Below are positions 1-64,000 of a stretch of 64,000 nt of DNA, in pieces. The translations under genes were made by a program, and so were the position numbers. The first letter of the stretch is position 1, and each line of letters opens with the position of its first letter. The notes beneath the pieces were generated by a model. The model did not search any database. It was not told the DNA's origin and worked only from the letters and a program-made list of their open reading frames with translations. This stretch comes from Antarcticimicrobium luteum (GTDB lineage: Bacteria > Pseudomonadota > Alphaproteobacteria > Rhodobacterales > Rhodobacteraceae). Location: assembly GCF_004358185.1 (NCBI RefSeq), contig NZ_SMUV01000074.1, forward strand, positions 186,001-250,000. Direction: 5' to 3'.

Positions 1-1
1 G

Positions 2-1054
2 GAACGCGACGCGCTGGAACTGGCCGCCGAGCGCATCCGCGCCTATCACGTGCGCCAGATGCCCGAGGACGCCAGCTGGACCGACCCCGAAGGCGCGACG
101 CTGGGCTGGCGCTGGACCGCCGTCTCCGCCGCCGGGCTCTATGTTCCCGGCGGGCTGGCCTCCTACCCGTCCTCGGTGCTGATGAACGCGGTGCCGGCGA
201 AAGTGGCCGGGGTTGAGCGGCTTGCCATCGCGGTGCCGACGCCGGACGGAAAGGTGAACCCGCTGGTGCTGATGGCCGCCCGGATCGCCGGAGTGGACGA
301 GATCTATCGCATCGGCGGCGCCCAGGCGATCGCGGCGATGGCCTATGGCACCGAATCCATCGCGCCGGTCGACAAGATCACCGGCCCCGGCAATGCCTAT
401 GTCGCCGCCGCCAAGCGGCGGGTGTTCGGCAAGGTGGGGATCGACATGATCGCCGGACCCTCCGAGATCCTGGTGATCGCGGAGCGCGGCACCGATCCCG
501 ACTGGATCGCGCTGGACCTGATGAGCCAGGCCGAGCATGACGAAAGCGCCCAGTCGATCCTGATCACCGATGACGCGGACTTTGGTCAGCAGGTGGGCGC
601 AGCCGTCGACAAGCGGCTGGAAACGCTGGAGCGGCGCGCCATCGCCGGAGCGAGCTGGCGCGATTTTGGCGCCGTGATCACCGTGCGCGATCTGGACGAG
701 GCGGCACAGCTCTCGAACCGCATCGCGCCGGAGCATCTGGAGCTCTGCGTCGCGGACCCCGAGGCGCTGGCCGACAAATGCGTCCATGCCGGGGCGATCT
801 TCCTCGGGCAATACACGCCCGAGGCCATCGGCGATTACGTCGGCGGGCCGAACCACGTGCTGCCCACGGCGCGGTCTGCGCGGTTTTCCTCCGGCCTCAG
901 CGTGTTGGACTTCCTCAAGCGCACCACGCTGGCCCGGATGACGCCCGAGGCGCTGCGCGCCATCGGCCCCAGCGCCGAGCGTCTGGCGCAATCGGAAAGC
1001 CTTGAGGCGCACGGGCTGTCGGTCCGCGCGCGTCTGGATCAACTGAACAGGTAG
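2..1054 (+). CDS. hisD: Histidinol dehydrogenase, 5' end cut by window edge
   Basis: This enzyme oxidises L-histidinol to L-histidine in two NAD-dependent steps, the last of histidine biosynthesis, in the cytoplasm. The frame is already open at base 2, and about 351 of the usual ~430 residues are present, so roughly 80 N-terminal residues lie outside the window. Diagnostic stretches are GPGNAYVAAAKR, the GPSE motif, SQAEHDESAQ with the zinc-ligand Gln/His pair, APEHLEL with the catalytic Glu-His pair, and GGPNHVLPT near the C-terminus. An internal GTG near base 50 is not the start, because conserved sequence continues upstream of it. The UPF0262 gene follows after 7 bases in the same direction. 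Confidence 0.97.
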   Translation, partial: ERDALELAAERIRAYHVRQMPEDASWTDPEGATLGWRWTAVSAAGLYVPGGLASYPSSVLMNAVPAKVAGVERLAIAVPTPDGKVNPLVLMAARIAGVDEIYRIGGAQAIAAMAYGTESIAPVDKITGPGNAYVAAAKRRVFGKVGIDMIAGPSEILVIAERGTDPDWIALDLMSQAEHDESAQSILITDDADFGQQVGAAVDKRLETLERRAIAGASWRDFGAVITVRDLDEAAQLSNRIAPEHLELCVADPEALADKCVHAGAIFLGQYTPEAIGDYVGGPNHVLPTARSARFSSGLSVLDFLKRTTLARMTPEALRAIGPSAERLAQSESLEAHGLSVRARLDQLNR

Positions 1055-1061
1055 TCGGCCC

Positions 1062-1541
1062 ATGTCTCATATCGTGGATATTGCGCTGGACGACGCGGGG
1101 CTGCCCCCGCCGACGCCGGAAATCGAACAGGAACGCAAGGTCGCCATGTTCGACCTTCTGGAACAGAACAGCTTTACCCTGCCCGAGCGCGACGGCCGCG
1201 CCGTGCCGGACGGCCCCTATTGCGTGACGCTGTCGATTCGAGACAAGCGGCTGGTCTTCGACATCGAGACCGAGCAGGGCCAGAAGGCGGCTGAATTCCA
1301 CCTGTCGCTGGGCCCGTTCCGGCAGGTGGTCAAGGACTACTTCCAGATCTGCGAATCCTACTACAACGCGGTCAAGACCATGCCGCCCAGCCAGATCGAG
1401 ACCATCGACATGGCCCGCCGCGGCATCCACAACGAAGGCAGCCGGGTGCTGAAGGAACGGCTGGAGGGCAAGGCCGAGATCGACGAGGACACCGCAAGGC
1501 GTCTGTTCACCCTGATCTGCGTCCTGCATTTCGGGGGCTAG
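1062..1541 (+). CDS. UPF0262 family protein
   Basis: This is a 159-residue soluble protein of the UPF0262 family, which is largely confined to alphaproteobacteria and has no assigned reaction. Recognition rests on the overall sequence: an N-terminal IALDD segment, a central LSIRDKRLVFDI strand pair, LSLGPFRQVVKDYF, and IDMARRGIHNEGS. It starts with ATG 7 bases after hisD and its stop is 2 bases before the phosphatase GTG, so the three genes look co-transcribed. No signal peptide, membrane segment or known catalytic motif is visible. The position beside hisD is a common alphaproteobacterial arrangement but does not itself reveal a function. Confidence 0.88.
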   Translation: MSHIVDIALDDAGLPPPTPEIEQERKVAMFDLLEQNSFTLPERDGRAVPDGPYCVTLSIRDKRLVFDIETEQGQKAAEFHLSLGPFRQVVKDYFQICESYYNAVKTMPPSQIETIDMARRGIHNEGSRVLKERLEGKAEIDEDTARRLFTLICVLHFGG

Positions 1542-1543
1542 CC

Positions 1544-2002
1544 GTGGAACCGCTGCCGCAGTCGATCCTGTTCTGCTGCGATCATAATTCCTGCCGGTCG
1601 CCGATGGCCGAGGGGATTATGAAAAAGTTCTATGGCATGTCGACCTATGTGCAATCGGCCGGCGTCAAGAACGATCTGGAGATCGACGGCTTTGCCATCG
1701 CCGTGTGCCAGGAGATCGATGTCGAGCTGTCGCGCCACCGCAGCCGCTCGTTCGAGGACATGGTGCAATGGGGCGACGATCTGAGTTCCTATGATCTGGT
1801 GGTGGCGCTGTCGCCGGCCAGCCAGCGCCGGGCGCTGGAGCTGACCCGGTACTTTCATCTCGCCGTCGAATACTGGCCGATCCTGGATCCCACCGGGCTG
1901 GGCAACACGCGGGAGGAAAAACTCGCCGCCTACCGCCAGACCCGTGCGCAGATCATCGCCAAGCTCAAGGAAAAATGGGGAGAGCCGACCGAGGTCGTGT
2001 GA
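1544..2002 (+). CDS. Low-molecular-weight protein phosphatase family
   Basis: This 152-residue cytoplasmic protein belongs to the low-molecular-weight tyrosine phosphatase/arsenate reductase fold. The signature P-loop Cys-x5-Arg is at residues 12-18 (CDHNSCR), followed by SPMAEG, and a DP pair at 115-116 can serve as the general acid. It probably removes phosphate from a protein or small molecule; the natural substrate is unknown. The start is GTG, 2 bases after the UPF0262 stop, so translation is probably coupled. Arsenate reductase is an alternative, but the intact P-loop plus DP pair fits a phosphatase better. No arsenic-resistance genes are nearby. Confidence 0.85.
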   Translation: MEPLPQSILFCCDHNSCRSPMAEGIMKKFYGMSTYVQSAGVKNDLEIDGFAIAVCQEIDVELSRHRSRSFEDMVQWGDDLSSYDLVVALSPASQRRALELTRYFHLAVEYWPILDPTGLGNTREEKLAAYRQTRAQIIAKLKEKWGEPTEVV

Positions 2003-2185
2003 TCCCGGCCGCCGTCTGGCGATACCCGGGCCATGGTCGGGCGCAGGCGCAGACGCGCCGCCCTATGAGGCGACACTGTCACAAAACCTCTGCCATGCGC
2101 GAATGCAGCCTTGAAAAACCGGGGAAATGGGGCCATCTAAGCGCACGGCCCGCATAATGGCGGGTGAAACAACTATGGAGACAAC

Positions 2186-2404
2186 ATGGCCAAGGAAGAT
2201 ACGCTCGAATTTCCCGGTGTCGTGAAGGAGCTCCTGCCGAATGCGACATTCAGGGTCGAGCTGGAAAACGGCCATGAGATCATCGCGCATACGGCAGGCA
2301 AGATGCGCAAGAACCGCATCCGCGTCCTTGCCGGCGACAAGGTTCAGGTCGAAATGACCCCCTACGATCTGACCAAGGGTCGGATCAACTATCGCTTCAA
2401 GTAA
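2186..2404 (+). CDS. infA: Translation initiation factor IF-1
   Basis: IF-1 is a 72-residue OB-fold protein that binds the ribosomal A site on the 30S subunit and supports IF-2 and IF-3 during initiation. The length is exactly that of the family, and the sequence is near-canonical: [32 protein letters not shown], and [11 protein letters not shown] at the C-terminus. The ATG is preceded by GGAGACAAC, a reasonable ribosome binding site. A 183-base gap upstream probably carries its own promoter. maf follows after 45 bases. Confidence 0.98.
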
Positions 2405-2449
2405 GTCCCGCGCCCCCGGCGAGGCAGCCTATGCGCGAGGGCCCCTGAG

Positions 2450-3028
2450 ATGAAACTGATCCTGGGCTCGGCCAGCCCGCGCCGGCGCGATCTGCTGGCG
2501 CAGATCCATGTCGTGCCGGATGACATCCGCCCGGCGGACATCGACGAAGACCCCCGGAAAGACGAATTGCCCCGCCCCTATGCCGCCCGCGTGGCGCGCG
2601 AAAAGGCGCGCGCGGTCGAGGCCGCAGCGGATGAGATCGTGCTGTGCGCCGATACCACCGTGGCGTTGGGCCGCCGCATTCTGGGCAAGCCCGCCGACAG
2701 GGACGAGGCCGAGCGGTTCCTGCGCCTGCTTTCGGGCCGTCGGCACCGGGTGATCACCGCTGTAGCGGTGCGGCGCGGCGAGCGCCTTTGGGAACGCGAG
2801 GTGGTCAGCGCGGTGCGGATGAAACGCCTGTCGCAACCCGAGATCGACGCCTATCTCGACAGCGGCGACTGGCAGGGCAAGGCCGGCGGCTATGGCATCC
2901 AGGGGCCGGCCGGCGCGCTGATCCCGTGGATCAGCGGCTCCTTCACCGGCATCGTCGGCCTGCCGCTGGCCGAGACCGCCGCATTGCTGCAGGCGGCGGG
3001 ATACCCCGTTTACGGAGAGAGAGAATGA
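2450..3028 (+). CDS. maf: Maf-type nucleotide pyrophosphatase
   Basis: Maf proteins are cytoplasmic house-cleaning enzymes that hydrolyse dTTP/UTP or modified nucleotides to monophosphates. The 192-residue length is typical. The N-terminal [11 protein letters not shown] loop is at residues 6-16, the CADTTV segment with the catalytic-base Asp68 follows, then GKP at 79-81, and [14 protein letters not shown] near the C-terminus. The ATGA overlap with the RNase E/G gene downstream indicates coupled translation. The infA-maf-rng-yacG order is a recurrent alphaproteobacterial housekeeping cluster. Confidence 0.93.
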
Positions 3029-4050
3029 AAGGTCGTCAGATCGTTCTGGACCATATCGGCGAGCGCGAGGCCGCCGCGCTGATGATCGACGGGCGGCTGG
3101 AGGATCTGCTGATCGACAGCGACGCCCCCCGCCCCGGCGCCATCTATCGCGCCATTGCCCAGCGCCCGATGAAGGGACAGGGCGGCCTTTTCCTCGACAC
3201 GCCGGATGGCACCGCCTATCTGCGGCAGATCCGGGGCATAGCGCCGGGTCAGGCGCTGCTGGTGCAGGTCACCGGCTATGCCGAACCGGGCAAGGCGATC
3301 CCGGTGACGCAGAAACTGCTGTTCAAGAGCCGCTATGCCATCGTCACCCCGGGGGCGCCGGGGGTGAACCTGTCGCGCCGCATCCACGACGACGAGGAGC
3401 GTATCCGCATTCTCGCCGCCGCTGGCACCGCGGCCGCCGAGGACAGCGCGCATGGCATCATCCTGCGCTCGGCCTGCGACGGGGCAGAGGCCGACGAGAT
3501 CGCCGAGGACGTGGACGCGATGCTGGCGCTGGCCGATACCGTCCTCGCCGATGCAGACGGCGCGGCGGAAAAGCTGACCGAAGGGGATGCGCCGCATCTT
3601 CTGGCCTGGCGCGACTGGTCGGACCCGGCCCAGGTCGAGACCGCGGCGGGCGGCTTTGAGCGCTGCGGCGTTTATGACGCGATCGAGGCACTGAAATCGC
3701 CGCGCGTGCCGCTCTCCGGCGGCGCCTTCCTCTTCATCGAGCCGACCCGGGCGCTGGTGGCCGTGGATGTGAACACCGGCGCCGACGGATCGCTCGCCGC
3801 CGGGCTCAAGGCCAATATCGCCACCGCCCGCGAACTGCCCCGCCAGTTGCGCCTGCGTGGGCTGGGCGGGCAGATCACGATCGACCTCGCGCCGATGCCG
3901 AAAAAGGATCGCCGCGATCTGGAGACCGCGCTGCGCGCCGCCTTTCGCGCCGACAGCGAAGAGACGGTTCTGGCCGGCTGGACGCCGCTTGGCCACTATG
4001 AGCTGCAGCGCAAACGCGGCCGGGCGCCGCTCCTCGGGATGCTGTCATGA
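3025..4050 (+). CDS. rng: Short ribonuclease E/G family protein
   Basis: This is a 341-residue member of the RNase E/G endoribonuclease family, which cuts single-stranded AU-rich RNA during rRNA maturation and mRNA decay. Two catalytic-core Asp residues that bind magnesium are intact: Asp248 in VDVNTG and Asp287 in [16 protein letters not shown] lies between them, and an S1-like insertion is suggested near residues 35-85. The protein is clearly shorter than E. coli RNase G (~489 aa) and lacks the RNase E scaffold tail. A start further upstream is unlikely, because this ATG overlaps the maf stop (ATGA) and follows GGAGAGAGA. Its own stop overlaps the yacG start. Confidence 0.85.
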
Positions 4051-4229
4051 GCTGTCCGATCTGCAAGCGCGAAACCGACCCGGCCTATCGCCCCTTCTGC
4101 TCCGGGCGCTGCGCCGATATTGACCTCGGCAACTGGTTCAAGGGCACCTATTCGGTGCCCGCGAATGCCCCCGAAGACCTTGATATAACAGAAGAACAGG
4201 CCGAAGACGCCCGGCGCAAACCACATTAG
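4047..4229 (+). CDS. yacG: YacG zinc-finger protein, DNA gyrase inhibitor family
   Basis: This is a 60-residue protein with the YacG zinc knuckle: Cys3, Cys6, Cys18 and Cys22 (CPIC then CSGRC), followed by the family motif DIDLGNWFKG. In E. coli YacG binds GyrB and inhibits DNA gyrase; here the function is inferred from family membership. The C-terminal ~20 residues are acidic (EDLDITEEQAED), as usual. It starts in an ATGA overlap with the RNase gene and ends 83 bases before tRNA-Phe, closing the housekeeping block. Confidence 0.92.
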   Translation: MSCPICKRETDPAYRPFCSGRCADIDLGNWFKGTYSVPANAPEDLDITEEQAEDARRKPH

Positions 4230-4312
4230 GCGCACAAAGGCGAAAATGCCTCTGGACACCCGCCTGCGGAATGCCTAGAACGCCCCCACCCAAAGGCCAG
4301 CGCCTTTCCCGT

Positions 4313-4387
4313 GCCCGGGTAGCTCAGGGGTAGAGCAGTGGATTGAAAATCCTCGTGTCGGTGGTTCGATTCCGCCCCCGGGCACCA
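4313..4387 (+). tRNA. tRNA-Phe (GAA)
   Basis: A 75-nt cloverleaf can be drawn by hand: acceptor GCCCGGG/CCCGGGC, D stem GCTC/GAGC, anticodon loop TTGAAAA with anticodon GAA, five-base variable loop GTGTC, T stem GGTGG/CCGCC with loop TTCGATT, discriminator A and an encoded CCA. One anticodon-stem position (28/42) is a U-U mismatch. The region after its 3' end changes to AT-richer, non-core DNA, so this tRNA marks the left edge of the accessory region. Confidence 0.96.
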
Positions 4388-4806
4388 TTAAATCACTGAA
4401 AAATATAATATATTCGCGATTTCTTGGATTGGCGCCGTGGTCGCAAGATTTAGTGGGTGCCGAATGGGTGCCGACGAGCCACCGGGCTTGCAATCGCTCG
4501 ACAACAGAACTGACCTGCTGGCCGGTCGCAAGGGCGCAGATGCATTTCGGGCGGGAAACGGGCTTTCGCTGCAGCTCGAACCGATGTCGGCGACGCAGAC
4601 GATACTGTGCCCTTTGGTGCCTGCGCATCAAGGTCCGTTTTTCACGTTGCGTTGGCAAGGAAAACCGCCTGAGCCGATAGCCGACGCTCGATGCGCGTGG
4701 AGGGAATGTCCGCCTTTCGGCGCGTCAGAAGAGGGCGCGCATATATTTTCTCGAGTGAAGGTGGATCAGCGCGGCGGACCCTACCGTGCCAGCGTTTCCC
4801 CTCCGT
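4388..4806. other. Intergenic border region, no convincing gene
   Basis: These ~420 bases separate tRNA-Phe from the first catabolic gene. The first 50 bases are AT-rich. Around 4453-4480 the heptamer GGGTGCC occurs twice, 11 bases apart (start to start). Open frames exist on both strands, but none has a recognisable domain or a good ribosome binding site. The stretch may be the degraded left border of the accessory region; I see no intact integrase or insertion sequence. Confidence 0.4.
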
Positions 4807-5580
4807 TCATCGTGCAAGCCAGCCCCCGTCGACAGGCAGGATCGCTCCGTGTACGAAACCGGCCAGGTCACTGGCAAGGAACGCAACCGGCCAGGCGATT
4901 TCCTCGGCCCGACCCCAACGCCCGGCCGGGACACGTGCCATCAGGTCTCTTGTGCGCGTCTCGTCCTGCTGGAGGGCTGCTGTGTTGTCTGTCTCGATGT
5001 AGCCGGGCGCGACCGCGTTCACGTTGACGCCTCGCCCCGCCCATTCATTGGCGAACGCCCGGGTCAATTGCGCCACCGCACCTTTTGCTGCGGCGTAGCC
5101 CGGCACGAGGATTCCGCCCTGAAACGACAGAACTGAGGCCACGTTGACAATCTTGCCGCTGCCGCGGTCCAGCATTCGGCCGCCGATTTCCCGGCTGAGA
5201 AGGAAAACGGCGTCCAGATCGACCGCCATGACGGCGTCCCAGTCGGCGGTGCCGTGGTGGGCGGCTTCCGCTCTGCGGATGATCCCGGCATTGTTGATCA
5301 GGATGTCGATGGACCGTCCCGCCGCATCCAGGTCGGTGATCAAGCGGTCGATTTGCGTGCGGTCCGCAAGATCGCAATCGCGGGGCTGGAACTTTCCGGG
5401 CAGCCCGTCGAAATGTGCCCCGAGGGGCTTGGCCTGCCCGCTGATCGCGGTGCCGACACCGATCACATCGGCCCCGCATTGCGCCAGAACGCGGGCGATG
5501 GCCAGGCCGATGCCGCGGCTGGCACCAGTGACCAGCGCGGTCTTGCCGGCAAGGTCGATCTCGGGGCGCGCCGCGGTCAT
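4807..5580 (-). CDS. KduD-like short-chain dehydrogenase
   Basis: This 257-residue SDR has the nucleotide-binding TGASRGIG at 19-26, NNAG at 96-99, and the Ser149/Tyr162/Lys166 triad. Segments GIIRRAEA, SFQGGI, NVNAVAPGYI(E)T and VDGGWLAR closely follow the KduD/gluconate 5-dehydrogenase group, which interconverts keto-deoxygluconates with NAD. A sugar-acid or hydroxy-ketone substrate is therefore likely but not proven. It is the last gene of the leftward operon, and its start overlaps the lpd stop by four bases. No kduI or KDG kinase lies nearby, so an uronate pathway is not supported by context. Confidence 0.83.
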   Translation of the reverse strand: MTAARPEIDLAGKTALVTGASRGIGLAIARVLAQCGADVIGVGTAISGQAKPLGAHFDGLPGKFQPRDCDLADRTQIDRLITDLDAAGRSIDILINNAGIIRRAEAAHHGTADWDAVMAVDLDAVFLLSREIGGRMLDRGSGKIVNVASVLSFQGGILVPGYAAAKGAVAQLTRAFANEWAGRGVNVNAVAPGYIETDNTAALQQDETRTRDLMARVPAGRWGRAEEIAWPVAFLASDLAGFVHGAILPVDGGWLAR

Positions 5581-6956
5581 AGGTCGGTAAGCGTCCCAAG
5601 CGCGCGTTCGGCTGTGAAGGCGATAGTCTCGGACAGGGTCGGATGAGCATGGACGGTGAGCGCGATGTCTTCAAGGGTCGCGCCCATCTCCACCGCCAAC
5701 ACGCATTCGGCCAACAATTCGCCCGCATTCCGGCCGACCAGCGTGGCGCCGAGAACCCGGTGCGTTTCGGGGCAATAGACCAACTTGGTAAGCCCGTCAC
5801 CGCCGCCCGAGGACAGGTTGCGTCCGCTCGCGGCCCAGGGGAAGCTTGCCACCTTGTGGGCGATGCCCTGCGCCTTGGCCTGAGCCTGCGTCAGCCCGGC
5901 CCATGCGAGTTCGGGGCTGGTATAGGCGACCGAGGGGATCAGGTCGGTGTCGAGCGCCGCGACATGGCCGGAGGCAACCTCGGCGGCCACATGGCCCTGA
6001 TGGGTGGCGCGGTGCGCGAGCATCGGATTGCCGGTGACGTCACCGATGGCAAAGATGCCGTCGACTGTGGTGCGGCAGCTGGCATCGACGGCGATGACAC
6101 CCCGGTCGTCCACCGCCACGCCGGCGGCTTGCGGTTCCACCAAGGCGCCATTGGCGCGTCGACCGACCGCCTGAATCGCGGCATCGGCCTTGAGGTCGCC
6201 GGCAAACCCGCCTTCGCAAGACAGGGTCAGGGCCGCTTTCGTCGCCTTGATCGTCGTCACCTTGGTGCCGATGTGGATGGTGACGCCCTGTTGTTCCAAT
6301 GCGTCATGCAGCACGCGCACCGCCTCGGCGTCGGCGCCGGGGGCGATCTGGTCCATGAATTCGATGACCGTCACCTGCGCCCCCAGCGCAGCGTAGACCG
6401 TGGCCATCTCCAGCCCGATGATGCCGCCGCCGACGATTGCCAGCCGTTTCGGCACCTGGCGCAACTCCAGCGCCGCAGTGCTGTCCCAGATGCGGTCGTC
6501 ATCCGGCCAGCCGGGCAGCTGGATGGGCGCGGAGCCTACGGCGATCACAGCCTGATCGAAGGTCCAGGCGTCGCCGTCGATGTCCAGGCTGCTGGGACCC
6601 GTGAAGCGGGCCGTGCCGCGCACTGTCTCGACCTTTCGGCGCTTGGCAAGCCCGGTCAGACCGCCCGTCAGTTGCCCCACGATGCCGTCCTTTCTGGACC
6701 GCAGCGCGTCGAGGTCGATCTTGGGTTTGCCAAGGTCGATGCCCCAGTCGCCTATCTCGTGGGCCTCACGAATGACCTCGGCGGCATGCAGCAACGCCTT
6801 CGACGGGATGCACCCTTCGTTCAGGCACACCCCGCCGAGCGTCGCGCGCGGATCGACCAGCACGACCTTGCGGCCCAGATCGGCGGCGCGGAAGGCACAG
6901 GCATAGCCGCCCGGCCCGGCGCCAAGCACGATGAAATCGGCGTGTTTCTCGACCAT
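5577..6956 (-). CDS. lpdA: Dihydrolipoyl dehydrogenase (E3)
   Basis: E3 reoxidises dihydrolipoamide on the lipoyl carrier with NAD in 2-oxoacid or acetoin dehydrogenase complexes. The 459-residue protein has FAD motif GAGPGG at 12-17, the redox disulfide CLNEGC (Cys44/Cys49), the NAD-binding VGGGIIGLE, FAIGDVTGNPMLAH, and the C-terminal HAHPTLSE active-site base motif. It sits 10 bases after the E2 core gene and overlaps the downstream SDR, so it probably serves the E1/E2 proteins of the same operon. The second E1/E2 set at 23.6-27.6 kb has no E3 of its own and might share this one. Confidence 0.94.
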   Translation of the reverse strand: MVEKHADFIVLGAGPGGYACAFRAADLGRKVVLVDPRATLGGVCLNEGCIPSKALLHAAEVIREAHEIGDWGIDLGKPKIDLDALRSRKDGIVGQLTGGLTGLAKRRKVETVRGTARFTGPSSLDIDGDAWTFDQAVIAVGSAPIQLPGWPDDDRIWDSTAALELRQVPKRLAIVGGGIIGLEMATVYAALGAQVTVIEFMDQIAPGADAEAVRVLHDALEQQGVTIHIGTKVTTIKATKAALTLSCEGGFAGDLKADAAIQAVGRRANGALVEPQAAGVAVDDRGVIAVDASCRTTVDGIFAIGDVTGNPMLAHRATHQGHVAAEVASGHVAALDTDLIPSVAYTSPELAWAGLTQAQAKAQGIAHKVASFPWAASGRNLSSGGGDGLTKLVYCPETHRVLGATLVGRNAGELLAECVLAVEMGATLEDIALTVHAHPTLSETIAFTAERALGTLTDL

Positions 6957-6966
6957 CTTCGCCCCC

Positions 6967-7845
6967 TCAGACCATGATCCGGCGCGGATCGGCGATCAGC
7001 CCGGCAAAATGGGTCATGAACCTCGCCGCATCGGCCCCGTTGATCACCCGGTGATCATAGCTCAGGTCCAGCGGCGCCATCGGGACCGGCTGAAAGGCCG
7101 CGCCGTCCCAGACCGGCACCATCTCGGTGCGGGTGATGCCGAGGATCGCCAGTTCGGGCGGGTTGACGATGGGGGTAAACGCACTGCCCCCGATGCCGCC
7201 GAGATTGGTGATCGTCATCGAGGCGCCGCCCATCTCGTCGGGTCCGACCTTGCGGGTCTGGGCCCGGCCGGCGAGATCGGCGATCTCCGCCGCGATCTGC
7301 CAAAGGCCCTTGCGGTCCACATCGCGCACCACCGGCACCATCAGCCCATGCGCGGTATCCACGGCGATACCGATATGCACGTAATCCTTGACGATCAGCG
7401 TCTTGCCATCCGCGCTCAGCGAGGCGTTGAAGCGCGGGAACTCGCGCAACGCGCGGGCCAGCGCCTTGGCCTGGAACGCCAGCGCGGTCAGCTTGACGCC
7501 GCGCGCCTGCGCCTCGGGTTTCAATGCCGTGCGCAGGGCCTCGATGGCCGAGACATCGGCGCGATCATGGTGGGTGACCTGCGGGATCAGCGCGTTGGCA
7601 GCCGCCAGGTTGGCGGCGGCGATGTGGGCGAACCGGCTCATCGGCTCCTCGGTGACCGGGCCGTAGGCGGCATGGTCCACCTCCCAATAGGAGGTGTCGG
7701 CGGCCGGACCGGCGGCCGGTTTGCCGCCCTCCAGATCCTCGCGCGCAATCGTCGTGCGGCCAAGATCCCGGGCCAGTTTGTCAAGGTCGATGCCCTTTTC
7801 CCGGGCCAGTGCCCGGACCGAGGGCGGTGCGATCACATCTGTCAT
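6967..7845 (-). CDS. E2 acyltransferase core lacking a lipoyl domain
   Basis: This 292-residue protein begins with a peripheral subunit-binding domain (residues ~6-38) and continues as a complete E2 catalytic domain. The catalytic His265 lies in SYDHRVINGADAARF, and VRDVDRKG and TNLGGIGG are present. It has no lipoyl domain; the carrier is the separate protein at 9302-10597. The catalytic core resembles AceF-type E2s, which normally partner homodimeric E1, whereas this operon encodes an alpha/beta E1. The start at 7845 was chosen because AAGGGGGCGGAC precedes it; upstream in-frame codons lie inside the aldehyde dehydrogenase gene. The transferred acyl group is unknown. Confidence 0.87.
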   Translation of the reverse strand: MTDVIAPPSVRALAREKGIDLDKLARDLGRTTIAREDLEGGKPAAGPAADTSYWEVDHAAYGPVTEEPMSRFAHIAAANLAAANALIPQVTHHDRADVSAIEALRTALKPEAQARGVKLTALAFQAKALARALREFPRFNASLSADGKTLIVKDYVHIGIAVDTAHGLMVPVVRDVDRKGLWQIAAEIADLAGRAQTRKVGPDEMGGASMTITNLGGIGGSAFTPIVNPPELAILGITRTEMVPVWDGAAFQPVPMAPLDLSYDHRVINGADAARFMTHFAGLIADPRRIMV

Positions 7846-7855
7846 GTCCGCCCCC

Positions 7856-9298
7856 TTACCAACTGGCCGAGATGTATTGCGTCTCCATGAATTCGAGCAT
7901 GCCCTCATGCCCGCCTTCACGGCCCAGACCCGATTGCTTGACGCCGCCGAACGGCGCGGCCGGATCGCTGACCAGACCGCGGTTCAACCCGACCATGCCG
8001 TATTCCAGCCGCTCGCAGACCTGCAGCGCGCGCTTCATGTCCTCGGAGAAGACATAGGCCACCAACCCGTATTCGGTGTCGTTGGCCCGCGCGATCACGT
8101 CCTCCTGGTCGGTGAAGGTCTGGATCGCCGCGACCGGGCCGAAGATCTCGTCATGCACGCAGTTCGCGGTTGCGGGCACGTTCGACAACACGGTGGGCGG
8201 ATAATAGAAACCGGGGCCGTTCGGCGGGGTGCCGCCGATCTCGACCCTGGCCCCCTTGGCGACCGCGTCGGCGACGAATTCGGCCACCTTGTCGCGGGTC
8301 TCGGCGTTGACCAGCGGGCCGACATCGACGCTCGGGTCGGTGCCATCTCCCACCTTGAGCGCGGCCATCGCGTCACGGAAGCGGCGGGTGAATTCGGCGG
8401 CCACGGCTTCGTGGACATAGATACGGTTGGCGGCGGTGCAGGCCTCGCCCAGATTGCGCATCTTGGCCAGCATCGCGCCCTCGACCGCGACGTCGAGATC
8501 GGCGTCGTCGAACACGATCAGCGGCGCATTGCCGCCCAGTTCCATCGCCGGTTTCAACACCTGATCGGCGGCCGAATGCAACAGTTTGCGGCCCACCCCG
8601 GTGGAGCCGGTGAAGCTGACCACGCGCACGCGCGGGTCATGCAACATGTGGTCGACCAGCGCGCTGGTGCGTTTGCTGGGCAGCACATTGACCAGTCCCG
8701 GCGGCACGCCGGCCTCTTCCAGAAGCGGCATGAGCGCCAGCATGGTCAGCGGCGTTTCCGAGGCCGGCTTGATGATGACCGCACAGCCCGCGGCCAGAGC
8801 CGGGGCAATCTTGCGCGTGCCCATGGCGGCGGGGTAGTTCCACGGCGTGACCAGCACCGCGAGGCCTGCGGGCTTGTGCTGCACCATGATCCGGGCCCCG
8901 CTGGCGGGGGCGTGGGTAATCAGCCCGTCGGCGCGCACTGCCTCTTCCGCGAACCAGCGGAAGAACTCGGCGGCGTAGGTGGCCTCGCCCATGGCATCGG
9001 CGCGGGCCTTGCCGTTTTCCAGGGTGATGTAGCGGGCGAATTCCTCCAGCCGCGCCGTCATCAGCTCCCACGCCTTGCGCAGCACCTCGGAGCGTTCGCG
9101 CGGGGTGCGCGCGGCCCAGTCGGCCATTGCCGCCTCGGCAGCGTTCAGCGCGGCGTCGGCATCGGCGATCTCGGCCGAGGCGACCGAGGCGAGCACCTCT
9201 TCCGTCGCAGGGTTGATGACGTCGAACCGCTCTTTGGCGGCACCCGGCACCCATTTGCCGTTGATGTAGAGATCGGTGAATTCCATGTTGGTCTCCAT
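7856..9298 (-). CDS. NAD(P)-dependent aldehyde dehydrogenase, succinate-semialdehyde dehydrogenase type
   Basis: This 480-residue aldehyde dehydrogenase has the catalytic Cys287 in GEACTAANR and Glu253 in MELGGNAP, plus PWNYPA, FTGSTGVG, and the C-terminal FGGVKQSGLGREGG. The closest group is GabD-like succinate-semialdehyde dehydrogenase, an enzyme that oxidises a small aldehyde to its acid. It is embedded between the lipoyl-carrier gene and the E2 core gene, 3 and 10 bases from them. That placement suggests it clears an aldehyde released by the E1/E2 complex, as acetaldehyde is released from acetoin. The actual aldehyde is inferred only. Confidence 0.9.
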   Translation of the reverse strand: METNMEFTDLYINGKWVPGAAKERFDVINPATEEVLASVASAEIADADAALNAAEAAMADWAARTPRERSEVLRKAWELMTARLEEFARYITLENGKARADAMGEATYAAEFFRWFAEEAVRADGLITHAPASGARIMVQHKPAGLAVLVTPWNYPAAMGTRKIAPALAAGCAVIIKPASETPLTMLALMPLLEEAGVPPGLVNVLPSKRTSALVDHMLHDPRVRVVSFTGSTGVGRKLLHSAADQVLKPAMELGGNAPLIVFDDADLDVAVEGAMLAKMRNLGEACTAANRIYVHEAVAAEFTRRFRDAMAALKVGDGTDPSVDVGPLVNAETRDKVAEFVADAVAKGARVEIGGTPPNGPGFYYPPTVLSNVPATANCVHDEIFGPVAAIQTFTDQEDVIARANDTEYGLVAYVFSEDMKRALQVCERLEYGMVGLNRGLVSDPAAPFGGVKQSGLGREGGHEGMLEFMETQYISASW

Positions 9299-9301
9299 GG
9301 C

Positions 9302-10597
9302 TCAGAGCAGGTGGCGGAGCGGCTGCTCCATCCGGCCCGCGAATTCGGAAAGAAGGCTGACCGCCTGCGCCGCGGTCAGATGGTGGCTTGCGCATTCCAG
9401 CGTGATCGAAAGGCCGTCGCCCGACCGTGTCAGGGTCAGAACCGGCGCCGCCTCGGCCCCCAGGTTGACAGTGCTGAGCCGGCTCATCCGCAAGTCGCGC
9501 AGATACAGGTCGGGCATGGTGTCGGGATCGGCGTCCGAGATGCCGCCCAGCGGGCCGGCCGGAACGGAATGGACGCTGGTCCGGCCGATGCTCTCAACCG
9601 TGACTGTCGCACTGTCGCGCCCGAGGCTTGCCGCCGCCAGTCCGGCCAACAGGGCATTGCCATCGCCAAGCCCCGCATGTTCCGCCGCCCAGGCGGCAAA
9701 CCCGGGGAAGCCATCGGCGGGCAGTTCCGCAACCAGACGGCGCGTGGCCGCCGGCGCATCGGCTGGCGCCTTGGCCGGAAGCGATTTCAGAACCTCGACA
9801 TCTGCGGCGTGATAGGGCTGTGGGTGTCCGGCCTCGACCAACCGGGTCAGATCCAGCCCCTGTTCCAGCGCCAGCCGCCGCGCCTTCGGCGAGGCGAGGA
9901 GACCCCCATCGGACCGAACCGGCGCCGGGGCTTTGCGCGCCGCTGCGGGGGCTTCGGCCCGTGCTGGTTCCGGTTCAGACCGGGGCGCAGGCGCGGCAGC
10001 CGGTTCGGGCGCGCGTGCACCACCGGATCGGCTGACCTGCAGCGGGTTCGAGGGTTTCTCGGCCGAAATCACCGCGATGGTTTCACCGACCGGGGCGTCC
10101 TCCCCCGCCTCGGCCAGAAGGGCGGCGACGAAACCGCCGGCCCCCGCCTCGACCTCCATCGTCGATTTGTCGGTCTCGACCTCGAACAGGATATCGCCTG
10201 CGTCCACCGCATCGCCCGGCGCCTTGTGCCAGGCGACGATCAATCCGGTGTCCTGGGCCATCCCGAGCGCGGGCATGATGACGGGATGGCCTTCCGGCAG
10301 GTCGGCCGCCTCGGAGGCGGCCGTGCCGGCCGGGGTCTCCTCGGTATGAACCGCCTCGGCGTCCTCTCCGATCATAGCGATGACGTCACCCACGGGCACC
10401 TCGTCCCCGGCATGGGCGCGCATCTGCGTGAGAAAGCCGTCCGCCTGGGCCTCGACTTCCATCGTCGCCTTGTCGGTTTCCACCTCGAACAGCACATCGC
10501 CGGACTTGACCGCATCGCCCGGGCTCTTGTACCAGGCGACGATCAGGCCGGTCTCCTGGGCCATGCCCAGCGCTGGCATGATCACCTCATGCGGCAT
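9302..10597 (-). CDS. Di-lipoyl carrier protein with degenerate E2 C-terminus
   Basis: This 431-residue protein has two tandem lipoyl domains, with lipoylation lysines at about Lys43 and Lys144 in ETDK(A/S)TMEVEA motifs. An Ala/Pro-rich linker, a subunit-binding domain near 232-270 (ASPKARRLALEQGLDL) and a C-terminal domain of about 140 residues follow. That last part looks like a decayed E2 catalytic domain: the DHRV-x-x-G motif is replaced by SHHLTAA. It probably shuttles acyl groups from E1 to the separate E2 core at 6967-7845. Its start overlaps the E1 beta stop by 11 bases. Confidence 0.85.
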   Translation of the reverse strand: MPHEVIMPALGMAQETGLIVAWYKSPGDAVKSGDVLFEVETDKATMEVEAQADGFLTQMRAHAGDEVPVGDVIAMIGEDAEAVHTEETPAGTAASEAADLPEGHPVIMPALGMAQDTGLIVAWHKAPGDAVDAGDILFEVETDKSTMEVEAGAGGFVAALLAEAGEDAPVGETIAVISAEKPSNPLQVSRSGGARAPEPAAAPAPRSEPEPARAEAPAAARKAPAPVRSDGGLLASPKARRLALEQGLDLTRLVEAGHPQPYHAADVEVLKSLPAKAPADAPAATRRLVAELPADGFPGFAAWAAEHAGLGDGNALLAGLAAASLGRDSATVTVESIGRTSVHSVPAGPLGGISDADPDTMPDLYLRDLRMSRLSTVNLGAEAAPVLTLTRSGDGLSITLECASHHLTAAQAVSLLSEFAGRMEQPLRHLL

Positions 10598-11582
10598 GGA
10601 TCATCTCCCCCGACATGAGTTTGCGGGCGCTTGCGGCCACGCCTTCGGGCGTCGGAACGGTGATGTCCTCCAGCGCGGGCGAGAACGGCACCGGCACGTC
10701 CATCGCGCCCATGCGCAGCACCGGCGCATCCAGGTGATAGAACGCCTTTTCGTTGATCCGGCTGGCGATCTCTCCGGTGATGCCAAAGCTCTGGTGGCCC
10801 TCGTCCACGACGATCACGCGCGAGGTCTTTTTCGCCGATTTCAACAGCGTTTCCTCGTCCAGCGGCACGATGGTGCGCGGGTCGATCACCTCCGCGCTGA
10901 CGCCTTCGCTGGCCAGCAGTTCGGCGGCCTGTTGGCAGACCTGGACCATGGACGAGGTCCCGATCAACGTGATGTCCGACCCTTCGCGCAGGACATTCGC
11001 CTGGCCGAAGGGGATGAGGTATTCCTCCTCCGGCACCGGCGCCTTGTCGTTATACATCAGCTTGTCTTCGAAGATCACCACCGGGTTGTCGTCGCGGATC
11101 GCGGTCTTCATCAGCCCCTTGGCCTCATAGGCCGAAGAGGGCAACGCCACTTTCAGCCCCGGAATATGCGCCACCAGCGCATGCAGCGACTGGGAATGCT
11201 GCGCCGCCGAGCGCCGCGTGGCGCCAAGATTGGTGCGCACCACCAGGGGCACGTTCAGCTTGCCGCCCGACATGTAGTGGGTCTTGGCCGCCTGATTGCA
11301 GAGCTGATCCATGATCAGATAGATGAAATCGCCGAACATCAGGTCCACCACGGGGCGCGTCCCGGTCATCGCCGCCCCCACGGCAAGCCCCATGAAGCCT
11401 GGCTCGGCGATCGGCGTGTCGACGACGCGATCGGTGCCGAACTCTTCGACCAGACCGGACAGGACCTTGAACGGCGTGCCGGCCTCGGCGACGTCTTCGC
11501 CTATGATGAACACGGTCTCATCGCGGCGCATTTCCTCGGCCAGCGCTTCGTTCACGGCCTGGGACAGGGTAATATTTCTCAT
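10587..11582 (-). CDS. Thiamine-dependent dehydrogenase E1, beta subunit
   Basis: This is the 331-residue beta subunit of an alpha2beta2 E1. It has the transketolase-like pyrimidine domain (IGEDVAEAGTPFKV, EPGFMGLAVGAAM, LMFGDFIYLIMDQ) and the C-terminal transketolase domain (EVIDPRTIVPLDEET, VVDEGHQSFGITGEIA). With E1 alpha it decarboxylates a 2-oxo acid or cleaves acetoin and loads the product onto lipoate. AcoB- and PdhB-type proteins cannot be separated from sequence alone. It follows E1 alpha by 12 bases in the leftward operon and overlaps the lipoyl-carrier start. Confidence 0.9.
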   Translation of the reverse strand: MRNITLSQAVNEALAEEMRRDETVFIIGEDVAEAGTPFKVLSGLVEEFGTDRVVDTPIAEPGFMGLAVGAAMTGTRPVVDLMFGDFIYLIMDQLCNQAAKTHYMSGGKLNVPLVVRTNLGATRRSAAQHSQSLHALVAHIPGLKVALPSSAYEAKGLMKTAIRDDNPVVIFEDKLMYNDKAPVPEEEYLIPFGQANVLREGSDITLIGTSSMVQVCQQAAELLASEGVSAEVIDPRTIVPLDEETLLKSAKKTSRVIVVDEGHQSFGITGEIASRINEKAFYHLDAPVLRMGAMDVPVPFSPALEDITVPTPEGVAASARKLMSGEMIHAA

Positions 11583-11594
11583 CGGTCGTTCTCC

Positions 11595-12596
11595 TCAGGC
11601 GAGCGCGTGCTTGACGTCGGTAAAGACGTGCATGTCGACTTCCGACGTGTCGGGATACTTGGCGGCGAGCGCGTATTCGACCGCGGCGGCGGCGTCGGCC
11701 TCGATCGCGGCCTGCATCTCGGCGAGGTTCTCTTTCGTGGCAATGCCCTCCTTGGTCAGGTAGGCGCCGAACAAGGTGATCGGATCCTTGTTGTCCTTCC
11801 AATCGCGCTCTTCGTCCTTGCGGCGGTAGTATTCGCGGTTGATGTCGCCGACGTGGTGGCCGTGATAGCGATAGGTCATCAGCTCCATGAAGAACGGGCC
11901 TTCGCCCTTGCGGGCGCGGGCGACCAGATCCTGGGTCAGCTGGTTCACGGCGAGCACGTCCTGGCCGTTGACGCTGTGCGCCTCGATGCCAAAGGCCTCG
12001 GCGCGCGCGGGGATCGAGCCGGCGGCGATCTCATCGGTGGCGGTGTATTCGGAATAGCCGTTGTTCTCGCAGGCATAGATCACCGGCAGCTTCCATAGCG
12101 CGGCCATGTTCATGACCTCGTACATCAGGCCCTGTGCCGTGGCGCCGTCGCCGAAGAAACAGACGGTGACATCGTCGCGGCCCAGCAATTTGGCGGTAAA
12201 GGCCGATCCGGTGGCGATCCCCATCGAGCCGCCGACGATGGCGTTGGCGCCGAGATTGCCGTTGGACTGGTCGGCGATGTGCATCGAGCCGCCCTTGCCG
12301 CGGCAATAGCCCTCTTCCTTGCCCAGAAGCTCGCAGAACATTTCCTTGAACGCGGCGCCCTTGGCCACGCAATGGCCGTGGCCACGATGGGTCGAGGTGA
12401 TCTTGTCGGTCACTTCGAGTGCCTCGCAGATGCCGACGGCGACGGCCTCCTCGCCGGAGTACATATGCGTCAACCCCGGCATCTTGGCCGACAGGTACAG
12501 CTGGTTGGCGTTGTCCTCGAAGGTGCGGATGCGGACCATCTGGCGGTACATGCGCAGATAATCTTCGGTGTTGCTCGTTTTCTTGGCGGGGCTCAT
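11595..12596 (-). CDS. Thiamine-dependent dehydrogenase E1, alpha subunit
   Basis: This 333-residue protein binds thiamine diphosphate through GDGATAQG...CENN, and contains THRGHGHCVAKG and GKGGSMHI, typical of E1 alpha. A YHGHHVGD segment followed by REYYRRKDE near residue 245 recalls acetoin dehydrogenase AcoA as well as pyruvate dehydrogenase. With the neighbouring beta subunit it would form the first catalytic component of the complex encoded between 5.6 and 12.6 kb. The gap to the upstream M24 gene is 57 bases and contains GGGAGG near the M24 stop. The substrate is undetermined. Confidence 0.9.
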   Translation of the reverse strand: MSPAKKTSNTEDYLRMYRQMVRIRTFEDNANQLYLSAKMPGLTHMYSGEEAVAVGICEALEVTDKITSTHRGHGHCVAKGAAFKEMFCELLGKEEGYCRGKGGSMHIADQSNGNLGANAIVGGSMGIATGSAFTAKLLGRDDVTVCFFGDGATAQGLMYEVMNMAALWKLPVIYACENNGYSEYTATDEIAAGSIPARAEAFGIEAHSVNGQDVLAVNQLTQDLVARARKGEGPFFMELMTYRYHGHHVGDINREYYRRKDEERDWKDNKDPITLFGAYLTKEGIATKENLAEMQAAIEADAAAAVEYALAAKYPDTSEVDMHVFTDVKHALA

Positions 12597-12653
12597 GTGC
12601 GTATCTCTTCGGAAATGAGCCCGGCCCCGAAAGGCCAGGCAGTCTAAGGGAGG

Positions 12654-13955
12654 TCAGTAGCGGTTGGCGATCGGCAGATCCTTGGCCGGGAACAGGCTGA
12701 TCACTTCGCAACCCTTGTCGGTCACGACCACCTCTTCCTCGATCCGCGCGGCCGAGTAGCCGTCGGTCGCGGGGCAATAGGTTTCCAGCGCAAAGACCAT
12801 CCCGGTCTGGATCTCCATCGGGTTTTCAAGCGACACCGCGCGGGAGATGATCGGACGTTCGTGCAGCGCCAGGCCCAGGCCGTGACCGAATTGCAGACCG
12901 AAGGCGCTCAGCTCATCCGGGAAGCCGAACTCCTCGGCCTTGGGCCAGGCCTGCGCCACCACGTCGGTGGTCACGCCGGGACGGATCAGGTCGATCGACG
13001 CATCGATCCATTCGCGCGCCTTCACATAGGCGTCGTTCTGCGCCGGGGTCGAGAAGCCGACATTGAACGTGCGGTAATAGCAGGTGCGGTAGCCCTGGTA
13101 GCTTTGCAGAATGTCGAAGAACGCCTGATCGCCGGGGCGGAACTGCCGGTCGGTGAAGTTGTGCGGATGCGGATTGCAGCGCTCGCCCGAAATGGCGTTG
13201 ATCGCCTCCACATCGTCCGAACCCCACTCGTAGAGCAGCTTGTTCGACAGCGCGACGATCTCGTTTTCGCGCACGCCGGGCTTCAGCTCTTCGTAGATGG
13301 CGTGATAGACGCCGTCGACCATGCTGGCCGCCTGGTTCAGCAGCTGGATCTCGTCGATATTCTTGATCTCGCGCGCCGACAGCATGACCTGCTGACCATC
13401 GACCACGTTCAGCCCGGCCTCCTGCAGGGCAAAGAACATCGCCGTTTCGGCATAATCGACGCCCACCGGCATGTCGGCCATGCCGGCCTTCTTGATCAGG
13501 CTGGCGATTTCCTCGGCGTAGCGTTTCATCAGGCCGAAGCTGGGCGGAATGGTGCCGCGCATGCCGACTACACCGGCCAGCATCCGGTCGGGATCGAGCC
13601 AGTCGCAATACTCGCGGTGGTGCACGGCGGCGGACCCGAAATCCCAGACATAGGGTTCCTCGTCGCCCGCCAGCAGGCAGAACCGGCACATCTTGTCGCG
13701 TTCCCACTCACCGATCTTGGTGCCCGAGACGTAGCGGATGTTGTTGACGTCAAACATCAGCATCGAGCCGAGGTTCGACTTCTTCAACGCGTCCTTGGCG
13801 CGGCTCAGGCGATAGCGGCGCAGGCGGTCATGATCGACCCGGCGCTCGAAATCCACGGCCGTGTGGCCGAGTGCGGGGATGTGACGGTCCCAGCGCCAGC
13901 GCGGATCCATGTCGCCGGGCTGCAGGATGCGGGGGTTCAGGGCATTGGTGTTCAT
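12654..13955 (-). CDS. M24 family creatinase/aminopeptidase-like protein with altered metal site
   Basis: This 433-residue protein has the M24 'pita-bread' fold. Expected metal ligands are Asp281, His358 in FGHGLGL, Glu391 in ALETY and Glu407 in RIEEEV. The second Asp, expected 11 residues after the first, is Cys292 (GYRTCYYRTF). Creatinase also lacks the full metal set, so this may hydrolyse a C-N bond without two metals, or bind one metal. DMSP-cleaving DddP is a distant relative, but its residue pattern differs. No signal peptide is visible. It lies between an SDR and E1 alpha, so it presumably acts on a pathway intermediate or nitrogenous substrate. Confidence 0.78.
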   Translation of the reverse strand: MNTNALNPRILQPGDMDPRWRWDRHIPALGHTAVDFERRVDHDRLRRYRLSRAKDALKKSNLGSMLMFDVNNIRYVSGTKIGEWERDKMCRFCLLAGDEEPYVWDFGSAAVHHREYCDWLDPDRMLAGVVGMRGTIPPSFGLMKRYAEEIASLIKKAGMADMPVGVDYAETAMFFALQEAGLNVVDGQQVMLSAREIKNIDEIQLLNQAASMVDGVYHAIYEELKPGVRENEIVALSNKLLYEWGSDDVEAINAISGERCNPHPHNFTDRQFRPGDQAFFDILQSYQGYRTCYYRTFNVGFSTPAQNDAYVKAREWIDASIDLIRPGVTTDVVAQAWPKAEEFGFPDELSAFGLQFGHGLGLALHERPIISRAVSLENPMEIQTGMVFALETYCPATDGYSAARIEEEVVVTDKGCEVISLFPAKDLPIANRY

Positions 13956-14024
13956 AATAGGTCTCCATGCGCCCGCGGGCGCCGCTTTGGTTCAGGTGTT
14001 CGGGAACGGGCCGAAGCCCCGGGT

Positions 14025-14834
14025 TCACTGGATGCACCAGCCCCCGTCGATGTGGATCATCTGGCCGGTCATGTAGTCGCTGTCGTTACTGGCCAGGAAG
14101 GATGCGGTGCCGACGATGTCCTTGGGATAGGACACGCGCTTGATCTGCAGCGCGTCGCGGACGATGTCGTCATAGGCCTGGCCTTCGCGTTCCTTGAACC
14201 CGATGTCGACCAGATCCTTGTCGAGCTGCTCCCACAGCGGCGTCACCACGACACCGGGCGCGTAGCCGTTGACGGTGATGTTGTGTTCGGCCAATCCGAT
14301 GGCGCCGCAATGGGTCAGCGCGAGACAGCCGTATTTCGAGGTGCAGTAGACGGTGACGTCGACCAGCGGTTTGCGCGAGGCGATCGAGCCGACATTGATC
14401 AGCTTGTAGGGGTGATCCTCCATCGGACCCTGGGCGATCATCTGGCGGGCGGTCTCCTGCATGCCCAGCCACATCGCCTTGGTATTGACGTTCATGATCA
14501 TGTCCCAGTTGTCTTCATCGATATCCATGAAGAACCGGGGCTTGTTGAGACCGGCGTTGAAGAGACCCACGTTGATCGAACCGAACGCCTCGACCGTGGC
14601 GGCGACGGCAGCGGCGTTGTCCTCGCGCTTGGTCACGTCCATCTTGACCGCGATCGCCTTGCCGTTGCCCGCTGCGTTGATGCGGTCGGCCGTTTTCTGG
14701 GCTTCGTCGAGGTCCAGATCCCCAAGGCACACATTGGCGCCCTGCGCGGCAAAGCTCTCGGCATTGGCCGCCCCCATACCGCGCGCGGCACCGGTGATCA
14801 GGATGTTCTTACCTTTCAGACGATTGGGGTCCAT
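14025..14834 (-). CDS. Short-chain dehydrogenase, polyol/diol type
   Basis: This 269-residue SDR has TGAARGMG at 14-21, the catalytic Ser150/Tyr163/Lys167, and an APGVVVTPLWEQLDKDL segment like sorbitol, butanediol and diacetyl/acetoin reductases. It would oxidise a secondary alcohol with NAD(P). It is a paralogue of the SDR at 17937-18734: both share NKP after the NAG motif, GMQE(T/A)A, the WEQ(L/V)D signature and the SDYMTGQ tail. The two therefore probably act on related substrates or stereoisomers. It is the second gene of the leftward operon, 18 bases after the regulator. Confidence 0.85.
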   Translation of the reverse strand: MDPNRLKGKNILITGAARGMGAANAESFAAQGANVCLGDLDLDEAQKTADRINAAGNGKAIAVKMDVTKREDNAAAVAATVEAFGSINVGLFNAGLNKPRFFMDIDEDNWDMIMNVNTKAMWLGMQETARQMIAQGPMEDHPYKLINVGSIASRKPLVDVTVYCTSKYGCLALTHCGAIGLAEHNITVNGYAPGVVVTPLWEQLDKDLVDIGFKEREGQAYDDIVRDALQIKRVSYPKDIVGTASFLASNDSDYMTGQMIHIDGGWCIQ

Positions 14835-14852
14835 GTCGCACTCCTCCTAAAG

Positions 14853-16682
14853 TCACGTTGTTCTGATTTGTCGCATCAGCGCATCGGCCCGGTCCTGGGC
14901 CTGGCGCAAAGCCTGGCGCGGGGTCACGATCCCGCGCAGCATGTCGTGGAATTCCTCGCCGCAGATCTGGATGATGTCGCAGATCTCGGGCACCGGCGGG
15001 CGCGGCCAGAATTGCAGCTCGTCGCGCCAGGACATGTTGTCGACCGCCTCAAAGATCTGCGAGGCGCGGCGCACCTCGGGGTCGGCGCCGACCGAGAACC
15101 GCGGATTGGTGCGGCTGCCGTTCTGAACGTAAAGCTTCTGGGCGCCGGGCGAGGTGAAGACGATCAGCGCCTCGACGGCGGCGGCGACCCGTTCGGGCGG
15201 AAGGTTGGCCGGGATGCCCATCATATAGCCCCCAACCGGCGCCACCGGTGTGGCCCCGGGGCCTGCGGGATGCGGCAGGTAGCCGGTTTGCCCGAAGGCG
15301 GGCGAGGTCTCGTCCAGCTCGAAGTACGGCGCCAGCAGCGTATAACCATAGGCCATGGCGATCTTGCCGGCCGCATAGGGGCGGACGCGCTCGTACCAGG
15401 ACATCGACAGGATATCGGGCGGCGAAAAATCCAGCAGGTTCATCAGGAACTCAGCGGCCTGCAGGCCCGTTTCGGTGTCGATCGTCGGCCGGTAGTCATG
15501 ATCGGAGAGGTGATCCGTGCCGAACCCGCCGGCGATCTCGGGAAGGTTCAGCACCGGCTGGCCGAAATCGGCCATGGTCATCAGAACGGTGTGACCCAGC
15601 GCGGTGCCGCGCGCGGCGTTCCAGGCAATCCCGTACCGGCCCCTGCCCGGCGCGTGCAAGGCGGCGGCGGCCTCAAGCAAGTCGCCGGTTGTGGCGGGCG
15701 GTTCGAGACCGGCCTCGGCGAACAGATCCTTACGGTAAAACAGCAGCTCGGGCGTGGTCTGGGCCGGCACACCATAGGGGCGCCCGCCCCAATGCGCGGC
15801 CTGCCAGCCGGCGGCATGGAAATCCGCCGGGTCGAGCCGGGCGATGTCCATCGCCTCGTCCAGCGGCATCAACATGCCGCGCTCGGCATATCCGCCGACC
15901 CAGGGCAGATCCAACGCGATGATGTCATAGCGGCTGACCTTGCGTTCGGCATTTCGCATCGCTTCTTCGCGCAGCCGGTCGATGGAAAAGGCGCGCTGGT
16001 GGATCGGGCTGCCGATGACCTGTTCGAATTGGCGCTTGAGGTTGTCCATCACCATGAAGGTCGGGTCGCCATGCACCAGCACGCGGATACCGCCGGGCGC
16101 CTTCAGCGGTTCGGGCAGAACCTTCAGCGGCGGGATCGACTTTGCAGAGAGGTAGGACCCGCCATAGTAGTAATCCTTGTTGTCCCGGCTGCGGTCCCGC
16201 CCGCCGAACCGGGCCTCGGCCAGGCGTCCGACCCGCCCCGACAACTGCATCCACTGCTCCAGCATTTTCTCGCTCGGATGCATCGAGAAACTCTTGCCGG
16301 TCTGGGTGCGCGGGCGCTGCTCGATCAGCCCGGATTCGACCATTTCCTTGAGGCGCCGGTTGGCGGTGGCATAAGGCACCTGACTTGCCCCGATCAGCGA
16401 GGTCGGGGTCACTGTCTTGGCCTCCAGGTGGCCGCGGATCAGGTGCAGGGTCATCCGAAAATGGGGATTGGGCGCGAACAGTTCGATCGACGTCTCAAGC
16501 TCGTCTCCGAAATCCTCGAGATAGGACAGGATATGAAGCATCTCGGTTTTCGCCTGCGGCGAAACCAGATAGCTATCGGTATGTCCCTTCATCGCGTTCA
16601 TTGGGTGTGCTTGCGCCCTTTGTGGTCCGCGCGGCGCCTTCACCGCGGTTTTTTTCAAATTGGACGAATCCGGTTCAGGCAT
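14853..16682 (-). CDS. Winged-helix regulator fused to a solute-binding protein domain
   Basis: This 609-residue protein has no signal peptide. Residues ~75-150 look like a MarR/GntR-like winged helix (LIGASQVPYATANRRLKEMV, ESGLIEQRP). Residues ~195-595 look like a family-1 extracellular solute-binding protein (YDIIALDLPWVGGYAERG, DEAMDIARLDPADF, AAGKIAMAYGY). The natural reading is a cytoplasmic one-component regulator sensing a carbohydrate-like ligand, analogous in design to SgrR, which has a different binding-domain family. The start was set at 16682 because GAGGAGAGACGCA precedes it; upstream in-frame sequence crosses the operator. It is first in the leftward operon and divergent from the ABC transporter genes. 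Confidence 0.8.
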   Translation of the reverse strand: MPEPDSSNLKKTAVKAPRGPQRAQAHPMNAMKGHTDSYLVSPQAKTEMLHILSYLEDFGDELETSIELFAPNPHFRMTLHLIRGHLEAKTVTPTSLIGASQVPYATANRRLKEMVESGLIEQRPRTQTGKSFSMHPSEKMLEQWMQLSGRVGRLAEARFGGRDRSRDNKDYYYGGSYLSAKSIPPLKVLPEPLKAPGGIRVLVHGDPTFMVMDNLKRQFEQVIGSPIHQRAFSIDRLREEAMRNAERKVSRYDIIALDLPWVGGYAERGMLMPLDEAMDIARLDPADFHAAGWQAAHWGGRPYGVPAQTTPELLFYRKDLFAEAGLEPPATTGDLLEAAAALHAPGRGRYGIAWNAARGTALGHTVLMTMADFGQPVLNLPEIAGGFGTDHLSDHDYRPTIDTETGLQAAEFLMNLLDFSPPDILSMSWYERVRPYAAGKIAMAYGYTLLAPYFELDETSPAFGQTGYLPHPAGPGATPVAPVGGYMMGIPANLPPERVAAAVEALIVFTSPGAQKLYVQNGSRTNPRFSVGADPEVRRASQIFEAVDNMSWRDELQFWPRPPVPEICDIIQICGEEFHDMLRGIVTPRQALRQAQDRADALMRQIRTT

Positions 16683-16735
16683 TGCGTCTCTCCTCGTCAG
16701 GATGTTCAAACTGGCATCCAGATCGTATCGCGAAA

Positions 16736-16773
16736 TTATCCATTTTGGATGTATTGTTATTCGTTTTGGATAA
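16736..16773. promoter_or_regulatory. Candidate operator with 21-bp-spaced repeats
   Basis: In the 218-base divergent intergenic region, TTATCC (16736-16741) and GGATAA (16768-16773) form an outer inverted repeat. TTTTGGAT occurs twice, at 16743-16750 and 16764-16771, exactly 21 bases apart (two helical turns). ATCCATTTTGGAT is itself palindromic. This AT-rich patch in GC-rich DNA is a likely binding site for the fusion regulator and would control both divergent operons. Binding by that protein is inference. Confidence 0.6.
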
Positions 16774-16900
16774 ATAAGCTGCGTTGCGTGCCGGGTGAAA
16801 AAGGCAATGTGGGCGCAATCGTCCGATACCCCGGATGATATTTGTCCGACCCGAATGAGGGTATGGACTTGAAACAGGGACAATCTGGGAGGAGACCCGA

Positions 16901-17857
16901 ATGAAGATCCGCAACGCATTGGCGATGTCCACTGCCGCCGTCACCCTGGCCTTCGCCGGCAGTGCCTCGGCCGAAACCTGGACCATCGGCATCACGCAGA
17001 ACAATGTGGGCGTCGACAGTTACCAGACCACTTACGAAAAGGCCTTCATCGCCGCGGCCGACGCCAACCCGAATGTCGACGCCGTCGTTCTTGACGCCGG
17101 CGGCGACGTCGCCCGCCAGATCGCCCAGATGGAAGACCTGATCCAACAGGAAGTCGACGCCATCATCATCTGGCCGACCAACGGCGAAGCGGTGATCCCC
17201 GCTGTGCGCAAGGCGCACAAGGCCGGCATCCCGGTCGTCGTCACCAACTCGAACATCGCCGAGCAGGGCTTCGATTTCGTCGCCTCGTTCTCCGGTCCCG
17301 ACAATATCACGCAAGGGTCGCGTTCGGCGGAAATCATGTGCGACAAGTTCAAGGCTATGGGCATCGAAAACGAAGCCCGCGTGGTGCAGATCTCGGGCCA
17401 GCCGGGCTACACCACCGCGATCGAGCGCCAGAAAGGCTTTGACGACCGTCTGCCGGAGGTTTGCCCGAACGTCACCCTGGTCGAAACCCAGCCAGGCGAC
17501 TGGAACCGCGAGAAGTCGCAGAAGGTCATGGAGGCCTTCCTCGTCAAGTATGACGACATCGACGGCGTCTATGCCGGCGACGACAACATGGGTGTGGGCG
17601 CGCTGAACGCCGCCAAGGCCGCCGGGCGCGAAGGCATCATCTTCGTCGGCGCCACCAACTTTTCCGTCGGCTACGAGGCCATGGAACGCGGCGAGTATTG
17701 GGGGTCGATCTACCAGTCGCCGGTCGATGATGCCGAGGCAGCCCTGGAAACGTCCATCGACATCCTGAACGGTACCGAGGTTCCGTTCCTGAACTACTTC
17801 GACACGCCGAAGATCACCCAGGACAACATGGGCGACTTCACCAAGCCGGTCTTCTAA
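16901..17857 (+). CDS. Ribose-type ABC transporter substrate-binding protein
   Basis: This 318-residue periplasmic binding protein of the RbsB/LacI-like fold has a Sec signal peptide (residues 1-24, cleavage after SASA). The first mature strand is TWTIGITQNNVG. DLIQQEVDAIIIWPTN, AGIPVVVTNS and VYAGDDNMGVGAL match the sugar-binding family. It would capture a sugar, polyol or related small molecule and deliver it to the permeases encoded just downstream. GGGAGGAGA precedes the ATG. It opens the rightward operon. The ligand cannot be read from sequence. Confidence 0.92.
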   Translation: MKIRNALAMSTAAVTLAFAGSASAETWTIGITQNNVGVDSYQTTYEKAFIAAADANPNVDAVVLDAGGDVARQIAQMEDLIQQEVDAIIIWPTNGEAVIPAVRKAHKAGIPVVVTNSNIAEQGFDFVASFSGPDNITQGSRSAEIMCDKFKAMGIENEARVVQISGQPGYTTAIERQKGFDDRLPEVCPNVTLVETQPGDWNREKSQKVMEAFLVKYDDIDGVYAGDDNMGVGALNAAKAAGREGIIFVGATNFSVGYEAMERGEYWGSIYQSPVDDAEAALETSIDILNGTEVPFLNYFDTPKITQDNMGDFTKPVF

Positions 17858-17936
17858 GACCCGCGCTTTGCCGGGTGCGGCTCAAACCCGCGCCCGGCCT
17901 CCGAAAAAAGCAACCAAGACCGCCTGGGAGGGGATC

Positions 17937-18734
17937 ATGGCCCGAGTTTCCGGCCGTTCATGTATCGTGACCGGTGCAGCCCAAGGTATTGGGCGCGCCA
18001 TCGGTGAGGCGCTTCTTGACGAAGGCGCCGACGTTTGTTTCGCCGATATCAACGGTGAAAAGGTCGCCCAGGTCGCCGGGGCCAACCGCGAAAGAGCGGC
18101 GCGGGGCGGAGGCAGGGTCACCCATGCCGCCGTTGACGTGACCGACCGCGCCCAAGTGCGCGCGATGATCGATCATGCGGTCGATGTCTTTGGCAAGCTC
18201 GACGTCAAGTTCAACAACGCGGGCGTCAACAAGCCGATGAACTTTCTCGACGTGACCGAGGAAAACTGGCGCCTGATCACGGATGTGAACGGGCTTGGCT
18301 GCCTCATCGGAATGCAGGAAGCCGCGAAACAATTCATCCGGCAAGGCACGTTCGGCAAGATCATCAATACCGCCTCGATCGCCAGCCGGCAGGGGTTCGA
18401 CAACGTCGCGCCCTACTGCGCATCGAAATGGGGGGTGGTCTCGCTGACGCAATCGGGTGCGCGTGATCTGGCCAAACATGATATCACCGTCACGGGTTTC
18501 GCGCCCGGTGTGGTGGCTACCGAGATGTGGGAGCAGGTCGATCAGGACCTGATGGAGATCGGCGCGGCCGAGCGGCCGGGTCAGGCAATGGAAGAATTCT
18601 CTTCCGAAATCCTGAAAGGCCGCGTTGCAGCGCCTGAGGACATCACCGGGACGACAACGTTCCTGGCATCGAAGGACAGCGACTACATGACCGGCCAGAT
18701 CGTGATGATCGACGGCGGCATGACGCTGGTGTGA
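17937..18734 (+). CDS. Short-chain dehydrogenase, polyol/diol type
   Basis: This 265-residue SDR has TGAAQGIG at 12-19, NNAG at 93-96 and Ser147/Tyr160/Lys164. GFAPGVVATEMWEQVDQDL resembles sorbitol and acetoin/butanediol dehydrogenases. The start at 17937 is supported by GGGAGGGG immediately upstream; an earlier in-frame ATG lacks such a site. It is inserted between the binding protein and the first permease, an arrangement seen in polyol operons where the imported alcohol is oxidised at once. It is paralogous to the SDR at 14025-14834. Confidence 0.87.
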   Translation: MARVSGRSCIVTGAAQGIGRAIGEALLDEGADVCFADINGEKVAQVAGANRERAARGGGRVTHAAVDVTDRAQVRAMIDHAVDVFGKLDVKFNNAGVNKPMNFLDVTEENWRLITDVNGLGCLIGMQEAAKQFIRQGTFGKIINTASIASRQGFDNVAPYCASKWGVVSLTQSGARDLAKHDITVTGFAPGVVATEMWEQVDQDLMEIGAAERPGQAMEEFSSEILKGRVAAPEDITGTTTFLASKDSDYMTGQIVMIDGGMTLV

Positions 18735-18765
18735 TCGCCGCGTGGGCGGCAAATGGGAGGAAGCC

Positions 18766-19740
18766 ATGGCAGGGCTGACAAAAGAACAGATCGGCGGCTT
18801 TCTGGCCCGGCAGGGGATACTCGTCGCCTTCGTGGTGTTCATGATCGGGTTCACACTCGCGAATGCGCGATTTCTTGATCCTGATAACATCATGGGCGTG
18901 GTGCGGTCGTCGGCCATCCTCGGGGTGATGGCGCTGGGGGTCACCTTCGTGGTGATCAGCGGCAATCTCGACCTGTCGGTCGGCTCGATGATGTCGTTCT
19001 CCACGATCGTCGTTCTGGATTTGCATGACAAGATCGGCCCGACGCTGGCGATCCCGGCCATGTTCGCGATGACGCTCTGTCTGGGCGCTTTCATCGGCTT
19101 CCTGGTCGGTTATCTGAAGCTCAATTCGCTGATTGTCACCTTGGGGATGCTGTCGGCCATTCACGGGCTGACACTGACCTATTCCGGCGGCAAGAATATG
19201 GATATCGCCGATAAGGAAGGCACCTGGTTCAAGGTGTTCGGCCAGGGTGATGCGCTGGGAATTCCGGTGCCGATCCTGCTGTTTGTCCTGTTGGCCGTGG
19301 TGCTTGGCGCCCTGCTGTCCAAGACACCGTTCGGGCGCAAGGTCTATGCGGTGGGCGGCAACGGCACCGCGGCAACCTTTTCGGGCATCCGCCGGGCGCG
19401 GGTCGTCTTCACCTGCTATCTGATGAGCGCCTTGTGCGTCGCCACCGCCGGCCTGATCCAGGCCAGCCGCAGCCTCGGCTCGCAGAACACCGTGGGCCAG
19501 GGGCTCGAGCTTGAGGTGCTGGCCGCCGTCATCCTCGGCGGTGCCTCGCTGATGGGCGGTTCTGGCACGATCTTCAAGACGGTGATCGGGGTGCTGATCC
19601 TAGGCTTCATCCAGAACGGGCTGCTGCTTGTCGGCCTGCAGTTCTACGTCCAGTTCGTCGTGACCTGGGTCATCATCATCCTTGCGGTCTGGCTCGATAT
19701 CGCGGCCAAGCGCGGCAAGCTCTGGTCCCCAATCGCCTGA
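18766..19740 (+). CDS. Ribose-type ABC transporter permease
   Basis: This is a 324-residue inner-membrane permease of the RbsC/BPD_transp_2 family with about 8-10 hydrophobic segments. Hallmarks are GVTFVVISGNLDLSVGSMMSF near the N-terminal third, LGMLSAIHGLTLTYSGG, and LEVLAAVILGGASLMGGSGT near the C-terminus. The start at 18766 follows GGGAGGAAGCC; the earlier in-frame ATG at 18742 lacks a ribosome binding site. It should pair with the next permease and the double ATPase to import the ligand of the 16901-17857 binding protein. Confidence 0.93.
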   Translation: MAGLTKEQIGGFLARQGILVAFVVFMIGFTLANARFLDPDNIMGVVRSSAILGVMALGVTFVVISGNLDLSVGSMMSFSTIVVLDLHDKIGPTLAIPAMFAMTLCLGAFIGFLVGYLKLNSLIVTLGMLSAIHGLTLTYSGGKNMDIADKEGTWFKVFGQGDALGIPVPILLFVLLAVVLGALLSKTPFGRKVYAVGGNGTAATFSGIRRARVVFTCYLMSALCVATAGLIQASRSLGSQNTVGQGLELEVLAAVILGGASLMGGSGTIFKTVIGVLILGFIQNGLLLVGLQFYVQFVVTWVIIILAVWLDIAAKRGKLWSPIA

Positions 19741-19753
19741 AGGAGGAGAGATC

Positions 19754-20751
19754 ATGCAACCCGGAACCCTTTCCACCCTGCTCAAGCGCGGCGCCATCTG
19801 GGGCTTTATCGTGCTGGAGCTGATTTTCTTCACCGTCGCGGGCGAGTTCCTGAGCCTGAGTGAGAAGGCCTTCATGGATGTCGACAACATGCTGCTGTTG
19901 TTCAAGCAGTCGGCACCGATCGGCATCATCGCCATGGGCATGACCATCGTCATGGTCAACGGCAATATCGACCTGAGTGTCGGGGCGACCTATGCCATTT
20001 CCGCCATCGTCCTGTTGGACAGCATGACCTGGCCGCTCTTTGCCGGGCTCGGCGACGGGGTGATCCCGGTCGCCTGGGCACTGGCGCTTCTGACAGGCAC
20101 CCTGCTGGGCGCGCTGAATGGCCTGATCGTCTGGAAGACCGGGGTCGATGCCTTCATCGTGACGCTGGGATCGATGCTTGGCTATCGCGGTCTGGTCTTC
20201 ATGTATAACGGTGAACAGCCCACCAGCCACCTGAACTGGACCCTGGTGGACTTCGCCGAGGCGCAATGGCTGGGGCTGCACACCGCCACCTGGTTCCTGC
20301 TGATCGCGACCGCGGCGATCTGGTTCCTGATGAACCGCACCGTGCACGGGCGCAACGTTTACGCCATCGGCGACAACCGCACCGCTGTGGTGAATGCCGG
20401 CATCCGCGTCGGCCCGCACATGATGATCAACTTCATGATCATCGGCTTTTTGGCGGCGCTGTCAGCGGTGGTGTTCTATTCGGAATCCGGATCGGTCAAT
20501 CCCAATGACGGCGAGCTCTACGAGCTCTGGGTCATCACCGCGGTCGTGTTGGGCGGCACCAAGCTGACCGGCGGCTCGGGCTCGATCATCTCGACCTTCG
20601 GCGGGGTTCTGGCGATCCAGCTTCTGCGCAAGGGGCTGGCGCATATCGGCGCCGATACCTCGACTGTGAACCTGGTGATCGGCCTGATCCTGATCGCCGT
20701 CCTGTTCCTGGACCGCCAGTTGAATATCAAGGGTAAAGAGGAGCTGAAGGT

Positions 20752-20755
<4 letters not shown>
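19754..20755 (+). CDS. Ribose-type ABC transporter permease
   Basis: This second BPD_transp_2 permease has 333 residues. It contains GMTIVMVNGNIDLSVGATYA, VTLGSMLGYRGL, and VITAVVLGGTKLTGGSGSI. It differs enough from the first permease to suggest a heterodimeric channel. The start at 19754 follows AGGAGGAGAGATC, a near-perfect ribosome binding site, 13 bases after the first permease stop. Its stop overlaps the ATPase start by four bases (ATGA). Confidence 0.93.
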
Positions 20756-22272
<1,517 letters not shown>

Positions 22273-22624
22273 GGCGCGCGGTTCTTCCGGGCCGGGGATT
22301 GTGACGCGCCGTTTGCGCTCGGGTTTCCCGTTCAACATCACGCTTGGCCTGCCGCTGCGACTATGGCTGTGACCTGAGCCCCAAGGTTCCTCCACCCAAT
22401 GGAGAGACCCGTGGGGTTGAGGTGCTTTGATACCGAACCTCCTGCCCCCCTCTGTACCAGAGCCAGAGTTTTCCGCCCTTTCTCAGCATGGCGGGCTGCG
22501 CGATGCAGGATCAAAAGGGGGGTGTCCCGCCCCAATGCCTTTTCACGAGAACGCCTTTCCGGTCCTTGCCGATGCTAAAGCTTGGGCACCCTCAGTGAAC
22601 AGAAACCGCACCAGACCGCGACAT
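22273..22624. other. Intergenic region between modules, no recognised gene
   Basis: This stretch of ~350 bases lies between the end of the module 1 transporter operon and the convergent SDR of module 2. It contains short open frames on both strands, none with a recognisable domain or a good ribosome binding site. Several C-rich and G-rich runs are present, and no clear hairpin with a T-run is visible. It may be the junction of two separately acquired segments. Confidence 0.35.
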
Positions 22625-23443
22625 TCACAATGCTCCCTTTGCCCCTGCATCGCGCAGCCCGCCATATGCTGCCCAGTCACCGGCCACGAGGTACCCGGCA
22701 TCCACCGGCAGCACCACTCCGGTGATGGCAGAGGCGGCGGGGCCGGCGAGAAAGGCGATAGCGTCGGCGATTTCTTCCGCCGCCACGAGCCTCTGCAATG
22801 CCGCGCCCCGGGCAAGTCGCTCGGCCTCGAGCGCGCCAGCGGCAAGCCCGCGCTCCAATGCGGGCGTGCTGGTGAAGCCCGGCGCCACCGTGTTCACCCG
22901 CACGCCGGAGGGCCCCCATTCAGCCGCCAGGGTTTTCGCCAGATGGGCAATGGCAGCTTTGGCCGGCCCATAGCCGTGAAGCGGCCCCGAAGCGATGCCC
23001 GCGACCGAGGAAACCGTGACAATCGCTCCCACTCCACGCACCGCCATGCGCCCGCCGAAACTGCGGCAACAGGCATAGGTGCCGCGCAGATGCACCGCGA
23101 TCATGCGGTCCCATTCGGCCCAGGACAGCGTCTCGGGCGGAAGGGTCCGCTGCAGGACGCCGGCGCAGGTCACCAGTGCGTCGGGCGCCGGCCCGCCATC
23201 CGCCGCCGCACGGTTTTCAAGCACGGCAGCGATCTCCTCGATACAGTCCTCCTGCGTCACATCAGCCTCGAAGAAATCCGCACCGATCCCGGCCGCCGCC
23301 GCCTCTCCCGGCCCGGCAAGGTCGAGCACCGTCACCCGGCTGCCCGCCTGGATGAGCCGCTGCGCCGTCGCCAGTCCGATACCGCTTCCGCCACCGGAAA
23401 TCACCGCATGACGGGGCGCATTATGAGGACCGTTTTGCTGCAT
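22625..23443 (-). CDS. Short-chain dehydrogenase with GDWAAYGG tail
   Basis: This 272-residue SDR has SGGGSGIG at 16-23, TCAG at 92-95 and Ser146/Tyr158/Lys162. The C-terminus ends in VDAGYLVAGDWAAYGG, nearly the same as the tail of the SDR at 36690-37466; the two are paralogues and sit in matching divergent pairs. GGGAGGGAAACC precedes the ATG at 23443. Transcription is leftward, divergent from the E1 alpha gene, with the shared 31-bp element between them. The substrate is unknown. Confidence 0.85.
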   Translation of the reverse strand: MQQNGPHNAPRHAVISGGGSGIGLATAQRLIQAGSRVTVLDLAGPGEAAAAGIGADFFEADVTQEDCIEEIAAVLENRAAADGGPAPDALVTCAGVLQRTLPPETLSWAEWDRMIAVHLRGTYACCRSFGGRMAVRGVGAIVTVSSVAGIASGPLHGYGPAKAAIAHLAKTLAAEWGPSGVRVNTVAPGFTSTPALERGLAAGALEAERLARGAALQRLVAAEEIADAIAFLAGPAASAITGVVLPVDAGYLVAGDWAAYGGLRDAGAKGAL

Positions 23444-23507
23444 GGTTTCCCTCCCTTCGCTCGCACCCGGAACTATGGTGACAGCTGCCCGAGGACACAA
23501 GGGGGGT

Positions 23508-23538
23508 GATTTATGACTCACTAATCATTTTTATTGAC
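23508..23538. promoter_or_regulatory. Shared 31-bp element, copy 1
   Basis: The left 19 bases, GATTTATGACTCACTAATC, contain a dyad centred on base 23517 with GATT/AATC ends; the element continues as ATTTTTATTGAC. Copies occur at 37510-37540 and 46027-46057. Here it lies in the divergent region between an SDR and E1 alpha, and ends exactly 50 bases before the E1 alpha ATG, the same distance as at copy 2. It is a probable TetR-family operator. Confidence 0.65.
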
Positions 23539-23587
23539 TCCCCTTCCGGGCCTTGGCAGTTTGGCAGCGAGAGACGGGAGGACCACA

Positions 23588-24547
23588 ATGAAGCTCACCG
23601 AACTGGCGGACCTCTACCGCCGGATGCTTTTGATCCGGCGCGCGGAGGAGCGTTTGCAAAAGCTCTTTGCCGATGGGCAAGTGCCCGGCTTTCTTCATCT
23701 CTCCATTGGGCAGGAGGCGGTTCCGGTCGGTGTGTCCAGCGCTCTGAGTGATCGCGACACCGTGTCGTCGAACCATCGCGGCCATGGCCATACGCTTGCC
23801 AAGGGTGTGGACCTTACGGGTTTCTTTGCCGAAATTCTGGGCAAGGCCACCGGACTTTGCAAGGGCCGGGGCGGTTCGATGCATGTGGCCGATCTGAGCA
23901 AGGGGATGCTGGGCGCCAACGGGATCGTCGGCGCCGGCCTTCCCATCACCACCGGCAGCGCGCTGGCGCACAAGATGCAGCGGCAGGGGCATGTCGCGGC
24001 CGTCTATTTCGGCGATGGGGCTCTGGCGGAGGGTGTGCTGCATGAATGCCTGAACATCGCCAAGCTCTGGTCGCTGCCAATTCTGTTCGTTTGTGAGAAT
24101 AACGGCTGGTCGGAATTCAGCCCGACCGACCGCCAGCTTGCCACCAATCTCGAAAAACTGGGCAAGGCTTTTGCGATGAAATACCGCTCGGTCGATGGCA
24201 ATGTCATCGCCGATGTGGCCGCCGCCGCCGGAAAGCTAGTGGGGCCGATGCGGAGATACCCTGCCCCGGCGATCCTCGAATGCCGCACCACCCGGGTGCG
24301 CGGCCATTACGAGGGCGACAGGCAGGACTATCGCGACGCCGGTGAGATCGCCGCGCTCGAGGCGCGCGATCCGATCCGGCTTGCCGCCGAGGCGCTGGCC
24401 GAGGCGGGGGCCGCGCCCGATCTGATCGCCGGGATCGCCGCCGAGGTGGATGCCGAGATCGAAGCCGCCGCCGAGGCCGCGCTGGCCGCTCCCCTGCCCA
24501 AAAGCGCCGACATTCTCGCCGATGTCTACACGCCAGCCGAGGTCTGA
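23588..24547 (+). CDS. Thiamine-dependent dehydrogenase E1, alpha subunit (second set)
   Basis: This 319-residue E1 alpha has the thiamine diphosphate motif GDGALAEG...CENN, NHRGHGHTLAKG, and GRGGSMHV. A C-terminal VRGHYEGDRQDYRD segment is especially like acetoin dehydrogenase AcoA. It should work with the beta subunit 3 bases downstream to attack a ketone or 2-oxo acid. The start at 23588 follows GACGGGAGGACCACA. It opens a seven-gene rightward operon that ends with a TetR gene, and the 31-bp element lies 50 bases upstream. Confidence 0.88.
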   Translation: MKLTELADLYRRMLLIRRAEERLQKLFADGQVPGFLHLSIGQEAVPVGVSSALSDRDTVSSNHRGHGHTLAKGVDLTGFFAEILGKATGLCKGRGGSMHVADLSKGMLGANGIVGAGLPITTGSALAHKMQRQGHVAAVYFGDGALAEGVLHECLNIAKLWSLPILFVCENNGWSEFSPTDRQLATNLEKLGKAFAMKYRSVDGNVIADVAAAAGKLVGPMRRYPAPAILECRTTRVRGHYEGDRQDYRDAGEIAALEARDPIRLAAEALAEAGAAPDLIAGIAAEVDAEIEAAAEAALAAPLPKSADILADVYTPAEV

Positions 24548-24550
24548 CCC

Positions 24551-25534
24551 ATGACTGAGATACGCTATATCAAAGCCGTCAATCAGGCCCTCTGGGATGC
24601 GATGGAGGCCGATCCGAGCGTCTTCCTGATCGGCGAGGATATCGGCGCCGCCGGAGGATCGTTCAAGGCGACGCGCGATCTGCTTGACAGGTTCGGGCCC
24701 GAGCGGGTCTATGACACGCCAATTTCCGAAGCCGCCATCGCCGGCATGGCCGTCGGCGCCGCGCTCACCGGAATGCGGCCGGTGGCCGAGATCATGTTCA
24801 TGGATTTTACCACGCTCACGATGGACATGCTCGTCAATCAGGCGGCCAAGGCGCGCTCGATGTTCGGCGGTCAGGGATCTGTTCCGATGGTTCTGCGCAC
24901 GCCGCATGGCGGCGGACTCAATGCCGGGCCGCAGCATTCGCAATGCCTGGAGGCATGGTTCGCGCATGTCCCGGGGCTCAAGGTGGTCTGCCCGGCCAAT
25001 CCGGCCGATGCCTATGGCCTCCTGCGCGCCGCAATCGACGATCCCGACCCGGTGATCGTGGTCGAAAACAAGGCGCTTTACGCGATGAAGGGCGATCTGC
25101 CCGATGCGCCGGAGGCGCGCGAACGGATCGAGATCGGCAAGGGCAGGATCGTCCGGCCCGGGCATGATGCCACCGTCGTGGCCTACGGCGCCGCCGTGAC
25201 CATGGCCGAAGCCGCCGCCGCGAATTTGGCCGGGGAAGGCATTGACGTCGAGGTGATCGACCTGCGCTCGCTGCAACCATGGGACGAAGGGCTGGTTCTG
25301 GAAAGCCTTTCGCGCACCCATAACCTCGTTGTCGCGCATGAAGCGGTCGAGGCATTCGGCATTGGCGCCGAGATTGCCGCGCGCATGGCCGATATCGGCT
25401 TTGACGAGTTGGACGGGCCAATCACCCGGGTCGGTGCGCCCTTTGCCCCTTCGCCTTTCGGCAAAACACTGGAAGACGCCTACCGCCCCAACGCAGAGCG
25501 TATCGAGGCGGCCCTGCGCCGCACGCTCGCCTGA
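24551..25534 (+). CDS. Thiamine-dependent dehydrogenase E1, beta subunit (second set)
   Basis: This 327-residue E1 beta has IGEDIGAAGGSFKATRDL, ISEAAIAGMAVGAAL, MFMDFTTLTMDMLVNQAAK, QHSQCLEAWFAHVPGL, and a C-terminal transketolase domain with EVIDLRSLQPWD and VVAHEAVEAFG. It belongs to the AcoB/PdhB family and pairs with the preceding alpha subunit. A gap of three bases separates the two genes. It shares family but only moderate sequence with the module 1 beta subunit, suggesting a different substrate. Confidence 0.9.
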   Translation: MTEIRYIKAVNQALWDAMEADPSVFLIGEDIGAAGGSFKATRDLLDRFGPERVYDTPISEAAIAGMAVGAALTGMRPVAEIMFMDFTTLTMDMLVNQAAKARSMFGGQGSVPMVLRTPHGGGLNAGPQHSQCLEAWFAHVPGLKVVCPANPADAYGLLRAAIDDPDPVIVVENKALYAMKGDLPDAPEARERIEIGKGRIVRPGHDATVVAYGAAVTMAEAAAANLAGEGIDVEVIDLRSLQPWDEGLVLESLSRTHNLVVAHEAVEAFGIGAEIAARMADIGFDELDGPITRVGAPFAPSPFGKTLEDAYRPNAERIEAALRRTLA

Positions 25535-25552
25535 TCCTGAAGGAGCATCCGC

Positions 25553-26335
25553 ATGACATCCGATCCCATCCTGCTTGAAACCGATGGCGCGACCGCCACG
25601 TTGACGATCAACCGCCCAGAGACACTGAACGCCCTCGATACCGCCACGATTTCGGCGATGAACACGGCGCTCGACCGGGTCGAGGCCGATCCCGAGATAA
25701 GGGTGCTGATCTTCACCGGGGCGGGCCGCGCCTTCATTGCCGGTGGCGATATCGCCGATCTGAATTCGCGCCGGGGCCTGCCACATTACGAGCAATTCGC
25801 CGAGGATATCCACAAGCTCTTCCGCCGCATCGAAACCTTCGACAAGCCGACAATCGGCGCGGTGAACGGCTTCGCTCTTGGCGGCGGAACCGAGCTGTTG
25901 CTGGCACTCGATATCCGCATCCTTTCAGACAAGGCCAGGCTGGGCCTGCCGGAAATCACCCTGGGCCTCTTCCCCGGCGCCGGCGGCACCCAACGAATCA
26001 TCCGCCAGCTGCCGCTCTGCCGCGCCAAGGAGATCATGTATACCGGCGACATGCTGACCCCCGATGAGGCGGTGAGCGTGGGGCTGGCCAATCGCGTGGT
26101 CCCGCATGACGATCTGATGCAGAGCACGCGCGAGACCGCAGCGAAGATTGCCCATAAATCGCCGCTGGTGCTGAAACTGCTCAAACGTACGCTGGTGGAC
26201 GGGGGCGATATGCCGCTCTCTGCCGCCCTGCGCCACGAACAGGCGATGATCGGCCTCGTGCTCGACAGCGCCGACGCGCATGAGGGCTGCACGGCCTTCC
26301 TCGAAAAACGCGATGCGAATTTCACGGGCCGCTGA
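25553..26335 (+). CDS. Enoyl-CoA hydratase/isomerase family protein
   Basis: This 260-residue crotonase-fold protein has INRPETLNALD at the N-terminus, the oxyanion-hole segment GRAFIAGGDIADL, and VNGFALGGGTELLLALDIRI. The two catalytic Glu positions of classical hydratases are approximated by ALGGGTE and LPEITLGLFPGAGGT. It would hydrate an enoyl-CoA or perform a related crotonase reaction. Its place inside an E1/E2 operon, 18 bases after E1 beta and 2 before E2, links acyl-CoA chemistry to the dehydrogenase complex. Confidence 0.88.
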   Translation: MTSDPILLETDGATATLTINRPETLNALDTATISAMNTALDRVEADPEIRVLIFTGAGRAFIAGGDIADLNSRRGLPHYEQFAEDIHKLFRRIETFDKPTIGAVNGFALGGGTELLLALDIRILSDKARLGLPEITLGLFPGAGGTQRIIRQLPLCRAKEIMYTGDMLTPDEAVSVGLANRVVPHDDLMQSTRETAAKIAHKSPLVLKLLKRTLVDGGDMPLSAALRHEQAMIGLVLDSADAHEGCTAFLEKRDANFTGR

Positions 26336-26337
26336 TC

Positions 26338-27645
26338 ATGTCCGATCTTGTGATGCCGAAATTCGGATTGACCATGACCGAAGGGCTGCTTTCGGAATGG
26401 CATGTCGCGCCTGGCGCAAAGTTTCGCGCCGGGGACATGCTGTTCACGGTCGAGACCGAGAAAGTGGCGAACGAGGTCGAAGCTGAAGGCGATGGCGAGA
26501 TTGCGGAGATTCTCGTTGCCGCAGGTGAAACGGTTCCGGTTGGCGCGCCGGTGGCGCGGCTTGCCGGAGATGCCGGTGCAGCGAAAGTTGAGGCGCACGC
26601 CGCCCCGTCGTCCTCTTCCGCCGTCCCGCCGCCCACTTCCGCCGCCCCGGCACCATCGGCGCCCGCCCCGGCGGATGGCCCGGCCGCCCGCAAGCTGATG
26701 GCCGAGCACGGGCTGGAACGCAGCGAGGTTCCAGCGACCGGGCGCGATGGCCGGGTGATGAAGGAAGACGTGCTGCGGGTGATCGCCACGCCGCTGGCCC
26801 GTCGCATCGCCGACGCCGAAGGTGTCGATCTGCGCTCTGTCGCCGGCAGCGGGCAGAATGGCCGGATCAAGGCCCGTGATGTCGAAGCTGCCACCCCCAC
26901 CACGCCCGCCGCGGCCGCCGCCGCCCCTGCGGCGCAGCCGGCCGGTGTGCAGGAGATCGCACCGGATGCGATGCGCCTGGCGACCGCCCGGCGGGTGACG
27001 GCTGCAAAGCGCGACATTCCGCATTTCTATCTCACTCATGAAGCCGAGATCACCGCGCTGTCCGATCTGCGCGAAAGCCTCAATGCCGAGGACGGCCGCC
27101 CGCGCGTTTCGGTCACGCATATGCTGATCCGCGCGCTCGGCCTCGCGCTCGAAGAAATGCCCGGGTTCAACCGGATCTGGGCCGGCGAGAGGATTCTTGC
27201 CTTCGACCGCGCCGATATCGGCATGGTTGCCGACACACTCGATGGGCTGCGCATCCCGGTGATCCGCGATGCCGGCGCCGCGTCGCTCGATCAGGTGGCG
27301 CGCGCGGCGCGCGATCTAGCCGCCCGCGCCCGCGACGGCCAGCTCACGCCCGAGGATGTCGGCGATAGTGTGATCTCGGTGTCGAATGTCGGCATGTTCG
27401 GCGCCAGCAGCCTGACCCCAATCATCAACCCGCCTGGGGCGATGATCCTGGGCGTTGGCGCAGAACGTGCACTGTTCCGCCCGGGCCCCGATAGGGCGCC
27501 CGCCCTGAGGCGCGAACTGACCCTGACGCTGGCCTGCGATCATCGCGTCATCGACGGCGCCGCCGCCGCGCGCTTTCTCTCCGCCGTGGTGGAGATCCTC
27601 GAAACCCCCCTGCGGCTGTTGCGCCCCGCGCGCCGACCGAACTGA
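26338..27645 (+). CDS. E2 acyltransferase with one lipoyl and two subunit-binding domains
   Basis: This 435-residue E2 has an N-terminal lipoyl domain with Lys42 in TEKVANEVEA and an Ala/Pro linker. Two tandem peripheral subunit-binding domains follow, at ~115-149 (AARKLMAEHGLERSEV) and ~150-185 (ATPLARRIADAEGVDL). The catalytic domain ends in DHRVIDGAAAARFL with His402. It takes the acyl group from E1 and forms acyl-CoA. Two subunit-binding domains are unusual; one normally suffices. No E3 gene is present in this operon. It starts 2 bases after the hydratase stop. Confidence 0.9.
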   Translation: MSDLVMPKFGLTMTEGLLSEWHVAPGAKFRAGDMLFTVETEKVANEVEAEGDGEIAEILVAAGETVPVGAPVARLAGDAGAAKVEAHAAPSSSSAVPPPTSAAPAPSAPAPADGPAARKLMAEHGLERSEVPATGRDGRVMKEDVLRVIATPLARRIADAEGVDLRSVAGSGQNGRIKARDVEAATPTTPAAAAAAPAAQPAGVQEIAPDAMRLATARRVTAAKRDIPHFYLTHEAEITALSDLRESLNAEDGRPRVSVTHMLIRALGLALEEMPGFNRIWAGERILAFDRADIGMVADTLDGLRIPVIRDAGAASLDQVARAARDLAARARDGQLTPEDVGDSVISVSNVGMFGASSLTPIINPPGAMILGVGAERALFRPGPDRAPALRRELTLTLACDHRVIDGAAAARFLSAVVEILETPLRLLRPARRPN

Positions 27646-27665
27646 TCTAACCGGAGTCCGACCAT

Positions 27666-28838
27666 ATGGATTTTATCCTGAACGAAGAACAGAAGCTGAT
27701 GATCGAAACCGCCCGAAAGGTGGGCGAAAAATTCGGACCGGATTACTGGCGCGCGCTGGATGCGGAAAAGGCTTTTCCGACGGAATGCTGGCAGGCGATC
27801 TGCGATGCCGGGCTGACGGGCGCAATGCTGCCCGAGGAATTCGGCGGGGCCGGGTTGGGCATGGTCGAGGTGGCCCTGATCATCGAAGAGCTTTGCGCCG
27901 CCGGAGCCGGCGCGACGCTGGCCCAGATCTTCATGCTGAACCCGATCTTCGGCGGTGTTTCGATTGCGAAATACGGCACCGACAAGATGAGAGCGGAATG
28001 GCTGCCCAAACTTTGCAGCGGCGAGATGCAGTTCTGCATGGCGCTGACCGAGCCGGATGCCGGAAGCAATTCGCTTGAGCTGAAAACCAGCGCCACCGTG
28101 GAAGGCAATGGCTGGCGGCTGAACGGCCAGAAGATCTGGATCACCGGCGTGCCGCAATCGCAGAAAATGCTCGTTGTCGCACGCACCACGCCGGTCGGTC
28201 AGATCGAGAAGAAAACCCAGGGCATCAGCCTCTTCATGATCGACACCAAACGCGAAGGGCTGAGCCATACCGCGATCGACAAGCTCGGAACCAACACGAT
28301 CCCGTCGAGCCAGGTTTTCTTCGACAATGTGTTGGTTCAGGGTGACGAGCTGATCGGCACGCTCGACAAGGGCTGGCACCAGCTTCTCGACGTGCTGAAT
28401 ACCGAGCGGATCGTCACGACGGCGGGCCTGATCGGAGCCGGACGGCTGGCGCTCAAGCTCGGGGCCGATTATGCCAATGAGCGCCGCGTTTTCGGCAAGA
28501 CACCGATTGGCGCCTATCAGTCGGTGCAGTTCCCCCTCGCCCAGCATTGGGCCGAGCTGGAAGCGGCCAAGCTGCTCAATCTCAAGGCGGCCTCCTTTTT
28601 CGACAACGGCCTGCCCTTCGGCTCGGAAAGCAACGCCGCCAAACTGATCGCATCGCAGGCCGCCTCGGCGGTGGCCGAACGGGCCATGCAGATCATGGGC
28701 GGCATGGGCTTCTCGAAGGAAATGCACGCCGAGCGCCTTTGGCGCGATGCGCGGCTTTTCCGCTTTGCACCGGTCTCGGAAGAAATGATCCTGAACTATA
28801 TTTCGATGGCCAATCTCGGCCTTCCGAGATCTTACTGA
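27666..28838 (+). CDS. Acyl-CoA dehydrogenase
   Basis: This 390-residue flavoprotein introduces an alpha,beta double bond into an acyl-CoA and passes electrons to ETF. It has MLPEEFGGAGLG, FCMALTEPDAGSNS (FAD/substrate loop), LNGQKIWITG, and a C-terminal IMGGMGFSKEMHAERLWRD segment typical of short/medium-chain or substituted acyl-CoA members. The operon position between E2 and the acyl-CoA synthetase implies oxidation of a CoA thioester made in this pathway. The acyl chain is not predictable. Confidence 0.91.
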   Translation: MDFILNEEQKLMIETARKVGEKFGPDYWRALDAEKAFPTECWQAICDAGLTGAMLPEEFGGAGLGMVEVALIIEELCAAGAGATLAQIFMLNPIFGGVSIAKYGTDKMRAEWLPKLCSGEMQFCMALTEPDAGSNSLELKTSATVEGNGWRLNGQKIWITGVPQSQKMLVVARTTPVGQIEKKTQGISLFMIDTKREGLSHTAIDKLGTNTIPSSQVFFDNVLVQGDELIGTLDKGWHQLLDVLNTERIVTTAGLIGAGRLALKLGADYANERRVFGKTPIGAYQSVQFPLAQHWAELEAAKLLNLKAASFFDNGLPFGSESNAAKLIASQAASAVAERAMQIMGGMGFSKEMHAERLWRDARLFRFAPVSEEMILNYISMANLGLPRSY

Positions 28839-28865
28839 CACTGCATTTTCGAGGGAGGAGCGACG

Positions 28866-30365
28866 ATGCAGAACCTGACGACGCAATTGCGGTTTCACGC
28901 CCGGCAGATGCCGGGGCGCGAAGCGCTGGTCTATGGTGAAACACGGCTGACATGGGCCGAGCTTGAAGCCCGCGTCCTGCGGCTTGCCGGCGGGCTGGCC
29001 GCAAAGGGCATCGGCCCCGACAGCATCGTGGCGCTGGTCATGAAGAACTCCGCCGCCTTCGTCGAGCTGGTCTATGCCGTGTCGCATCTGGGCGCGGTGC
29101 TGCTGCCGACAAATTTCCGCCTCTCGGGCGAAGAGCTTGATTACATCACCAGCCATGCCGGCGTGGATCTGATCGTTGCGGACGAGGAATTCGCCGGAGT
29201 GCTCAGCGGCCTGGCAGCGCCGGTCATCCTGCTCGACCAGGCGGCGCAGGCCGATTGCGGGCGCGTCCTTGGCAGCGATCCCGCCCCCGGCGCGCATCCC
29301 CGCAGCGGAAACGATCTGATGCGGCTGATGTATACGTCGGGCACCACAGACCGGCCCAAGGGCGTGACCCACAGCTACGAGAATTATCACTGCAAGAACA
29401 TGGACCTGATCCTCGCGCTTCAGCTCTCGGCGCAGGACAGGCTTTGCATGACCGGACCGCTCTATCATGTCGGGGCCTGCGATCTGCCCGGGATGGCAGT
29501 TCACACGATGGGCGGCACATTGATCGTGCTGCGCGATTACGATCCGCAAACGGTGATCGACACCATCGCCGCCGAACGGATCACCGGCATCTGGCTGGCG
29601 CCGGTGATGACCAGTGGCCTGCTCGCGCTCGACCGGAGCGCCTTGCCCGATCTTGCCAGCCTGAAATGGTGTATCGCCGGCGGCGAGCGCACCCCGGAAA
29701 GTCGGATTCGAGATTTCGGCGGCGTTTTCCCGAATGCGCGTTATATCGACGCCTACGGGATGACCGAAACCGTCTCGGGCGATACCCTGATGGAACCGGG
29801 ACGCGAGATCGAAAAGATCGGATCGGTCGGGCGCCCGGTTAGCATGGTCGAACTGGAAATCCGCGATGATGAAGGTCAGAACCTACCCGCCGGCGAAATC
29901 GGCGAGATCTGTATGCGCGGGCCGAAGGTGACGCGCGGCTATTGGAAAGATCCCGAACGGACCGCTGCCGCGATGTTTGGCGATGGCTTCCTGCGCTCCG
30001 GCGATGTCGGCTATCTCGACGAGGAAGGGTTCCTGTTTCTGACCGACCGCAAGAAGGACATGATCATCTCAGGCGGCGAAAATATCGCTTCGTCCGAGCT
30101 TGAGCGGGTGATCCACATGATGGATGAGGTGGCCGATGTCGCGGTCGTCGCCCGGCCAGACGAGCGATGGGGCGAAGTGCCGCTCGCGGCAATCGTGCTG
30201 CGCGAGGGGGCGACGCTCGATCTCGAAAGCCTCGTCGGGTTCTGCCGCGCGCATCTTGCCGGTTTCAAATGCCCGAAAGACATGCGCATTCTCGACGATC
30301 TGCCGCGCAACCCTTCTGGAAAAATTCTGAAAAGAGTGCTACGAGATCGCTTTCTTACCGAGTGA
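28866..30365 (+). CDS. AMP-forming acyl-CoA synthetase
   Basis: This 499-residue ANL-superfamily enzyme activates a carboxylic acid with ATP and CoA. Motifs are MYTSGTTDRPKGVTHS (A3 loop), AYGMTETVSGD, SGDVGYLDEEGFLFLTDRKKDMI, and the catalytic C-terminal lysine in PSGKILKR. The size and ISGGENI hinge resemble medium-chain or aromatic/cyclic acid ligases. The gene precedes the TetR regulator and follows the acyl-CoA dehydrogenase, which together point to a carboxylate entering the pathway. Confidence 0.9.
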   Translation: MQNLTTQLRFHARQMPGREALVYGETRLTWAELEARVLRLAGGLAAKGIGPDSIVALVMKNSAAFVELVYAVSHLGAVLLPTNFRLSGEELDYITSHAGVDLIVADEEFAGVLSGLAAPVILLDQAAQADCGRVLGSDPAPGAHPRSGNDLMRLMYTSGTTDRPKGVTHSYENYHCKNMDLILALQLSAQDRLCMTGPLYHVGACDLPGMAVHTMGGTLIVLRDYDPQTVIDTIAAERITGIWLAPVMTSGLLALDRSALPDLASLKWCIAGGERTPESRIRDFGGVFPNARYIDAYGMTETVSGDTLMEPGREIEKIGSVGRPVSMVELEIRDDEGQNLPAGEIGEICMRGPKVTRGYWKDPERTAAAMFGDGFLRSGDVGYLDEEGFLFLTDRKKDMIISGGENIASSELERVIHMMDEVADVAVVARPDERWGEVPLAAIVLREGATLDLESLVGFCRAHLAGFKCPKDMRILDDLPRNPSGKILKRVLRDRFLTE

Positions 30366-30386
30366 TAGCAACCCCACCGGAGAGCC

Positions 30387-31046
30387 GTGCCGAATAGATC
30401 CGAATATCATCCCGACAGACCGCTTCCGGCCTCTCTCGATCGCCCGAAGCGCAAGAAGCTGAGCCGTGAAGAGAAAGCCCAGCGCACTTATGGCAACCTG
30501 ATGGAAGCGGCGGCCCAAATCGTGGGGGAAAGCGGCTATGCGGCCACCACCATTGCCAAGGTGACGCAGGTGGCGGGCGTCGCCCACGGCACGTTCTACA
30601 ACTACTTCGAAGACCGGCAGGAACTTTTCGACGTTCTTCTGCCCTATATCGGCGAGCGAATGACTGACTGGATCGCCGAAGAGTTGGCCGATTTTTCCGG
30701 AACCGGGTTCGAACGTGAGGTTGCGCGTTTTCGCGCCTATTGCGGGTACTTGAGGGAAAACCCGGGCTTTTACCGGGTGCTCTACGAAGCTGAAGTTTTC
30801 GCACCCAAGGCGCATGAGGCGCATATCCGGCGCCTGACCGAAGGCTATGTGCGGGCGCTGCAACGCGCGATGGCCGCGGGCGATCTGCGGGAGATGGACG
30901 AGGCGGAGCTGACCACCACCGCCGCGATCCTTCTGGGCGCGCGGGCCTATGTGGCGATGCAATTCAAAGAGAGCCGCGAAGTTCCCGAAGCGGCGGTCAA
31001 TGCCTATGCCGCGCTTATGCGCGACGGTCTGTTTCGAAAGGACTGA
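30387..31046 (+). CDS. TetR family regulator (paralogue 1)
   Basis: This 219-residue TetR protein has a basic N-terminus, then a helix-turn-helix near residues 45-75 (TIAKVTQVAGVAHGTFYNYFEDRQELFDVLLPY), here quoted only as family evidence: GTFYNYF is the hallmark. The C-terminal half (FYRVLYEAEVFAPKAHEAH) is shared with the convergent TetR gene at 31084-31734. The start is GTG, after CCGGAGAGCC. It is the last gene of the E1/E2/beta-oxidation operon, so it would be autoregulated if it binds the 31-bp element. The ligand may be an acyl-CoA, by family analogy. Confidence 0.86.
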   Translation: MPNRSEYHPDRPLPASLDRPKRKKLSREEKAQRTYGNLMEAAAQIVGESGYAATTIAKVTQVAGVAHGTFYNYFEDRQELFDVLLPYIGERMTDWIAEELADFSGTGFEREVARFRAYCGYLRENPGFYRVLYEAEVFAPKAHEAHIRRLTEGYVRALQRAMAAGDLREMDEAELTTTAAILLGARAYVAMQFKESREVPEAAVNAYAALMRDGLFRKD

Positions 31047-31083
31047 CGCCTCGGGCGGGGGCCGGCCGGCGGGGGACCGGATT

Positions 31084-31734
31084 CTATGCGAACAGGCCCT
31101 TCGTCAGCAACAGGCGGTAAACCTCCAGCGAAGCCGCGACAATTTCCCGCCGCTCCGCAGCGCCTCCGGCTTCATGAATCTGCATCGCCGCATAGGCGCG
31201 CATTCCCAGCATATGGTGGATCAGGCAGGTCAGCTGCACCTCGCCCAGCGCATGCATCCGGCCTTCCGCGATCGCCCGGCGGAAGCTGCGGATATAGCCC
31301 TGAAGGATATTCTCCATATGGGCCCTATGGGCCTTGGGTGCGAAAACTTCGGCTTCATAGAGAATGCGGTAAAACCCGACATGCTCGGACACGTAGTCGA
31401 GAAACGCCTTGAAGCGGGCGCATTCGCGATCCATGCCCGGCGGCGTTTCCCGGGCCGCGCGTTCGACCCATTTGCGCATACGGAGCCCTTCATATGGCAG
31501 GAGTTGATCGAAAAGCGCCTGGCGATCCTCGAAATAGTTGTAAAACGTGCCCTGAGCTACGCCCGCCTCCTCCGCGATGCGGGCGATGGATGCCCCGGCA
31601 TAGCCGTCGGACGACACGACCCGGCACCCTGCGATCAGAATTGCCTCGCGGGTGCGGCGCGCCTTCTCATCGCGGCTGAGCCTTACCCGGGGGGATTGCC
31701 GCCGGGAAGGAATGGCAGATCGGGATCCGGACAT
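31084..31734 (-). CDS. TetR family regulator (paralogue 2)
   Basis: This 216-residue TetR protein is clearly paralogous to its convergent neighbour: VAQGTFYNYFEDRQALFDQ in the DNA-binding domain, and FYRILYEAEVFAPKAHRAH in the ligand-binding domain. GAGGAATAAACCT precedes the ATG at 31734; an earlier in-frame start is less likely. It is the last gene of the leftward operon that starts with an SDR at 37466 and contains the Liv-type transporter. The two regulators may recognise the same 31-bp element with different ligands, or one may be redundant. Confidence 0.87.
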   Translation of the reverse strand: MSGSRSAIPSRRQSPRVRLSRDEKARRTREAILIAGCRVVSSDGYAGASIARIAEEAGVAQGTFYNYFEDRQALFDQLLPYEGLRMRKWVERAARETPPGMDRECARFKAFLDYVSEHVGFYRILYEAEVFAPKAHRAHMENILQGYIRSFRRAIAEGRMHALGEVQLTCLIHHMLGMRAYAAMQIHEAGGAAERREIVAASLEVYRLLLTKGLFA

Positions 31735-31805
31735 AGGTTTATTCCTCTGTTGTCGACCCGAAGCCTCGACCGTGATCCGCATTGGCGGTCCCGGCCGACC
31801 CGGCT

Positions 31806-32525
31806 TCAGATCGCCAGATAGCGACTGGTGATCTCTTCATTGCCACGCAGGTCTTCGATCGTACCACGATAGACGATCTGGCCCTTGTCGATCACCACCG
31901 CATCTTCGGAGATGCCAAGACAGAAATGCATGTTCTGCTCTGCGATCACGATGGTCACGCCGGTGCCGCGCAGCTTTCGGATCAACCGCCCGATCTCCTG
32001 CACGATGATCGGCGCCAGCCCTTCCGAGGGCTCATCGAGCAGGATCAGATCGGGGTTGCCCATCAGGCACCGCGCCATGGATAGCAATTGCTGCTCGCCG
32101 CCCGACATCATACCGGCGTTACGCCCTCGCATCGGGGCGAGGATCGGAAACGCATCGTAGATATTGTCGAGCGTCCAGTCTGCCCGCCCGGAAAGCCCGG
32201 GCTTCGCGGCGATACGCAGGTTATCGTCGACCGTATGGCGCGGGAATATCTGCCGGTCTTCCGGCACCAGGCCGATGCCGCGATGCGCCATGACATGCGG
32301 CGCGGCGCCATTGACCCGCCGGCCCTCGTGGCGGATTTCGCCCGAGCGGATGGGCACCACCCCCATAATGGCCTTCATCGTGGTGCTCTTGCCTGCGCCA
32401 TTGCGGCCCAGAAGCGCCAGAGTGCGCCCCTTGTAGACCTGAAAGGACATATCGAAGAGGATATGCGAGGCCCCATAGAACGCATTGATCCGGTCGAGTT
32501 CGAGAACGGGTTGCGGTGTGCTCAT
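31806..32525 (-). CDS. Liv-type ABC transporter ATPase (LivF-like)
   Basis: This is a 239-residue single-domain ATPase of the branched-chain amino-acid transporter family. Walker A is GRNGAGKST, the signature MSGGEQQ and Walker B LILLDEPSEGLAPI are intact, and the short length with an RYLAI end matches LivF. It pairs with the LivG-like ATPase whose stop overlaps its start by four bases. Despite the name, this family often imports carboxylates, aromatics or amides; the neighbouring acyl-CoA synthetase favours a carboxylate here. Confidence 0.92.
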   Translation of the reverse strand: MSTPQPVLELDRINAFYGASHILFDMSFQVYKGRTLALLGRNGAGKSTTMKAIMGVVPIRSGEIRHEGRRVNGAAPHVMAHRGIGLVPEDRQIFPRHTVDDNLRIAAKPGLSGRADWTLDNIYDAFPILAPMRGRNAGMMSGGEQQLLSMARCLMGNPDLILLDEPSEGLAPIIVQEIGRLIRKLRGTGVTIVIAEQNMHFCLGISEDAVVIDKGQIVYRGTIEDLRGNEEITSRYLAI

Positions 32526-33298
32526 GCCGGTTCCTCCCTGCTGTCTGCCTCGGTGGCATCGGTCTCGGAGCCGAGATAGGCTTCGATCACCTCGGGATTG
32601 CCGCGAATTTCGTCGGCCTGGCCCGAGGCCAGAACCGCGCCATAGCGCAGCACATGGATGATTTCGGCAGTCCGGAACACCAGGTCGATATCGTGCTCGA
32701 TGAAGATCAGCGTCATGTTTTGGCTTTTCCAGAGGCGCTGCACGGTATCCATCATCTGCCAGCGCTCCTCGGGGCCCATGCCCGCCGCCGGCTCGTCCAG
32801 CAGCAACAGCTTGGGATCGAGCGCGAGAGCAAGCCCGACATCGAGCAGCTTCTGATCGCCATGCGATATCTCGCCCGAAATGCGGCGTGCCACAGGCTCC
32901 ATGCCCAGAAGCGCGAGAAGTTCTTCCGTCCTGGTCTTCACGTCGCGGCGGGGAAAGGCGCTGCTCAGTTCGAAAGCGGCATGCGCATGAGCGCTCACCG
33001 CCGAGGCCAGCGCCTCCTCCACCGTCATCGTGGGAAAGATATTGGCCACCTGGAACGCCCGGCCGATTCCCTTGCGGACAATGGCCGCCGGTTTCATCCC
33101 GGTGATGTCCTCACCGGCGAAAACGATCTTGCCGCTTGTCGGCACGAGATGGCCGGTGATCTGGTTGAACAGCGTGGTCTTGCCGGCACCGTTGGGGCCG
33201 ATGATTGCGCTGAGCGTCCCGGCGGGGAAATCCAGTGTCACGTCATTCGTGGCCGTCAACCCGCCGAATTTCTTCACCAGATGATCAAGACGCAGCAT
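32522..33298 (-). CDS. Liv-type ABC transporter ATPase (LivG-like)
   Basis: This 258-residue ATPase has Walker A GPNGAGKTT, LLLLDEPAAGMGP as Walker B, and the LivG insertion FQVANIFPTMTVEEALA. The signature helix reads ISHGDQK, in which the canonical LSGGQ Ser-Gly pair is shifted to SHG; this variation is common in LivG (typically LPYGDQR). It overlaps the upstream permease stop by 14 bases and the LivF gene by four, so the four transporter genes are translationally coupled. Confidence 0.91.
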   Translation of the reverse strand: MLRLDHLVKKFGGLTATNDVTLDFPAGTLSAIIGPNGAGKTTLFNQITGHLVPTSGKIVFAGEDITGMKPAAIVRKGIGRAFQVANIFPTMTVEEALASAVSAHAHAAFELSSAFPRRDVKTRTEELLALLGMEPVARRISGEISHGDQKLLDVGLALALDPKLLLLDEPAAGMGPEERWQMMDTVQRLWKSQNMTLIFIEHDIDLVFRTAEIIHVLRYGAVLASGQADEIRGNPEVIEAYLGSETDATEADSREEPA

Positions 33299-34331
33299 CT
33301 TCTGCCTCCTTTCCCGCCTTGCTCAGCGCCCGCGAGACGTTGTCGTCCTCTTTCCTCCCGCGCCGGGCGGCCCGCAGGTCGATGATCCAGTCGAGAATGC
33401 CCCGGCGCAGAACCAGCACCACAAAGAGGATCGCGACGCCTTTGGCGAGATCGGTATGGGTGGTATAGATCAGCGTCACATCGTTGATGAAACGCATCAC
33501 CACAACGCCCACGAGCGGCCCGTAAAAGCTGTGCAGCCCGCCGAGCATGATCGTGAAGATCGCCTCGCCGGAGACCGCCCAGCCAGCCCATTCCGGATAG
33601 GCCGCAGAGGTCAGAATGGCCAGAATCACACCGCCCAGACCGGCAACGGCCCCCGCGATCGTGAAGGCCAGAACCTTGACCCGATAGGTATTCACTCCCA
33701 GAAAGGCGGTGCGTACCTCATTGTCGCGCACCATGCGCAGCGTGGCACCGAGAGAGCTGAGCGTGACCAGCCGGATCACCAGAACGCCCGCCAGGAACAG
33801 GAAGGCCGAGAACACGAAACGGTCCTTCACCTGCACCATGTCGAGACCCAGGAATTCCGGCCGCGGAATGCCGCCCATCAGCCCCTGGTCGCCGCCGGTG
33901 TATTGCACCAGCCCCTGAATGACCGACACCAACAGCATCTGGAACGCCAGGGTCAGAAAGGCGAAGTAGATCTCGGACAGGCGGGCGCAGATCAGCCCCA
34001 CGACGAGGGCGAAAAGGCCGGTTCCCAGCAACGCCAGAAGCGTCGCCACCGGGACAGACCAGGCTCCGAACGCCGCGACAATGTCCGGCGTCTGGAGAAA
34101 CATCCCGAAAATGTAACCGCCAGAGGCGAAATACGCCGCGTGGCCGAAGGAAACGAGCCCGGTATAGCCCACCAGAAGATGCAGCGACATCACCAGCAGC
34201 CCGGACGCAAACAGGCCGGTCAGCGTATCGAGCAGCCATGTGCCGGGGTAAACCAGTGCGAGCACGATGAGCAGGACAAAGCAGACAAGCGCCAGCCCCG
34301 CCGCGCGGACGAAAGGATGCGCGAGGTTCAT
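33285..34331 (-). CDS. Liv-type ABC transporter permease (LivM-like)
   Basis: This 348-residue inner-membrane permease of the BPD_transp_2 group has about ten hydrophobic segments. LVGYTGLVSFGHAAYFASGGY near residue 50 and GVNTYRVKVLAFTIAGAVAGLGG near 220 are LivM signatures. It forms the channel with the LivH-like protein encoded directly upstream, whose stop overlaps this start by four bases. The C-terminal ~30 residues are hydrophilic and slightly longer than usual. Confidence 0.92.
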   Translation of the reverse strand: MNLAHPFVRAAGLALVCFVLLIVLALVYPGTWLLDTLTGLFASGLLVMSLHLLVGYTGLVSFGHAAYFASGGYIFGMFLQTPDIVAAFGAWSVPVATLLALLGTGLFALVVGLICARLSEIYFAFLTLAFQMLLVSVIQGLVQYTGGDQGLMGGIPRPEFLGLDMVQVKDRFVFSAFLFLAGVLVIRLVTLSSLGATLRMVRDNEVRTAFLGVNTYRVKVLAFTIAGAVAGLGGVILAILTSAAYPEWAGWAVSGEAIFTIMLGGLHSFYGPLVGVVVMRFINDVTLIYTTHTDLAKGVAILFVVLVLRRGILDWIIDLRAARRGRKEDDNVSRALSKAGKEAEDAAS

Positions 34332-35236
34332 CGGACCATCCTTTCACCGAGAAGCCCCTGTGGGCGGAACACAAGGATCACCACCATCATCAGGAACATC
34401 GCCCCATCGACGAAGAGCGGAAAGCCGACGCTGCCGAAAGAGCGGGTAAAGCCCAGCAGGATCGCCGCCAGAAGCGCGCCGGGAATCGAGCCCATGCCAC
34501 CGATCACGGTGACGATAAAGCTTTCGATCAGGATAGAGAGTCCCATGCCCGGCGTCAGCGACCGTACCGGCGCCGCCAGCGCCCCGGCCATGCCGGCAAG
34601 CGCGCAGCCGAGCCCGAACAGCGCCGCGAAGTAGAGCGGAACGCGGATGCCCAGAACCGAAACCATGGTGGCGTTCTCTGCCGCGGCGCGCACGATCTTG
34701 CCGAAGCGGCTGTAACGGATCAGGATCACGCTCAGAATGGCAACGGCCAGCGCACTGCCCGCGAGGAACAGATAGAAGGGAGGCACAACGCCCCCGGCGA
34801 TCCGCAGCGGCGGAACGCGGAACTCGCTGGGAATGCCCATGGCGAGGTATTCTGCGCCCCAAATGATCTTCACGGCATCGTCGCAGATCAGCACGAAGGC
34901 GTAGCAGACGAGCAGCTGCATCAGCAGGTTCTCTTTATACACCCTGCTGATCGCCAATCGTTCGAACAGGACGCCGACAATCGCGGCGGCTACCGCGCCG
35001 GCCAGCACGGAAAGATAATAGTTCCCGGTCACACCATAGGCCGAATAGGCGGCGTAGGCGCCGATCATGTAAAAGGCCCCATGGGCGAAGTTCACCACAT
35101 GCAGCACCCCAAAGATCAGGGTCACCCCGGAAGCCACGAGAAACAGCAACATTCCGATAATCAGCCCGGTCGCGGATTGCGTCACCAGACATGCGGAATT
35201 GCCGAAACAGTTCATCAGCGCGTCGATATTGAGCAT
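34328..35236 (-). CDS. Liv-type ABC transporter permease (LivH-like)
   Basis: This is a ~302-residue permease with FGVLHVVNFAHGAFYMIGAY and VIGGMGSIPGALLAAILLG, which are LivH signatures. The ATG at 35236 was preferred because AGGAG lies 13 bases upstream; a GTG four codons earlier would sit against that site. It follows the binding-protein gene by 87 bases and leads livM, livG and livF in an overlapping chain. The N-terminus carries about 20 hydrophilic residues before the first membrane helix. Confidence 0.9.
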   Translation of the reverse strand: MLNIDALMNCFGNSACLVTQSATGLIIGMLLFLVASGVTLIFGVLHVVNFAHGAFYMIGAYAAYSAYGVTGNYYLSVLAGAVAAAIVGVLFERLAISRVYKENLLMQLLVCYAFVLICDDAVKIIWGAEYLAMGIPSEFRVPPLRIAGGVVPPFYLFLAGSALAVAILSVILIRYSRFGKIVRAAAENATMVSVLGIRVPLYFAALFGLGCALAGMAGALAAPVRSLTPGMGLSILIESFIVTVIGGMGSIPGALLAAILLGFTRSFGSVGFPLFVDGAMFLMMVVILVFRPQGLLGERMVR

Positions 35237-35323
35237 CAGCGACCGCACTCCTGTTCAAAAGATGAAAATCCGCGCGGACAGCCGAACCCGAGGCCGGACC
35301 TGCCCGCGCGAAAGGGGAAAGCG

Positions 35324-36583
35324 TCAGAGATAGTTCTTGCGCTTCATCCAGTCGGCTTCGTGATCGGCGATCACATCCCATCCGGTGGGCTGGAAACCCT
35401 CCATATGGGGTGCTTCGGAAACCGTCTGGCCGTAGCCGATCGCGTAGTCGACCAGCGTATTGTCCGCCTCGCGCAGGGTCACCGTCCCGTTCACGCCGAA
35501 GGGGCTGTCGATTGTGCGGCCCCGGGTGGCATCGGCCAGCTTTTCATGGCCGGTTTCACCCTTGGTTTCTTTCAGCGCCTCCAGCACGAATTGCGCGCCG
35601 GTATAGGTCTGCCATGCCCAGTTGGTGGGAAGCTGGCCGGATTCGCGGAAGCTGGTGTTCCAGGCTTCGTTGGCGTCGGTGTCGGGGATATCCTTGTGAT
35701 AGCGGTTGCCGGAATGGATGCCGGACGGCAGGTTCTTGATCGCTTCCAGCACCGGCACATCACCCATGTTCACCGCCACCGTCTGGAACTGATCGAACAG
35801 ACCATAAAGGCTCGACTGGTCGAAGAACGCCACCAGATCACCGCCCCAGAGGCAGGAATAGAGAGCATCGGGGGCGAAGTTCAGCAGATTGGTGATGTTC
35901 TCGGTGTAATCCGGCTGGAAGATTTTCGGCCAGGTCTCACCGACAAGTTCGACCTCGGGCGCGAAGACGGCAAGGAACTCCATGAATTCCGCCGTGGTAT
36001 CGCGGCCATAGGCATAATCGGGCGAACAGGTGGCCCAGCGTGTTGCCCCGGCCTTGGCCAGTTGCGAAGCGTAGAGACCGCCCGAGATCGCATCGTGAAT
36101 GCCTTGGCGGGCCGAACGGAACACCCAAGGTGCGCGGTTGGCCGGATCGGCGGTGAGCGCCGAGGTTTCCGAAATCGTGTGCATGCAGTAGGTCTTGGTA
36201 TCGCGCACCACCTCATGGACGGCGAAAGTGCCGCCAGATGCCTCGCCGTTCAGGATCAGCGCGCAGCCATCGCTGCTCAGCAGATCGCGAGTCACTTTTG
36301 CGGCTTCGTCGGGTTTGCCCTTACTGTCGCGGATCACCAGCTCGACCATGCGGCCATCGATTCCGCCGGCGGCATTGAACGTGTCCACCGCCATCTTCGC
36401 ACCGACCGAAGCGGTCTCGCCCAGAATCGCGACGCGCCCCGACAGGATCGTCGGCATGCCAATCTTGATCGGGCTGCCCGCCGCGCGCAGAATCGCCGGG
36501 CTGGCCAGCGTTGCCACACCGGCGGCGCCGGTCGTGGCCAGGAATTTCCGCCGGGACAGGTCGGCTTGCTTTGTCTTGATCAT
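35324..36583 (-). CDS. Liv-type ABC transporter binding protein with Tat signal
   Basis: This 419-residue periplasmic protein of the Leu/Ile/Val-binding superfamily has a twin-arginine signal (SRRKFLATTGAAGVATLA) in its first 30 residues, so it is probably exported folded. Further motifs are MPTILSGRVAILGE, FNAAGGIDGR, and YGRDTTAEF. The start at 36583 follows GAGGAATGAG. It would bind the transporter's ligand, plausibly a carboxylate or amide given the catabolic genes around it. It lies 106 bases after the SDR that opens the operon. Confidence 0.9.
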   Translation of the reverse strand: MIKTKQADLSRRKFLATTGAAGVATLASPAILRAAGSPIKIGMPTILSGRVAILGETASVGAKMAVDTFNAAGGIDGRMVELVIRDSKGKPDEAAKVTRDLLSSDGCALILNGEASGGTFAVHEVVRDTKTYCMHTISETSALTADPANRAPWVFRSARQGIHDAISGGLYASQLAKAGATRWATCSPDYAYGRDTTAEFMEFLAVFAPEVELVGETWPKIFQPDYTENITNLLNFAPDALYSCLWGGDLVAFFDQSSLYGLFDQFQTVAVNMGDVPVLEAIKNLPSGIHSGNRYHKDIPDTDANEAWNTSFRESGQLPTNWAWQTYTGAQFVLEALKETKGETGHEKLADATRGRTIDSPFGVNGTVTLREADNTLVDYAIGYGQTVSEAPHMEGFQPTGWDVIADHEADWMKRKNYL

Positions 36584-36689
36584 CTCATTCCTCCCTTGAG
36601 ATAACGTGCATCCAAATCGAGTGGGATTGCACCGTGTCCTCGCCCCGCCCGGCACATCCCCCGAGCGGCACGAACTTGAAATTCGCGTC

Positions 36690-37466
36690 TCAATGCGGGC
36701 GCACACCGCCATAAGGCGCCCATGAGCCGGCGTGGTAGAAACCGGCATCCACCGCCATGGAAACGCCCGTCACCGCCGAGGCATCGTCCGACAGCAGAAA
36801 GGCCGCCACAGTTCCGATCTCCGACGGCTCAACCATACGGCCCAGCGCGGAATTCTCGTTCATCAAGCTCACGTCGCGATGGCCCATATCGATCTGGACC
36901 TGAAGCGCGGGTGTCCTCGTGTAGCCCGGCTCGATGGCATTAATGCGCAGCCCCGCCCTGCCCCATTCGCCGGCAAGATCGCCCACCAGATTCGTGATTG
37001 CGGCCTTGCCCGGCCCATAGGCATGCAGCGGGGTCGAGCGCCGGGCGGTGACGGAACTGAGCGCCACCATGCTGCCCGCGCGCCGCGGCAGCATGTATTT
37101 CGCCATCTCCCTCAGCGAAAGAAAGGTGCCGCGAAAATTCACCTCGTAAATCCTGTCGAAGGTCTCCATGTCCATTTCGGCCGGTGGCGTCGGGGTCTGA
37201 ACGATCCCGGCCGAGGTGACCCCGCCCGCCATCGGCCCTATATCCGCCTCGACTTTCGCGAAAGCCTCGATGACGCTGGCCTCATCGGCGACATCGACAT
37301 GCACGGCCATGCCGTCCAGCCGGCCCGCCACCTCCTGAGCCTGATCCAGATTGCAGTCGAGAATGGCAACGCGAGCGCCGCGTGCCGCCAGAACTTCGGC
37401 ACAGGCCGCACCGATTCCACTGGCGCCGCCGGTGATCGCAAATATCTCGCCGGTAAACTGTGACAT
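36690..37466 (-). CDS. Short-chain dehydrogenase with GSWAPYGG tail
   Basis: This 258-residue SDR has TGGASGIG near the N-terminus, a Ser-Tyr-x3-Lys triad (LSSVTARRSTPLHAYGPGKAA) and an unusual tail, VDAGFYHAGSWAPYGG. That tail and the HAYGPGKAA segment mark it as a paralogue of the SDR at 22625-23443. GGAAGGGAGAGCACG precedes the ATG at 37466. It starts the leftward Liv operon and is divergent from the MmgE/PrpD gene, with copy 2 of the 31-bp element 44 bases upstream. Confidence 0.86.
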   Translation of the reverse strand: MSQFTGEIFAITGGASGIGAACAEVLAARGARVAILDCNLDQAQEVAGRLDGMAVHVDVADEASVIEAFAKVEADIGPMAGGVTSAGIVQTPTPPAEMDMETFDRIYEVNFRGTFLSLREMAKYMLPRRAGSMVALSSVTARRSTPLHAYGPGKAAITNLVGDLAGEWGRAGLRINAIEPGYTRTPALQVQIDMGHRDVSLMNENSALGRMVEPSEIGTVAAFLLSDDASAVTGVSMAVDAGFYHAGSWAPYGGVRPH

Positions 37467-37509
37467 CGTGCTCTCCCTTCCTCTTCCCGATCCCCAAGAT
37501 GACATAATT

Positions 37510-37540
37510 GATTTATGAGTCAATTCTCATTTTTATTGAC
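37510..37540. promoter_or_regulatory. Shared 31-bp element, copy 2
   Basis: The left part is GATTTATGAGTCAATTCTC with the TGAGTCA core centred on base 37519; the right part ATTTTTATTGAC is identical to copy 1. It ends exactly 50 bases before the MmgE/PrpD ATG at 37590, matching the 50-base distance at copy 1, and lies 44 bases from the divergent SDR start. The palindrome is less perfect than in copy 1. Confidence 0.65.
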
Positions 37541-37589
37541 GCAGCAGTTTTCGCCGGCCAGTCTTCCGCATAGGAAAAGGGAGAGAGAG

Positions 37590-38942
37590 ATGACAATTGC
37601 CGATGATCTCGGGCGTTTCGTATCTGGCCTGCAACGCGAAACCATCCCCGGGGCTGTCTGGAACAAGGCGCAGACATGCCTTCTCAACGGCTATGGGATC
37701 GCCATGGCGGGGCTGGCAACGCCTTATGAGCCGCTGGCGCGGCAGGCCGGGCAGGCGATGTATCCCGGCGGCGGCGCGGCCAGCTTTCTGGGCAGCGGCG
37801 AAACCGGCAACATTTCGGCCGCCATTCTTGCCAACGGGGCGCTGTTTCATGGGCGTGGCCAGGAAGACACCTGCGGGGCGGCGCATCTTGGCGCGGTGGT
37901 GATTCCGCTGCTGATGGCCCTGATCGAAAGCGGCCATGGCGACATCGAAGATCTTATTCCGGCGCTGGTCGCCGGCTATGAGGTGGGCGGCCTGTTCGAA
38001 GAGCTTCTGGCCGGCGCCACCACACCAAGGGGGTTCCGCGCGACCACGATCTACGGTGTCGGCGCGGCGGCGGCGGCGGCGGCGCGGCTCTTCCACATGC
38101 CACCGGAACAGATATGCGCCGCGCTTGGAAATGCCGTCTCCTTCTCCGGTGGGCTGCTGCAAACCTTCGCCGAAGGCACCGACGAATGGCGCTATCAGGT
38201 GGGTGTGACCGCACAAGCAGGATGGGCCGCCACCGAGCTTGCCCGGGCCGGTTCGGTCAGCCTGCGCCGAGGCTATGAGGGCGCCAAGGGGCTGGCCATG
38301 GCCTTCGCCGGCCAGCCGCTCGATACGGAGACCGCGCGCGCCAAGATCGGCCGCGACTGGCAGACGCTCCGCGTCGCCTTCAAGCCCTTCCCCGTCTGCG
38401 CCTTCAACCAGACCCCGGTGACAGCGACGCTCGATCTGCGCGACCGGATCGCCGGGCGCGGCATCGAACGTGCGACCGTCTGGATGAATCCCTATGAATG
38501 CGGCTATGCCGGGATGGACAGTAAAGGCCCCTTCTCGACCATCGGCGGCACGCTGATGAGCATCCCGTTCTGCGTCGCCCAGACGTTGCTGCGCGGCGCG
38601 CCCTCGATGGCGATGATGACCGAATATGACGACGCCGAGATCAATGCTCTAGTGGCCCGGATCGACCTCGATGCCGATGCGGCGGTGCCAACGCTTTGCT
38701 GCCGGATACTGGTGCATCTCGACGATGGCGAAGTGATCGACGAGATCTGCAACATGACGGCTGCTGACTACGCCTACGCCTTCGATGAAATGCGCGACCG
38801 GCTGATCCGCACCAACGCCCAGGAAGATGTCTCAGCTGAATGTGTCGATGCGCTGGCCGGCTTCGCCGCAGCGTCTGCGGAAGCCGGGTTTGCCCCGGTG
38901 CTCGAAGCCTTTTCCACGGCACGCCGGGAAATCAGACGCTAA
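37590..38942 (+). CDS. MmgE/PrpD family protein
   Basis: This is a 450-residue member of the MmgE/PrpD fold, which includes 2-methylcitrate dehydratase, cis-aconitate decarboxylase and iminodisuccinate epimerase. It has ANGALFHGRGQEDTC (the family's conserved His-rich loop appears as FHGRGQED), LIPALVAGYEVGG, FKPFPVCAFNQTPV and MNPYECGYAG. The reaction is probably addition or removal of water or carboxylate on a di- or tricarboxylic acid, but none can be chosen. The start follows GGGAGAGAGAG. It is monocistronic, ending at a strong hairpin. Confidence 0.82.
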   Translation: MTIADDLGRFVSGLQRETIPGAVWNKAQTCLLNGYGIAMAGLATPYEPLARQAGQAMYPGGGAASFLGSGETGNISAAILANGALFHGRGQEDTCGAAHLGAVVIPLLMALIESGHGDIEDLIPALVAGYEVGGLFEELLAGATTPRGFRATTIYGVGAAAAAAARLFHMPPEQICAALGNAVSFSGGLLQTFAEGTDEWRYQVGVTAQAGWAATELARAGSVSLRRGYEGAKGLAMAFAGQPLDTETARAKIGRDWQTLRVAFKPFPVCAFNQTPVTATLDLRDRIAGRGIERATVWMNPYECGYAGMDSKGPFSTIGGTLMSIPFCVAQTLLRGAPSMAMMTEYDDAEINALVARIDLDADAAVPTLCCRILVHLDDGEVIDEICNMTAADYAYAFDEMRDRLIRTNAQEDVSAECVDALAGFAAASAEAGFAPVLEAFSTARREIRR

Positions 38943-38952
38943 GGCCTGCGCT

Positions 38953-38988
38953 GAAACGGCCCGCCCTCTTCGGATCGCGGGCCGTTTC
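38953..38988. terminator. Bidirectional hairpin between convergent genes
   Basis: GAAACGGCCCGC (38953-38964) pairs perfectly over 12 bases with GCGGGCCGTTTC (38977-38988), with a 12-base loop. The AAA/TTT ends give short U-runs in both directions. It sits in the 55 bases between the convergent MmgE/PrpD and ABC ATPase genes and probably terminates both transcripts. Confidence 0.75.
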
Positions 38989-38997
38989 GGTGCGATG

Positions 38998-40491
38998 TCA
39001 GTGCACCGCCGCATACATGAGCTTCTCCTCGGTCGCGTCGAGCGGTGAGAATTCCTCGACAATCCGCCCTTGCCGGGCAACGAGAAGCCGGTCGGAAAGC
39101 TGCATCACCTCGGGCAGATAGGACGAGATCACCACCACCGCCTTGCCCTCGTCGGCGAGCCGCTCGATCATGTGGTGAATCTCGGCTATGGCGCCCACAT
39201 CCACGCCCCGCGTCGGCTCGTCGAAGATGATCAGGTCCGGGTCCTGGATCAGCGATTTGGCGATCACGACCTTCTGCTGGTTGCCCCCTGAAAGCTCGAT
39301 CACCTTGGCATCGTTCGTCACCGAACGGATATGAAGCGATTTCGCCCAGTCCTCGCCGATCTCGTCGACCCGCTTTCGCCTGATCCAGAATGTCTTCCAG
39401 CCCGCCTTGGCCAGCCAGCCGATAAAGATATTGGCCTTGATCGACATGGTTTCGAAGAACCCTTCGACCTTGCGGTCCTCGGTAATATAGGCAACGCGCT
39501 GGTGCAGACTCTGCGCCGGCACACGATAACGCACCCGCTTGCCGTGGATGAAAATTTCGCCGCCGTTGAGATAGTTCCGCTTGAGCGCCCCGGCCACCAC
39601 CTTGAAGGTCTCGGTCCGGCCCGATCCGACGAGACCGAACACCCCGGTGACCTGACCGGCGAACACGGAAAGCGAATTGTTGCGCACGACATTGGCCATC
39701 CGCAGGTTGCTAACCTGAAGCACCCGTTCGCCCGGTCGACGCACGACATTCTTTCTGGTGCCGTAAAGCTCCTCCGACAGGCTGCGGCCCACCATGGCCT
39801 GCACGATCGTATCACGGTCGAAACTGGTGGTATTGTCCGTCACCACATGCCGCCCGTCGCGCAGAATGGTGATACGGTCGGAAATCGCCAGCGCCTCCTC
39901 CAGCGCGTGACTGATGAAAATGACCGCAACACCGCGTTTCTGCAACGTTTTCACCAGATCGAAGAAATGCCTCTTCTCCTCCGGCGTGAGCGTTGCCGTG
40001 GGTTCGTCGAACACGATGATCCGGGCCTCCGACAGCATCGCCCGGGCGATCTCAATCATCTGTTTCTTCGCCGCGCCCAGCGTTTGCACCAGCGCAGTCG
40101 GATCGACCTGAAAGTTCAGCGCCTGCATGAATTGCTGGGCAGCGATATTGATCCCGCGCAGCCGGTTGAAGAACCGTTCGTTGCCCATGAAAAGGTTCTG
40201 CGCCACGGTCATCGAGGGTACCAGGCTGGTTTCCTGGAACACCATTGCGATCCCGGTCTCCAGCGCCTCGGCCGGGGTGTCGAGCCGCACCTGCTTGCCG
40301 TCAAGCAGGATCTCGCCGCTGCTGGGCTCGACCACACCGGCAATCATCTTGGTCAGGGTGGATTTCCCCGCGCCGTTTTCACCCAGAAGCGCATGAACCT
40401 CGCCGGGGAAAAGCGTGAAGTTGATATCCTCGACCGCTGCGACACGGCCGTAGTACTTTGTCAAACCCTTCATTTCCAGAATCGGCGTCAT
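38998..40491 (-). CDS. Ribose-type ABC transporter double ATPase (second system)
   Basis: This 497-residue double ATPase has N-half Walker A GENGAGKST, FDEPTATLTPEEK, C-half GLVGSGRTE, ELSGGNQQK and FDEPTRGVDVG. It resembles RbsA/XylG-type proteins, although LFMGNERFFNRLRG and GWLAKAGWKTFW are insertions particular to this subgroup. It would energise the permeases at 41575-43683 and 44878-45918. It starts in an ATGA overlap with the upstream beta-propeller gene and ends the operon at the convergent hairpin. Confidence 0.92.
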   Translation of the reverse strand: MTPILEMKGLTKYYGRVAAVEDINFTLFPGEVHALLGENGAGKSTLTKMIAGVVEPSSGEILLDGKQVRLDTPAEALETGIAMVFQETSLVPSMTVAQNLFMGNERFFNRLRGINIAAQQFMQALNFQVDPTALVQTLGAAKKQMIEIARAMLSEARIIVFDEPTATLTPEEKRHFFDLVKTLQKRGVAVIFISHALEEALAISDRITILRDGRHVVTDNTTSFDRDTIVQAMVGRSLSEELYGTRKNVVRRPGERVLQVSNLRMANVVRNNSLSVFAGQVTGVFGLVGSGRTETFKVVAGALKRNYLNGGEIFIHGKRVRYRVPAQSLHQRVAYITEDRKVEGFFETMSIKANIFIGWLAKAGWKTFWIRRKRVDEIGEDWAKSLHIRSVTNDAKVIELSGGNQQKVVIAKSLIQDPDLIIFDEPTRGVDVGAIAEIHHMIERLADEGKAVVVISSYLPEVMQLSDRLLVARQGRIVEEFSPLDATEEKLMYAAVH

Positions 40492-41582
40492 ACGTCTTCT
40501 CCCCCGATGGCATTGGCCCGGCGGATCGCCCCCGCATCGAGCCGCAACATCCGCCCCGCCCCTTTCGACAGGGCCAACACCTCCTCGCCGCGCTCCAGCA
40601 CTGTGACAATGCCGTGGTTTTCGCCACCAACGCGACTGTGAACCGACATGACGGGAACCGCGTGGGCATCGAACCGAACCGCCATCCCATAGGAACGCGG
40701 CGGCGCCCATGGTTTGAGAATACCCATCTGTTTCACCCCGCCGCCCTGAAGCGGTTCGAGGAAGTCCTTGCCCGAGCTGTAGGCCGGAGAAATCCAGTGT
40801 TCGGGCTCGATCGTCGCGATCATCTCGCGCCGGAATTCGGTTTCGCTCAGCACGAACTCCACGATCTGCATCCGCGCGGCGAACACCGCCAGCCAGAAAC
40901 CGCCATCCGCCGTGGGTGTGATCCGGGCAGGATAGCCAGGCATCTCGCCCATCGTTCCCTTGCCCGTCCGAAGCAGCCTGTGGCGCCAGCTCTCGGAAAC
41001 CAGAATGCCGCCGTCCTCTCCCTGCCATGCACCATAGGCCCATTGCAGCCCCGTTTGCAGAACCTCCACAGCGCCGCTCGCCGGATCGAGCGAGACCAGC
41101 CGCCCGCTGGCGCCTTTCTCCATCAGATCGTGCTGCCAATGGGTGGTATCGCGCTCGGCGGACGCGTCACAGATCAGCAGCTTGCCATCTCGGCTCAGCG
41201 AAAGAGCGGTGATCGCGCGGAATGGACGTCCTGCCGCCTCGCGCAGCGGCTCCGCCGTTCCCTCGATCTCGATCCGGTCGCCCAGCGCCACGGCGCGACG
41301 GCCATCGGGCAGAACGGCGAGCGCCGTGATCGGCCGGCCATGGTCCGCCACAGGGCTCAGCTCGCCCTTGACGTCACAAGCCAGAACCTCGCTGCCGCAG
41401 GCCAGAAGCAGCTGCCCCTCCGGCGTTCTAGCCATATCCTCCATGCCCTCGCGTTCGGTCAACACCTCGGCCTCTTCGAGAAGGCTGTTGGGTTTGAACA
41501 CCCCGTCGAGGATCGGCACCGCAAGGGTCGAACGCCGCAGACCGATAAGCTCCCCCAGCTTCTGCCCAAACACATCAAGCAT
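40488..41582 (-). CDS. Free-standing SMP-30/strictosidine-synthase-like beta-propeller
   Basis: This 364-residue protein has repeated propeller strands (GMEDMARTPEGQLLLACGSE, LSRDGKLLICDAS, DGGILVSESWRHRLLRT, PGYPARITPTADGGFWLAV). It belongs to the SMP-30/gluconolactonase/strictosidine-synthase superfamily, whose members hydrolyse lactones or organophosphates. No signal peptide is evident, so it is likely cytoplasmic. It is a paralogue of the C-terminal domain of the upstream permease fusion. Its ATG overlaps the fusion's stop (eight bases) and its stop overlaps the ATPase start. The lactone is unidentified. Confidence 0.8.
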   Translation of the reverse strand: MLDVFGQKLGELIGLRRSTLAVPILDGVFKPNSLLEEAEVLTEREGMEDMARTPEGQLLLACGSEVLACDVKGELSPVADHGRPITALAVLPDGRRAVALGDRIEIEGTAEPLREAAGRPFRAITALSLSRDGKLLICDASAERDTTHWQHDLMEKGASGRLVSLDPASGAVEVLQTGLQWAYGAWQGEDGGILVSESWRHRLLRTGKGTMGEMPGYPARITPTADGGFWLAVFAARMQIVEFVLSETEFRREMIATIEPEHWISPAYSSGKDFLEPLQGGGVKQMGILKPWAPPRSYGMAVRFDAHAVPVMSVHSRVGGENHGIVTVLERGEEVLALSKGAGRMLRLDAGAIRRANAIGGEDV

Positions 41583-43683
41583 TGCCCGCCTCCTTGAGAT
41601 CGACGAATTCAGGATCGGCATCGTCCAGCTTCAACCGCCCGATGCGGTTGTTGTGAATACCGCCGATGAAGAGCTGCCCCTTGTGCTCGCGCATCGAGGT
41701 GATCATCGGATGGTTCTCGCCGCCCAGATCCCACATCACGTCGAGCACCTCGCCGCTCTCGCTGATCTTGGCGATACAGCCGGTGTTGAGATTGGGCGCT
41801 AGCCATTCATCGCCCGGCAGCTTTTTCGACATGCGGCGGCGGAAGCCGGGTTTGCGCATCGCCAGATCGAAAATCGGATTGCGCACACCCATGATCGCCA
41901 GCCAGTAATTGCCGTCCGAGGCGCGGTTGAGGTTGTCGGGATAGCCCGGCAGATTCTCGATTACCGGCTCCACCGTGCCCGCCTTGGGCCCGTCGAACCA
42001 ATAGCGGCTGATCCGGCAGGCCCAGCTTTCGGCGAACAGGATCGACTGCCCGTCCGAGGCCATGACGATCCCGTTGGGGAAGATCAGGTTGCGCAGGCAG
42101 GTATGGGTTTTGCCGTTGCGCGGATCGTAGCAGATGATCCGGCCATTGCCGCGCGCTTCAAGACTGTCGGTTGGCCATTCATGCATCTCGTAGCGCACCG
42201 TCGCTTCCGAGAAGAAGATCCGCCCGTCCGGCGCGATGTCCAGATCGTCCGCCAGGCGCAGCCGGCTGTCGTCGATGATCGAAAGCAGCGAACGGTTGGT
42301 CTCATCGGTCACTTTCTCGACACTGCGATCGGGGTTCACCTTGTAGAGCCCCATGCCCCCAACGCAGACGAACAAGGTGCCCTGTTTCGTCATCACGATC
42401 CCCAGGGGCTGGCCGCCGATATGGGCGTAAACCTCCTGCCGTGTGTAGTCCGGCGCGAAGAACCGGACGATATCGCCATGGCGGTTGCCGCAATAGAGAT
42501 TGTCGTCGGCGTCGAGCGCCACATCCTCGGGGCTCTCGATCTCGCCCAGCCCGATCGTGTCGACATGGCGCAGCTTGTCGTTCAGCGCAAAGGGCGAGCC
42601 GGATTCCGGCGCCGTGCTTTGCGGCGGCGGAAGCTCCATGTAGCCGGGGCTCACATAGAGTTCCTGCACCGCTTTGTGCCGGTTCTTGAACCAGCGAATA
42701 TCGAGCAGCGCCGCGAGCAGCAGGATCGTGGCCAAGATCACCCGCGACATGCCGGCAGACATCGCCATGCGCAACATGCCGTTGGTCAGCAAAAGAATGA
42801 TCAGGGTGCCGAGCACCGCCTTCATGACCGAGCCCTTGCCGCCACCCAGCCGGATGCCGCCAAGGATGGCTGCGGTCAGCACGACGATTTCGAGCCCCTT
42901 GCCGGTATCCGCCCCCGGCGAGGCCAGGCGCGAGGCAAAGAAGATCGCCGCCGTCGCGGTAAAGACGCCCGACGCGACATACGACAGCGCCACCACGCGC
43001 TTTACAGGCAGGCCGGTGTTATAGGCGGAGCGGCGATTGCCGCCGATTGCCATTACATGCCAGCCGGCACGCAGCCGTGTCAGGAACACATGCCCCGCCA
43101 CAGCAACCACCGCGAAAACCCACAGCACCACGGGCAGCGAAAGAAAGGTTCCGAAGCCAAGGTAATCCCAGGCGGGCGCATCGGGGAAATTCGACGAGAT
43201 CGCAACCCCCACCTCGGCGTTGAGCATATCATGCGCCGCCTTGTAGACGATCAGCGTCACCATGGTGGTCAGGAAGGCCCGCATCCTCAGATATCCGACG
43301 AGAATGCCGTTCACCGCTCCAAGAGCCGCCCCCGCGACCAGCGTGATCGCCACGGCGGAGATCATCCCGAGGCCCAGCACGTTGACACAATAGAGCGCCA
43401 AAAGGTTGCACAGCGCGTAGATCGACCCCACCGAAAGGTCGATCCCCCCGACGATCAGCACGATCGACATGCCCAGCACCACGAACCCCAGCTCACAGGC
43501 CTGGCGCAGCGTATCGTTCAGGTTGGTGATCGAAATGAAATTGTCGATCCGGGCGCTGAAGAAGGCGATCACCAGAAGAAGCACCAGGAGCGGCACAGCC
43601 GTTTCCATCCAGGGCTTCTGCAGCAGCTCGCCGAAAATCTTGTCCGGCCAGAAGCGATAGCGCAGTTTTACCAGTGTATTCAT
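41575..43683 (-). CDS. ABC permease fused to a beta-propeller (lactonase-like) domain
   Basis: This is a 702-residue two-part protein. Residues ~28-330 form a complete RbsC-type permease (MSIVLIVGGIDLSVGSIYAL, VLTAAILGGIRLGGGKGS). After a linker, ~375-700 form an SMP-30/strictosidine-synthase-like propeller (LYCGNRHGDIVRFF, LADDLDIAPDGRIFF, LFAESWACRISRYW, NLPGYPDNLNRASDGNYWLA). The frame is open throughout, so the fusion is in the DNA. By usual permease topology the propeller should be cytoplasmic, placing a possible lactonase at the channel exit. It follows the binding-protein gene after two GC-rich hairpins. Confidence 0.85.
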   Translation of the reverse strand: MNTLVKLRYRFWPDKIFGELLQKPWMETAVPLLVLLLVIAFFSARIDNFISITNLNDTLRQACELGFVVLGMSIVLIVGGIDLSVGSIYALCNLLALYCVNVLGLGMISAVAITLVAGAALGAVNGILVGYLRMRAFLTTMVTLIVYKAAHDMLNAEVGVAISSNFPDAPAWDYLGFGTFLSLPVVLWVFAVVAVAGHVFLTRLRAGWHVMAIGGNRRSAYNTGLPVKRVVALSYVASGVFTATAAIFFASRLASPGADTGKGLEIVVLTAAILGGIRLGGGKGSVMKAVLGTLIILLLTNGMLRMAMSAGMSRVILATILLLAALLDIRWFKNRHKAVQELYVSPGYMELPPPQSTAPESGSPFALNDKLRHVDTIGLGEIESPEDVALDADDNLYCGNRHGDIVRFFAPDYTRQEVYAHIGGQPLGIVMTKQGTLFVCVGGMGLYKVNPDRSVEKVTDETNRSLLSIIDDSRLRLADDLDIAPDGRIFFSEATVRYEMHEWPTDSLEARGNGRIICYDPRNGKTHTCLRNLIFPNGIVMASDGQSILFAESWACRISRYWFDGPKAGTVEPVIENLPGYPDNLNRASDGNYWLAIMGVRNPIFDLAMRKPGFRRRMSKKLPGDEWLAPNLNTGCIAKISESGEVLDVMWDLGGENHPMITSMREHKGQLFIGGIHNNRIGRLKLDDADPEFVDLKEAGNA

Positions 43684-43734
43684 CGTGTTCTTGCCTCAGC
43701 CGGCCGTTTCGGAATGTGCGGATATGTTGGTTGC

Positions 43735-43794
43735 AGCCCCCGGGAGGGGTCCCCCGGGGGCTGGCCTTTGTCGGTCCGGGGGCTTGCGCCCCGG
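43735..43794 (-). promoter_or_regulatory. Two GC-rich hairpins after the binding-protein gene
   Basis: AGCCCCCGGG (43735-43744) and CCCGGGGGCT (43753-43762) form a perfect 10-bp stem with an 8-base loop. A second stem, CCGGGGGC/GCCCCGG with one bulged G and a TTGC loop (43776-43794), lies next to the binding-protein stop. No T-run follows. Such structures after a binding-protein gene typically block 3' decay or partly terminate, giving more binding protein than permease. Confidence 0.6.
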
Positions 43795-43797
43795 CGC

Positions 43798-44811
43798 TCA
43801 GCGCAGGGTGTCGAGTGACCAGCAGCGCTCGTCGCCCAGCGTCTCGGGCGTGTAGGTCACGAGCGGCGTGTAGAGCACGGTCTTGGTGCTGCCGACGGGA
43901 TTCTTGTCCTGAAGCGCCGCCATGATCAGCGCGTTCAGATCCCGGCCTTGCCCCGGCACATCGTAGCTCACGTAATACTGCCACATGCCTTCGTGCAGAC
44001 CTTTGCAGGCCAACTCGCCGCCGCCGCCCGAGGTGGTCACCAGAACCTGATCGGCCTTGCCGGATTCCTGCAGCGCAGCTGCGGTGCCGACATCGGTATT
44101 GTCCCAGACACCGAGAATGGCGCAGAGATCGGGGTGTTGCTGCAACACGACCTGCGTGATCGATTTCGCCTTTGAGGACTCATAATCCCCGGTCGATTGC
44201 ACCGACACCAAATTCATCCCCGGGCTTGCGTTCAGAACATTCTCATATCCTTTCAGCATATAGGCCGAAAACGGGCTGGTCGGGGGGCCCGCAAGCACCA
44301 GAACCTTGCCGGGATTGGCTTCGTTCGAGCATTTTGCCACGGCGGCTTCGGCCTGCTTTTCGCCGATCAGCTCCACATCGGCACCGACAAAGCCGGTCGT
44401 CTGATAGTTGGTCTTCATGTTCAGCTGAATGACACGAATGCCGGCCTTCTCGGCCTGCCGAAGCAGCTTGGCATACGATTGCACATCCGGGTTCTGCACC
44501 ACGATGACATCGGGCTTTTCGCTGATCAGCGACGTCAGAGTCTGAGCGCCGGCGGCAGTGTTGAAGTTCGAGTTGCGAACTTCGTAATCATAGCCCAGCT
44601 CTTCGGCCTGGCTCGCCATGATCTTCGACCAGCCCTCGGTCAGGTCCAGCCCCATGAACACCGGCACGAAAACCACCTTCCGGCCTTCGAAATTGGCGTA
44701 GTAATCATCGCGCAGCGGGTCATCCATGCTTTTTTGCGCATGGGCCAGTTGCGCTGTGCCGATCAGCGCGCCAAGCATCGCTGTCATCCCCAGTTTCAAT
44801 AATTTCTTCAT
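43798..44811 (-). CDS. Ribose-type ABC transporter binding protein (second system)
   Basis: This 337-residue periplasmic binding protein has a Sec signal (KKLLKLGMTAMLGALIGTA, cleavage after AHA near 26). Family features are LTSLISEKPDVIVVQNPD, AEKAGIRVIQLNMKTN, and CAILGVWDNTDVGTAAAL. The first mature strand, RKVVFVPVFMGLDLTEGW, differs from typical sugar binders, so the ligand may not be a simple sugar. AGGAGGACCCGAC precedes the ATG at 44811. It is followed by hairpins, then the permease fusion. Confidence 0.88.
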   Translation of the reverse strand: MKKLLKLGMTAMLGALIGTAQLAHAQKSMDDPLRDDYYANFEGRKVVFVPVFMGLDLTEGWSKIMASQAEELGYDYEVRNSNFNTAAGAQTLTSLISEKPDVIVVQNPDVQSYAKLLRQAEKAGIRVIQLNMKTNYQTTGFVGADVELIGEKQAEAAVAKCSNEANPGKVLVLAGPPTSPFSAYMLKGYENVLNASPGMNLVSVQSTGDYESSKAKSITQVVLQQHPDLCAILGVWDNTDVGTAAALQESGKADQVLVTTSGGGGELACKGLHEGMWQYYVSYDVPGQGRDLNALIMAALQDKNPVGSTKTVLYTPLVTYTPETLGDERCWSLDTLR

Positions 44812-44877
44812 GTCGGGTCCTCCCTTTATCATCCCAGCCACGGTCAGCCTCCTGCCAGCCCATAGCCTCTGAGATTC

Positions 44878-45918
44878 TCAAATATCGCCTTGCTGCGCCG
44901 TCTCCTCGTTGCGCGGGTTGATGATGCTGTCGGCCAGCACCGCCACCAGCAGCACGAGGCCGCGCACCAGATTCTGCATCTCGAACGAGACATTCATGAT
45001 TGTCAGACCGTTCATGATCGTGCCGATCAGCAATGTGCCGATGATCACATTGGCCACACCGCCGCGCCCGCCCGACAGCCCGATCCCGCCCAGCACCACC
45101 ACCAGGATCACATCGTAGATCCAGGTGAGATTGAAAATCCGCGTATCCATGCTGGCCGACGAGGCGGCAAGCACCATGCCGGCGAAGAACGCCACACAGG
45201 ACGAGATCACATATTGCATCACCAGAACGGGCCGCAGCGGAATGCCGGTAAGCCGCGTCGCCCCGGGGTTGTCGCCCGAGGCATAGACAAACATGCCATA
45301 CCGTGTACGGCGCAGGAAAATGCCGATCACGATCGCCGCCACACCGAAGGCCAGAACGGAATAGGGAACCCCGTAGAAACTGCCCCGTCCAATCCATGCG
45401 ATCCCGTCAAGCGCCGGCGGCCAGGACACGATCTCGTAGTCGAAAAGGCCGATCTGGCCGATTCCGGCCACACCGATGCCCACCGCCAGCGTGGTGAACA
45501 GCGAGGGTATCTCGGCGTAAGCCACCAGAATGCCGTTGAGCACACCGATGGAGATGGCGAGCATCAACCCGATGCCGACCGCTGGCACCACGCCAAATCC
45601 CTTGGCTGCAAGCGTCAGCACCAAAGCCGATGGCACGGCCAGCGTGGCGATCATGGAAAGGTCGATCCCCCGCCCGATCACCACGATGGCCATGCCGAGA
45701 CCGAGAATGCCCAGCACGGAAACCGTGCGCATCAGCGTCAGAAGATTGCCCACGGAAAAGAAGCCGGGAAGAACAACCGAATAGAGGATGAAAATCGCCA
45801 GAAACAGCAAGGTCACGATCCGCAGTTGATCGAAACCGCCCTTGCCCAGAACTCCGCTCAGCATAGCCATCGGGCCCGCCCCCCCATGGCCGCCATCTTT
45901 CTCTGTGTTCTGTTCCAT
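44878..45918 (-). CDS. Ribose-type ABC transporter permease (second system)
   Basis: This 346-residue BPD_transp_2 permease has GLGMAIVVIGRGIDLSMIAT, where the usual G(G/N)IDLSVG motif is altered to GRGIDLSMI. VILVVVLGGIGLSGGRGG follows near the C-terminus. It starts the leftward operon and would pair with the permease half of the fusion protein. The N-terminal 25 residues are hydrophilic and Gly-rich. Copy 3 of the 31-bp element lies about 110 bases upstream of its ATG, suggesting the same control as the acyl-CoA operon. Confidence 0.9.
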   Translation of the reverse strand: MEQNTEKDGGHGGAGPMAMLSGVLGKGGFDQLRIVTLLFLAIFILYSVVLPGFFSVGNLLTLMRTVSVLGILGLGMAIVVIGRGIDLSMIATLAVPSALVLTLAAKGFGVVPAVGIGLMLAISIGVLNGILVAYAEIPSLFTTLAVGIGVAGIGQIGLFDYEIVSWPPALDGIAWIGRGSFYGVPYSVLAFGVAAIVIGIFLRRTRYGMFVYASGDNPGATRLTGIPLRPVLVMQYVISSCVAFFAGMVLAASSASMDTRIFNLTWIYDVILVVVLGGIGLSGGRGGVANVIIGTLLIGTIMNGLTIMNVSFEMQNLVRGLVLLVAVLADSIINPRNEETAQQGDI

Positions 45919-46026
45919 TCCCCCCCCTCATTCCGGCTTTCGCCTGAATGTCGCGCGATCCGGCATTGCCGGGGCTCTCCGGCCGCCCGCACCGTTCTTA
46001 TCCTCGTCTGCATCAGATCTATATGT

Positions 46027-46057
46027 GAATCATGAGTCAAGAATCATTTATATTTGC
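46027..46057. promoter_or_regulatory. Shared 31-bp element, copy 3
   Basis: The left part GAATCATGAGTCAAGAATC is a near-palindrome (7 of 9 arm positions) centred on base 46036. The right part ATTTATATTTGC is close to the ATTTTTATTGAC of copies 1 and 2. It lies between the SDR stop at 46102 and the permease start at 45918, that is, in the promoter region of the second ribose-type transporter operon. Confidence 0.6.
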
Positions 46058-46101
46058 GGGCCGCCCAGTGGCACAGGCGCCGAACGGCTCGCGTTAGCTC
46101 G

Positions 46102-46866
46102 TCAGACCGTGCGCCCGCCATCCACAGGCATCAGAATCCCAGTGATAAACTCGGCATCGTCGGAGGCGAGATAGAGCGTTGCCCGCGCAATGTCCTCCGG
46201 CTGCGACATCCGCCCCATCGGAATGGTGGCAACGAATTTCGCCCGGTTCTCCGGCGTGTCGGGCACGCCCATGAATTCTTCCAGCAGGCCGGTTTCGCCC
46301 ATCACCGGGCAGATCGCGTTGACACGGATATTGTCAGGCGCCAGCTCCACCGCCATGGATTGCGAAAGGATGTTCACAGCGCCCTTGGTCGAATTGTACC
46401 AGGTCAGCCCCGGGCGCGGACGAATGCCCGCCACCGAACCGATATTCACTATCGAGCCGCCGCCGAGCTCCCGCATCATCGGCACGATGATGTTAGTGGC
46501 GTGATAGATCGCCTTCACATTGATCGCATAAACCTTGTCGAACTCATCTTCGGTCACGTCGAGCATCGGCTTGTTTCTGTGGGTCCATCCGGCGTTGTTG
46601 ATGAAGACATTGGGCACACCGAACCTGTCGACCATCTTCTGCACGGCCGCATCCATTTCGGCGCGCGAGGTGACATCGGCAGCAAGCGCGACGGCATTTT
46701 CGCCGATCTCGGCGGCCACACGCTCGGCCGCATCGCGACGCAGATCCAGCACACCCACTTTGGCGCCCTCGCGGGCAAAAAGCTTGGCAATACCTTCTCC
46801 AAAGCCGCCGCCCGCGCCGGTTACCACGGCAATCTTCCCGGCCATACGGCCCTGTGCTGCGTTCAT
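46102..46866 (-). CDS. Short-chain dehydrogenase
   Basis: This 254-residue SDR has TGAGGGFGEG, NNAGWTHRNKPML, and a Ser-Tyr-x3-Lys triad in NIGSVAGIRPRPGLTWYNSTKGA. PVMGETGLLEEFMGVPDTPENR is characteristic of a subgroup often annotated as glucose or 3-oxoacyl reductase-like; the substrate is undetermined. GAGGGAGAGACTC precedes the ATG at 46866. It is 25 bases downstream of the aldehyde dehydrogenase, so the pair probably converts an alcohol or aldehyde in sequence. Confidence 0.85.
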   Translation of the reverse strand: MNAAQGRMAGKIAVVTGAGGGFGEGIAKLFAREGAKVGVLDLRRDAAERVAAEIGENAVALAADVTSRAEMDAAVQKMVDRFGVPNVFINNAGWTHRNKPMLDVTEDEFDKVYAINVKAIYHATNIIVPMMRELGGGSIVNIGSVAGIRPRPGLTWYNSTKGAVNILSQSMAVELAPDNIRVNAICPVMGETGLLEEFMGVPDTPENRAKFVATIPMGRMSQPEDIARATLYLASDDAEFITGILMPVDGGRTV

Positions 46867-46891
46867 GAGTCTCTCCCTCTGTGCACTCTGT

Positions 46892-48367
46892 TCAGTCGTG
46901 TTTGATGACAACGGTTTTCAGCGCCGAAAATTCGTAAAGCGCCTCGAAACCCTTCTCGCGGCCGTGGCCCGATTTCTTCACGCCGCCGAAAGGCAGCTCC
47001 ACACCGCCCCCGGCCCCATAGGCATTCACATAGACCTGCCCGACCCGCAGCCGCCGCGCCAGGCGCACCGCGCGCGCGGTGTCGCTGGTCCAAACGCCGG
47101 CGATGAGCCCGTATTCGGTGCCGTTGGCCAGCGCCAGCGCGTCGGCCTCATCCTCGAAGGTCAGCGCCGAAAGCACCGGTCCGAAAACTTCCTCGCAGGC
47201 CAGCGCAGCATCGCGTGGCACCGGGCCGAACAGCACCGGCGGCACAAAGAACCCGCCCTCAGGCGCCTCTTCCTGCACCGCGCCCTCCGCCAGAACCGGC
47301 AGACCCGCCGCCTTGGCCGACGCTATATAGCCGGCGACACGTTCGCGCTGTTTCGCGCTGATGATCGGGCCCAGATCAGGCGTGTCTTCCGGCTTGCCGG
47401 CGCGCAGCTTCGCGAACCGCTCCACCACCATCGGGATCAGCCTGTCCCAGGCGCTACGCTGCACCAGCAGCCGCGCCCCGGCCGAACAGGTCTGGCCGGC
47501 ATTCTGAACGATCGCCGCGACGATCACGGGAACCGCCGCCTCGAAATCGGCATCGTCGAAAACGATCTGCGGGCTTTTGCCGCCCAGTTCCAACACACAA
47601 CCGATATGGTTCCGCGCCGCCGCCGTCTGGATCATCGTGCCGACCTGCGGTGAGCCGGTGAAGGAAATGAAGTCGATCCCCGGATGTTCCGAAAGCGCCG
47701 CGCCGGCCTCGTGCCCAAGCCCCGGCACGACATTGATCGCGCCTTCAGGAAAGCCCGCCTCGGCGGCAAGTTCCGCGATGCGCAGCACAGTCAGGCAGGC
47801 GTCCTCGGCCGGCTTCAGGATGGTGGCGTTGCCCATCGCCAGCGCCGGGCCCAGCGTGCGGCCTGTCATCTGTGCCGGGTAGTTCCAGGGAATCACATGC
47901 CCGGTCACGCCCAGCGGTTCGCGCTCGCCGGTCACGTAGTACCCGTTCATGAAGGGGATCTGTTCCCCATGTACCTTGTCGGCGGCTCCGCCATAATATT
48001 CGAAGTAGCGCGCCGTCGCCGTGATGTCGGCGCGGGCGGTGGCCAGCGGCTTGCCGCAATCGCGCGCCTCCAGCGCCACCAACTCCTCGAAATTCGCTTC
48101 GATCAGCTGGCCCAGCCGGCTCAGAAGGCGGCCGCGCTCGGTCGCGCTGAGCCGTGACCAGGAACCGGTTTCATAGGCGGCTCTGGCAGCGGCCACGGCC
48201 CGGTCGACATCCTCGCGCCCGCCAGCGGCGATCTCGGCAAAGACGCGCCCTTCCGCCGGCGCACTCACGGGCAGCGTCTGCCCGGAAACGGCTGGCACCC
48301 ACCTGTTGTCGATGAAACATCCTTTCGCCGGCAGGACATCTGCGGCGGGCGGTTGGTCGTGGATCAT
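46892..48367 (-). CDS. NAD-dependent aldehyde dehydrogenase
   Basis: This is a 491-residue aldehyde dehydrogenase with PWNYPAQM, FTGSPQVG, LELGGKSPQIV (catalytic Glu) and NAGQTCSAGAR (catalytic Cys), ending in ELPFGGVKKSGHGREKG. It resembles betaine-aldehyde or general aliphatic aldehyde dehydrogenases more than the succinate-semialdehyde type in module 1. The start at 48367 follows GAGAGGGCCAGT. It is preceded at 291 bases by the LysR gene in the same direction and followed by the SDR. Confidence 0.9.
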   Translation of the reverse strand: MIHDQPPAADVLPAKGCFIDNRWVPAVSGQTLPVSAPAEGRVFAEIAAGGREDVDRAVAAARAAYETGSWSRLSATERGRLLSRLGQLIEANFEELVALEARDCGKPLATARADITATARYFEYYGGAADKVHGEQIPFMNGYYVTGEREPLGVTGHVIPWNYPAQMTGRTLGPALAMGNATILKPAEDACLTVLRIAELAAEAGFPEGAINVVPGLGHEAGAALSEHPGIDFISFTGSPQVGTMIQTAAARNHIGCVLELGGKSPQIVFDDADFEAAVPVIVAAIVQNAGQTCSAGARLLVQRSAWDRLIPMVVERFAKLRAGKPEDTPDLGPIISAKQRERVAGYIASAKAAGLPVLAEGAVQEEAPEGGFFVPPVLFGPVPRDAALACEEVFGPVLSALTFEDEADALALANGTEYGLIAGVWTSDTARAVRLARRLRVGQVYVNAYGAGGGVELPFGGVKKSGHGREKGFEALYEFSALKTVVIKHD

Positions 48368-48658
48368 ACTGGCCCTCTCTTCCGGGCAGGCGCAAAGACG
48401 GCCTCGCCCGCGCCGATTGGCACGAGGCAAACGATCCCGGCGAATACCCGCTGTCCCTTCTCCCGCCCCGGTGTGCTCCTCTTGCCCGCCGGGGCTTACC
48501 GAATAGTGACTGCGAAATCATCGCCGTTACAAATCCAGATATTTGCTCCCCCCTATAAGAAAATGTTCTGCCCTTCCAAAAGATGCCGGCAAGCAACTTA
48601 TATCTGCGCGCATGGGCACCCAGACCGGCCGGGGAAAGCCGTCGTTGATGGGGATAGA
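48368..48658. other. Intergenic region, LysR to aldehyde dehydrogenase
   Basis: These 291 bases lie between the LysR stop and the aldehyde dehydrogenase start, both leftward. No credible open frame is visible. The region near 48510-48565 is AT-richer and likely carries the promoter of the aldehyde dehydrogenase-SDR pair. I see no copy of the 31-bp element here. Confidence 0.4.
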
Positions 48659-49627
48659 TTAGCTGGTTTCGCCGGGGAGCGCCCGCGCGCCAACCCAGCT
48701 GCCTTTCCGCGCGAGATCGCGCAGCACTTCCTCGGCAAGGTCGCGAATGGCCGCCACCGCGTTGGTCATCGGGCGCGCCTCGGGGAAGGCCAGATAGGCT
48801 GACCGGCGCAGGCGCACATCACCAATATGCCAGCTTTCGAGCTTCCCTTCCGCGACCTCTTGGGAAATCGCGTTGAGCGGCAGAATGGAACAGCCCAGGC
48901 CCGAACAGACCAGCCGTTTGATATTGGAATAGGAATCCACCTCGATCGAGACATCCAGGTCTACCCCGGCCGCGGCGGCGTGCCGATCAATCAAGAGACG
49001 CAGACCATGCGCCTTGCCCGGCAGGATCAGCGGCAAATCGGTCAGATCGGCCAATAGCGGCATCGCCTCGGGCGCTGGCAACGGGCCTGCATTGGGCGGG
49101 TCCGAAAGCCCTTGGGCGGGTCCAAAAAAGACAAGCTCTTCCTCCAGCAGCTCAACCGTGGCGAGGCCGTTGTCGCTGACGTTTCGATAAATCACCGCGA
49201 GGTCGACGCGCGATTCCCTGAGCCATTCCAGCACGAACCCGCTCATCGCCTCCGCGATACGCAGCTCGATCCTGGGATAACGGCTGCGCGCCGCCATGAT
49301 CAGCGGAACCGACAAGATTTCGCTGATCGTCCCCGGCAGACCCAGCCGCACCACGCCGGCAGGATCGTTCTGATGCCCGCGCACCTCCTCCTCGGTGATG
49401 GTCAGCTGATCTATTATGGTGCGGGCGTTTCGCAGAAGAATTTCGCCCGCCTCCGTCGGCACAACCCCTTTCGGCGTGCGAAACAGAAGGCTGGTGCCCA
49501 GCTCGGCCTCGATATTGCGCACGTGCAGGGAAAGCGCCGGTTGCGCGACATGCAGGATGACCGCAGCACGGGAGAAAGACCCTTGCTCCACGATGGCAAC
49601 GAAATAGCGGAGTTGACGAATATCCAT
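48659..49627 (-). CDS. LysR family transcriptional regulator
   Basis: This 322-residue LysR-type regulator has the N-terminal helix-turn-helix (MDIRQLRYFVAIVEQGSFSRAA, quoted here within family knowledge as the classical first helices) and an effector-binding domain, with LGLPGTISEILSVPLI and SGLGCSILPLNAI. It resembles CbnR/NAC-type regulators of aromatic or nitrogen catabolism. The downstream aldehyde dehydrogenase-SDR pair is the likely target; a divergent target is absent, because the next upstream feature is an integrase remnant. It is the last intact gene of the accessory region. Confidence 0.9.
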   Translation of the reverse strand: MDIRQLRYFVAIVEQGSFSRAAVILHVAQPALSLHVRNIEAELGTSLLFRTPKGVVPTEAGEILLRNARTIIDQLTITEEEVRGHQNDPAGVVRLGLPGTISEILSVPLIMAARSRYPRIELRIAEAMSGFVLEWLRESRVDLAVIYRNVSDNGLATVELLEEELVFFGPAQGLSDPPNAGPLPAPEAMPLLADLTDLPLILPGKAHGLRLLIDRHAAAAGVDLDVSIEVDSYSNIKRLVCSGLGCSILPLNAISQEVAEGKLESWHIGDVRLRRSAYLAFPEARPMTNAVAAIRDLAEEVLRDLARKGSWVGARALPGETS

Positions 49628-49661
49628 AGGAAATCTTTATAGAGCCGCCTGCCAGAATGCA

Positions 49662-49927
49662 TCAACCATATGCATATGCGCGACGTTCGCCCATGTCGCG
49701 CCTGACTCGGGCACCGGCAGCCTTCTCCCGGGCTTTCGCAACGATTTTCTCATACTCGGCGAGGAGGGTTTCCTGAACGACCGCCAGCGCGGCCCCTTCG
49801 CGGCCTTCATGGGCACCTGAAAGAACGACTCGCTTAGCAACTCGGCCGCCTTTGGGTTGCGCCGACGGAACCGCTTTCGGCCCCCGGAGAGGTCGCCAAC
49901 GTTCTTGAGCTTCATCATCACCACCAT
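49662..49927 (-). pseudogene. Tyrosine integrase N-terminal remnant, frameshifted
   Basis: Reading leftward from 49927, KLKNVGDLSGGRKRFRRR and SFFQVPMKA look like the N-terminus of an alphaproteobacterial phage-type integrase. After MKA the similarity continues in another frame, EGAALAVVQETLLAEYEK then IVAKAREK, and stops at 49662. The catalytic C-terminal domain is missing. The remnant starts 90 bases downstream of the tRNA-Thr 3' end in the same orientation, the usual place for an integrase whose attachment site is that tRNA. The family call is from memory of such proteins, not a search. Confidence 0.6.
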
Positions 49928-49991
49928 GGCCGTGGCCTCAATGTGTCCCGAAAAATGTCTCGGGAGAGGATCTAGGTGCCTGATATTCTTG

Positions 49992-50011
49992 AAAAATGGC
50001 CTCCTAGGCCA
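49992..50011 (-). terminator. Terminator of tRNA-Thr
   Basis: On the minus strand, TGGCCT and AGGCCA form a 6-bp stem with an AGG loop, followed at once by TTTTT. It begins six bases past the tRNA-Thr CCA end. This is a textbook intrinsic terminator for the leftward tRNA transcript. Confidence 0.75.
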
Positions 50012-50016
50012 AGTAA

Positions 50017-50092
50017 TGGTGCCCCCACACGGACTCGAACCGCGGACCTACTGATTACAAATCAGTTGCTCTACCAGCTGAGCTATAGGGGC
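50017..50092 (-). tRNA. tRNA-Thr (UGU)
   Basis: On the minus strand a 76-nt cloverleaf forms: acceptor GCCCCTA/TGGGGGC (one G-U), D stem GCTC/GAGC with loop AGCTGGTA, anticodon stem ACTGA/TCAGT with loop TTTGTAA (anticodon UGU), T loop TTCGAGT, discriminator A and encoded CCA. It marks the right edge of the accessory region, with an intrinsic terminator and an integrase remnant directly downstream. Confidence 0.96.
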
Positions 50093-50585
50093 ATCCGGGA
50101 CCCGAGGGTCCGGGGGCGATCAGATGTCTCCGATACCACGCTGTCCCCTACCCGACTCGGCTGATCGCTGCAAGACCTCTGACCGCATCCGCAGTCTGTC
50201 GGGCGTCCTTCTTCATTCCTTGGGCGCGGATCGGACTTCGGTCCCGGTCCGCACCGGGGGCGCCGGGATGCGCGGACTGGCGTCGCACCGAAAACCGGCC
50301 GCCGGCGCCGATCCTGGGCCCGACCGCCCTCCTCGCCAGTCGCCGACGCCGCTCAGTGGCGTCGGGCGCGGACAGGAGACACGGAACATGGGCCGGGCGG
50401 GGCGGCCCCATGCGCCACCGCCCCGGCCGGTTCGGCCCGAAATCCCGCCGCCGGTGCGTGATCCGGCTCCGGCGGCACGTGCTGCGGTCCGGGCGCGGCG
50501 CGGCAAAGCCGTTTGACTGAACCGGACCAAGGCGCTAACCCAAAGGCAGTCTTTAAAGGTCAGGTCGGGGCATGAGCGCGGAAGA
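50093..50585. other. Intergenic region upstream of unknown gene
   Basis: This ~490-base GC-rich stretch lies between tRNA-Thr and the gene at 50586. Open frames on both strands have low-complexity Pro/Arg/Ala composition typical of non-coding high-GC DNA. Some short GC inverted repeats occur near 50240-50270. The promoters of tRNA-Thr (leftward) and of the next gene (rightward) must lie here, but no clear boxes stand out. Confidence 0.4.
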
Positions 50586-51461
50586 ATGAAGATCATTTTC
50601 CATACCGGAGCCCATTGCACCGACGAGGACCGGATCCTGAAATGCCTGCTGCGCAACAAGGAAGCGTTCTCGCAGAATGGCGTCGCCGTACCGGGGCCAG
50701 GGAAATACCGCCAGCTCCTGAAGGACACGTTCAACGCGCTTGAGGTCGGGCCCGCCGCAGAGGGCGCGCGCGACGTGCTGATCGACGCCATCCTCGATGA
50801 CGAGGTGGCCGGGAGGCTGATCCTGTCCAATGAGCATTTCTTCGGCTCGCAGCGCCACGTGCTGGATCACGGCCAGCTCTACCCGGAGGCGTCCGACCGG
50901 GTGGCCAAGATGCGCGAGCTGTTTCCGCAGGACCAGATCGAGATCTATATGGCCGTTCGCAACCCGGCCACCTTCCTGCCCGCCGCCCTGCAGAAGGCGA
51001 CCGGGCAGCGGATCGCCGAAACCCTGAGCCGGCATGACCCGCGCGCACTGCTGTGGTCCGACATGTTCCAGCGCATCCAGGACGAGGTGCCCGGCATAAA
51101 GATCACCGTCTGGTGCAACGAGGATCTGCCGCTGATCTGGGGCGAGGTGGTGCGCCGGCTGGCCGGTCTGCCGATGGACGAGAAAATTGCCGGCGGCTTC
51201 GATCTGCTGTCGGAAATCATGAGCAAGGAAGGCATGCAGCGGTTTCGCGTCTACCTGCACCAGAACCCGGAACTGACCGAGGCGCAGCGGCGCCGGGTGA
51301 TGATCGCCTTTCTCGACAAATACGCCATCGAGGACGAGATCGTCGAAGAGCTCGACCTACCGGGCTGGAGCGATGATCTGGTCGAGGAGATGACGGCGAT
51401 CTACGAGGCGGACATCGACACAATTGCCGACATTCCCGGCGTGCGGGTGATCCTGCCCTGA
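50586..51461 (+). CDS. Conserved hypothetical protein, sulfotransferase-like N-terminus
   Basis: I do not recognise a named family for this 291-residue protein. The N-terminus (MKIIFHTGAHCTDEDRILKCL) resembles the phosphosulfate-binding loop region of sulfotransferase-like P-loop proteins, as does YMAVRNPATFLPAALQKA near residue 125. The rest is alpha-rich and acidic, with EDEIVEELDLPGWSDDLVEEM at 250-275. No signal peptide or membrane segment is visible. It ends 23 bases before the modE-like gene. It might modify a sugar or protein, or merely share the fold. Confidence 0.65.
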   Translation: MKIIFHTGAHCTDEDRILKCLLRNKEAFSQNGVAVPGPGKYRQLLKDTFNALEVGPAAEGARDVLIDAILDDEVAGRLILSNEHFFGSQRHVLDHGQLYPEASDRVAKMRELFPQDQIEIYMAVRNPATFLPAALQKATGQRIAETLSRHDPRALLWSDMFQRIQDEVPGIKITVWCNEDLPLIWGEVVRRLAGLPMDEKIAGGFDLLSEIMSKEGMQRFRVYLHQNPELTEAQRRRVMIAFLDKYAIEDEIVEELDLPGWSDDLVEEMTAIYEADIDTIADIPGVRVILP

Positions 51462-51484
51462 CCCGTTCCCCCGGCGAGGTGCCC

Positions 51485-51868
51485 ATGGCAGACATGACAG
51501 ACGATCCCCAGACCGACGACCTGCCAAAGCTCCGGCTGCGGGTGCTGTTCGGCGACGGGCGCTGGATGGGGCCCGGCAAGGCCGATCTGCTGGACCTGAT
51601 CCGCGAGACCGGCTCGATCTCGGCGGCCGGGCGCCGCATGGGCATGAGCTACAAGCGCGCCTGGTCGCTGATCGAGGAACTCAACGCGATGTTCACCGCG
51701 CCGCTGGTGCAAAGCGCGCGCGGCGGCGCCCGGGGCGGCGGCGCGCAGCTGACCGAAAACGGCGCACGGGTGCTGGCGCATTACCGCGCAGTCGAGCGCG
51801 CCGCCGGCGAGTGCGGGCGCGCCGGGCTGGAGGCGCTTGCGGCGCTCCGACCCGATATGTCCGAATGA
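51485..51868 (+). CDS. ModE-like winged-helix regulator lacking molybdate-binding domains
   Basis: This 127-residue protein is the ModE DNA-binding domain (LRVLFGDGRWMGPGKADLLDLI, TGSISAAGRRMGMSYKRAWSLI within the LysR-like winged helix). It stops where full ModE would continue with two Mop/TOBE molybdate-binding domains. The start at 51485 follows GAGG by five bases; a GTG two codons earlier is less likely. It precedes modABC by 77 bases containing a candidate Mo box, and its own 3' end overlaps a second. Sensing must be provided elsewhere or by direct use of this domain. Confidence 0.85.
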   Translation: MADMTDDPQTDDLPKLRLRVLFGDGRWMGPGKADLLDLIRETGSISAAGRRMGMSYKRAWSLIEELNAMFTAPLVQSARGGARGGGAQLTENGARVLAHYRAVERAAGECGRAGLEALAALRPDMSE

Positions 51869-51876
51869 AAATATCG
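51853..51876. promoter_or_regulatory. Candidate Mo box 1
   Basis: CGATATGTC (51853-51861) and AAATATCG (51869-51876) form an inverted repeat (7 of 8 arm bases) with a 7-base spacer, matching the general ModE operator design CGnTATAT-spacer-ATATnnCG. It overlaps the last codons and stop of the modE-like gene, 93 bases before the modA ATG. Confidence 0.55.
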
Positions 51877-51899
51877 CTTGCACCGGCCCGCGCCCCCGG

Positions 51900-51923
51900 C
51901 GATATATCTGGCGGTACATATCG
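51900..51923. promoter_or_regulatory. Candidate Mo box 2
   Basis: CGATATATC (51900-51908) and TACATATCG (51915-51923) form an inverted repeat with a 6-base spacer, close to the ModE operator consensus. It lies 23 bases before the modA ATG, where bound ModE would block transcription. Its centre is 47 bases from that of Mo box 1, about four and a half helical turns. Confidence 0.65.
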
Positions 51924-51945
51924 AAGCCCACCCGGAGAAACTGCA

Positions 51946-52725
51946 ATGCCCCGCACCCTGCGCGCCGCGCTTGTCGCCCTGTCGCTCGCCCTGTTCGGCT
52001 GGGCCCCTGCCCTGTGGGCCGGAACCACCACCGTCTTTGCCGCCGCCAGCCTGAAGACCGCGATGGACGATCTCGCCGCCGCTTACAAGGCGCAGACCGG
52101 CAACGACATTCTGGCCTCCTTCGCCGGCAGCTCCAGCCTCGCCCGGCAGATCCAGCAGGGCGCACCGGCGCAGATATTCATCTCGGCCAACCCCGGCTGG
52201 ATGGACACGCTCGAGGGCGACGGGCTGCTGGCCGAGAGCAGCCGCACCGATCTGCTGCTGAACTCCATTGTGCTGATCGCCGGACCCGGCGCCGCCGCCG
52301 ACCTGAGCGTTGCGATCTCCCCCGATCTCGATCTGGCCGGCACGCTGGCCGACGGCCGTCTGGCGATGGCGCTGGTCGATGCGGTGCCCGCCGGCATCTA
52401 CGGCAAGGCGGCGCTGAGCTCGCTGGGCCTGTGGGACAGCGTTGCCGGCAAGGTGGCGCAGGCCGACAACGTGCGCGCCGCCCTGCGGCTGGTGGGCGCC
52501 GGCGAGGCGCCGCTGGGCATCGTCTATGCCACCGACGCGGCCGCCGACGATCAGGTTCGCGTGCTCGACACCTTCCCCGCCGACAGCCATCCGGCCATCA
52601 TCTACCCGGCCGCGATCCTCAAGGACGGCGATGGCGAGGAAACCCGCGCCGCCTTTACCTTCCTGACCAGCGAGGCCTCACGCGAAATCTTCCGGCGTCA
52701 CGGCTTCGGCATCGCGGGCGAATAA
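51946..52725 (+). CDS. modA: Molybdate ABC transporter binding protein
   Basis: ModA is a periplasmic protein that captures molybdate or tungstate. This 259-residue copy has a Sec signal peptide (to about WAG-24) and then FAAASLKTAMDDLA, the first ligand Ser region. SFAGSSSLARQIQQGAPAQIFISA and VDAVPAGIYGKAAL complete the oxyanion site. The ATG at 51946 follows GGAGAAACTGC. It is first in modABC, three bases before modB, behind two Mo boxes. Confidence 0.94.
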   Translation: MPRTLRAALVALSLALFGWAPALWAGTTTVFAAASLKTAMDDLAAAYKAQTGNDILASFAGSSSLARQIQQGAPAQIFISANPGWMDTLEGDGLLAESSRTDLLLNSIVLIAGPGAAADLSVAISPDLDLAGTLADGRLAMALVDAVPAGIYGKAALSSLGLWDSVAGKVAQADNVRAALRLVGAGEAPLGIVYATDAAADDQVRVLDTFPADSHPAIIYPAAILKDGDGEETRAAFTFLTSEASREIFRRHGFGIAGE

Positions 52726-52728
52726 CCG

Positions 52729-53427
52729 ATGGCGGACTGGCTCGGCCCGGAAGAATGGCAGGCGGTGGCGCTTTCGCTGAAAGTGTCGCTCTGGGCCATT
52801 GTGCTGAGCCTGCCCTTCGGCATTCTCACCGCCTATGCGCTGGCGCGCTGGAGCTTTCCGGGCAAACAGGTGCTGAACGGCATCGTCCACCTGCCGCTGA
52901 TCCTGCCGCCGGTTGTCACCGGCTATCTGCTGCTGCTCACCTTCGGCCGCCGCGGCCCGGTGGGCGGCCTGCTTGACGACTGGTTCGGTCTGGTCTTCGC
53001 CTTCCGCTGGACCGGCGCGGCGCTGGCCGCCGCAATCATGGCCTTTCCGCTGGTGGTCCGGGCGATCCGGCTGGCGATAGAGGCGGTCGATCCCCGGCTG
53101 GAACAGGCCGCCGCCACGCTGGGCGCGCCGCGGCTCTGGGTCTTTGCCACCGTCACCCTGCCGCTGATCCTGCCCGGCGTCATCGCCGGGGCGATCCTCG
53201 GCTTTGCCAAGGCGATGGGCGAATTCGGCGCCACCATCACCTTTGTCTCCAACATCCCCGGCCAGACCCAGACCCTGCCCTCGGCGATCTATACCTTCCT
53301 GCAGGTCCCCGGCGGCGACGCCTCCGCGCTGCGCCTGGTGGCGGTGTCGGTCGCGGTGGCGATGGCGGCGTTGACGGTCTCCGAGGTGCTGGCGCGGCGG
53401 GCGGCGAAACGGGTCTCCGGCGCATGA
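52729..53427 (+). CDS. modB: Molybdate ABC transporter permease
   Basis: This 232-residue inner-membrane permease has five to six hydrophobic segments. LPLILPPVVTGYLLL, IRLAIEAVDPRLEQAAATLGA (EAA-type loop) and GEFGATITFVSNIPGQTQTLP are ModB signatures. It forms the channel with ModC and receives molybdate from ModA. The stop overlaps the modC ATG by four bases. Confidence 0.95.
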   Translation: MADWLGPEEWQAVALSLKVSLWAIVLSLPFGILTAYALARWSFPGKQVLNGIVHLPLILPPVVTGYLLLLTFGRRGPVGGLLDDWFGLVFAFRWTGAALAAAIMAFPLVVRAIRLAIEAVDPRLEQAAATLGAPRLWVFATVTLPLILPGVIAGAILGFAKAMGEFGATITFVSNIPGQTQTLPSAIYTFLQVPGGDASALRLVAVSVAVAMAALTVSEVLARRAAKRVSGA

Positions 53428-54512
53428 GCCTTGAGGTCGACATCACCCATCCGCTGGCCGGGTTCGATCTGCGCGTGGCGTTCGAGGCGCCCGGCGGGGT
53501 CACCGCGCTGTTCGGTCGCTCCGGCGCCGGCAAGACCACGGTGATCAACGCCATCGCCGGGCTGCTGCGGCCGCAGGCCGGGCGCATCCTTCTGTCGGGC
53601 GTTCCCCTGTTCGATGCCAAGGCCCGGGTGAACCTGCCGGTCCACCGCCGCCGGCTAGGCTATGTGTTCCAGGACGGGCGGCTGTTCCCGCATCTCTCGG
53701 TGCGCCAGAACCTGACCTATGGCTGCCGTTTCGCGCCGCGCGGCGAGCCTGGCCCGGGGCTGGACGAGGTGGCCGATCTGCTGGGCCTCGGCCCCCTGCT
53801 CGACCGGCGGCCGGGCGCGCTTTCGGGCGGCGAGAAACAGCGCGTCGCCTTTGGCCGGGCGCTGCTGGCACGGCCCGGGATGCTGCTGATGGACGAACCG
53901 CTCGCCGCACTGGATGCCGCGCGCAAGGAAGAGATCCTGCCCTATCTCGAACGGCTGCGCGACCAGAGCGGGCTGCCGATCCTCTATGTCAGCCATTCCG
54001 TGGCCGAGGTGGCGCGGCTGGCCACCACCGTGGTGGTGCTGGAGGCGGGCCGCGTCGTGCGCGCCGGACCCGCCGAACAGGTGTTGTCGGATCCGGCCAT
54101 GGTGCGCCAGTTCGGCCTGCGCGAGGCCGGTGCGGTGCTGCCCGCACATATCGCCCGCCATCACGCCGACGGGCTGACCGAACTGGCGGTCTCCGGCGGG
54201 CGGTTGTTCCTGCCCGAGATGGACCAGCCGCCCGGCACCCGCACCCGGGTGCGCATCCTGGCCCATGATGTGATCGTGGCCGACCGCGCGCCCGAGGGGC
54301 TGTCGGCGCTGAACATCCTGCCCGGCGAGGTGGTCGCCCTGCGCGAAGGTCAGGGGCCAGGCGTGGTGGTGCAGATCCGCTGCGGCGGCGACCTTCTGCT
54401 CGCCCGCGTCACCCGGCGCTCTGCCGAGGCGCTGGCGCTGGCCCCGGGGCGCCGGGTCTATGCGGTGATCAAGACAGTCTCGATTGCGCGCACCGACGTC
54501 GGGGCGGGCTGA
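53424..54512 (+). CDS. modC: Molybdate ABC transporter ATPase with MOP domain
   Basis: This 362-residue ATPase has Walker A FGRSGAGKTT, signature LSGGEKQR and Walker B MDEPLAALD. The C-terminal ~70 residues form a Mop/TOBE molybdate-binding domain (LNILPGEVVALREG, RCGGDLLLARVT), which can inhibit import when cytoplasmic molybdate is sufficient. It overlaps modB by four bases and closes the operon. Confidence 0.95.
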   Translation: MSLEVDITHPLAGFDLRVAFEAPGGVTALFGRSGAGKTTVINAIAGLLRPQAGRILLSGVPLFDAKARVNLPVHRRRLGYVFQDGRLFPHLSVRQNLTYGCRFAPRGEPGPGLDEVADLLGLGPLLDRRPGALSGGEKQRVAFGRALLARPGMLLMDEPLAALDAARKEEILPYLERLRDQSGLPILYVSHSVAEVARLATTVVVLEAGRVVRAGPAEQVLSDPAMVRQFGLREAGAVLPAHIARHHADGLTELAVSGGRLFLPEMDQPPGTRTRVRILAHDVIVADRAPEGLSALNILPGEVVALREGQGPGVVVQIRCGGDLLLARVTRRSAEALALAPGRRVYAVIKTVSIARTDVGAG

Positions 54513-54639
54513 GCCGCCGCCCCCTGCCGGAACCCGAACCCGCCCGTTCTCTTTTCTTTGAAAAATACTCAGGGAGGGTCGCGCGCCGGTGCGGCGGGGG
54601 GGCAGCGCCCCCGTCCCGCTGACCCGGGCGCGCCCGGGC

Positions 54640-54909
54640 TCAGGACATTCCGAGCGCTTCCTTGTACATCTCCAGCACCGCCTCTTCCTCGGCGATGTCA
54701 TCCTTGTCGCGCTTGCGCAGCGCGATCACCTTGCGCATCACCTTGGTGTCATAGCCGCGCGCCTTGGCCTCGGCCATCACCTCTTTCTGCTGGTCGGCGA
54801 TGTCTTTCTTTTCCTGGTCCAGCCGCTCGAACCGCTCGATGAACTGGCGCAATTCGCCCGCGGTCACGCGGTAATTGGCCTCGGCCTGGCTGTCGTCCAC
54901 TGAGTCCAT
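54640..54909 (-). CDS. gapR: DUF2312 (UPF0335) protein, GapR-type nucleoid factor
   Basis: This is an 89-residue, mainly helical protein: ELRQFIERFERLDQEKKDI, EVMAEAKARGYDTKVMRKVI and ALRKRDKDD are the DUF2312 core. In Caulobacter the family member GapR binds overtwisted AT-rich DNA ahead of replication forks and stimulates topoisomerases. The ATG at 54909 gives the usual length; further upstream the frame is GC-rich filler. It is monocistronic, divergent from the cobalamin riboswitch. Confidence 0.88.
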   Translation of the reverse strand: MDSVDDSQAEANYRVTAGELRQFIERFERLDQEKKDIADQQKEVMAEAKARGYDTKVMRKVIALRKRDKDDIAEEEAVLEMYKEALGMS

Positions 54910-55045
54910 TGTTCTGCTCCGCTCGATGGTCGGGATTTGCGAGTACCCGCCGGGATACCCGCCCCGCCGCGCTGCCGCAAGACGGGAATGACGCCGCCGG
55001 TGCCGCAATCGTGCTTGCGCCGCGCCGATGCAGCGCTTATCCACG

Positions 55046-55231
55046 GTCCTGCTTTGGTTCGGCGGCTTCGGTCGCCGTGAAAAGGGAACGCGGTGCGATC
55101 CGGCTTGGGATCAATTCCGCGACTGCCCCCGCAACTGTAGGCGGAGAGCGGGGCCGGCAAATACCACTGAACCCACCCGGGTTCGGGAAGGTCCGGCCCA
55201 GCGATGACCCGCAAGTCAGGAGACCTGCCAA
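55046..55231 (+). promoter_or_regulatory. Cobalamin riboswitch
   Basis: The conserved blocks are present in order: GTGAAAAGGGAA near 55077, TGCCCCCGCAACTGTA near 55123-55140, CCACTG near 55165, GGGAAGG near 55187, and the AAGTCAGGAGACCTGCC end near 55213-55229. It lies 149 bases upstream of btuB. Adenosylcobalamin binding would repress the uptake/salvage operon, either by hiding the ribosome binding site or by termination. Confidence 0.93.
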
Positions 55232-55379
55232 GGCGATCACCTTCATTTGGCGCGGGGTGCGTCAGGTGGGCGGCGTTCGAACCGTAGTGGTGATGACCAA
55301 CTCACCGTTTGCGGAAGAGCGCGTTCAATCCGTGCCTTTCCAGACATCAGGAACGACAGGACCGGAAAGGACCACGACA

Positions 55380-57224
55380 ATGAAGATATTCCTCGCCACC
55401 GCCTCAGCCCTCGCCATCTGCGCCGGCGGCGCAGCCCGCGCGCAGGAGGTCTATGACCTGGGTGAGATCACCCTCTCCTCGACCAAGGCCGGGGGGGCCA
55501 CCCCCCTCGACCGGACCGGCGCCAGCGTCCAGGTGATCACCCAGGAAGACCTGGAGAAGGCCGACGAGACCACGCTGGCCGAGTATCTCGCCCGCCAGCC
55601 CGGCCTTTCGGTCAGCGCCAATGGCGGCGTCGGCGCCAATACCACGCTTCGCATCCGCGGTCTGGACGGCAAATACATCAAGGTTCTGGTCAACGGCATC
55701 GACGTCACCGACCCCAGCTCGACCCAGGCGCAGTTCAACTGGGGCGGGCTGACCACCGCCAATCTGGGCCGGGTTGAGATCCTCAAGGGGTCGAGTTCGT
55801 CTCTCTACGGCTCGCGCGCGGTTGGCGGCGTGGTCAATATCTCGACAATCAAGCGCCCCGATGAACCTGGCAGCAAGGTCACGCTGAGCCTCGAGGGCGG
55901 CAGTTACGAGACCTACCGCGCCGCGGCGGGCATTACCTATACCGGCGCGCGCGGCGGTGTGACCTTCGGCATCGACCGGATCACCACCGACGGGTTCTCG
56001 TCCAAGAGCGGCGCCGGCAGCACCGAGCCGGACGGCTATCGCGGCACGCAGATCACCTTTTCCGCCGATACGATGGCGACCGAGACGCTCAAACTCGGCC
56101 TCTCCGGCTATGCGCTCGACAGCGAGGGGGAGTTCGACGAATTCCTCGGCGACGGCGCCCCGCCCTATGACGAGAAAAACAGCACCAAGACCCGCGCCAT
56201 CCGCACCTTTGCCGAGCTGAGCGCCGGCGCGGTAGATCACACGCTGTCCTTTACCTATCTCACCACCGACCGGGTCAGCAGCTCGAACGGGGTCGACACC
56301 TTCTTCGACGGCGAGCGCAAGCGGCTGGACTACACCGGCCGCTACATCGCCTCGGACCTGCTGACACTGACCTTCGGCACCGACTGGGAGGAGGAGAGCT
56401 TCACCTCCGGCACCGATTCAGGCAGCGTCGAGACCACCGGCCTGTTCGGCGAGGTTCTCTATGCCCCCACCGCCGATCTCGACCTGTCCGCCTCGGCGCG
56501 TCTGGACGATCATTCGACCTTTGGCAGCCATGTGACCGGCCGGCTCGCCGCCGCCTATCGGCTGACCGGCGCCACCACCCTCCGCGCCGTCGCCGCGACC
56601 GGGTTCCGTGCCCCGTCGCTCTACGAGCTTTACAGTACGCTTTACGGCAATCCGGCGCTGCAACCCGAGGAAAGCACCAGCTTCGAGCTGGGCCTGGAGC
56701 ATGAGTTCAGCGCCGGGCGCAGCCTCAGGGCAACCGCCTTTCACACCCGGATCGACAACCTGATCCAGTTCGTCACGCTGACCTCATGGCCGCTGCCCTT
56801 TACCGGGCAATACCAGCAGGTGCCGGGCGAATCGCGCACGCAGGGGGTGGAACTTGCGGCGGAATGGGCCATGAACGACTGGCTCGGCCTGTTCGGCAAC
56901 TACACCTATACCGATGCCGAGGACGCCACCGGTGCGCGGCTGTTGCGGGTGCCGGGGCATGACATGACGGTTGGGCTGACCGGCGATTTCTCGGGCGGCT
57001 GGTCGGGCAATGTGAACCTGCGCCACGTCGCCGACCGCCCGGCGGAATTCGGCACCGTGATGGGGGATTATACCGTGGTCAACGCCGGCGTAAGCTATGC
57101 GTTCACCGACAATGCCGAGGGGTATCTGCGCATCGAGAACCTGCTGGATGAAACCTATGAGACGGCGGCCGGATACCAGGCGTCGGGCCGGGCGCTCTAT
57201 GCGGGGCTGCGTGCGTCCTTCTAG
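55380..57224 (+). CDS. btuB: TonB-dependent vitamin B12 outer-membrane receptor
   Basis: This 614-residue outer-membrane barrel has a signal peptide (to ARA-20) and a TonB box-like EVYDLGEITLSS. The plug domain includes DETTLAEYLARQPGLSVSANGG and GGVVNIST, and the barrel ends in an aromatic Phe after AGLRA. It imports cobalamin or cobinamide using TonB. The start at 55380 follows GGAAAGGACCACGAC; the upstream open frame is riboswitch sequence. It heads an operon with btuF, btuC, btuD and cbiZ. Confidence 0.93.
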   Translation: MKIFLATASALAICAGGAARAQEVYDLGEITLSSTKAGGATPLDRTGASVQVITQEDLEKADETTLAEYLARQPGLSVSANGGVGANTTLRIRGLDGKYIKVLVNGIDVTDPSSTQAQFNWGGLTTANLGRVEILKGSSSSLYGSRAVGGVVNISTIKRPDEPGSKVTLSLEGGSYETYRAAAGITYTGARGGVTFGIDRITTDGFSSKSGAGSTEPDGYRGTQITFSADTMATETLKLGLSGYALDSEGEFDEFLGDGAPPYDEKNSTKTRAIRTFAELSAGAVDHTLSFTYLTTDRVSSSNGVDTFFDGERKRLDYTGRYIASDLLTLTFGTDWEEESFTSGTDSGSVETTGLFGEVLYAPTADLDLSASARLDDHSTFGSHVTGRLAAAYRLTGATTLRAVAATGFRAPSLYELYSTLYGNPALQPEESTSFELGLEHEFSAGRSLRATAFHTRIDNLIQFVTLTSWPLPFTGQYQQVPGESRTQGVELAAEWAMNDWLGLFGNYTYTDAEDATGARLLRVPGHDMTVGLTGDFSGGWSGNVNLRHVADRPAEFGTVMGDYTVVNAGVSYAFTDNAEGYLRIENLLDETYETAAGYQASGRALYAGLRASF

Positions 57225-58056
57225 GGTCATATCCCTGATCGCCGCGCTGGTGCTGACCGGCGCGGCGGCCTTGGCCGGAACCGCACCCGCGCCAAAACGG
57301 GTGGTTTCGGTCAATCTTTGTACGGATCAGCTGGCGCTGCTGCTGGCCGCGCCGGGCCAGATCCTGTCGCTGTCGCACCTGTCGCAGGATCCCGACAGCT
57401 CGTCCATGGCCGAGGCCGCCCGCGCCTATCCCACCAACGGCTCGGGCGCCGAGGAGGTCTATCTGCTGGCCCCCGATCTGGTGCTGGCCGGCAGCTTCAC
57501 CGCCGCCAGCACGGTGCAGATGCTGCGCACTCTGGGCATCCGGGTGGAGATCTTTGCCCCGGCGCAGTCGCTCGCGGATGTTCCGGAGCGCATCGCCCAG
57601 ATGGGCGCCGCGCTGGGGCGCGAGGCAGAGGCGGCGGCGCTGATCGCGCGGTTCCGCGCCGATCTGGACCGGCTCAGTGCGACGCCGGACCGCCGGCCGC
57701 GCGCGGCGCTCTATTATGTCAACAGCTATACCGTGGGCGACCGGACGCTGGCCGGGGACATCCTGCGCGCGGCGGGATTCGCCAATGTCGCCGGTGAGGC
57801 CGGGCTCGCCCGGGGCGGCACACTGCCGCTGGAACAGCTGATCTTGCTGGCGCCGGATGTGATCGTCAGCGGCCGCGACTATCCCGGCCAGTCCCGCGCC
57901 GAAGAGGTGCTGGATCATCCCGCGCTGCGCGCCCTGCCCGGCACCCGCGTCGCCGGGACGCTGACCGACCGCGACTGGATCTGCGGCACGCCCATGGTCC
58001 TCTCGGCGGTGGAAAAGCTGCGCGATCTGCGGCTGTCGCTGGAGGGAAATGAATGA
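57199..58056 (+). CDS. btuF: Cobalamin ABC transporter binding protein
   Basis: This ~285-residue periplasmic protein of the BtuF/FhuD class has a signal-like N-terminus (VISLIAALVLTGAAALAG). Family features are KRVVSVNLCTDQLALLLA, LLAPDLVLAGSFTA and LLAPDVIVSGRDYPGQ. It would bind B12 or corrinoid precursors. The start is uncertain: ATG at 57199 overlaps btuB by 26 bases, and GTG at 57211 is an alternative. It overlaps btuC by four bases. Confidence 0.88.
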   Translation: MRGCVRPSRVISLIAALVLTGAAALAGTAPAPKRVVSVNLCTDQLALLLAAPGQILSLSHLSQDPDSSSMAEAARAYPTNGSGAEEVYLLAPDLVLAGSFTAASTVQMLRTLGIRVEIFAPAQSLADVPERIAQMGAALGREAEAAALIARFRADLDRLSATPDRRPRAALYYVNSYTVGDRTLAGDILRAAGFANVAGEAGLARGGTLPLEQLILLAPDVIVSGRDYPGQSRAEEVLDHPALRALPGTRVAGTLTDRDWICGTPMVLSAVEKLRDLRLSLEGNE

Positions 58057-59033
58057 GGCTGGCGCTGGGTCTTTCGCTGCTTGTCGCGGCACTGTTCGTC
58101 GCCTCGCTGCTCAGCGGCCAGGCGCCGGTGGGCGCGAAAGAGAGCCTGGCGGCGCTGATCGCGGGGGACGGCACACCGCTGTCGGTGGTGATGCGCGAGA
58201 TCCGGCTGCCGCGGGCGCTGCTGGCGGCGATGATCGGCGCCGTGCTGGGCCTGTCGGGCGCGGCGATGCAGGGCTATCTGCGCAACCCGCTGGCCGAACC
58301 GGGGCTGATCGGCGTCTCCGGCGCCTCGGCGCTGGGTGCGGTGCTGGCGATCCAGACCGGGCTCAGCCTGATGTTTCCGCTGGCCCTGCCGCTGGCGGCG
58401 CTGGCCATGGCGGTGCTGGCGGTGCTGCTGATCCTCATGCTGGCGGGCCCGCGCGGCGCCTCGATCACGCTGATCCTGGCCGGCATCGCCATCTCGGCGC
58501 TGGCCGGCGCGCTGACCTCGCTGGCGCTGAACCTCTCGCCCAACCCGTTTGCGGCGGCCGATATCGTGTTCTGGATGATGGGCTCGCTCGCCGACCGCAG
58601 CTTTACCCACGTCTGGCTGGCGCTGCCGTTCATGGCCATCGGCGCGGCGCTGCTGGCGAGCCTCGGGCGCGGCCTTGACGCGCTGACGCTGGGCGAGGAT
58701 GCGGCGCAGGCGCTGGGGGTGAATCTGCCCGGCCTGCGGCTGCGGCTGATCCTCGGCACGGCGGCCTGCGTCGGCGCGGCGACCGCGGTGGCCGGCGCGA
58801 TCGGCTTTGTCGGGCTGGTGGTGCCGCATCTGCTGCGTCCGGCGGTCGGCGCGCGGCCCTCCGCCCTGCTCTGGGCCTCCAGCTTAGGCGGCGCGACGAT
58901 GGTGCTGGCCGCCGATATCGCGGTGCGCGAACTGCTGCCCGCGCGCGACCTCAAGCTGGGCGTGCTGATGGCGCTGGTCGGCGCGCCGCTGTTCCTGCAC
59001 CTGATCTACAAGACGCGGAAGGAGATGGCATGA
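58053..59033 (+). CDS. btuC: Cobalamin ABC transporter permease
   Basis: This 326-residue FecCD-family permease has about ten membrane helices. RLPRALLAAMIGAVLGLSGAAMQGYLRNPLAEPGLIGVSG is the family hallmark near residues 50-90 (described in parts: RLPRAL, GAAMQGYLRNPLA, GLIGVSG). GAIGFVGLVVPHLLRP and the C-terminal GVLMALVGAPLFLHLI follow. It transports corrinoids with BtuD. It overlaps btuF and btuD by four bases each. Confidence 0.95.
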   Translation: MRLALGLSLLVAALFVASLLSGQAPVGAKESLAALIAGDGTPLSVVMREIRLPRALLAAMIGAVLGLSGAAMQGYLRNPLAEPGLIGVSGASALGAVLAIQTGLSLMFPLALPLAALAMAVLAVLLILMLAGPRGASITLILAGIAISALAGALTSLALNLSPNPFAAADIVFWMMGSLADRSFTHVWLALPFMAIGAALLASLGRGLDALTLGEDAAQALGVNLPGLRLRLILGTAACVGAATAVAGAIGFVGLVVPHLLRPAVGARPSALLWASSLGGATMVLAADIAVRELLPARDLKLGVLMALVGAPLFLHLIYKTRKEMA

Positions 59034-59788
59034 GCCTGCTGACCCTGCGCGATCTGACGGTGCGGCGCGGCGATTGCCCGGTCGTCGATCACGTCTCGCT
59101 GACCGTGACGGGCGGCGAGTGCATCGGGCTGATCGGCCCCAACGGCGCCGGCAAGACAACGCTGCTGCGCGCGGCACTGGGCCTGCTGCCGGCAAGCGGC
59201 GAGAGTACGCTGGCCGCCCTTCCCGCCGCCCTGCGCGCCCGGGCGGCGGCCTGGATGCCGCAGGCGCGCGAGATCGCCTGGCCGGTGACGGTTGAGCGGC
59301 TGATCGCGCTGGGGCGCATCCCGCATCTGCCGCGCGGCGCGCGGCTGCGGCCCGAGGACCGGGCGACGGTGGATGCCGCCATCGCCCGGATGGGTCTGGA
59401 GAGTTACCGCGACCGCATCGCCACCCAGCTTTCCGGCGGCGAACAGGGGCGGGTGCTGATCGCCCGGGCGCTGGCGCAGGAGACGCCCCTGCTGATCGCG
59501 GACGAGCCCATCGCCGGGCTGGATCCGGCGCATCAGATCGCCACGATGGAGGTTTTTGCCGGTCTCGCGCGCGAGGGCCGCTCGGTCATCGTGTCGCTGC
59601 ATGATCTCGGGCTGGCGGCGCGGCACTGCACAAGGCTGATGATGATGGAGCGGGGACGGCTGGTGGCCGATGGCCCCCCGGGCGAGGTGCTGACGCCCGA
59701 AAACGTGGACCGGGTGTTCGGCGTCCTGGCCTATTACGAGCAAACCGCGCAGGGCCCGGTGTTCCAGCCGATGCGGGTGACGCGATGA
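59030..59788 (+). CDS. btuD: Cobalamin ABC transporter ATPase
   Basis: This 252-residue ATPase has Walker A GPNGAGKTT, signature LSGGEQGR and Walker B LLIADEPIAGLDP, plus the switch His in VSLHDLGLAARHC. The FepC/BtuD subgroup assignment follows from operon context. It overlaps btuC and cbiZ by four bases each, giving an unbroken chain of coupled genes from btuF to cbiZ. Confidence 0.94.
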   Translation: MSLLTLRDLTVRRGDCPVVDHVSLTVTGGECIGLIGPNGAGKTTLLRAALGLLPASGESTLAALPAALRARAAAWMPQAREIAWPVTVERLIALGRIPHLPRGARLRPEDRATVDAAIARMGLESYRDRIATQLSGGEQGRVLIARALAQETPLLIADEPIAGLDPAHQIATMEVFAGLAREGRSVIVSLHDLGLAARHCTRLMMMERGRLVADGPPGEVLTPENVDRVFGVLAYYEQTAQGPVFQPMRVTR

Positions 59789-60438
59789 GGGTCACGCTGG
59801 ACCGCCCCTGGCTGGAGCTGGACCTGGGCGACGAGGTGCGGGTGCTGAGCTGGTCGCTGACCCGCCCCGGGTTCGTTTCGGCGCAGCGGATCGTCTGGCG
59901 CGAGGTGCGCAATGCCGATCTGCCAGAGGATCTGGACGTTCTGGCCTGGTACCGAGGCGAATTGGCGGCGCGCGGCGCAGGCGATGCGGTGGCGATGCTG
60001 ACCTCGCGCGATCTGGATGCCTTCGAGACCGCCGAGGCGCAGGTGGAGGGCGTCCGCGCCTTTTGCCTTGCCACCGTGGGCCTCAGCAACGCCGAACGCG
60101 TCGGCACCCGTATGGACCGCAGCGGCAAGGACTGGGGCACCATCAACATCGCGCTGCACCTTGATCTGCCGCTGAGCGACGCGGCGCTGCTGGAGCTGCT
60201 GTCGATCGCCGCCCAGGCGCGCACGGCAGCGGTGATGGAGGCGGGCCACCATCTGCCCACAGGGTTGGCCACCGGGACCGGGACCGATTGCATCGCGGTG
60301 GCGGCGCCGCCGGGGGATGCCCCCTTTGCCGGGCTGCACACGCCGCAGGGCGAGGCGGCGGGCCGCGCGGTGCATGACGCGGTGCGCAAGGGCGCGGAGT
60401 TCTGGATGCGGCATGTGCGGCGGCCGGACGATCCGTAA
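59785..60438 (+). CDS. cbiZ: Adenosylcobinamide amidohydrolase
   Basis: CbiZ removes the aminopropanol side chain of adenosylcobinamide to give adenosylcobyric acid, allowing the cell to rebuild its own lower ligand. This 217-residue protein has the family core: VGLSNAERVG near 94-103, TINIALHLD, and TGTGTDCIAVAAP near 172-184. Placement directly after btuD under a B12 riboswitch supports a salvage or remodelling role. The gene overlaps btuD by four bases. Confidence 0.9.
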   Translation: MRVTLDRPWLELDLGDEVRVLSWSLTRPGFVSAQRIVWREVRNADLPEDLDVLAWYRGELAARGAGDAVAMLTSRDLDAFETAEAQVEGVRAFCLATVGLSNAERVGTRMDRSGKDWGTINIALHLDLPLSDAALLELLSIAAQARTAAVMEAGHHLPTGLATGTGTDCIAVAAPPGDAPFAGLHTPQGEAAGRAVHDAVRKGAEFWMRHVRRPDDP

Positions 60439-60768
60439 GGGCACCTGCTCCAAGATCCCCGTCATCGCGGCGAACGCCTGCTCCCCCGAAATCAGCGCGC
60501 AACAAAGGGCAGCGCCCGGCCGCGGGTGGTCGCGTCTTCGCTGTGAGACCGTCACTTTATGGCGACCCCAACTTCGGGCGTCAGTTCTGAGCGCAACAGT
60601 CAGAGTAGCGCCCGCCCATGGGGGCGGTCGGGCGCTGCCCGGCGCCTTCGGCGCTATTCGGGCAAGGAGAGCCCCTTCTCCTTGGATGCCTTCCTCCCCC
60701 ACGCCGACTTGCGCCGCCTGCCCCGATCCGTTACCGGCAAGATCAACGCAAAACCGGGGGAATAACCC
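60439..60768. other. Intergenic region after cbiZ, no recognised gene
   Basis: This 330-base region follows cbiZ and precedes a small membrane-protein gene. Its first half has GC inverted segments such as GGGGGCGGTCGGGCGC. The second half, from about 60660, has open frames in two directions with repetitive Arg/Ala/Pro content. No domain, tRNA or terminator with a T-run is visible. Confidence 0.35.
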
Positions 60769-60987
60769 ATGTTCGACATCATGATCTGGGCCGGCGTGGC
60801 AATGTCGCTGGCGGGGCTGGCCGGGTTGATCTGGTGCATCCTGCGGGTTGGCCACGCCCGCCGCGCCAAAATCTCCGACGACGCCATGCGCGCGGTGCTG
60901 AAATCGGTGCTGCCGATCAACCTTGGGGCGCTGGGCCTGTCGATCCTGGGGCTGATGCTGGTGGGGCTGGGCGCGTTCCTCGGCTGA
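60769..60987 (+). CDS. Small two-helix membrane protein, unknown
   Basis: This 72-residue protein has two hydrophobic segments, residues ~5-25 (MIWAGVAMSLAGLAGLIWCIL) and ~47-71, joined by a basic loop (RVGHARRAKISDD). Both ends are hydrophobic or short. GGGGGAATAACCC precedes the ATG. Sequences of this type are found in Rhodobacterales, but I cannot name a function. The flanking genes do not form an evident operon with it. Confidence 0.6.
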   Translation: MFDIMIWAGVAMSLAGLAGLIWCILRVGHARRAKISDDAMRAVLKSVLPINLGALGLSILGLMLVGLGAFLG

Positions 60988-61050
60988 CCGGCCGCGCGCC
61001 AAGCCGCCGGAGCCCCCCTGTCAGACCGGAAAAAATCGCATCGGCGAATT

Positions 61051-61266
61051 TCAGACCGGCAAATTGTCAAACCGCGCCTCGACCGCCTCGTCGGTCAGGC
61101 ATGCCTCGAGGCGGCGCAACCGCTGCGGCACCTGGGCGCCCGCGCTCTCCAGCCGGGCCAAAATCTGGCTCAACTGCGGTTGCAGGGCCTGGCGCAGCTC
61201 CCGATCTGCATCGGCGATCTGGCGTTCGAGGTGTTCGGCCTCGGCGATAATATCCTGTTCTGTCAT
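61051..61266 (-). CDS. Small helical protein, unknown
   Basis: This 71-residue protein is strongly helical, with a predicted coiled-coil pattern: EAEHLERQIADADRELRQAL then LSQILARLESAG. The C-terminal part (RRLEACLTDEAVEARFDNLP) is conserved-looking. GGGAGGATGTC precedes the ATG at 61266. It has no signal or membrane segment and is divergent from the metallo-hydrolase gene. It could be a small adaptor; no family is recognised. Confidence 0.6.
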   Translation of the reverse strand: MTEQDIIAEAEHLERQIADADRELRQALQPQLSQILARLESAGAQVPQRLRRLEACLTDEAVEARFDNLPV

Positions 61267-61519
61267 GACATCCTCCCCTGTCGTCCCTAATCTGGTCCCT
61301 ATCTGGCACGAGCATATGACATCTGCGCGAAATCGCCCGGAGATTCCCGGCCGGACCCGGTGATCGGCGCGTTCCTGCCACTGAATTGCGCGGGTTCCTT
61401 GACCGGTGCACAGTGATGCGGCACCAATTTCGGGGTGCCCGGTCGGCCCGGCGACCTTTTCGGCGACGCTTCAGGCAACGGCGGGCCGGTCCAGATCATC
61501 CTTGCAACACATTCGGCTT

Positions 61520-61532
61520 AAACTATATGTTT
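61520..61532. promoter_or_regulatory. AT-rich palindrome upstream of sulfur operon
   Basis: AAAC (61520-61523) and GTTT (61529-61532) flank TATAT in an isolated AT-rich patch, 24 bases before the metallo-hydrolase ATG. Related operons are controlled by the ArsR-type persulfide sensor BigR/SqrR, which binds an AT-rich palindrome. No such regulator gene is in view. Confidence 0.4.
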
Positions 61533-61555
61533 TCCGAAAGCCAATGGAGATCCCA

Positions 61556-62419
61556 ATGACCCCCTTTGTGAAAGCCTTCTTCGACGAAGCCACCTTTACG
61601 GTGTCCTACGTCGTCCGCGAGCCGCATGGCAAGGCCTGCGCGATCATCGACAGCGTTCTGGATTTCGATAACGCCTCGGGCCGCACCGACACCAAATCCG
61701 CCGATGCCGTCATCGCCTATGTTCAGGGCGAAGGCCTGAACGTGGAATGGATTCTGGAAAGCCATGTGCATGCCGACCACCTGTCGGCGGCGCCCTATAT
61801 TCAGGAAAAGGTCGGCGGCAAAATCGGCATCGGCGACCGCATCACCGTCGTGCAGGACACCTTTGGAAAGGTGTTCAACGAAGGCACCGAGTTCCAGCGC
61901 GACGGCAGCCAGTTCGACGCGCTGTTCAAGGAGGGCGACAGCTTCATGATCGGGCAGATGCGCGGCGACGTGCTGCACACCCCCGGTCACACGCCGGCCT
62001 GCCTGACCTATGTGGTCGGCGATGCGGCCTTTGTCGGCGACACGCTGTTCATGCCCGATTTCGGCACCGCGCGCTGCGACTTTCCGGGCGGATCCTCGGA
62101 AACGCTCTACAACTCGATCCAGAAAATCCTGGCGCTGCCCGACGAGACGCGAATCTTTGTCGGCCACGACTACAAGGCGCCGGGCCGCGACGAATACGCC
62201 TGGGAGACCACGGTGGGCGAACAGAAGGCGCTGAACATCCACGTCGGCCAGGGCAAGAAGATCGAGGACTTCGTGCAGATGCGCGACGCCCGCGACGCCA
62301 CGCTGGCGATGCCGCGGCTGATTCTGCCCTCGCTGCAGGTCAACATGCGGGCCGGCCAGATGCCGCCCGAGGACGAACAGGGCGATGTCTTTCTCAAGAT
62401 TCCGGTGAACAAGCTGTAA
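61556..62419 (+). CDS. blh: Metallo-beta-lactamase-fold hydrolase, persulfide dioxygenase (Blh) type
   Basis: This 287-residue protein has the metal motif SHVHADHLS (HxHxDH) near 70, GHTPACLTY near 143, GDTLFMPDFGTARCDFPGG near 161, and VGHDY near 200. The CDFPGG stretch is typical of Blh/ETHE1-like persulfide dioxygenases, which oxidise glutathione persulfide to sulfite with one iron. GGAGATCCCA precedes the ATG at 61556. It opens an operon with two YeeE-like proteins and a sulfurtransferase-like protein. Confidence 0.88.
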   Translation: MTPFVKAFFDEATFTVSYVVREPHGKACAIIDSVLDFDNASGRTDTKSADAVIAYVQGEGLNVEWILESHVHADHLSAAPYIQEKVGGKIGIGDRITVVQDTFGKVFNEGTEFQRDGSQFDALFKEGDSFMIGQMRGDVLHTPGHTPACLTYVVGDAAFVGDTLFMPDFGTARCDFPGGSSETLYNSIQKILALPDETRIFVGHDYKAPGRDEYAWETTVGEQKALNIHVGQGKKIEDFVQMRDARDATLAMPRLILPSLQVNMRAGQMPPEDEQGDVFLKIPVNKL

Positions 62420-62506
62420 CGGCGGCTCACCAAAAGGGTTCCGGCGGCGGGCCGGTCTGATCCGCCACCGGGAAAACGCGCGAACAACAGGGGCAAGAAC
62501 ATTATC

Positions 62507-62935
62507 ATGGAAACAGACTGGATCTGGGGCCTGGTCGGCGGATTGCTGATCGGGACGGGGGGCGCCGTATATCTGCTTGGCAACGGGCGGATCATGGGCG
62601 CCTCGGGCATCATCGGCGGGCTGGTTGACGGCAGCGGCTGGAACACGTTCTGGGAACGGGCGGTGTTCCTGTTCGGCGTGGTCGTCATGCCGCTGATCCT
62701 GTGGCCGCTCTATAACGTCGAGATCGACACGCATATGACCACGAACTGGACGGTGATCATCGCCGCCGGTCTGCTCGTGGGCGTCGGCACGCGGATCGCC
62801 AACGGCTGCACCTCGGGACACGGGGTTTGCGGCATCTCGCGGTTCTCGCTGCGGGGCATCACCGCCACCGTATTCTACATTCTGGCCGGCGGTCTGATGC
62901 TGGCGATCTTCCGTCACGTTCTGGGGGTGGTCTGA
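62507..62935 (+). CDS. YeeE/YedE-type transporter half (N-terminal)
   Basis: This 142-residue membrane protein has about four hydrophobic segments, with GNGRIMGASGIIGGLVDG and GVGTRIANGCTSGHGVCGIS. The second motif, with its invariant Cys, is the hallmark of YeeE/YedE (TsuA-like) sulfur-compound importers. It overlaps the next gene by one base. Together they would form a split YeeE that passes thiosulfate or a related sulfur compound across the inner membrane. Confidence 0.88.
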   Translation: METDWIWGLVGGLLIGTGGAVYLLGNGRIMGASGIIGGLVDGSGWNTFWERAVFLFGVVVMPLILWPLYNVEIDTHMTTNWTVIIAAGLLVGVGTRIANGCTSGHGVCGISRFSLRGITATVFYILAGGLMLAIFRHVLGVV

Positions 62936-63366
62936 TGCGTATTCTGCTGTCTCTTCTGGCCGGTGCGCTGTTCGGCGGCGGGCTGTTCGTTTCCGGCATG
63001 ACCGACACCACCAAGGTGCAGGGCTGGCTCGATGTCTTTGGCAACTGGGATCCGACGCTGGCCTTTGTCATGGGCGGTGCGATCATCCCGATGTTCATCG
63101 CCTGGCGGCTGACCCCTGGGCGCAGGCCGCTGGTGGGCGGCGAGTTTCCCAGCCTGCCGCGCCCCGAGCTGGATCATCGGCTGATCACAGGCTCGGTGCT
63201 GTTCGGCATGGGCTGGGGACTGGCCGGTCTCTGCCCGGGTCCGGCTGTCGCCTCGATCACCTATAACGGCATGGGTGGGCTGATCTTCATGGCCGCGATG
63301 CTGGTCGGCATGGGGGCGGCCCCCGCGGTCGGGCGCGGTCTGGACAGGATGTCGGCGGCGGCGTAA
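62935..63366 (+). CDS. YeeE/YedE-type transporter half (C-terminal, DUF6691-like)
   Basis: This 143-residue membrane protein has hydrophobic segments and the partner motifs GGGLFVSGMTDTTKVQGWLD and GMGWGLAGLCPGPAVA, including a conserved Cys. It is the second half of the split YeeE pair. The start shares one base with the stop of the preceding gene. Such halves are common in alpha- and gammaproteobacterial sulfide-response operons. Confidence 0.88.
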   Translation: MRILLSLLAGALFGGGLFVSGMTDTTKVQGWLDVFGNWDPTLAFVMGGAIIPMFIAWRLTPGRRPLVGGEFPSLPRPELDHRLITGSVLFGMGWGLAGLCPGPAVASITYNGMGGLIFMAAMLVGMGAAPAVGRGLDRMSAAA

Positions 63367-63375
63367 GTGTCGGGC

Positions 63376-63807
63376 ATGGATATTCGCCCCCTTGCCCCCG
63401 GCTATGCCGTTTCGCCGCAGATCTCGGTCGAGGATCTGCCCGCCATCGCTGAAGCAGGTTACACTATGGTGATCTGCAACCGGCCCGATGCCGAGGTGCC
63501 GCCGGAGCTGGGCAGCCACGCCATGCGCGATGCGGCCGAGGCGCTGGGGCTGAGCTTTGCCGCCCTGCCGCTGGTGCAGGAGACGCTGACACCGGAAAAC
63601 GGGGTGCGGCAGCTAGAAACCATTGCCGACGCCACCGGCCCGGTGCTGGCCTATTGCCGCAGCGGCACCCGCTGCACAGTGATCTGGGCCCTGGGCCAAG
63701 CCGGACAGATGCCGGTGGACGAGATCCTGCAAAAGGCGACGGCGGCGGGCTATCAGCTGGACGGGATGCGTCCGGCGCTGGAACAGCTGGCGGCGGCGCG
63801 CGGCTGA
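63376..63807 (+). CDS. TIGR01244/DUF442-type sulfurtransferase-like protein
   Basis: This 143-residue protein resembles the dual-specificity-phosphatase-like domain (DUF442) found beside Blh. The loop AYCRSGTRC carries a Cys-containing rhodanese/phosphatase-like active site near residue 95, and ICNRPDAEVPPELGS is a family marker. It probably moves sulfane sulfur in the persulfide pathway. A GTG at 63367 is an alternative start; the ATG at 63376 matches the usual MDIRPL opening. It is followed by a strong terminator. Confidence 0.83.
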   Translation: MDIRPLAPGYAVSPQISVEDLPAIAEAGYTMVICNRPDAEVPPELGSHAMRDAAEALGLSFAALPLVQETLTPENGVRQLETIADATGPVLAYCRSGTRCTVIWALGQAGQMPVDEILQKATAAGYQLDGMRPALEQLAAARG

Positions 63808-63830
63808 ACCGGCAGAGTTGAAGTAAATGA

Positions 63831-63854
63831 AAAGCGGCCGCTGGGCCGCTTTTT
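63831..63854 (+). terminator. Intrinsic terminator after sulfur operon
   Basis: AAAGCGGCC (63831-63839) and GGCCGCTTT (63844-63852) form a perfect 9-bp stem with a GCTG loop, ending in TTTTT. It terminates the rightward sulfur operon and, being symmetrical with upstream A residues, could also act on the convergent kinase transcript. Confidence 0.85.
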
Positions 63855-63942
63855 CAGTCTGTGCCCATCGCATAACCCGACACGGTGAGGGCCCTGCCCG
63901 CCGCGCGCAATTGGCTTGGCGGACGGACTGCCGCGCCGCCCC

Positions 63943-64000
63943 CTACTGCGCCGCCATCTGCCCGGCCAGCGGCAGGGTCACGCGGAAGGCGCCGCCCGAC
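63943..64000 (-). CDS. Histidine kinase C-terminus, cut by window edge
   Basis: Only 18 codons and the stop are inside the window. Read leftward they give SGGAFRVTLPLAGQMAAQ, the typical last strand of a HATPase domain (GG-x-F-x-V-x-LP). The gene continues beyond 64000 on the minus strand and is convergent with the sulfur operon. The kinase's signal is unknown. Confidence 0.65.
   Translation of the reverse strand, partial: SGGAFRVTLPLAGQMAAQ

Follow-up and report, generated by a model that had tools for sequence, protein, structure and literature searches.

A predicted cytoplasmic regulator joining a MarR-like winged helix to a family-1 solute-binding protein, encoded next to a ribose-type importer in Antarcticimicrobium luteum

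The regulator gene, its neighbours and its domains

The stretch analysed here (the window; 64,000 nucleotides of contig NZ_SMUV01000074.1 of Antarcticimicrobium luteum) carries on its reverse strand a gene (14853..16682) for a 609-aa protein, hereafter the regulator, in which translation, orthologue frames, Pfam and AlphaFold2 place a winged helix-turn-helix (wHTH) before a solute-binding protein (SBP). The genome of 4.66 Mb, in 74 contigs, holds one full-length copy. The start codon at 16682 is backed by the orthologues L009, L010, L014 and L036, in which the frame opens a few codons before it; judging from sequence, some orthologues may start at the conserved Met28, which would leave the domains unchanged.

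Divergent from the regulator gene, on the forward strand, are the genes of an importer, namely an exported ribose-type SBP (Peripla_BP_4; 16901..17857, from Pfam/profile match and linkage in orthologues), an SDR dehydrogenase within the importer operon (17937..18734, from profile match and orthologous loci), permease 1 (BPD_transp_2; 18742..19740) and an RbsA/AraG-type ATPase (20752..22272), both from Pfam/profile matches, and, between these two, permease 2 (19754..20755), which was assigned from its place and annotated orthologues and starts at an ATG inside the listed ORF. The families of the SBP, permease and ATPase agree with the original prediction of a ribose-type importer. On the reverse strand, 18 bp downstream of the regulator, lies the SDR dehydrogenase gene SDR1 (14025..14834, from Pfam and orthologous loci), and this short distance between the stop codon of the regulator and the start of SDR1 suggests a single transcript. 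SDR1 is followed on the same strand by an M24 peptidase-family enzyme (12654..13955, from profile match and orthologous loci) and by four genes named via an annotated orthologous locus, which encode the E1 alpha (11595..12596) and E1 beta (10587..11582) of a TPP-dependent 2-oxoacid dehydrogenase, a biotin/lipoyl-containing protein (9302..10597) and an aldehyde dehydrogenase (ALDH) that is of succinate-semialdehyde type by name (7856..9298). The M24 protein is DddP-like in sequence and aligns along DddP, at 113 bits far below the cut-off of 600. By names given by eye and from orthologues, E1 alpha/beta-like pairs flank the importer operon (10587-12596 and 23582-25534), the second being followed by an enoyl-CoA hydratase-like gene.

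Among 103 distinct orthologous loci, the window left out, the divergent ribose-type SBP gene was present in all 102 with at least 900 bases upstream, and SDR1 was the next gene downstream on the same strand in all 101 with at least 700 bases downstream. Beyond SDR1, M24 follows in most orthologues, and in many then E1 alpha, E1 beta, the lipoyl protein and ALDH, while other orthologues have one or two extra SDR-like matches in place of the E1/lipoyl/ALDH genes. In two 1.4-Mb genomes, a regulator of 33% identity lies between sugar-type genes (names by eye) and a divergent ribose-type importer, which is again followed by SDR1, M24 and E1; the M24 gene thus occurs there as well as in most orthologous loci. 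Distant members in Rhizobium sp. WL3, Sinorhizobium sp. B11 and Aminobacter sp. MSH1 adjoin hydroxyquinol-type genes (intradiol dioxygenase and maleylacetate reductase) and other distant members adjoin family-1 importers, indicating that the sensor domain and the importer are not tied in kind. The clusters of L163, L164 and L165 (Rhizobium, Sinorhizobium and Aminobacter) also hold YciI-type genes, in what appears to be a pathway ending in ring cleavage. In two genomes (L118 and L120), one ribose-type importer is flanked on both sides by two different family members.

Structure prediction, which had been proposed as a check, gave a model of the regulator with a mean pLDDT of 87 (AlphaFold2; alignment A1, 56 family members), in which a disordered arm (residues 1-37) and a long helix (42-65) precede the winged helix (73-137), and a second long helix (138-159) and a poorly ordered stretch (160-179) lead to a two-lobed binding protein from about residue 194 to the end. 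The claim of a winged helix followed by about 400 residues of MalE/UgpB-type binding protein was thus borne out, and no other fold was found in the C-terminal part when one was sought. The claimed basic linker at the start holds as to the presence of an N-terminal arm, which is polar as well as disordered, but the arm is only mildly basic, with six K/R and three D/E in the first 40 residues.

The family-1 SBP domain (residues 194-607; 14862..16103, reverse strand) was delimited from Pfam, AlphaFold2 and fold comparison with the PDB. SBP_bac_1 matched residues 252-516 at E=1.7e-25 (91.1 bits versus a cut-off of 26), SBP_bac_8 matched at 6.9e-20, and all 56 scanned family members matched SBP_bac_1 at E<=0.01. 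The closest solved fold was 5iai (Z 45.4, 2.4 A over 395 residues), and MalE3 6dtq (Z 41.3, 2.3 A, 383 residues) and TMBP 1eu8 (Z 40.5, 2.4 A, 392 residues) were also close. With Pfam over its cut-off and a full two-lobed fold, the C-terminal domain as modelled is a complete MalE/TMBP-type family-1 binding protein.

The winged helix (16272..16466, reverse strand), a predicted DNA-binding part assigned from AlphaFold2 and fold comparison with the PDB, consists in the model of helices 73-86, 93-99 and 104-116 and strands 120-124 and 132-136. MarR_2 matched residues 79-125 at 0.013 with 16.1 bits, below the cut-off of 27, and was matched by 18 of the 56 members at E<=0.01. The HTH of TrmB scored 13.5 bits in the regulator, below its cut-off of 25.6, and the C-terminal domain of TrmB had no Pfam match. 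When residues 38-162 were modelled alone (alignment A2), the winged helix again stood between long helices, at a pLDDT of 94. Its matches in the PDB were mostly MarR proteins at Z of about 8 to 9.5; the top rows include MepR (Z 9.5, 5.4 A over 94 residues) and, at Z 8.8, HpaR, which aligns over 96 residues at 3.4 A. Winged helices from outside the MarR family reach Z scores on a par with these (AF1382, 9.1; AspA, 8.9; TubR, 8.9). The first nine Foldseek rows had E<0.001, the best only 3e-4, with low TM-scores and large rmsd, and all nine are MarR-family proteins. The label MarR-like is used here because of sequence, order of elements and fold taken together.

Predicted cytoplasmic location, spread and origin of the family

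Neither an export signal nor a membrane segment was found in the 609-aa protein by hydropathy and AlphaFold2. Taken as the highest Kyte-Doolittle mean per 19-residue window, hydropathy in the regulator reached -0.68 in residues 1-40, 0.33 in residues 1-60 and 0.58 in residues 1-215. Across 147 regulator sequences (132 distinct; two partial entries, L081 and L101, were dropped from 150 regulator matches), the maxima were 1.18 in residues 1-60 and 1.43 in residues 1-215, whereas in residues 1-60 the exported SBP of the importer reached 1.41 and the exported relative L136 reached 1.62. None of the 147 regulators attained the level of the exported importer SBP. An 11-residue window separates less well, with 10 of the 147 reaching the 1.70 of the exported SBP, and in the eight highest of these 10 the peak lies at positions 30-50. 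By N-terminal hydropathy and the disordered polar arm, the regulator has no Sec, Tat or lipoprotein signal of the kind carried by exported SBP_bac_1 proteins. A cleavable signal was thus sought and not found, as expected from the earlier claim that the protein lacks a signal peptide, and we rejected its identity as an exported protein on N-terminal hydropathy and the disordered arm in the model.

Database names point the other way. Relatives were found in 32 plasmid records, of Phaeobacter, Rhizobium, Tritonibacter, Shinella, Marinovum, Skermanella, Agrobacterium, Sinorhizobium, Aminobacter and others, and 26 of these call the protein an 'extracellular solute-binding protein' and one a periplasmic component, while five leave it unannotated and none names a regulator. 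If these names were right, the protein would serve an ABC importer as a binding protein that is exported or kept at the surface, with an odd N-terminus; the close relative L136, a genuine exported SBP next to MalFGK-type genes, and the 10 sequences singled out by the 11-residue window speak for such a view. Against it stand not only the lack of a hydrophobic stretch in residues 1-60, but also the conserved winged helix N-terminal to the SBP and the fact that the neighbouring importer has its own SBP, from a different family. Even the family-1 importers near the relatives L162 (Agrobacterium) and L165 (Aminobacter) carry a separate SBP with no real similarity to the sensor domain of the regulator (E 0.32 and 0.90, respectively). 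We thus regard an exported protein as hardly credible, and a cytoplasmic sensor built from a transport protein, as read earlier, is supported, its sensing and DNA binding being deduced.

Of 295 genomes in the GTDB family, among them the own genome, 38 hold a relative of at least 60% identity (partial in one case) and a further 12 have one that is full-length, at 32-54% identity, so that relatives occur in at least 50; both counts are lower bounds, as four candidates were scored in most genomes. Several genomes of this family hold two or three relatives. At class level, 6 of 289 genomes matched at E<=1e-60 (own included), two of them being the 1.4-Mb genomes, which come from one other family. 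In a profile search at phylum level, 5 of 299 genomes matched at E<=1e-40 (own included), among them L159, an SBP without winged helix, and one match outside the class, L227, with 53% identity to the regulator over residues 47-607. The named loci, which are the best 80 of the 142 detected, belong to Rhodobacterales and some to Rhizobiales, with single bins named otherwise. An account of this wHTH-SBP_bac_1 family was not found in the literature searched, the coverage of which was partial.

In a tree of SBP domains with 25 regulator and 14 exported rows, a branch with support 90/87 sets the regulators apart, and the row nearest to them is the exported L136 (99/100); two exported rows are the same gene, four are pieces that start after any signal and are assumed to be exported, and some branches are long. 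L136 (6986-8335 of its own locus) has a signal-type N-terminus, shares 42% identity with the sensor domain over 407 residues, and neighbours, by eye, MalFGK-type, FAD oxidase, GcvT-like and GMC oxidoreductase genes. Its 25 relatives listed at E<=1e-70 among 149 genomes of the order all have frames of at least 596 residues, the length of a regulator. By sequence, L136 could be a transport relative that has persisted, or it could descend from a regulator and have shed the winged helix. The ligand of L136 could hint at that of the sensor domain. As to independent fusions of a wHTH with SBP_bac_1, none was seen among ten long-frame SBP_bac_1 matches (513-953 aa), each of which, by eye, lacks a winged helix and carries a signal of Sec, Tat or lipoprotein type; they are a small sample, picked by eye among the matches listed in a 60-genome SBP_bac_1 search, with a few of similar length left out. 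A donor for the winged helix was not found; by eye, the weaker matches are for the most part IclR-like or ArsR-like proteins and proteins that combine a receiver domain with a MarR-like helix at the C-terminus. A GntR-SBP_bac_1 architecture probably exists in Firmicutes.

We consider it likely, though well short of certain, that these proteins form an unrecognised, mainly alphaproteobacterial family of transcription factors, which arose through a single fusion of a family-1 ABC SBP with a MarR-like winged helix and then spread to many catabolic operons, including ones with importers that use unrelated SBPs, mostly keeping a common operator architecture; the sensor may read a cytoplasmic intermediate.

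A conserved pair of predicted operator sites

The region of 16.7-16.9 kb, singled out in the original prediction, holds a conserved operator-like pair. The two predicted sites lie in the gap 16683-16900 and were located with a matrix trained on orthologues: site 1 (TTATCCATTTTGGATGT, 16736..16752) scores 22.2 bits, and site 2 (TTATTCGTTTTGGATAA, 16757..16773), 21 bp from site 1, scores 19.6 bits. The consensus is a 17-bp palindrome, ATATCCAWWWTGGATAT. In 99 of 104 orthologues, two copies of its form ATATCCA-n3-TGGATAT stand upstream of the regulator gene at a spacing of exactly 21 bp. The symmetric matrix (17 columns, 18.3 bits) was derived from 104 distinct orthologous upstream regions, the window included, after the copy L001 and near-identical loci present in two collections had been removed from 118. 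In 103 of the 104 regions, the best site exceeded the 99th percentile of shuffled sequences. This figure is partly circular, since the seed of the matrix was a palindrome spotted by eye and its training set consisted of related sequences, unlike the test on distant loci described below. Conservation falls off beyond both sites except in short stretches, which may be promoter elements. The next best match in the window scores 12.4 bits. This weaker third palindrome (16651-16667) lies within the regulator gene, at its 5' end. Genome-wide, the core with at most one mismatch occurs at seven places, two of which are this pair and the rest single, compared with five for the reversed control pattern.

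The independent test used 32 loci of members with less than 56% identity, some from close genera, that had not been used for the matrix, and 22 control stretches, 20 of them from arbitrary places in the same genomes and two from the own genome that carry other SBPs. The 531 kb near distant members contained 20 sites above 18 bits and the 351 kb of controls none, their best score being 17.7; above 14 bits, the numbers were 38 and four. The best score per locus differed between distant and control loci (Mann-Whitney p=1.2e-6). By a crude ORF call, 14 of the 20 sites above 18 bits fell in gaps and six within an ORF, as did 22 and 21, respectively, of the 43 sites above 13.5 bits, and gene coordinates derived from homology place at least three good sites within genes of the importer (L134, 10185; L135, 5516; L154, 12688).

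Sites also recur ahead of particular genes. In L114-L117, in which the regulator is last in its row, a site stands about 100 bp before a divergent SDR1 (19.2 bits in L116 and 19.6 in L117; weaker in L114, 15.1, and L115, 12.5), and L117 has a second site before the regulator gene itself. L152 and L153, of the 1.4-Mb genomes, have sites between regulator and importer and further ones before SDR1. In L163 and L164 (Rhizobium and Sinorhizobium), sites lie between divergent units of the hydroxyquinol-type clusters, and one cluster of Sinorhizobium sp. B11 contains three, each scoring about 20 bits, in gaps upstream of different genes. No such site was found before the regulator gene in the subgroup L129-L131 and L133 (about 33% identity), nor in L113. 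The pair and the recurrence of sites at many distant members suggest, from sequence, a largely common target of the family.

The palindromes could instead be the operator of another regulator acting on the same operons, since control by two or more regulators is common in sugar operons, binding by the wHTH-SBP protein is predicted, and one subgroup of the family has no site before its own gene. Such a regulator would have to account for sites that stand upstream of the regulator gene and recur by distant members, across different operons and genera; moreover, dyad symmetry suits a winged-helix dimer, and the own genome has one full-length regulator and one site pair. We therefore hold another regulator to be very unlikely, and the wHTH-SBP protein remains the preferred candidate for binding these sites.

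Proposed mechanism and relation to known regulators

Domain anatomy, the lack of an export signal, gene linkage and the conserved predicted operator with its recurrence by distant members were computed directly, and from these we infer DNA binding by the regulator, ligand binding, dimerisation and the sign of regulation. We propose, with a probability of about 0.8, that the regulator is a cytoplasmic one-component regulator, the winged helix of which acts on the palindromes and the family-1 domain of which senses a sugar- or polyol-like metabolite, switching the importer and catabolic operons.

In this scenario, the MarR-like winged helix would bind the 17-bp palindrome, and the long flanking helices probably form a dimer. 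Each palindrome would carry one dimer, the two being spaced by two helical turns (21 bp) along the same face of the DNA, between the regulator and the importer operon. The two-lobed domain would remain in the cytoplasm and close around the sugar- or polyol-like metabolite; the binding-protein domains would act as hinges driven by the ligand, and closure may change the set of the winged helices. Without ligand, the regulator most likely represses its own gene and the following SDR-M24-(E1/lipoyl/ALDH) genes, and the divergent importer would be controlled from the same two sites. Repression of its own gene is the likeliest part, because the sites are close to the regulator gene, their centres lying 62 and 83 bp before its start codon.

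The effect on the importer could be of either sign. As a variant of the proposed scenario rather than an exclusive rival to it, the importer may be activated instead of repressed, in the manner of SgrR. The site centres lie farther from the start codon of the importer (136 and 157 bp) than from that of the regulator, and the two promoters may thus be treated differently; on the other hand, scanning 16600-16960 for the sigma-70 consensus revealed no promoter by which to place the sites against transcription starts. Activation of the importer is a serious possibility, to which we give somewhat less than even odds.

The sensor domain has no real similarity to the ribose-type SBP of the importer (best E 2.2), and we rejected a kinship between the two. 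Since they are unrelated, the effector may be an intermediate of the pathway and not the imported solute. The best models for SDR1 and the SDR of the importer operon were acetoin/butanediol and polyol dehydrogenases, all below their cut-offs, which fits a polyol- or sugar-like effector without naming one. The structures 5iai and 4rya were presumably solved with polyols.

A DNA-binding regulator could also carry a ligand-dead binding domain that serves only for dimerisation or contact with another protein. Regulators can retain a dead domain as a scaffold, and the ligand of this domain is so far putative. The domain is nevertheless complete, with 395 residues aligned to 5iai at 2.4 A, and strongly conserved, W261, E312, R317, R358, W429, R528, W559 and R561 being invariant or nearly so among the 56 members. 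A dead domain is thus unlikely, and we favour a sensor that would bind its ligand.

As the family is hidden under the name 'extracellular solute-binding protein', regulators of sugar/polyol-type operons have probably been missed in marine and plant-associated Alphaproteobacteria, and the common predicted operator makes many regulons of the family predictable from sequence. The regulator would offer a clean example of a transport protein recast as a cytoplasmic sensor, and the well-studied specificity of binding proteins could become usable for biosensors.

MarR proteins are roughly 140 residues long and take up their ligands close to the dimer interface. As modelled, the regulator resembles MarR repressors in having a winged helix with long flanking helices, and it resembles them in a palindromic operator, here a predicted one, but it adds a 415-residue binding protein, and its MarR_2 match is below the cut-off. 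Its sensor domain has the same complete fold as family-1 sugar SBPs (5iai, 1eu8 and 6dtq); unlike these, the regulator has no signal peptide and carries a winged helix, and the importer in the window and in orthologues is of another type. LacI/GalR and LysR proteins are one-component regulators with sensor folds like those of periplasmic binding proteins. Their sensor families and DNA-binding domains are different, and neither the LacI HTH, Peripla_BP_3 nor LysR had a Pfam match in the regulator at E<=0.1.

The closest parallel in design is SgrR of Escherichia coli, as originally suggested, and DsvR of Vibrio cholerae is built alike, with the HTH N-terminal and the solute-binding domain C-terminal. 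The parallel stands, in that a 2026 preprint describes an SgrR homologue as an N-terminal HTH with a C-terminal SBP_bac5 (PMC13060122), and SgrR activates its target and represses its own gene (PMC7786190). SgrR and DsvR differ in having SBP_bac_5, whereas the regulator combines SBP_bac_1 with a MarR-like winged helix. In line with the prediction of another sensor family, the regulator matched SBP_bac_1 and SBP_bac_8, and neither SgrR_N nor SBP_bac_5 at E<=0.1; likewise, the 11 families matched by the 56 members at E<=0.01 include SBP_bac_1/8 instead of SBP_bac_5 and no SgrR_N-type HTH. An SgrR-type design with other domains is thus known, and what appears to be new is this pairing of domains as a family, together with its predicted operator.
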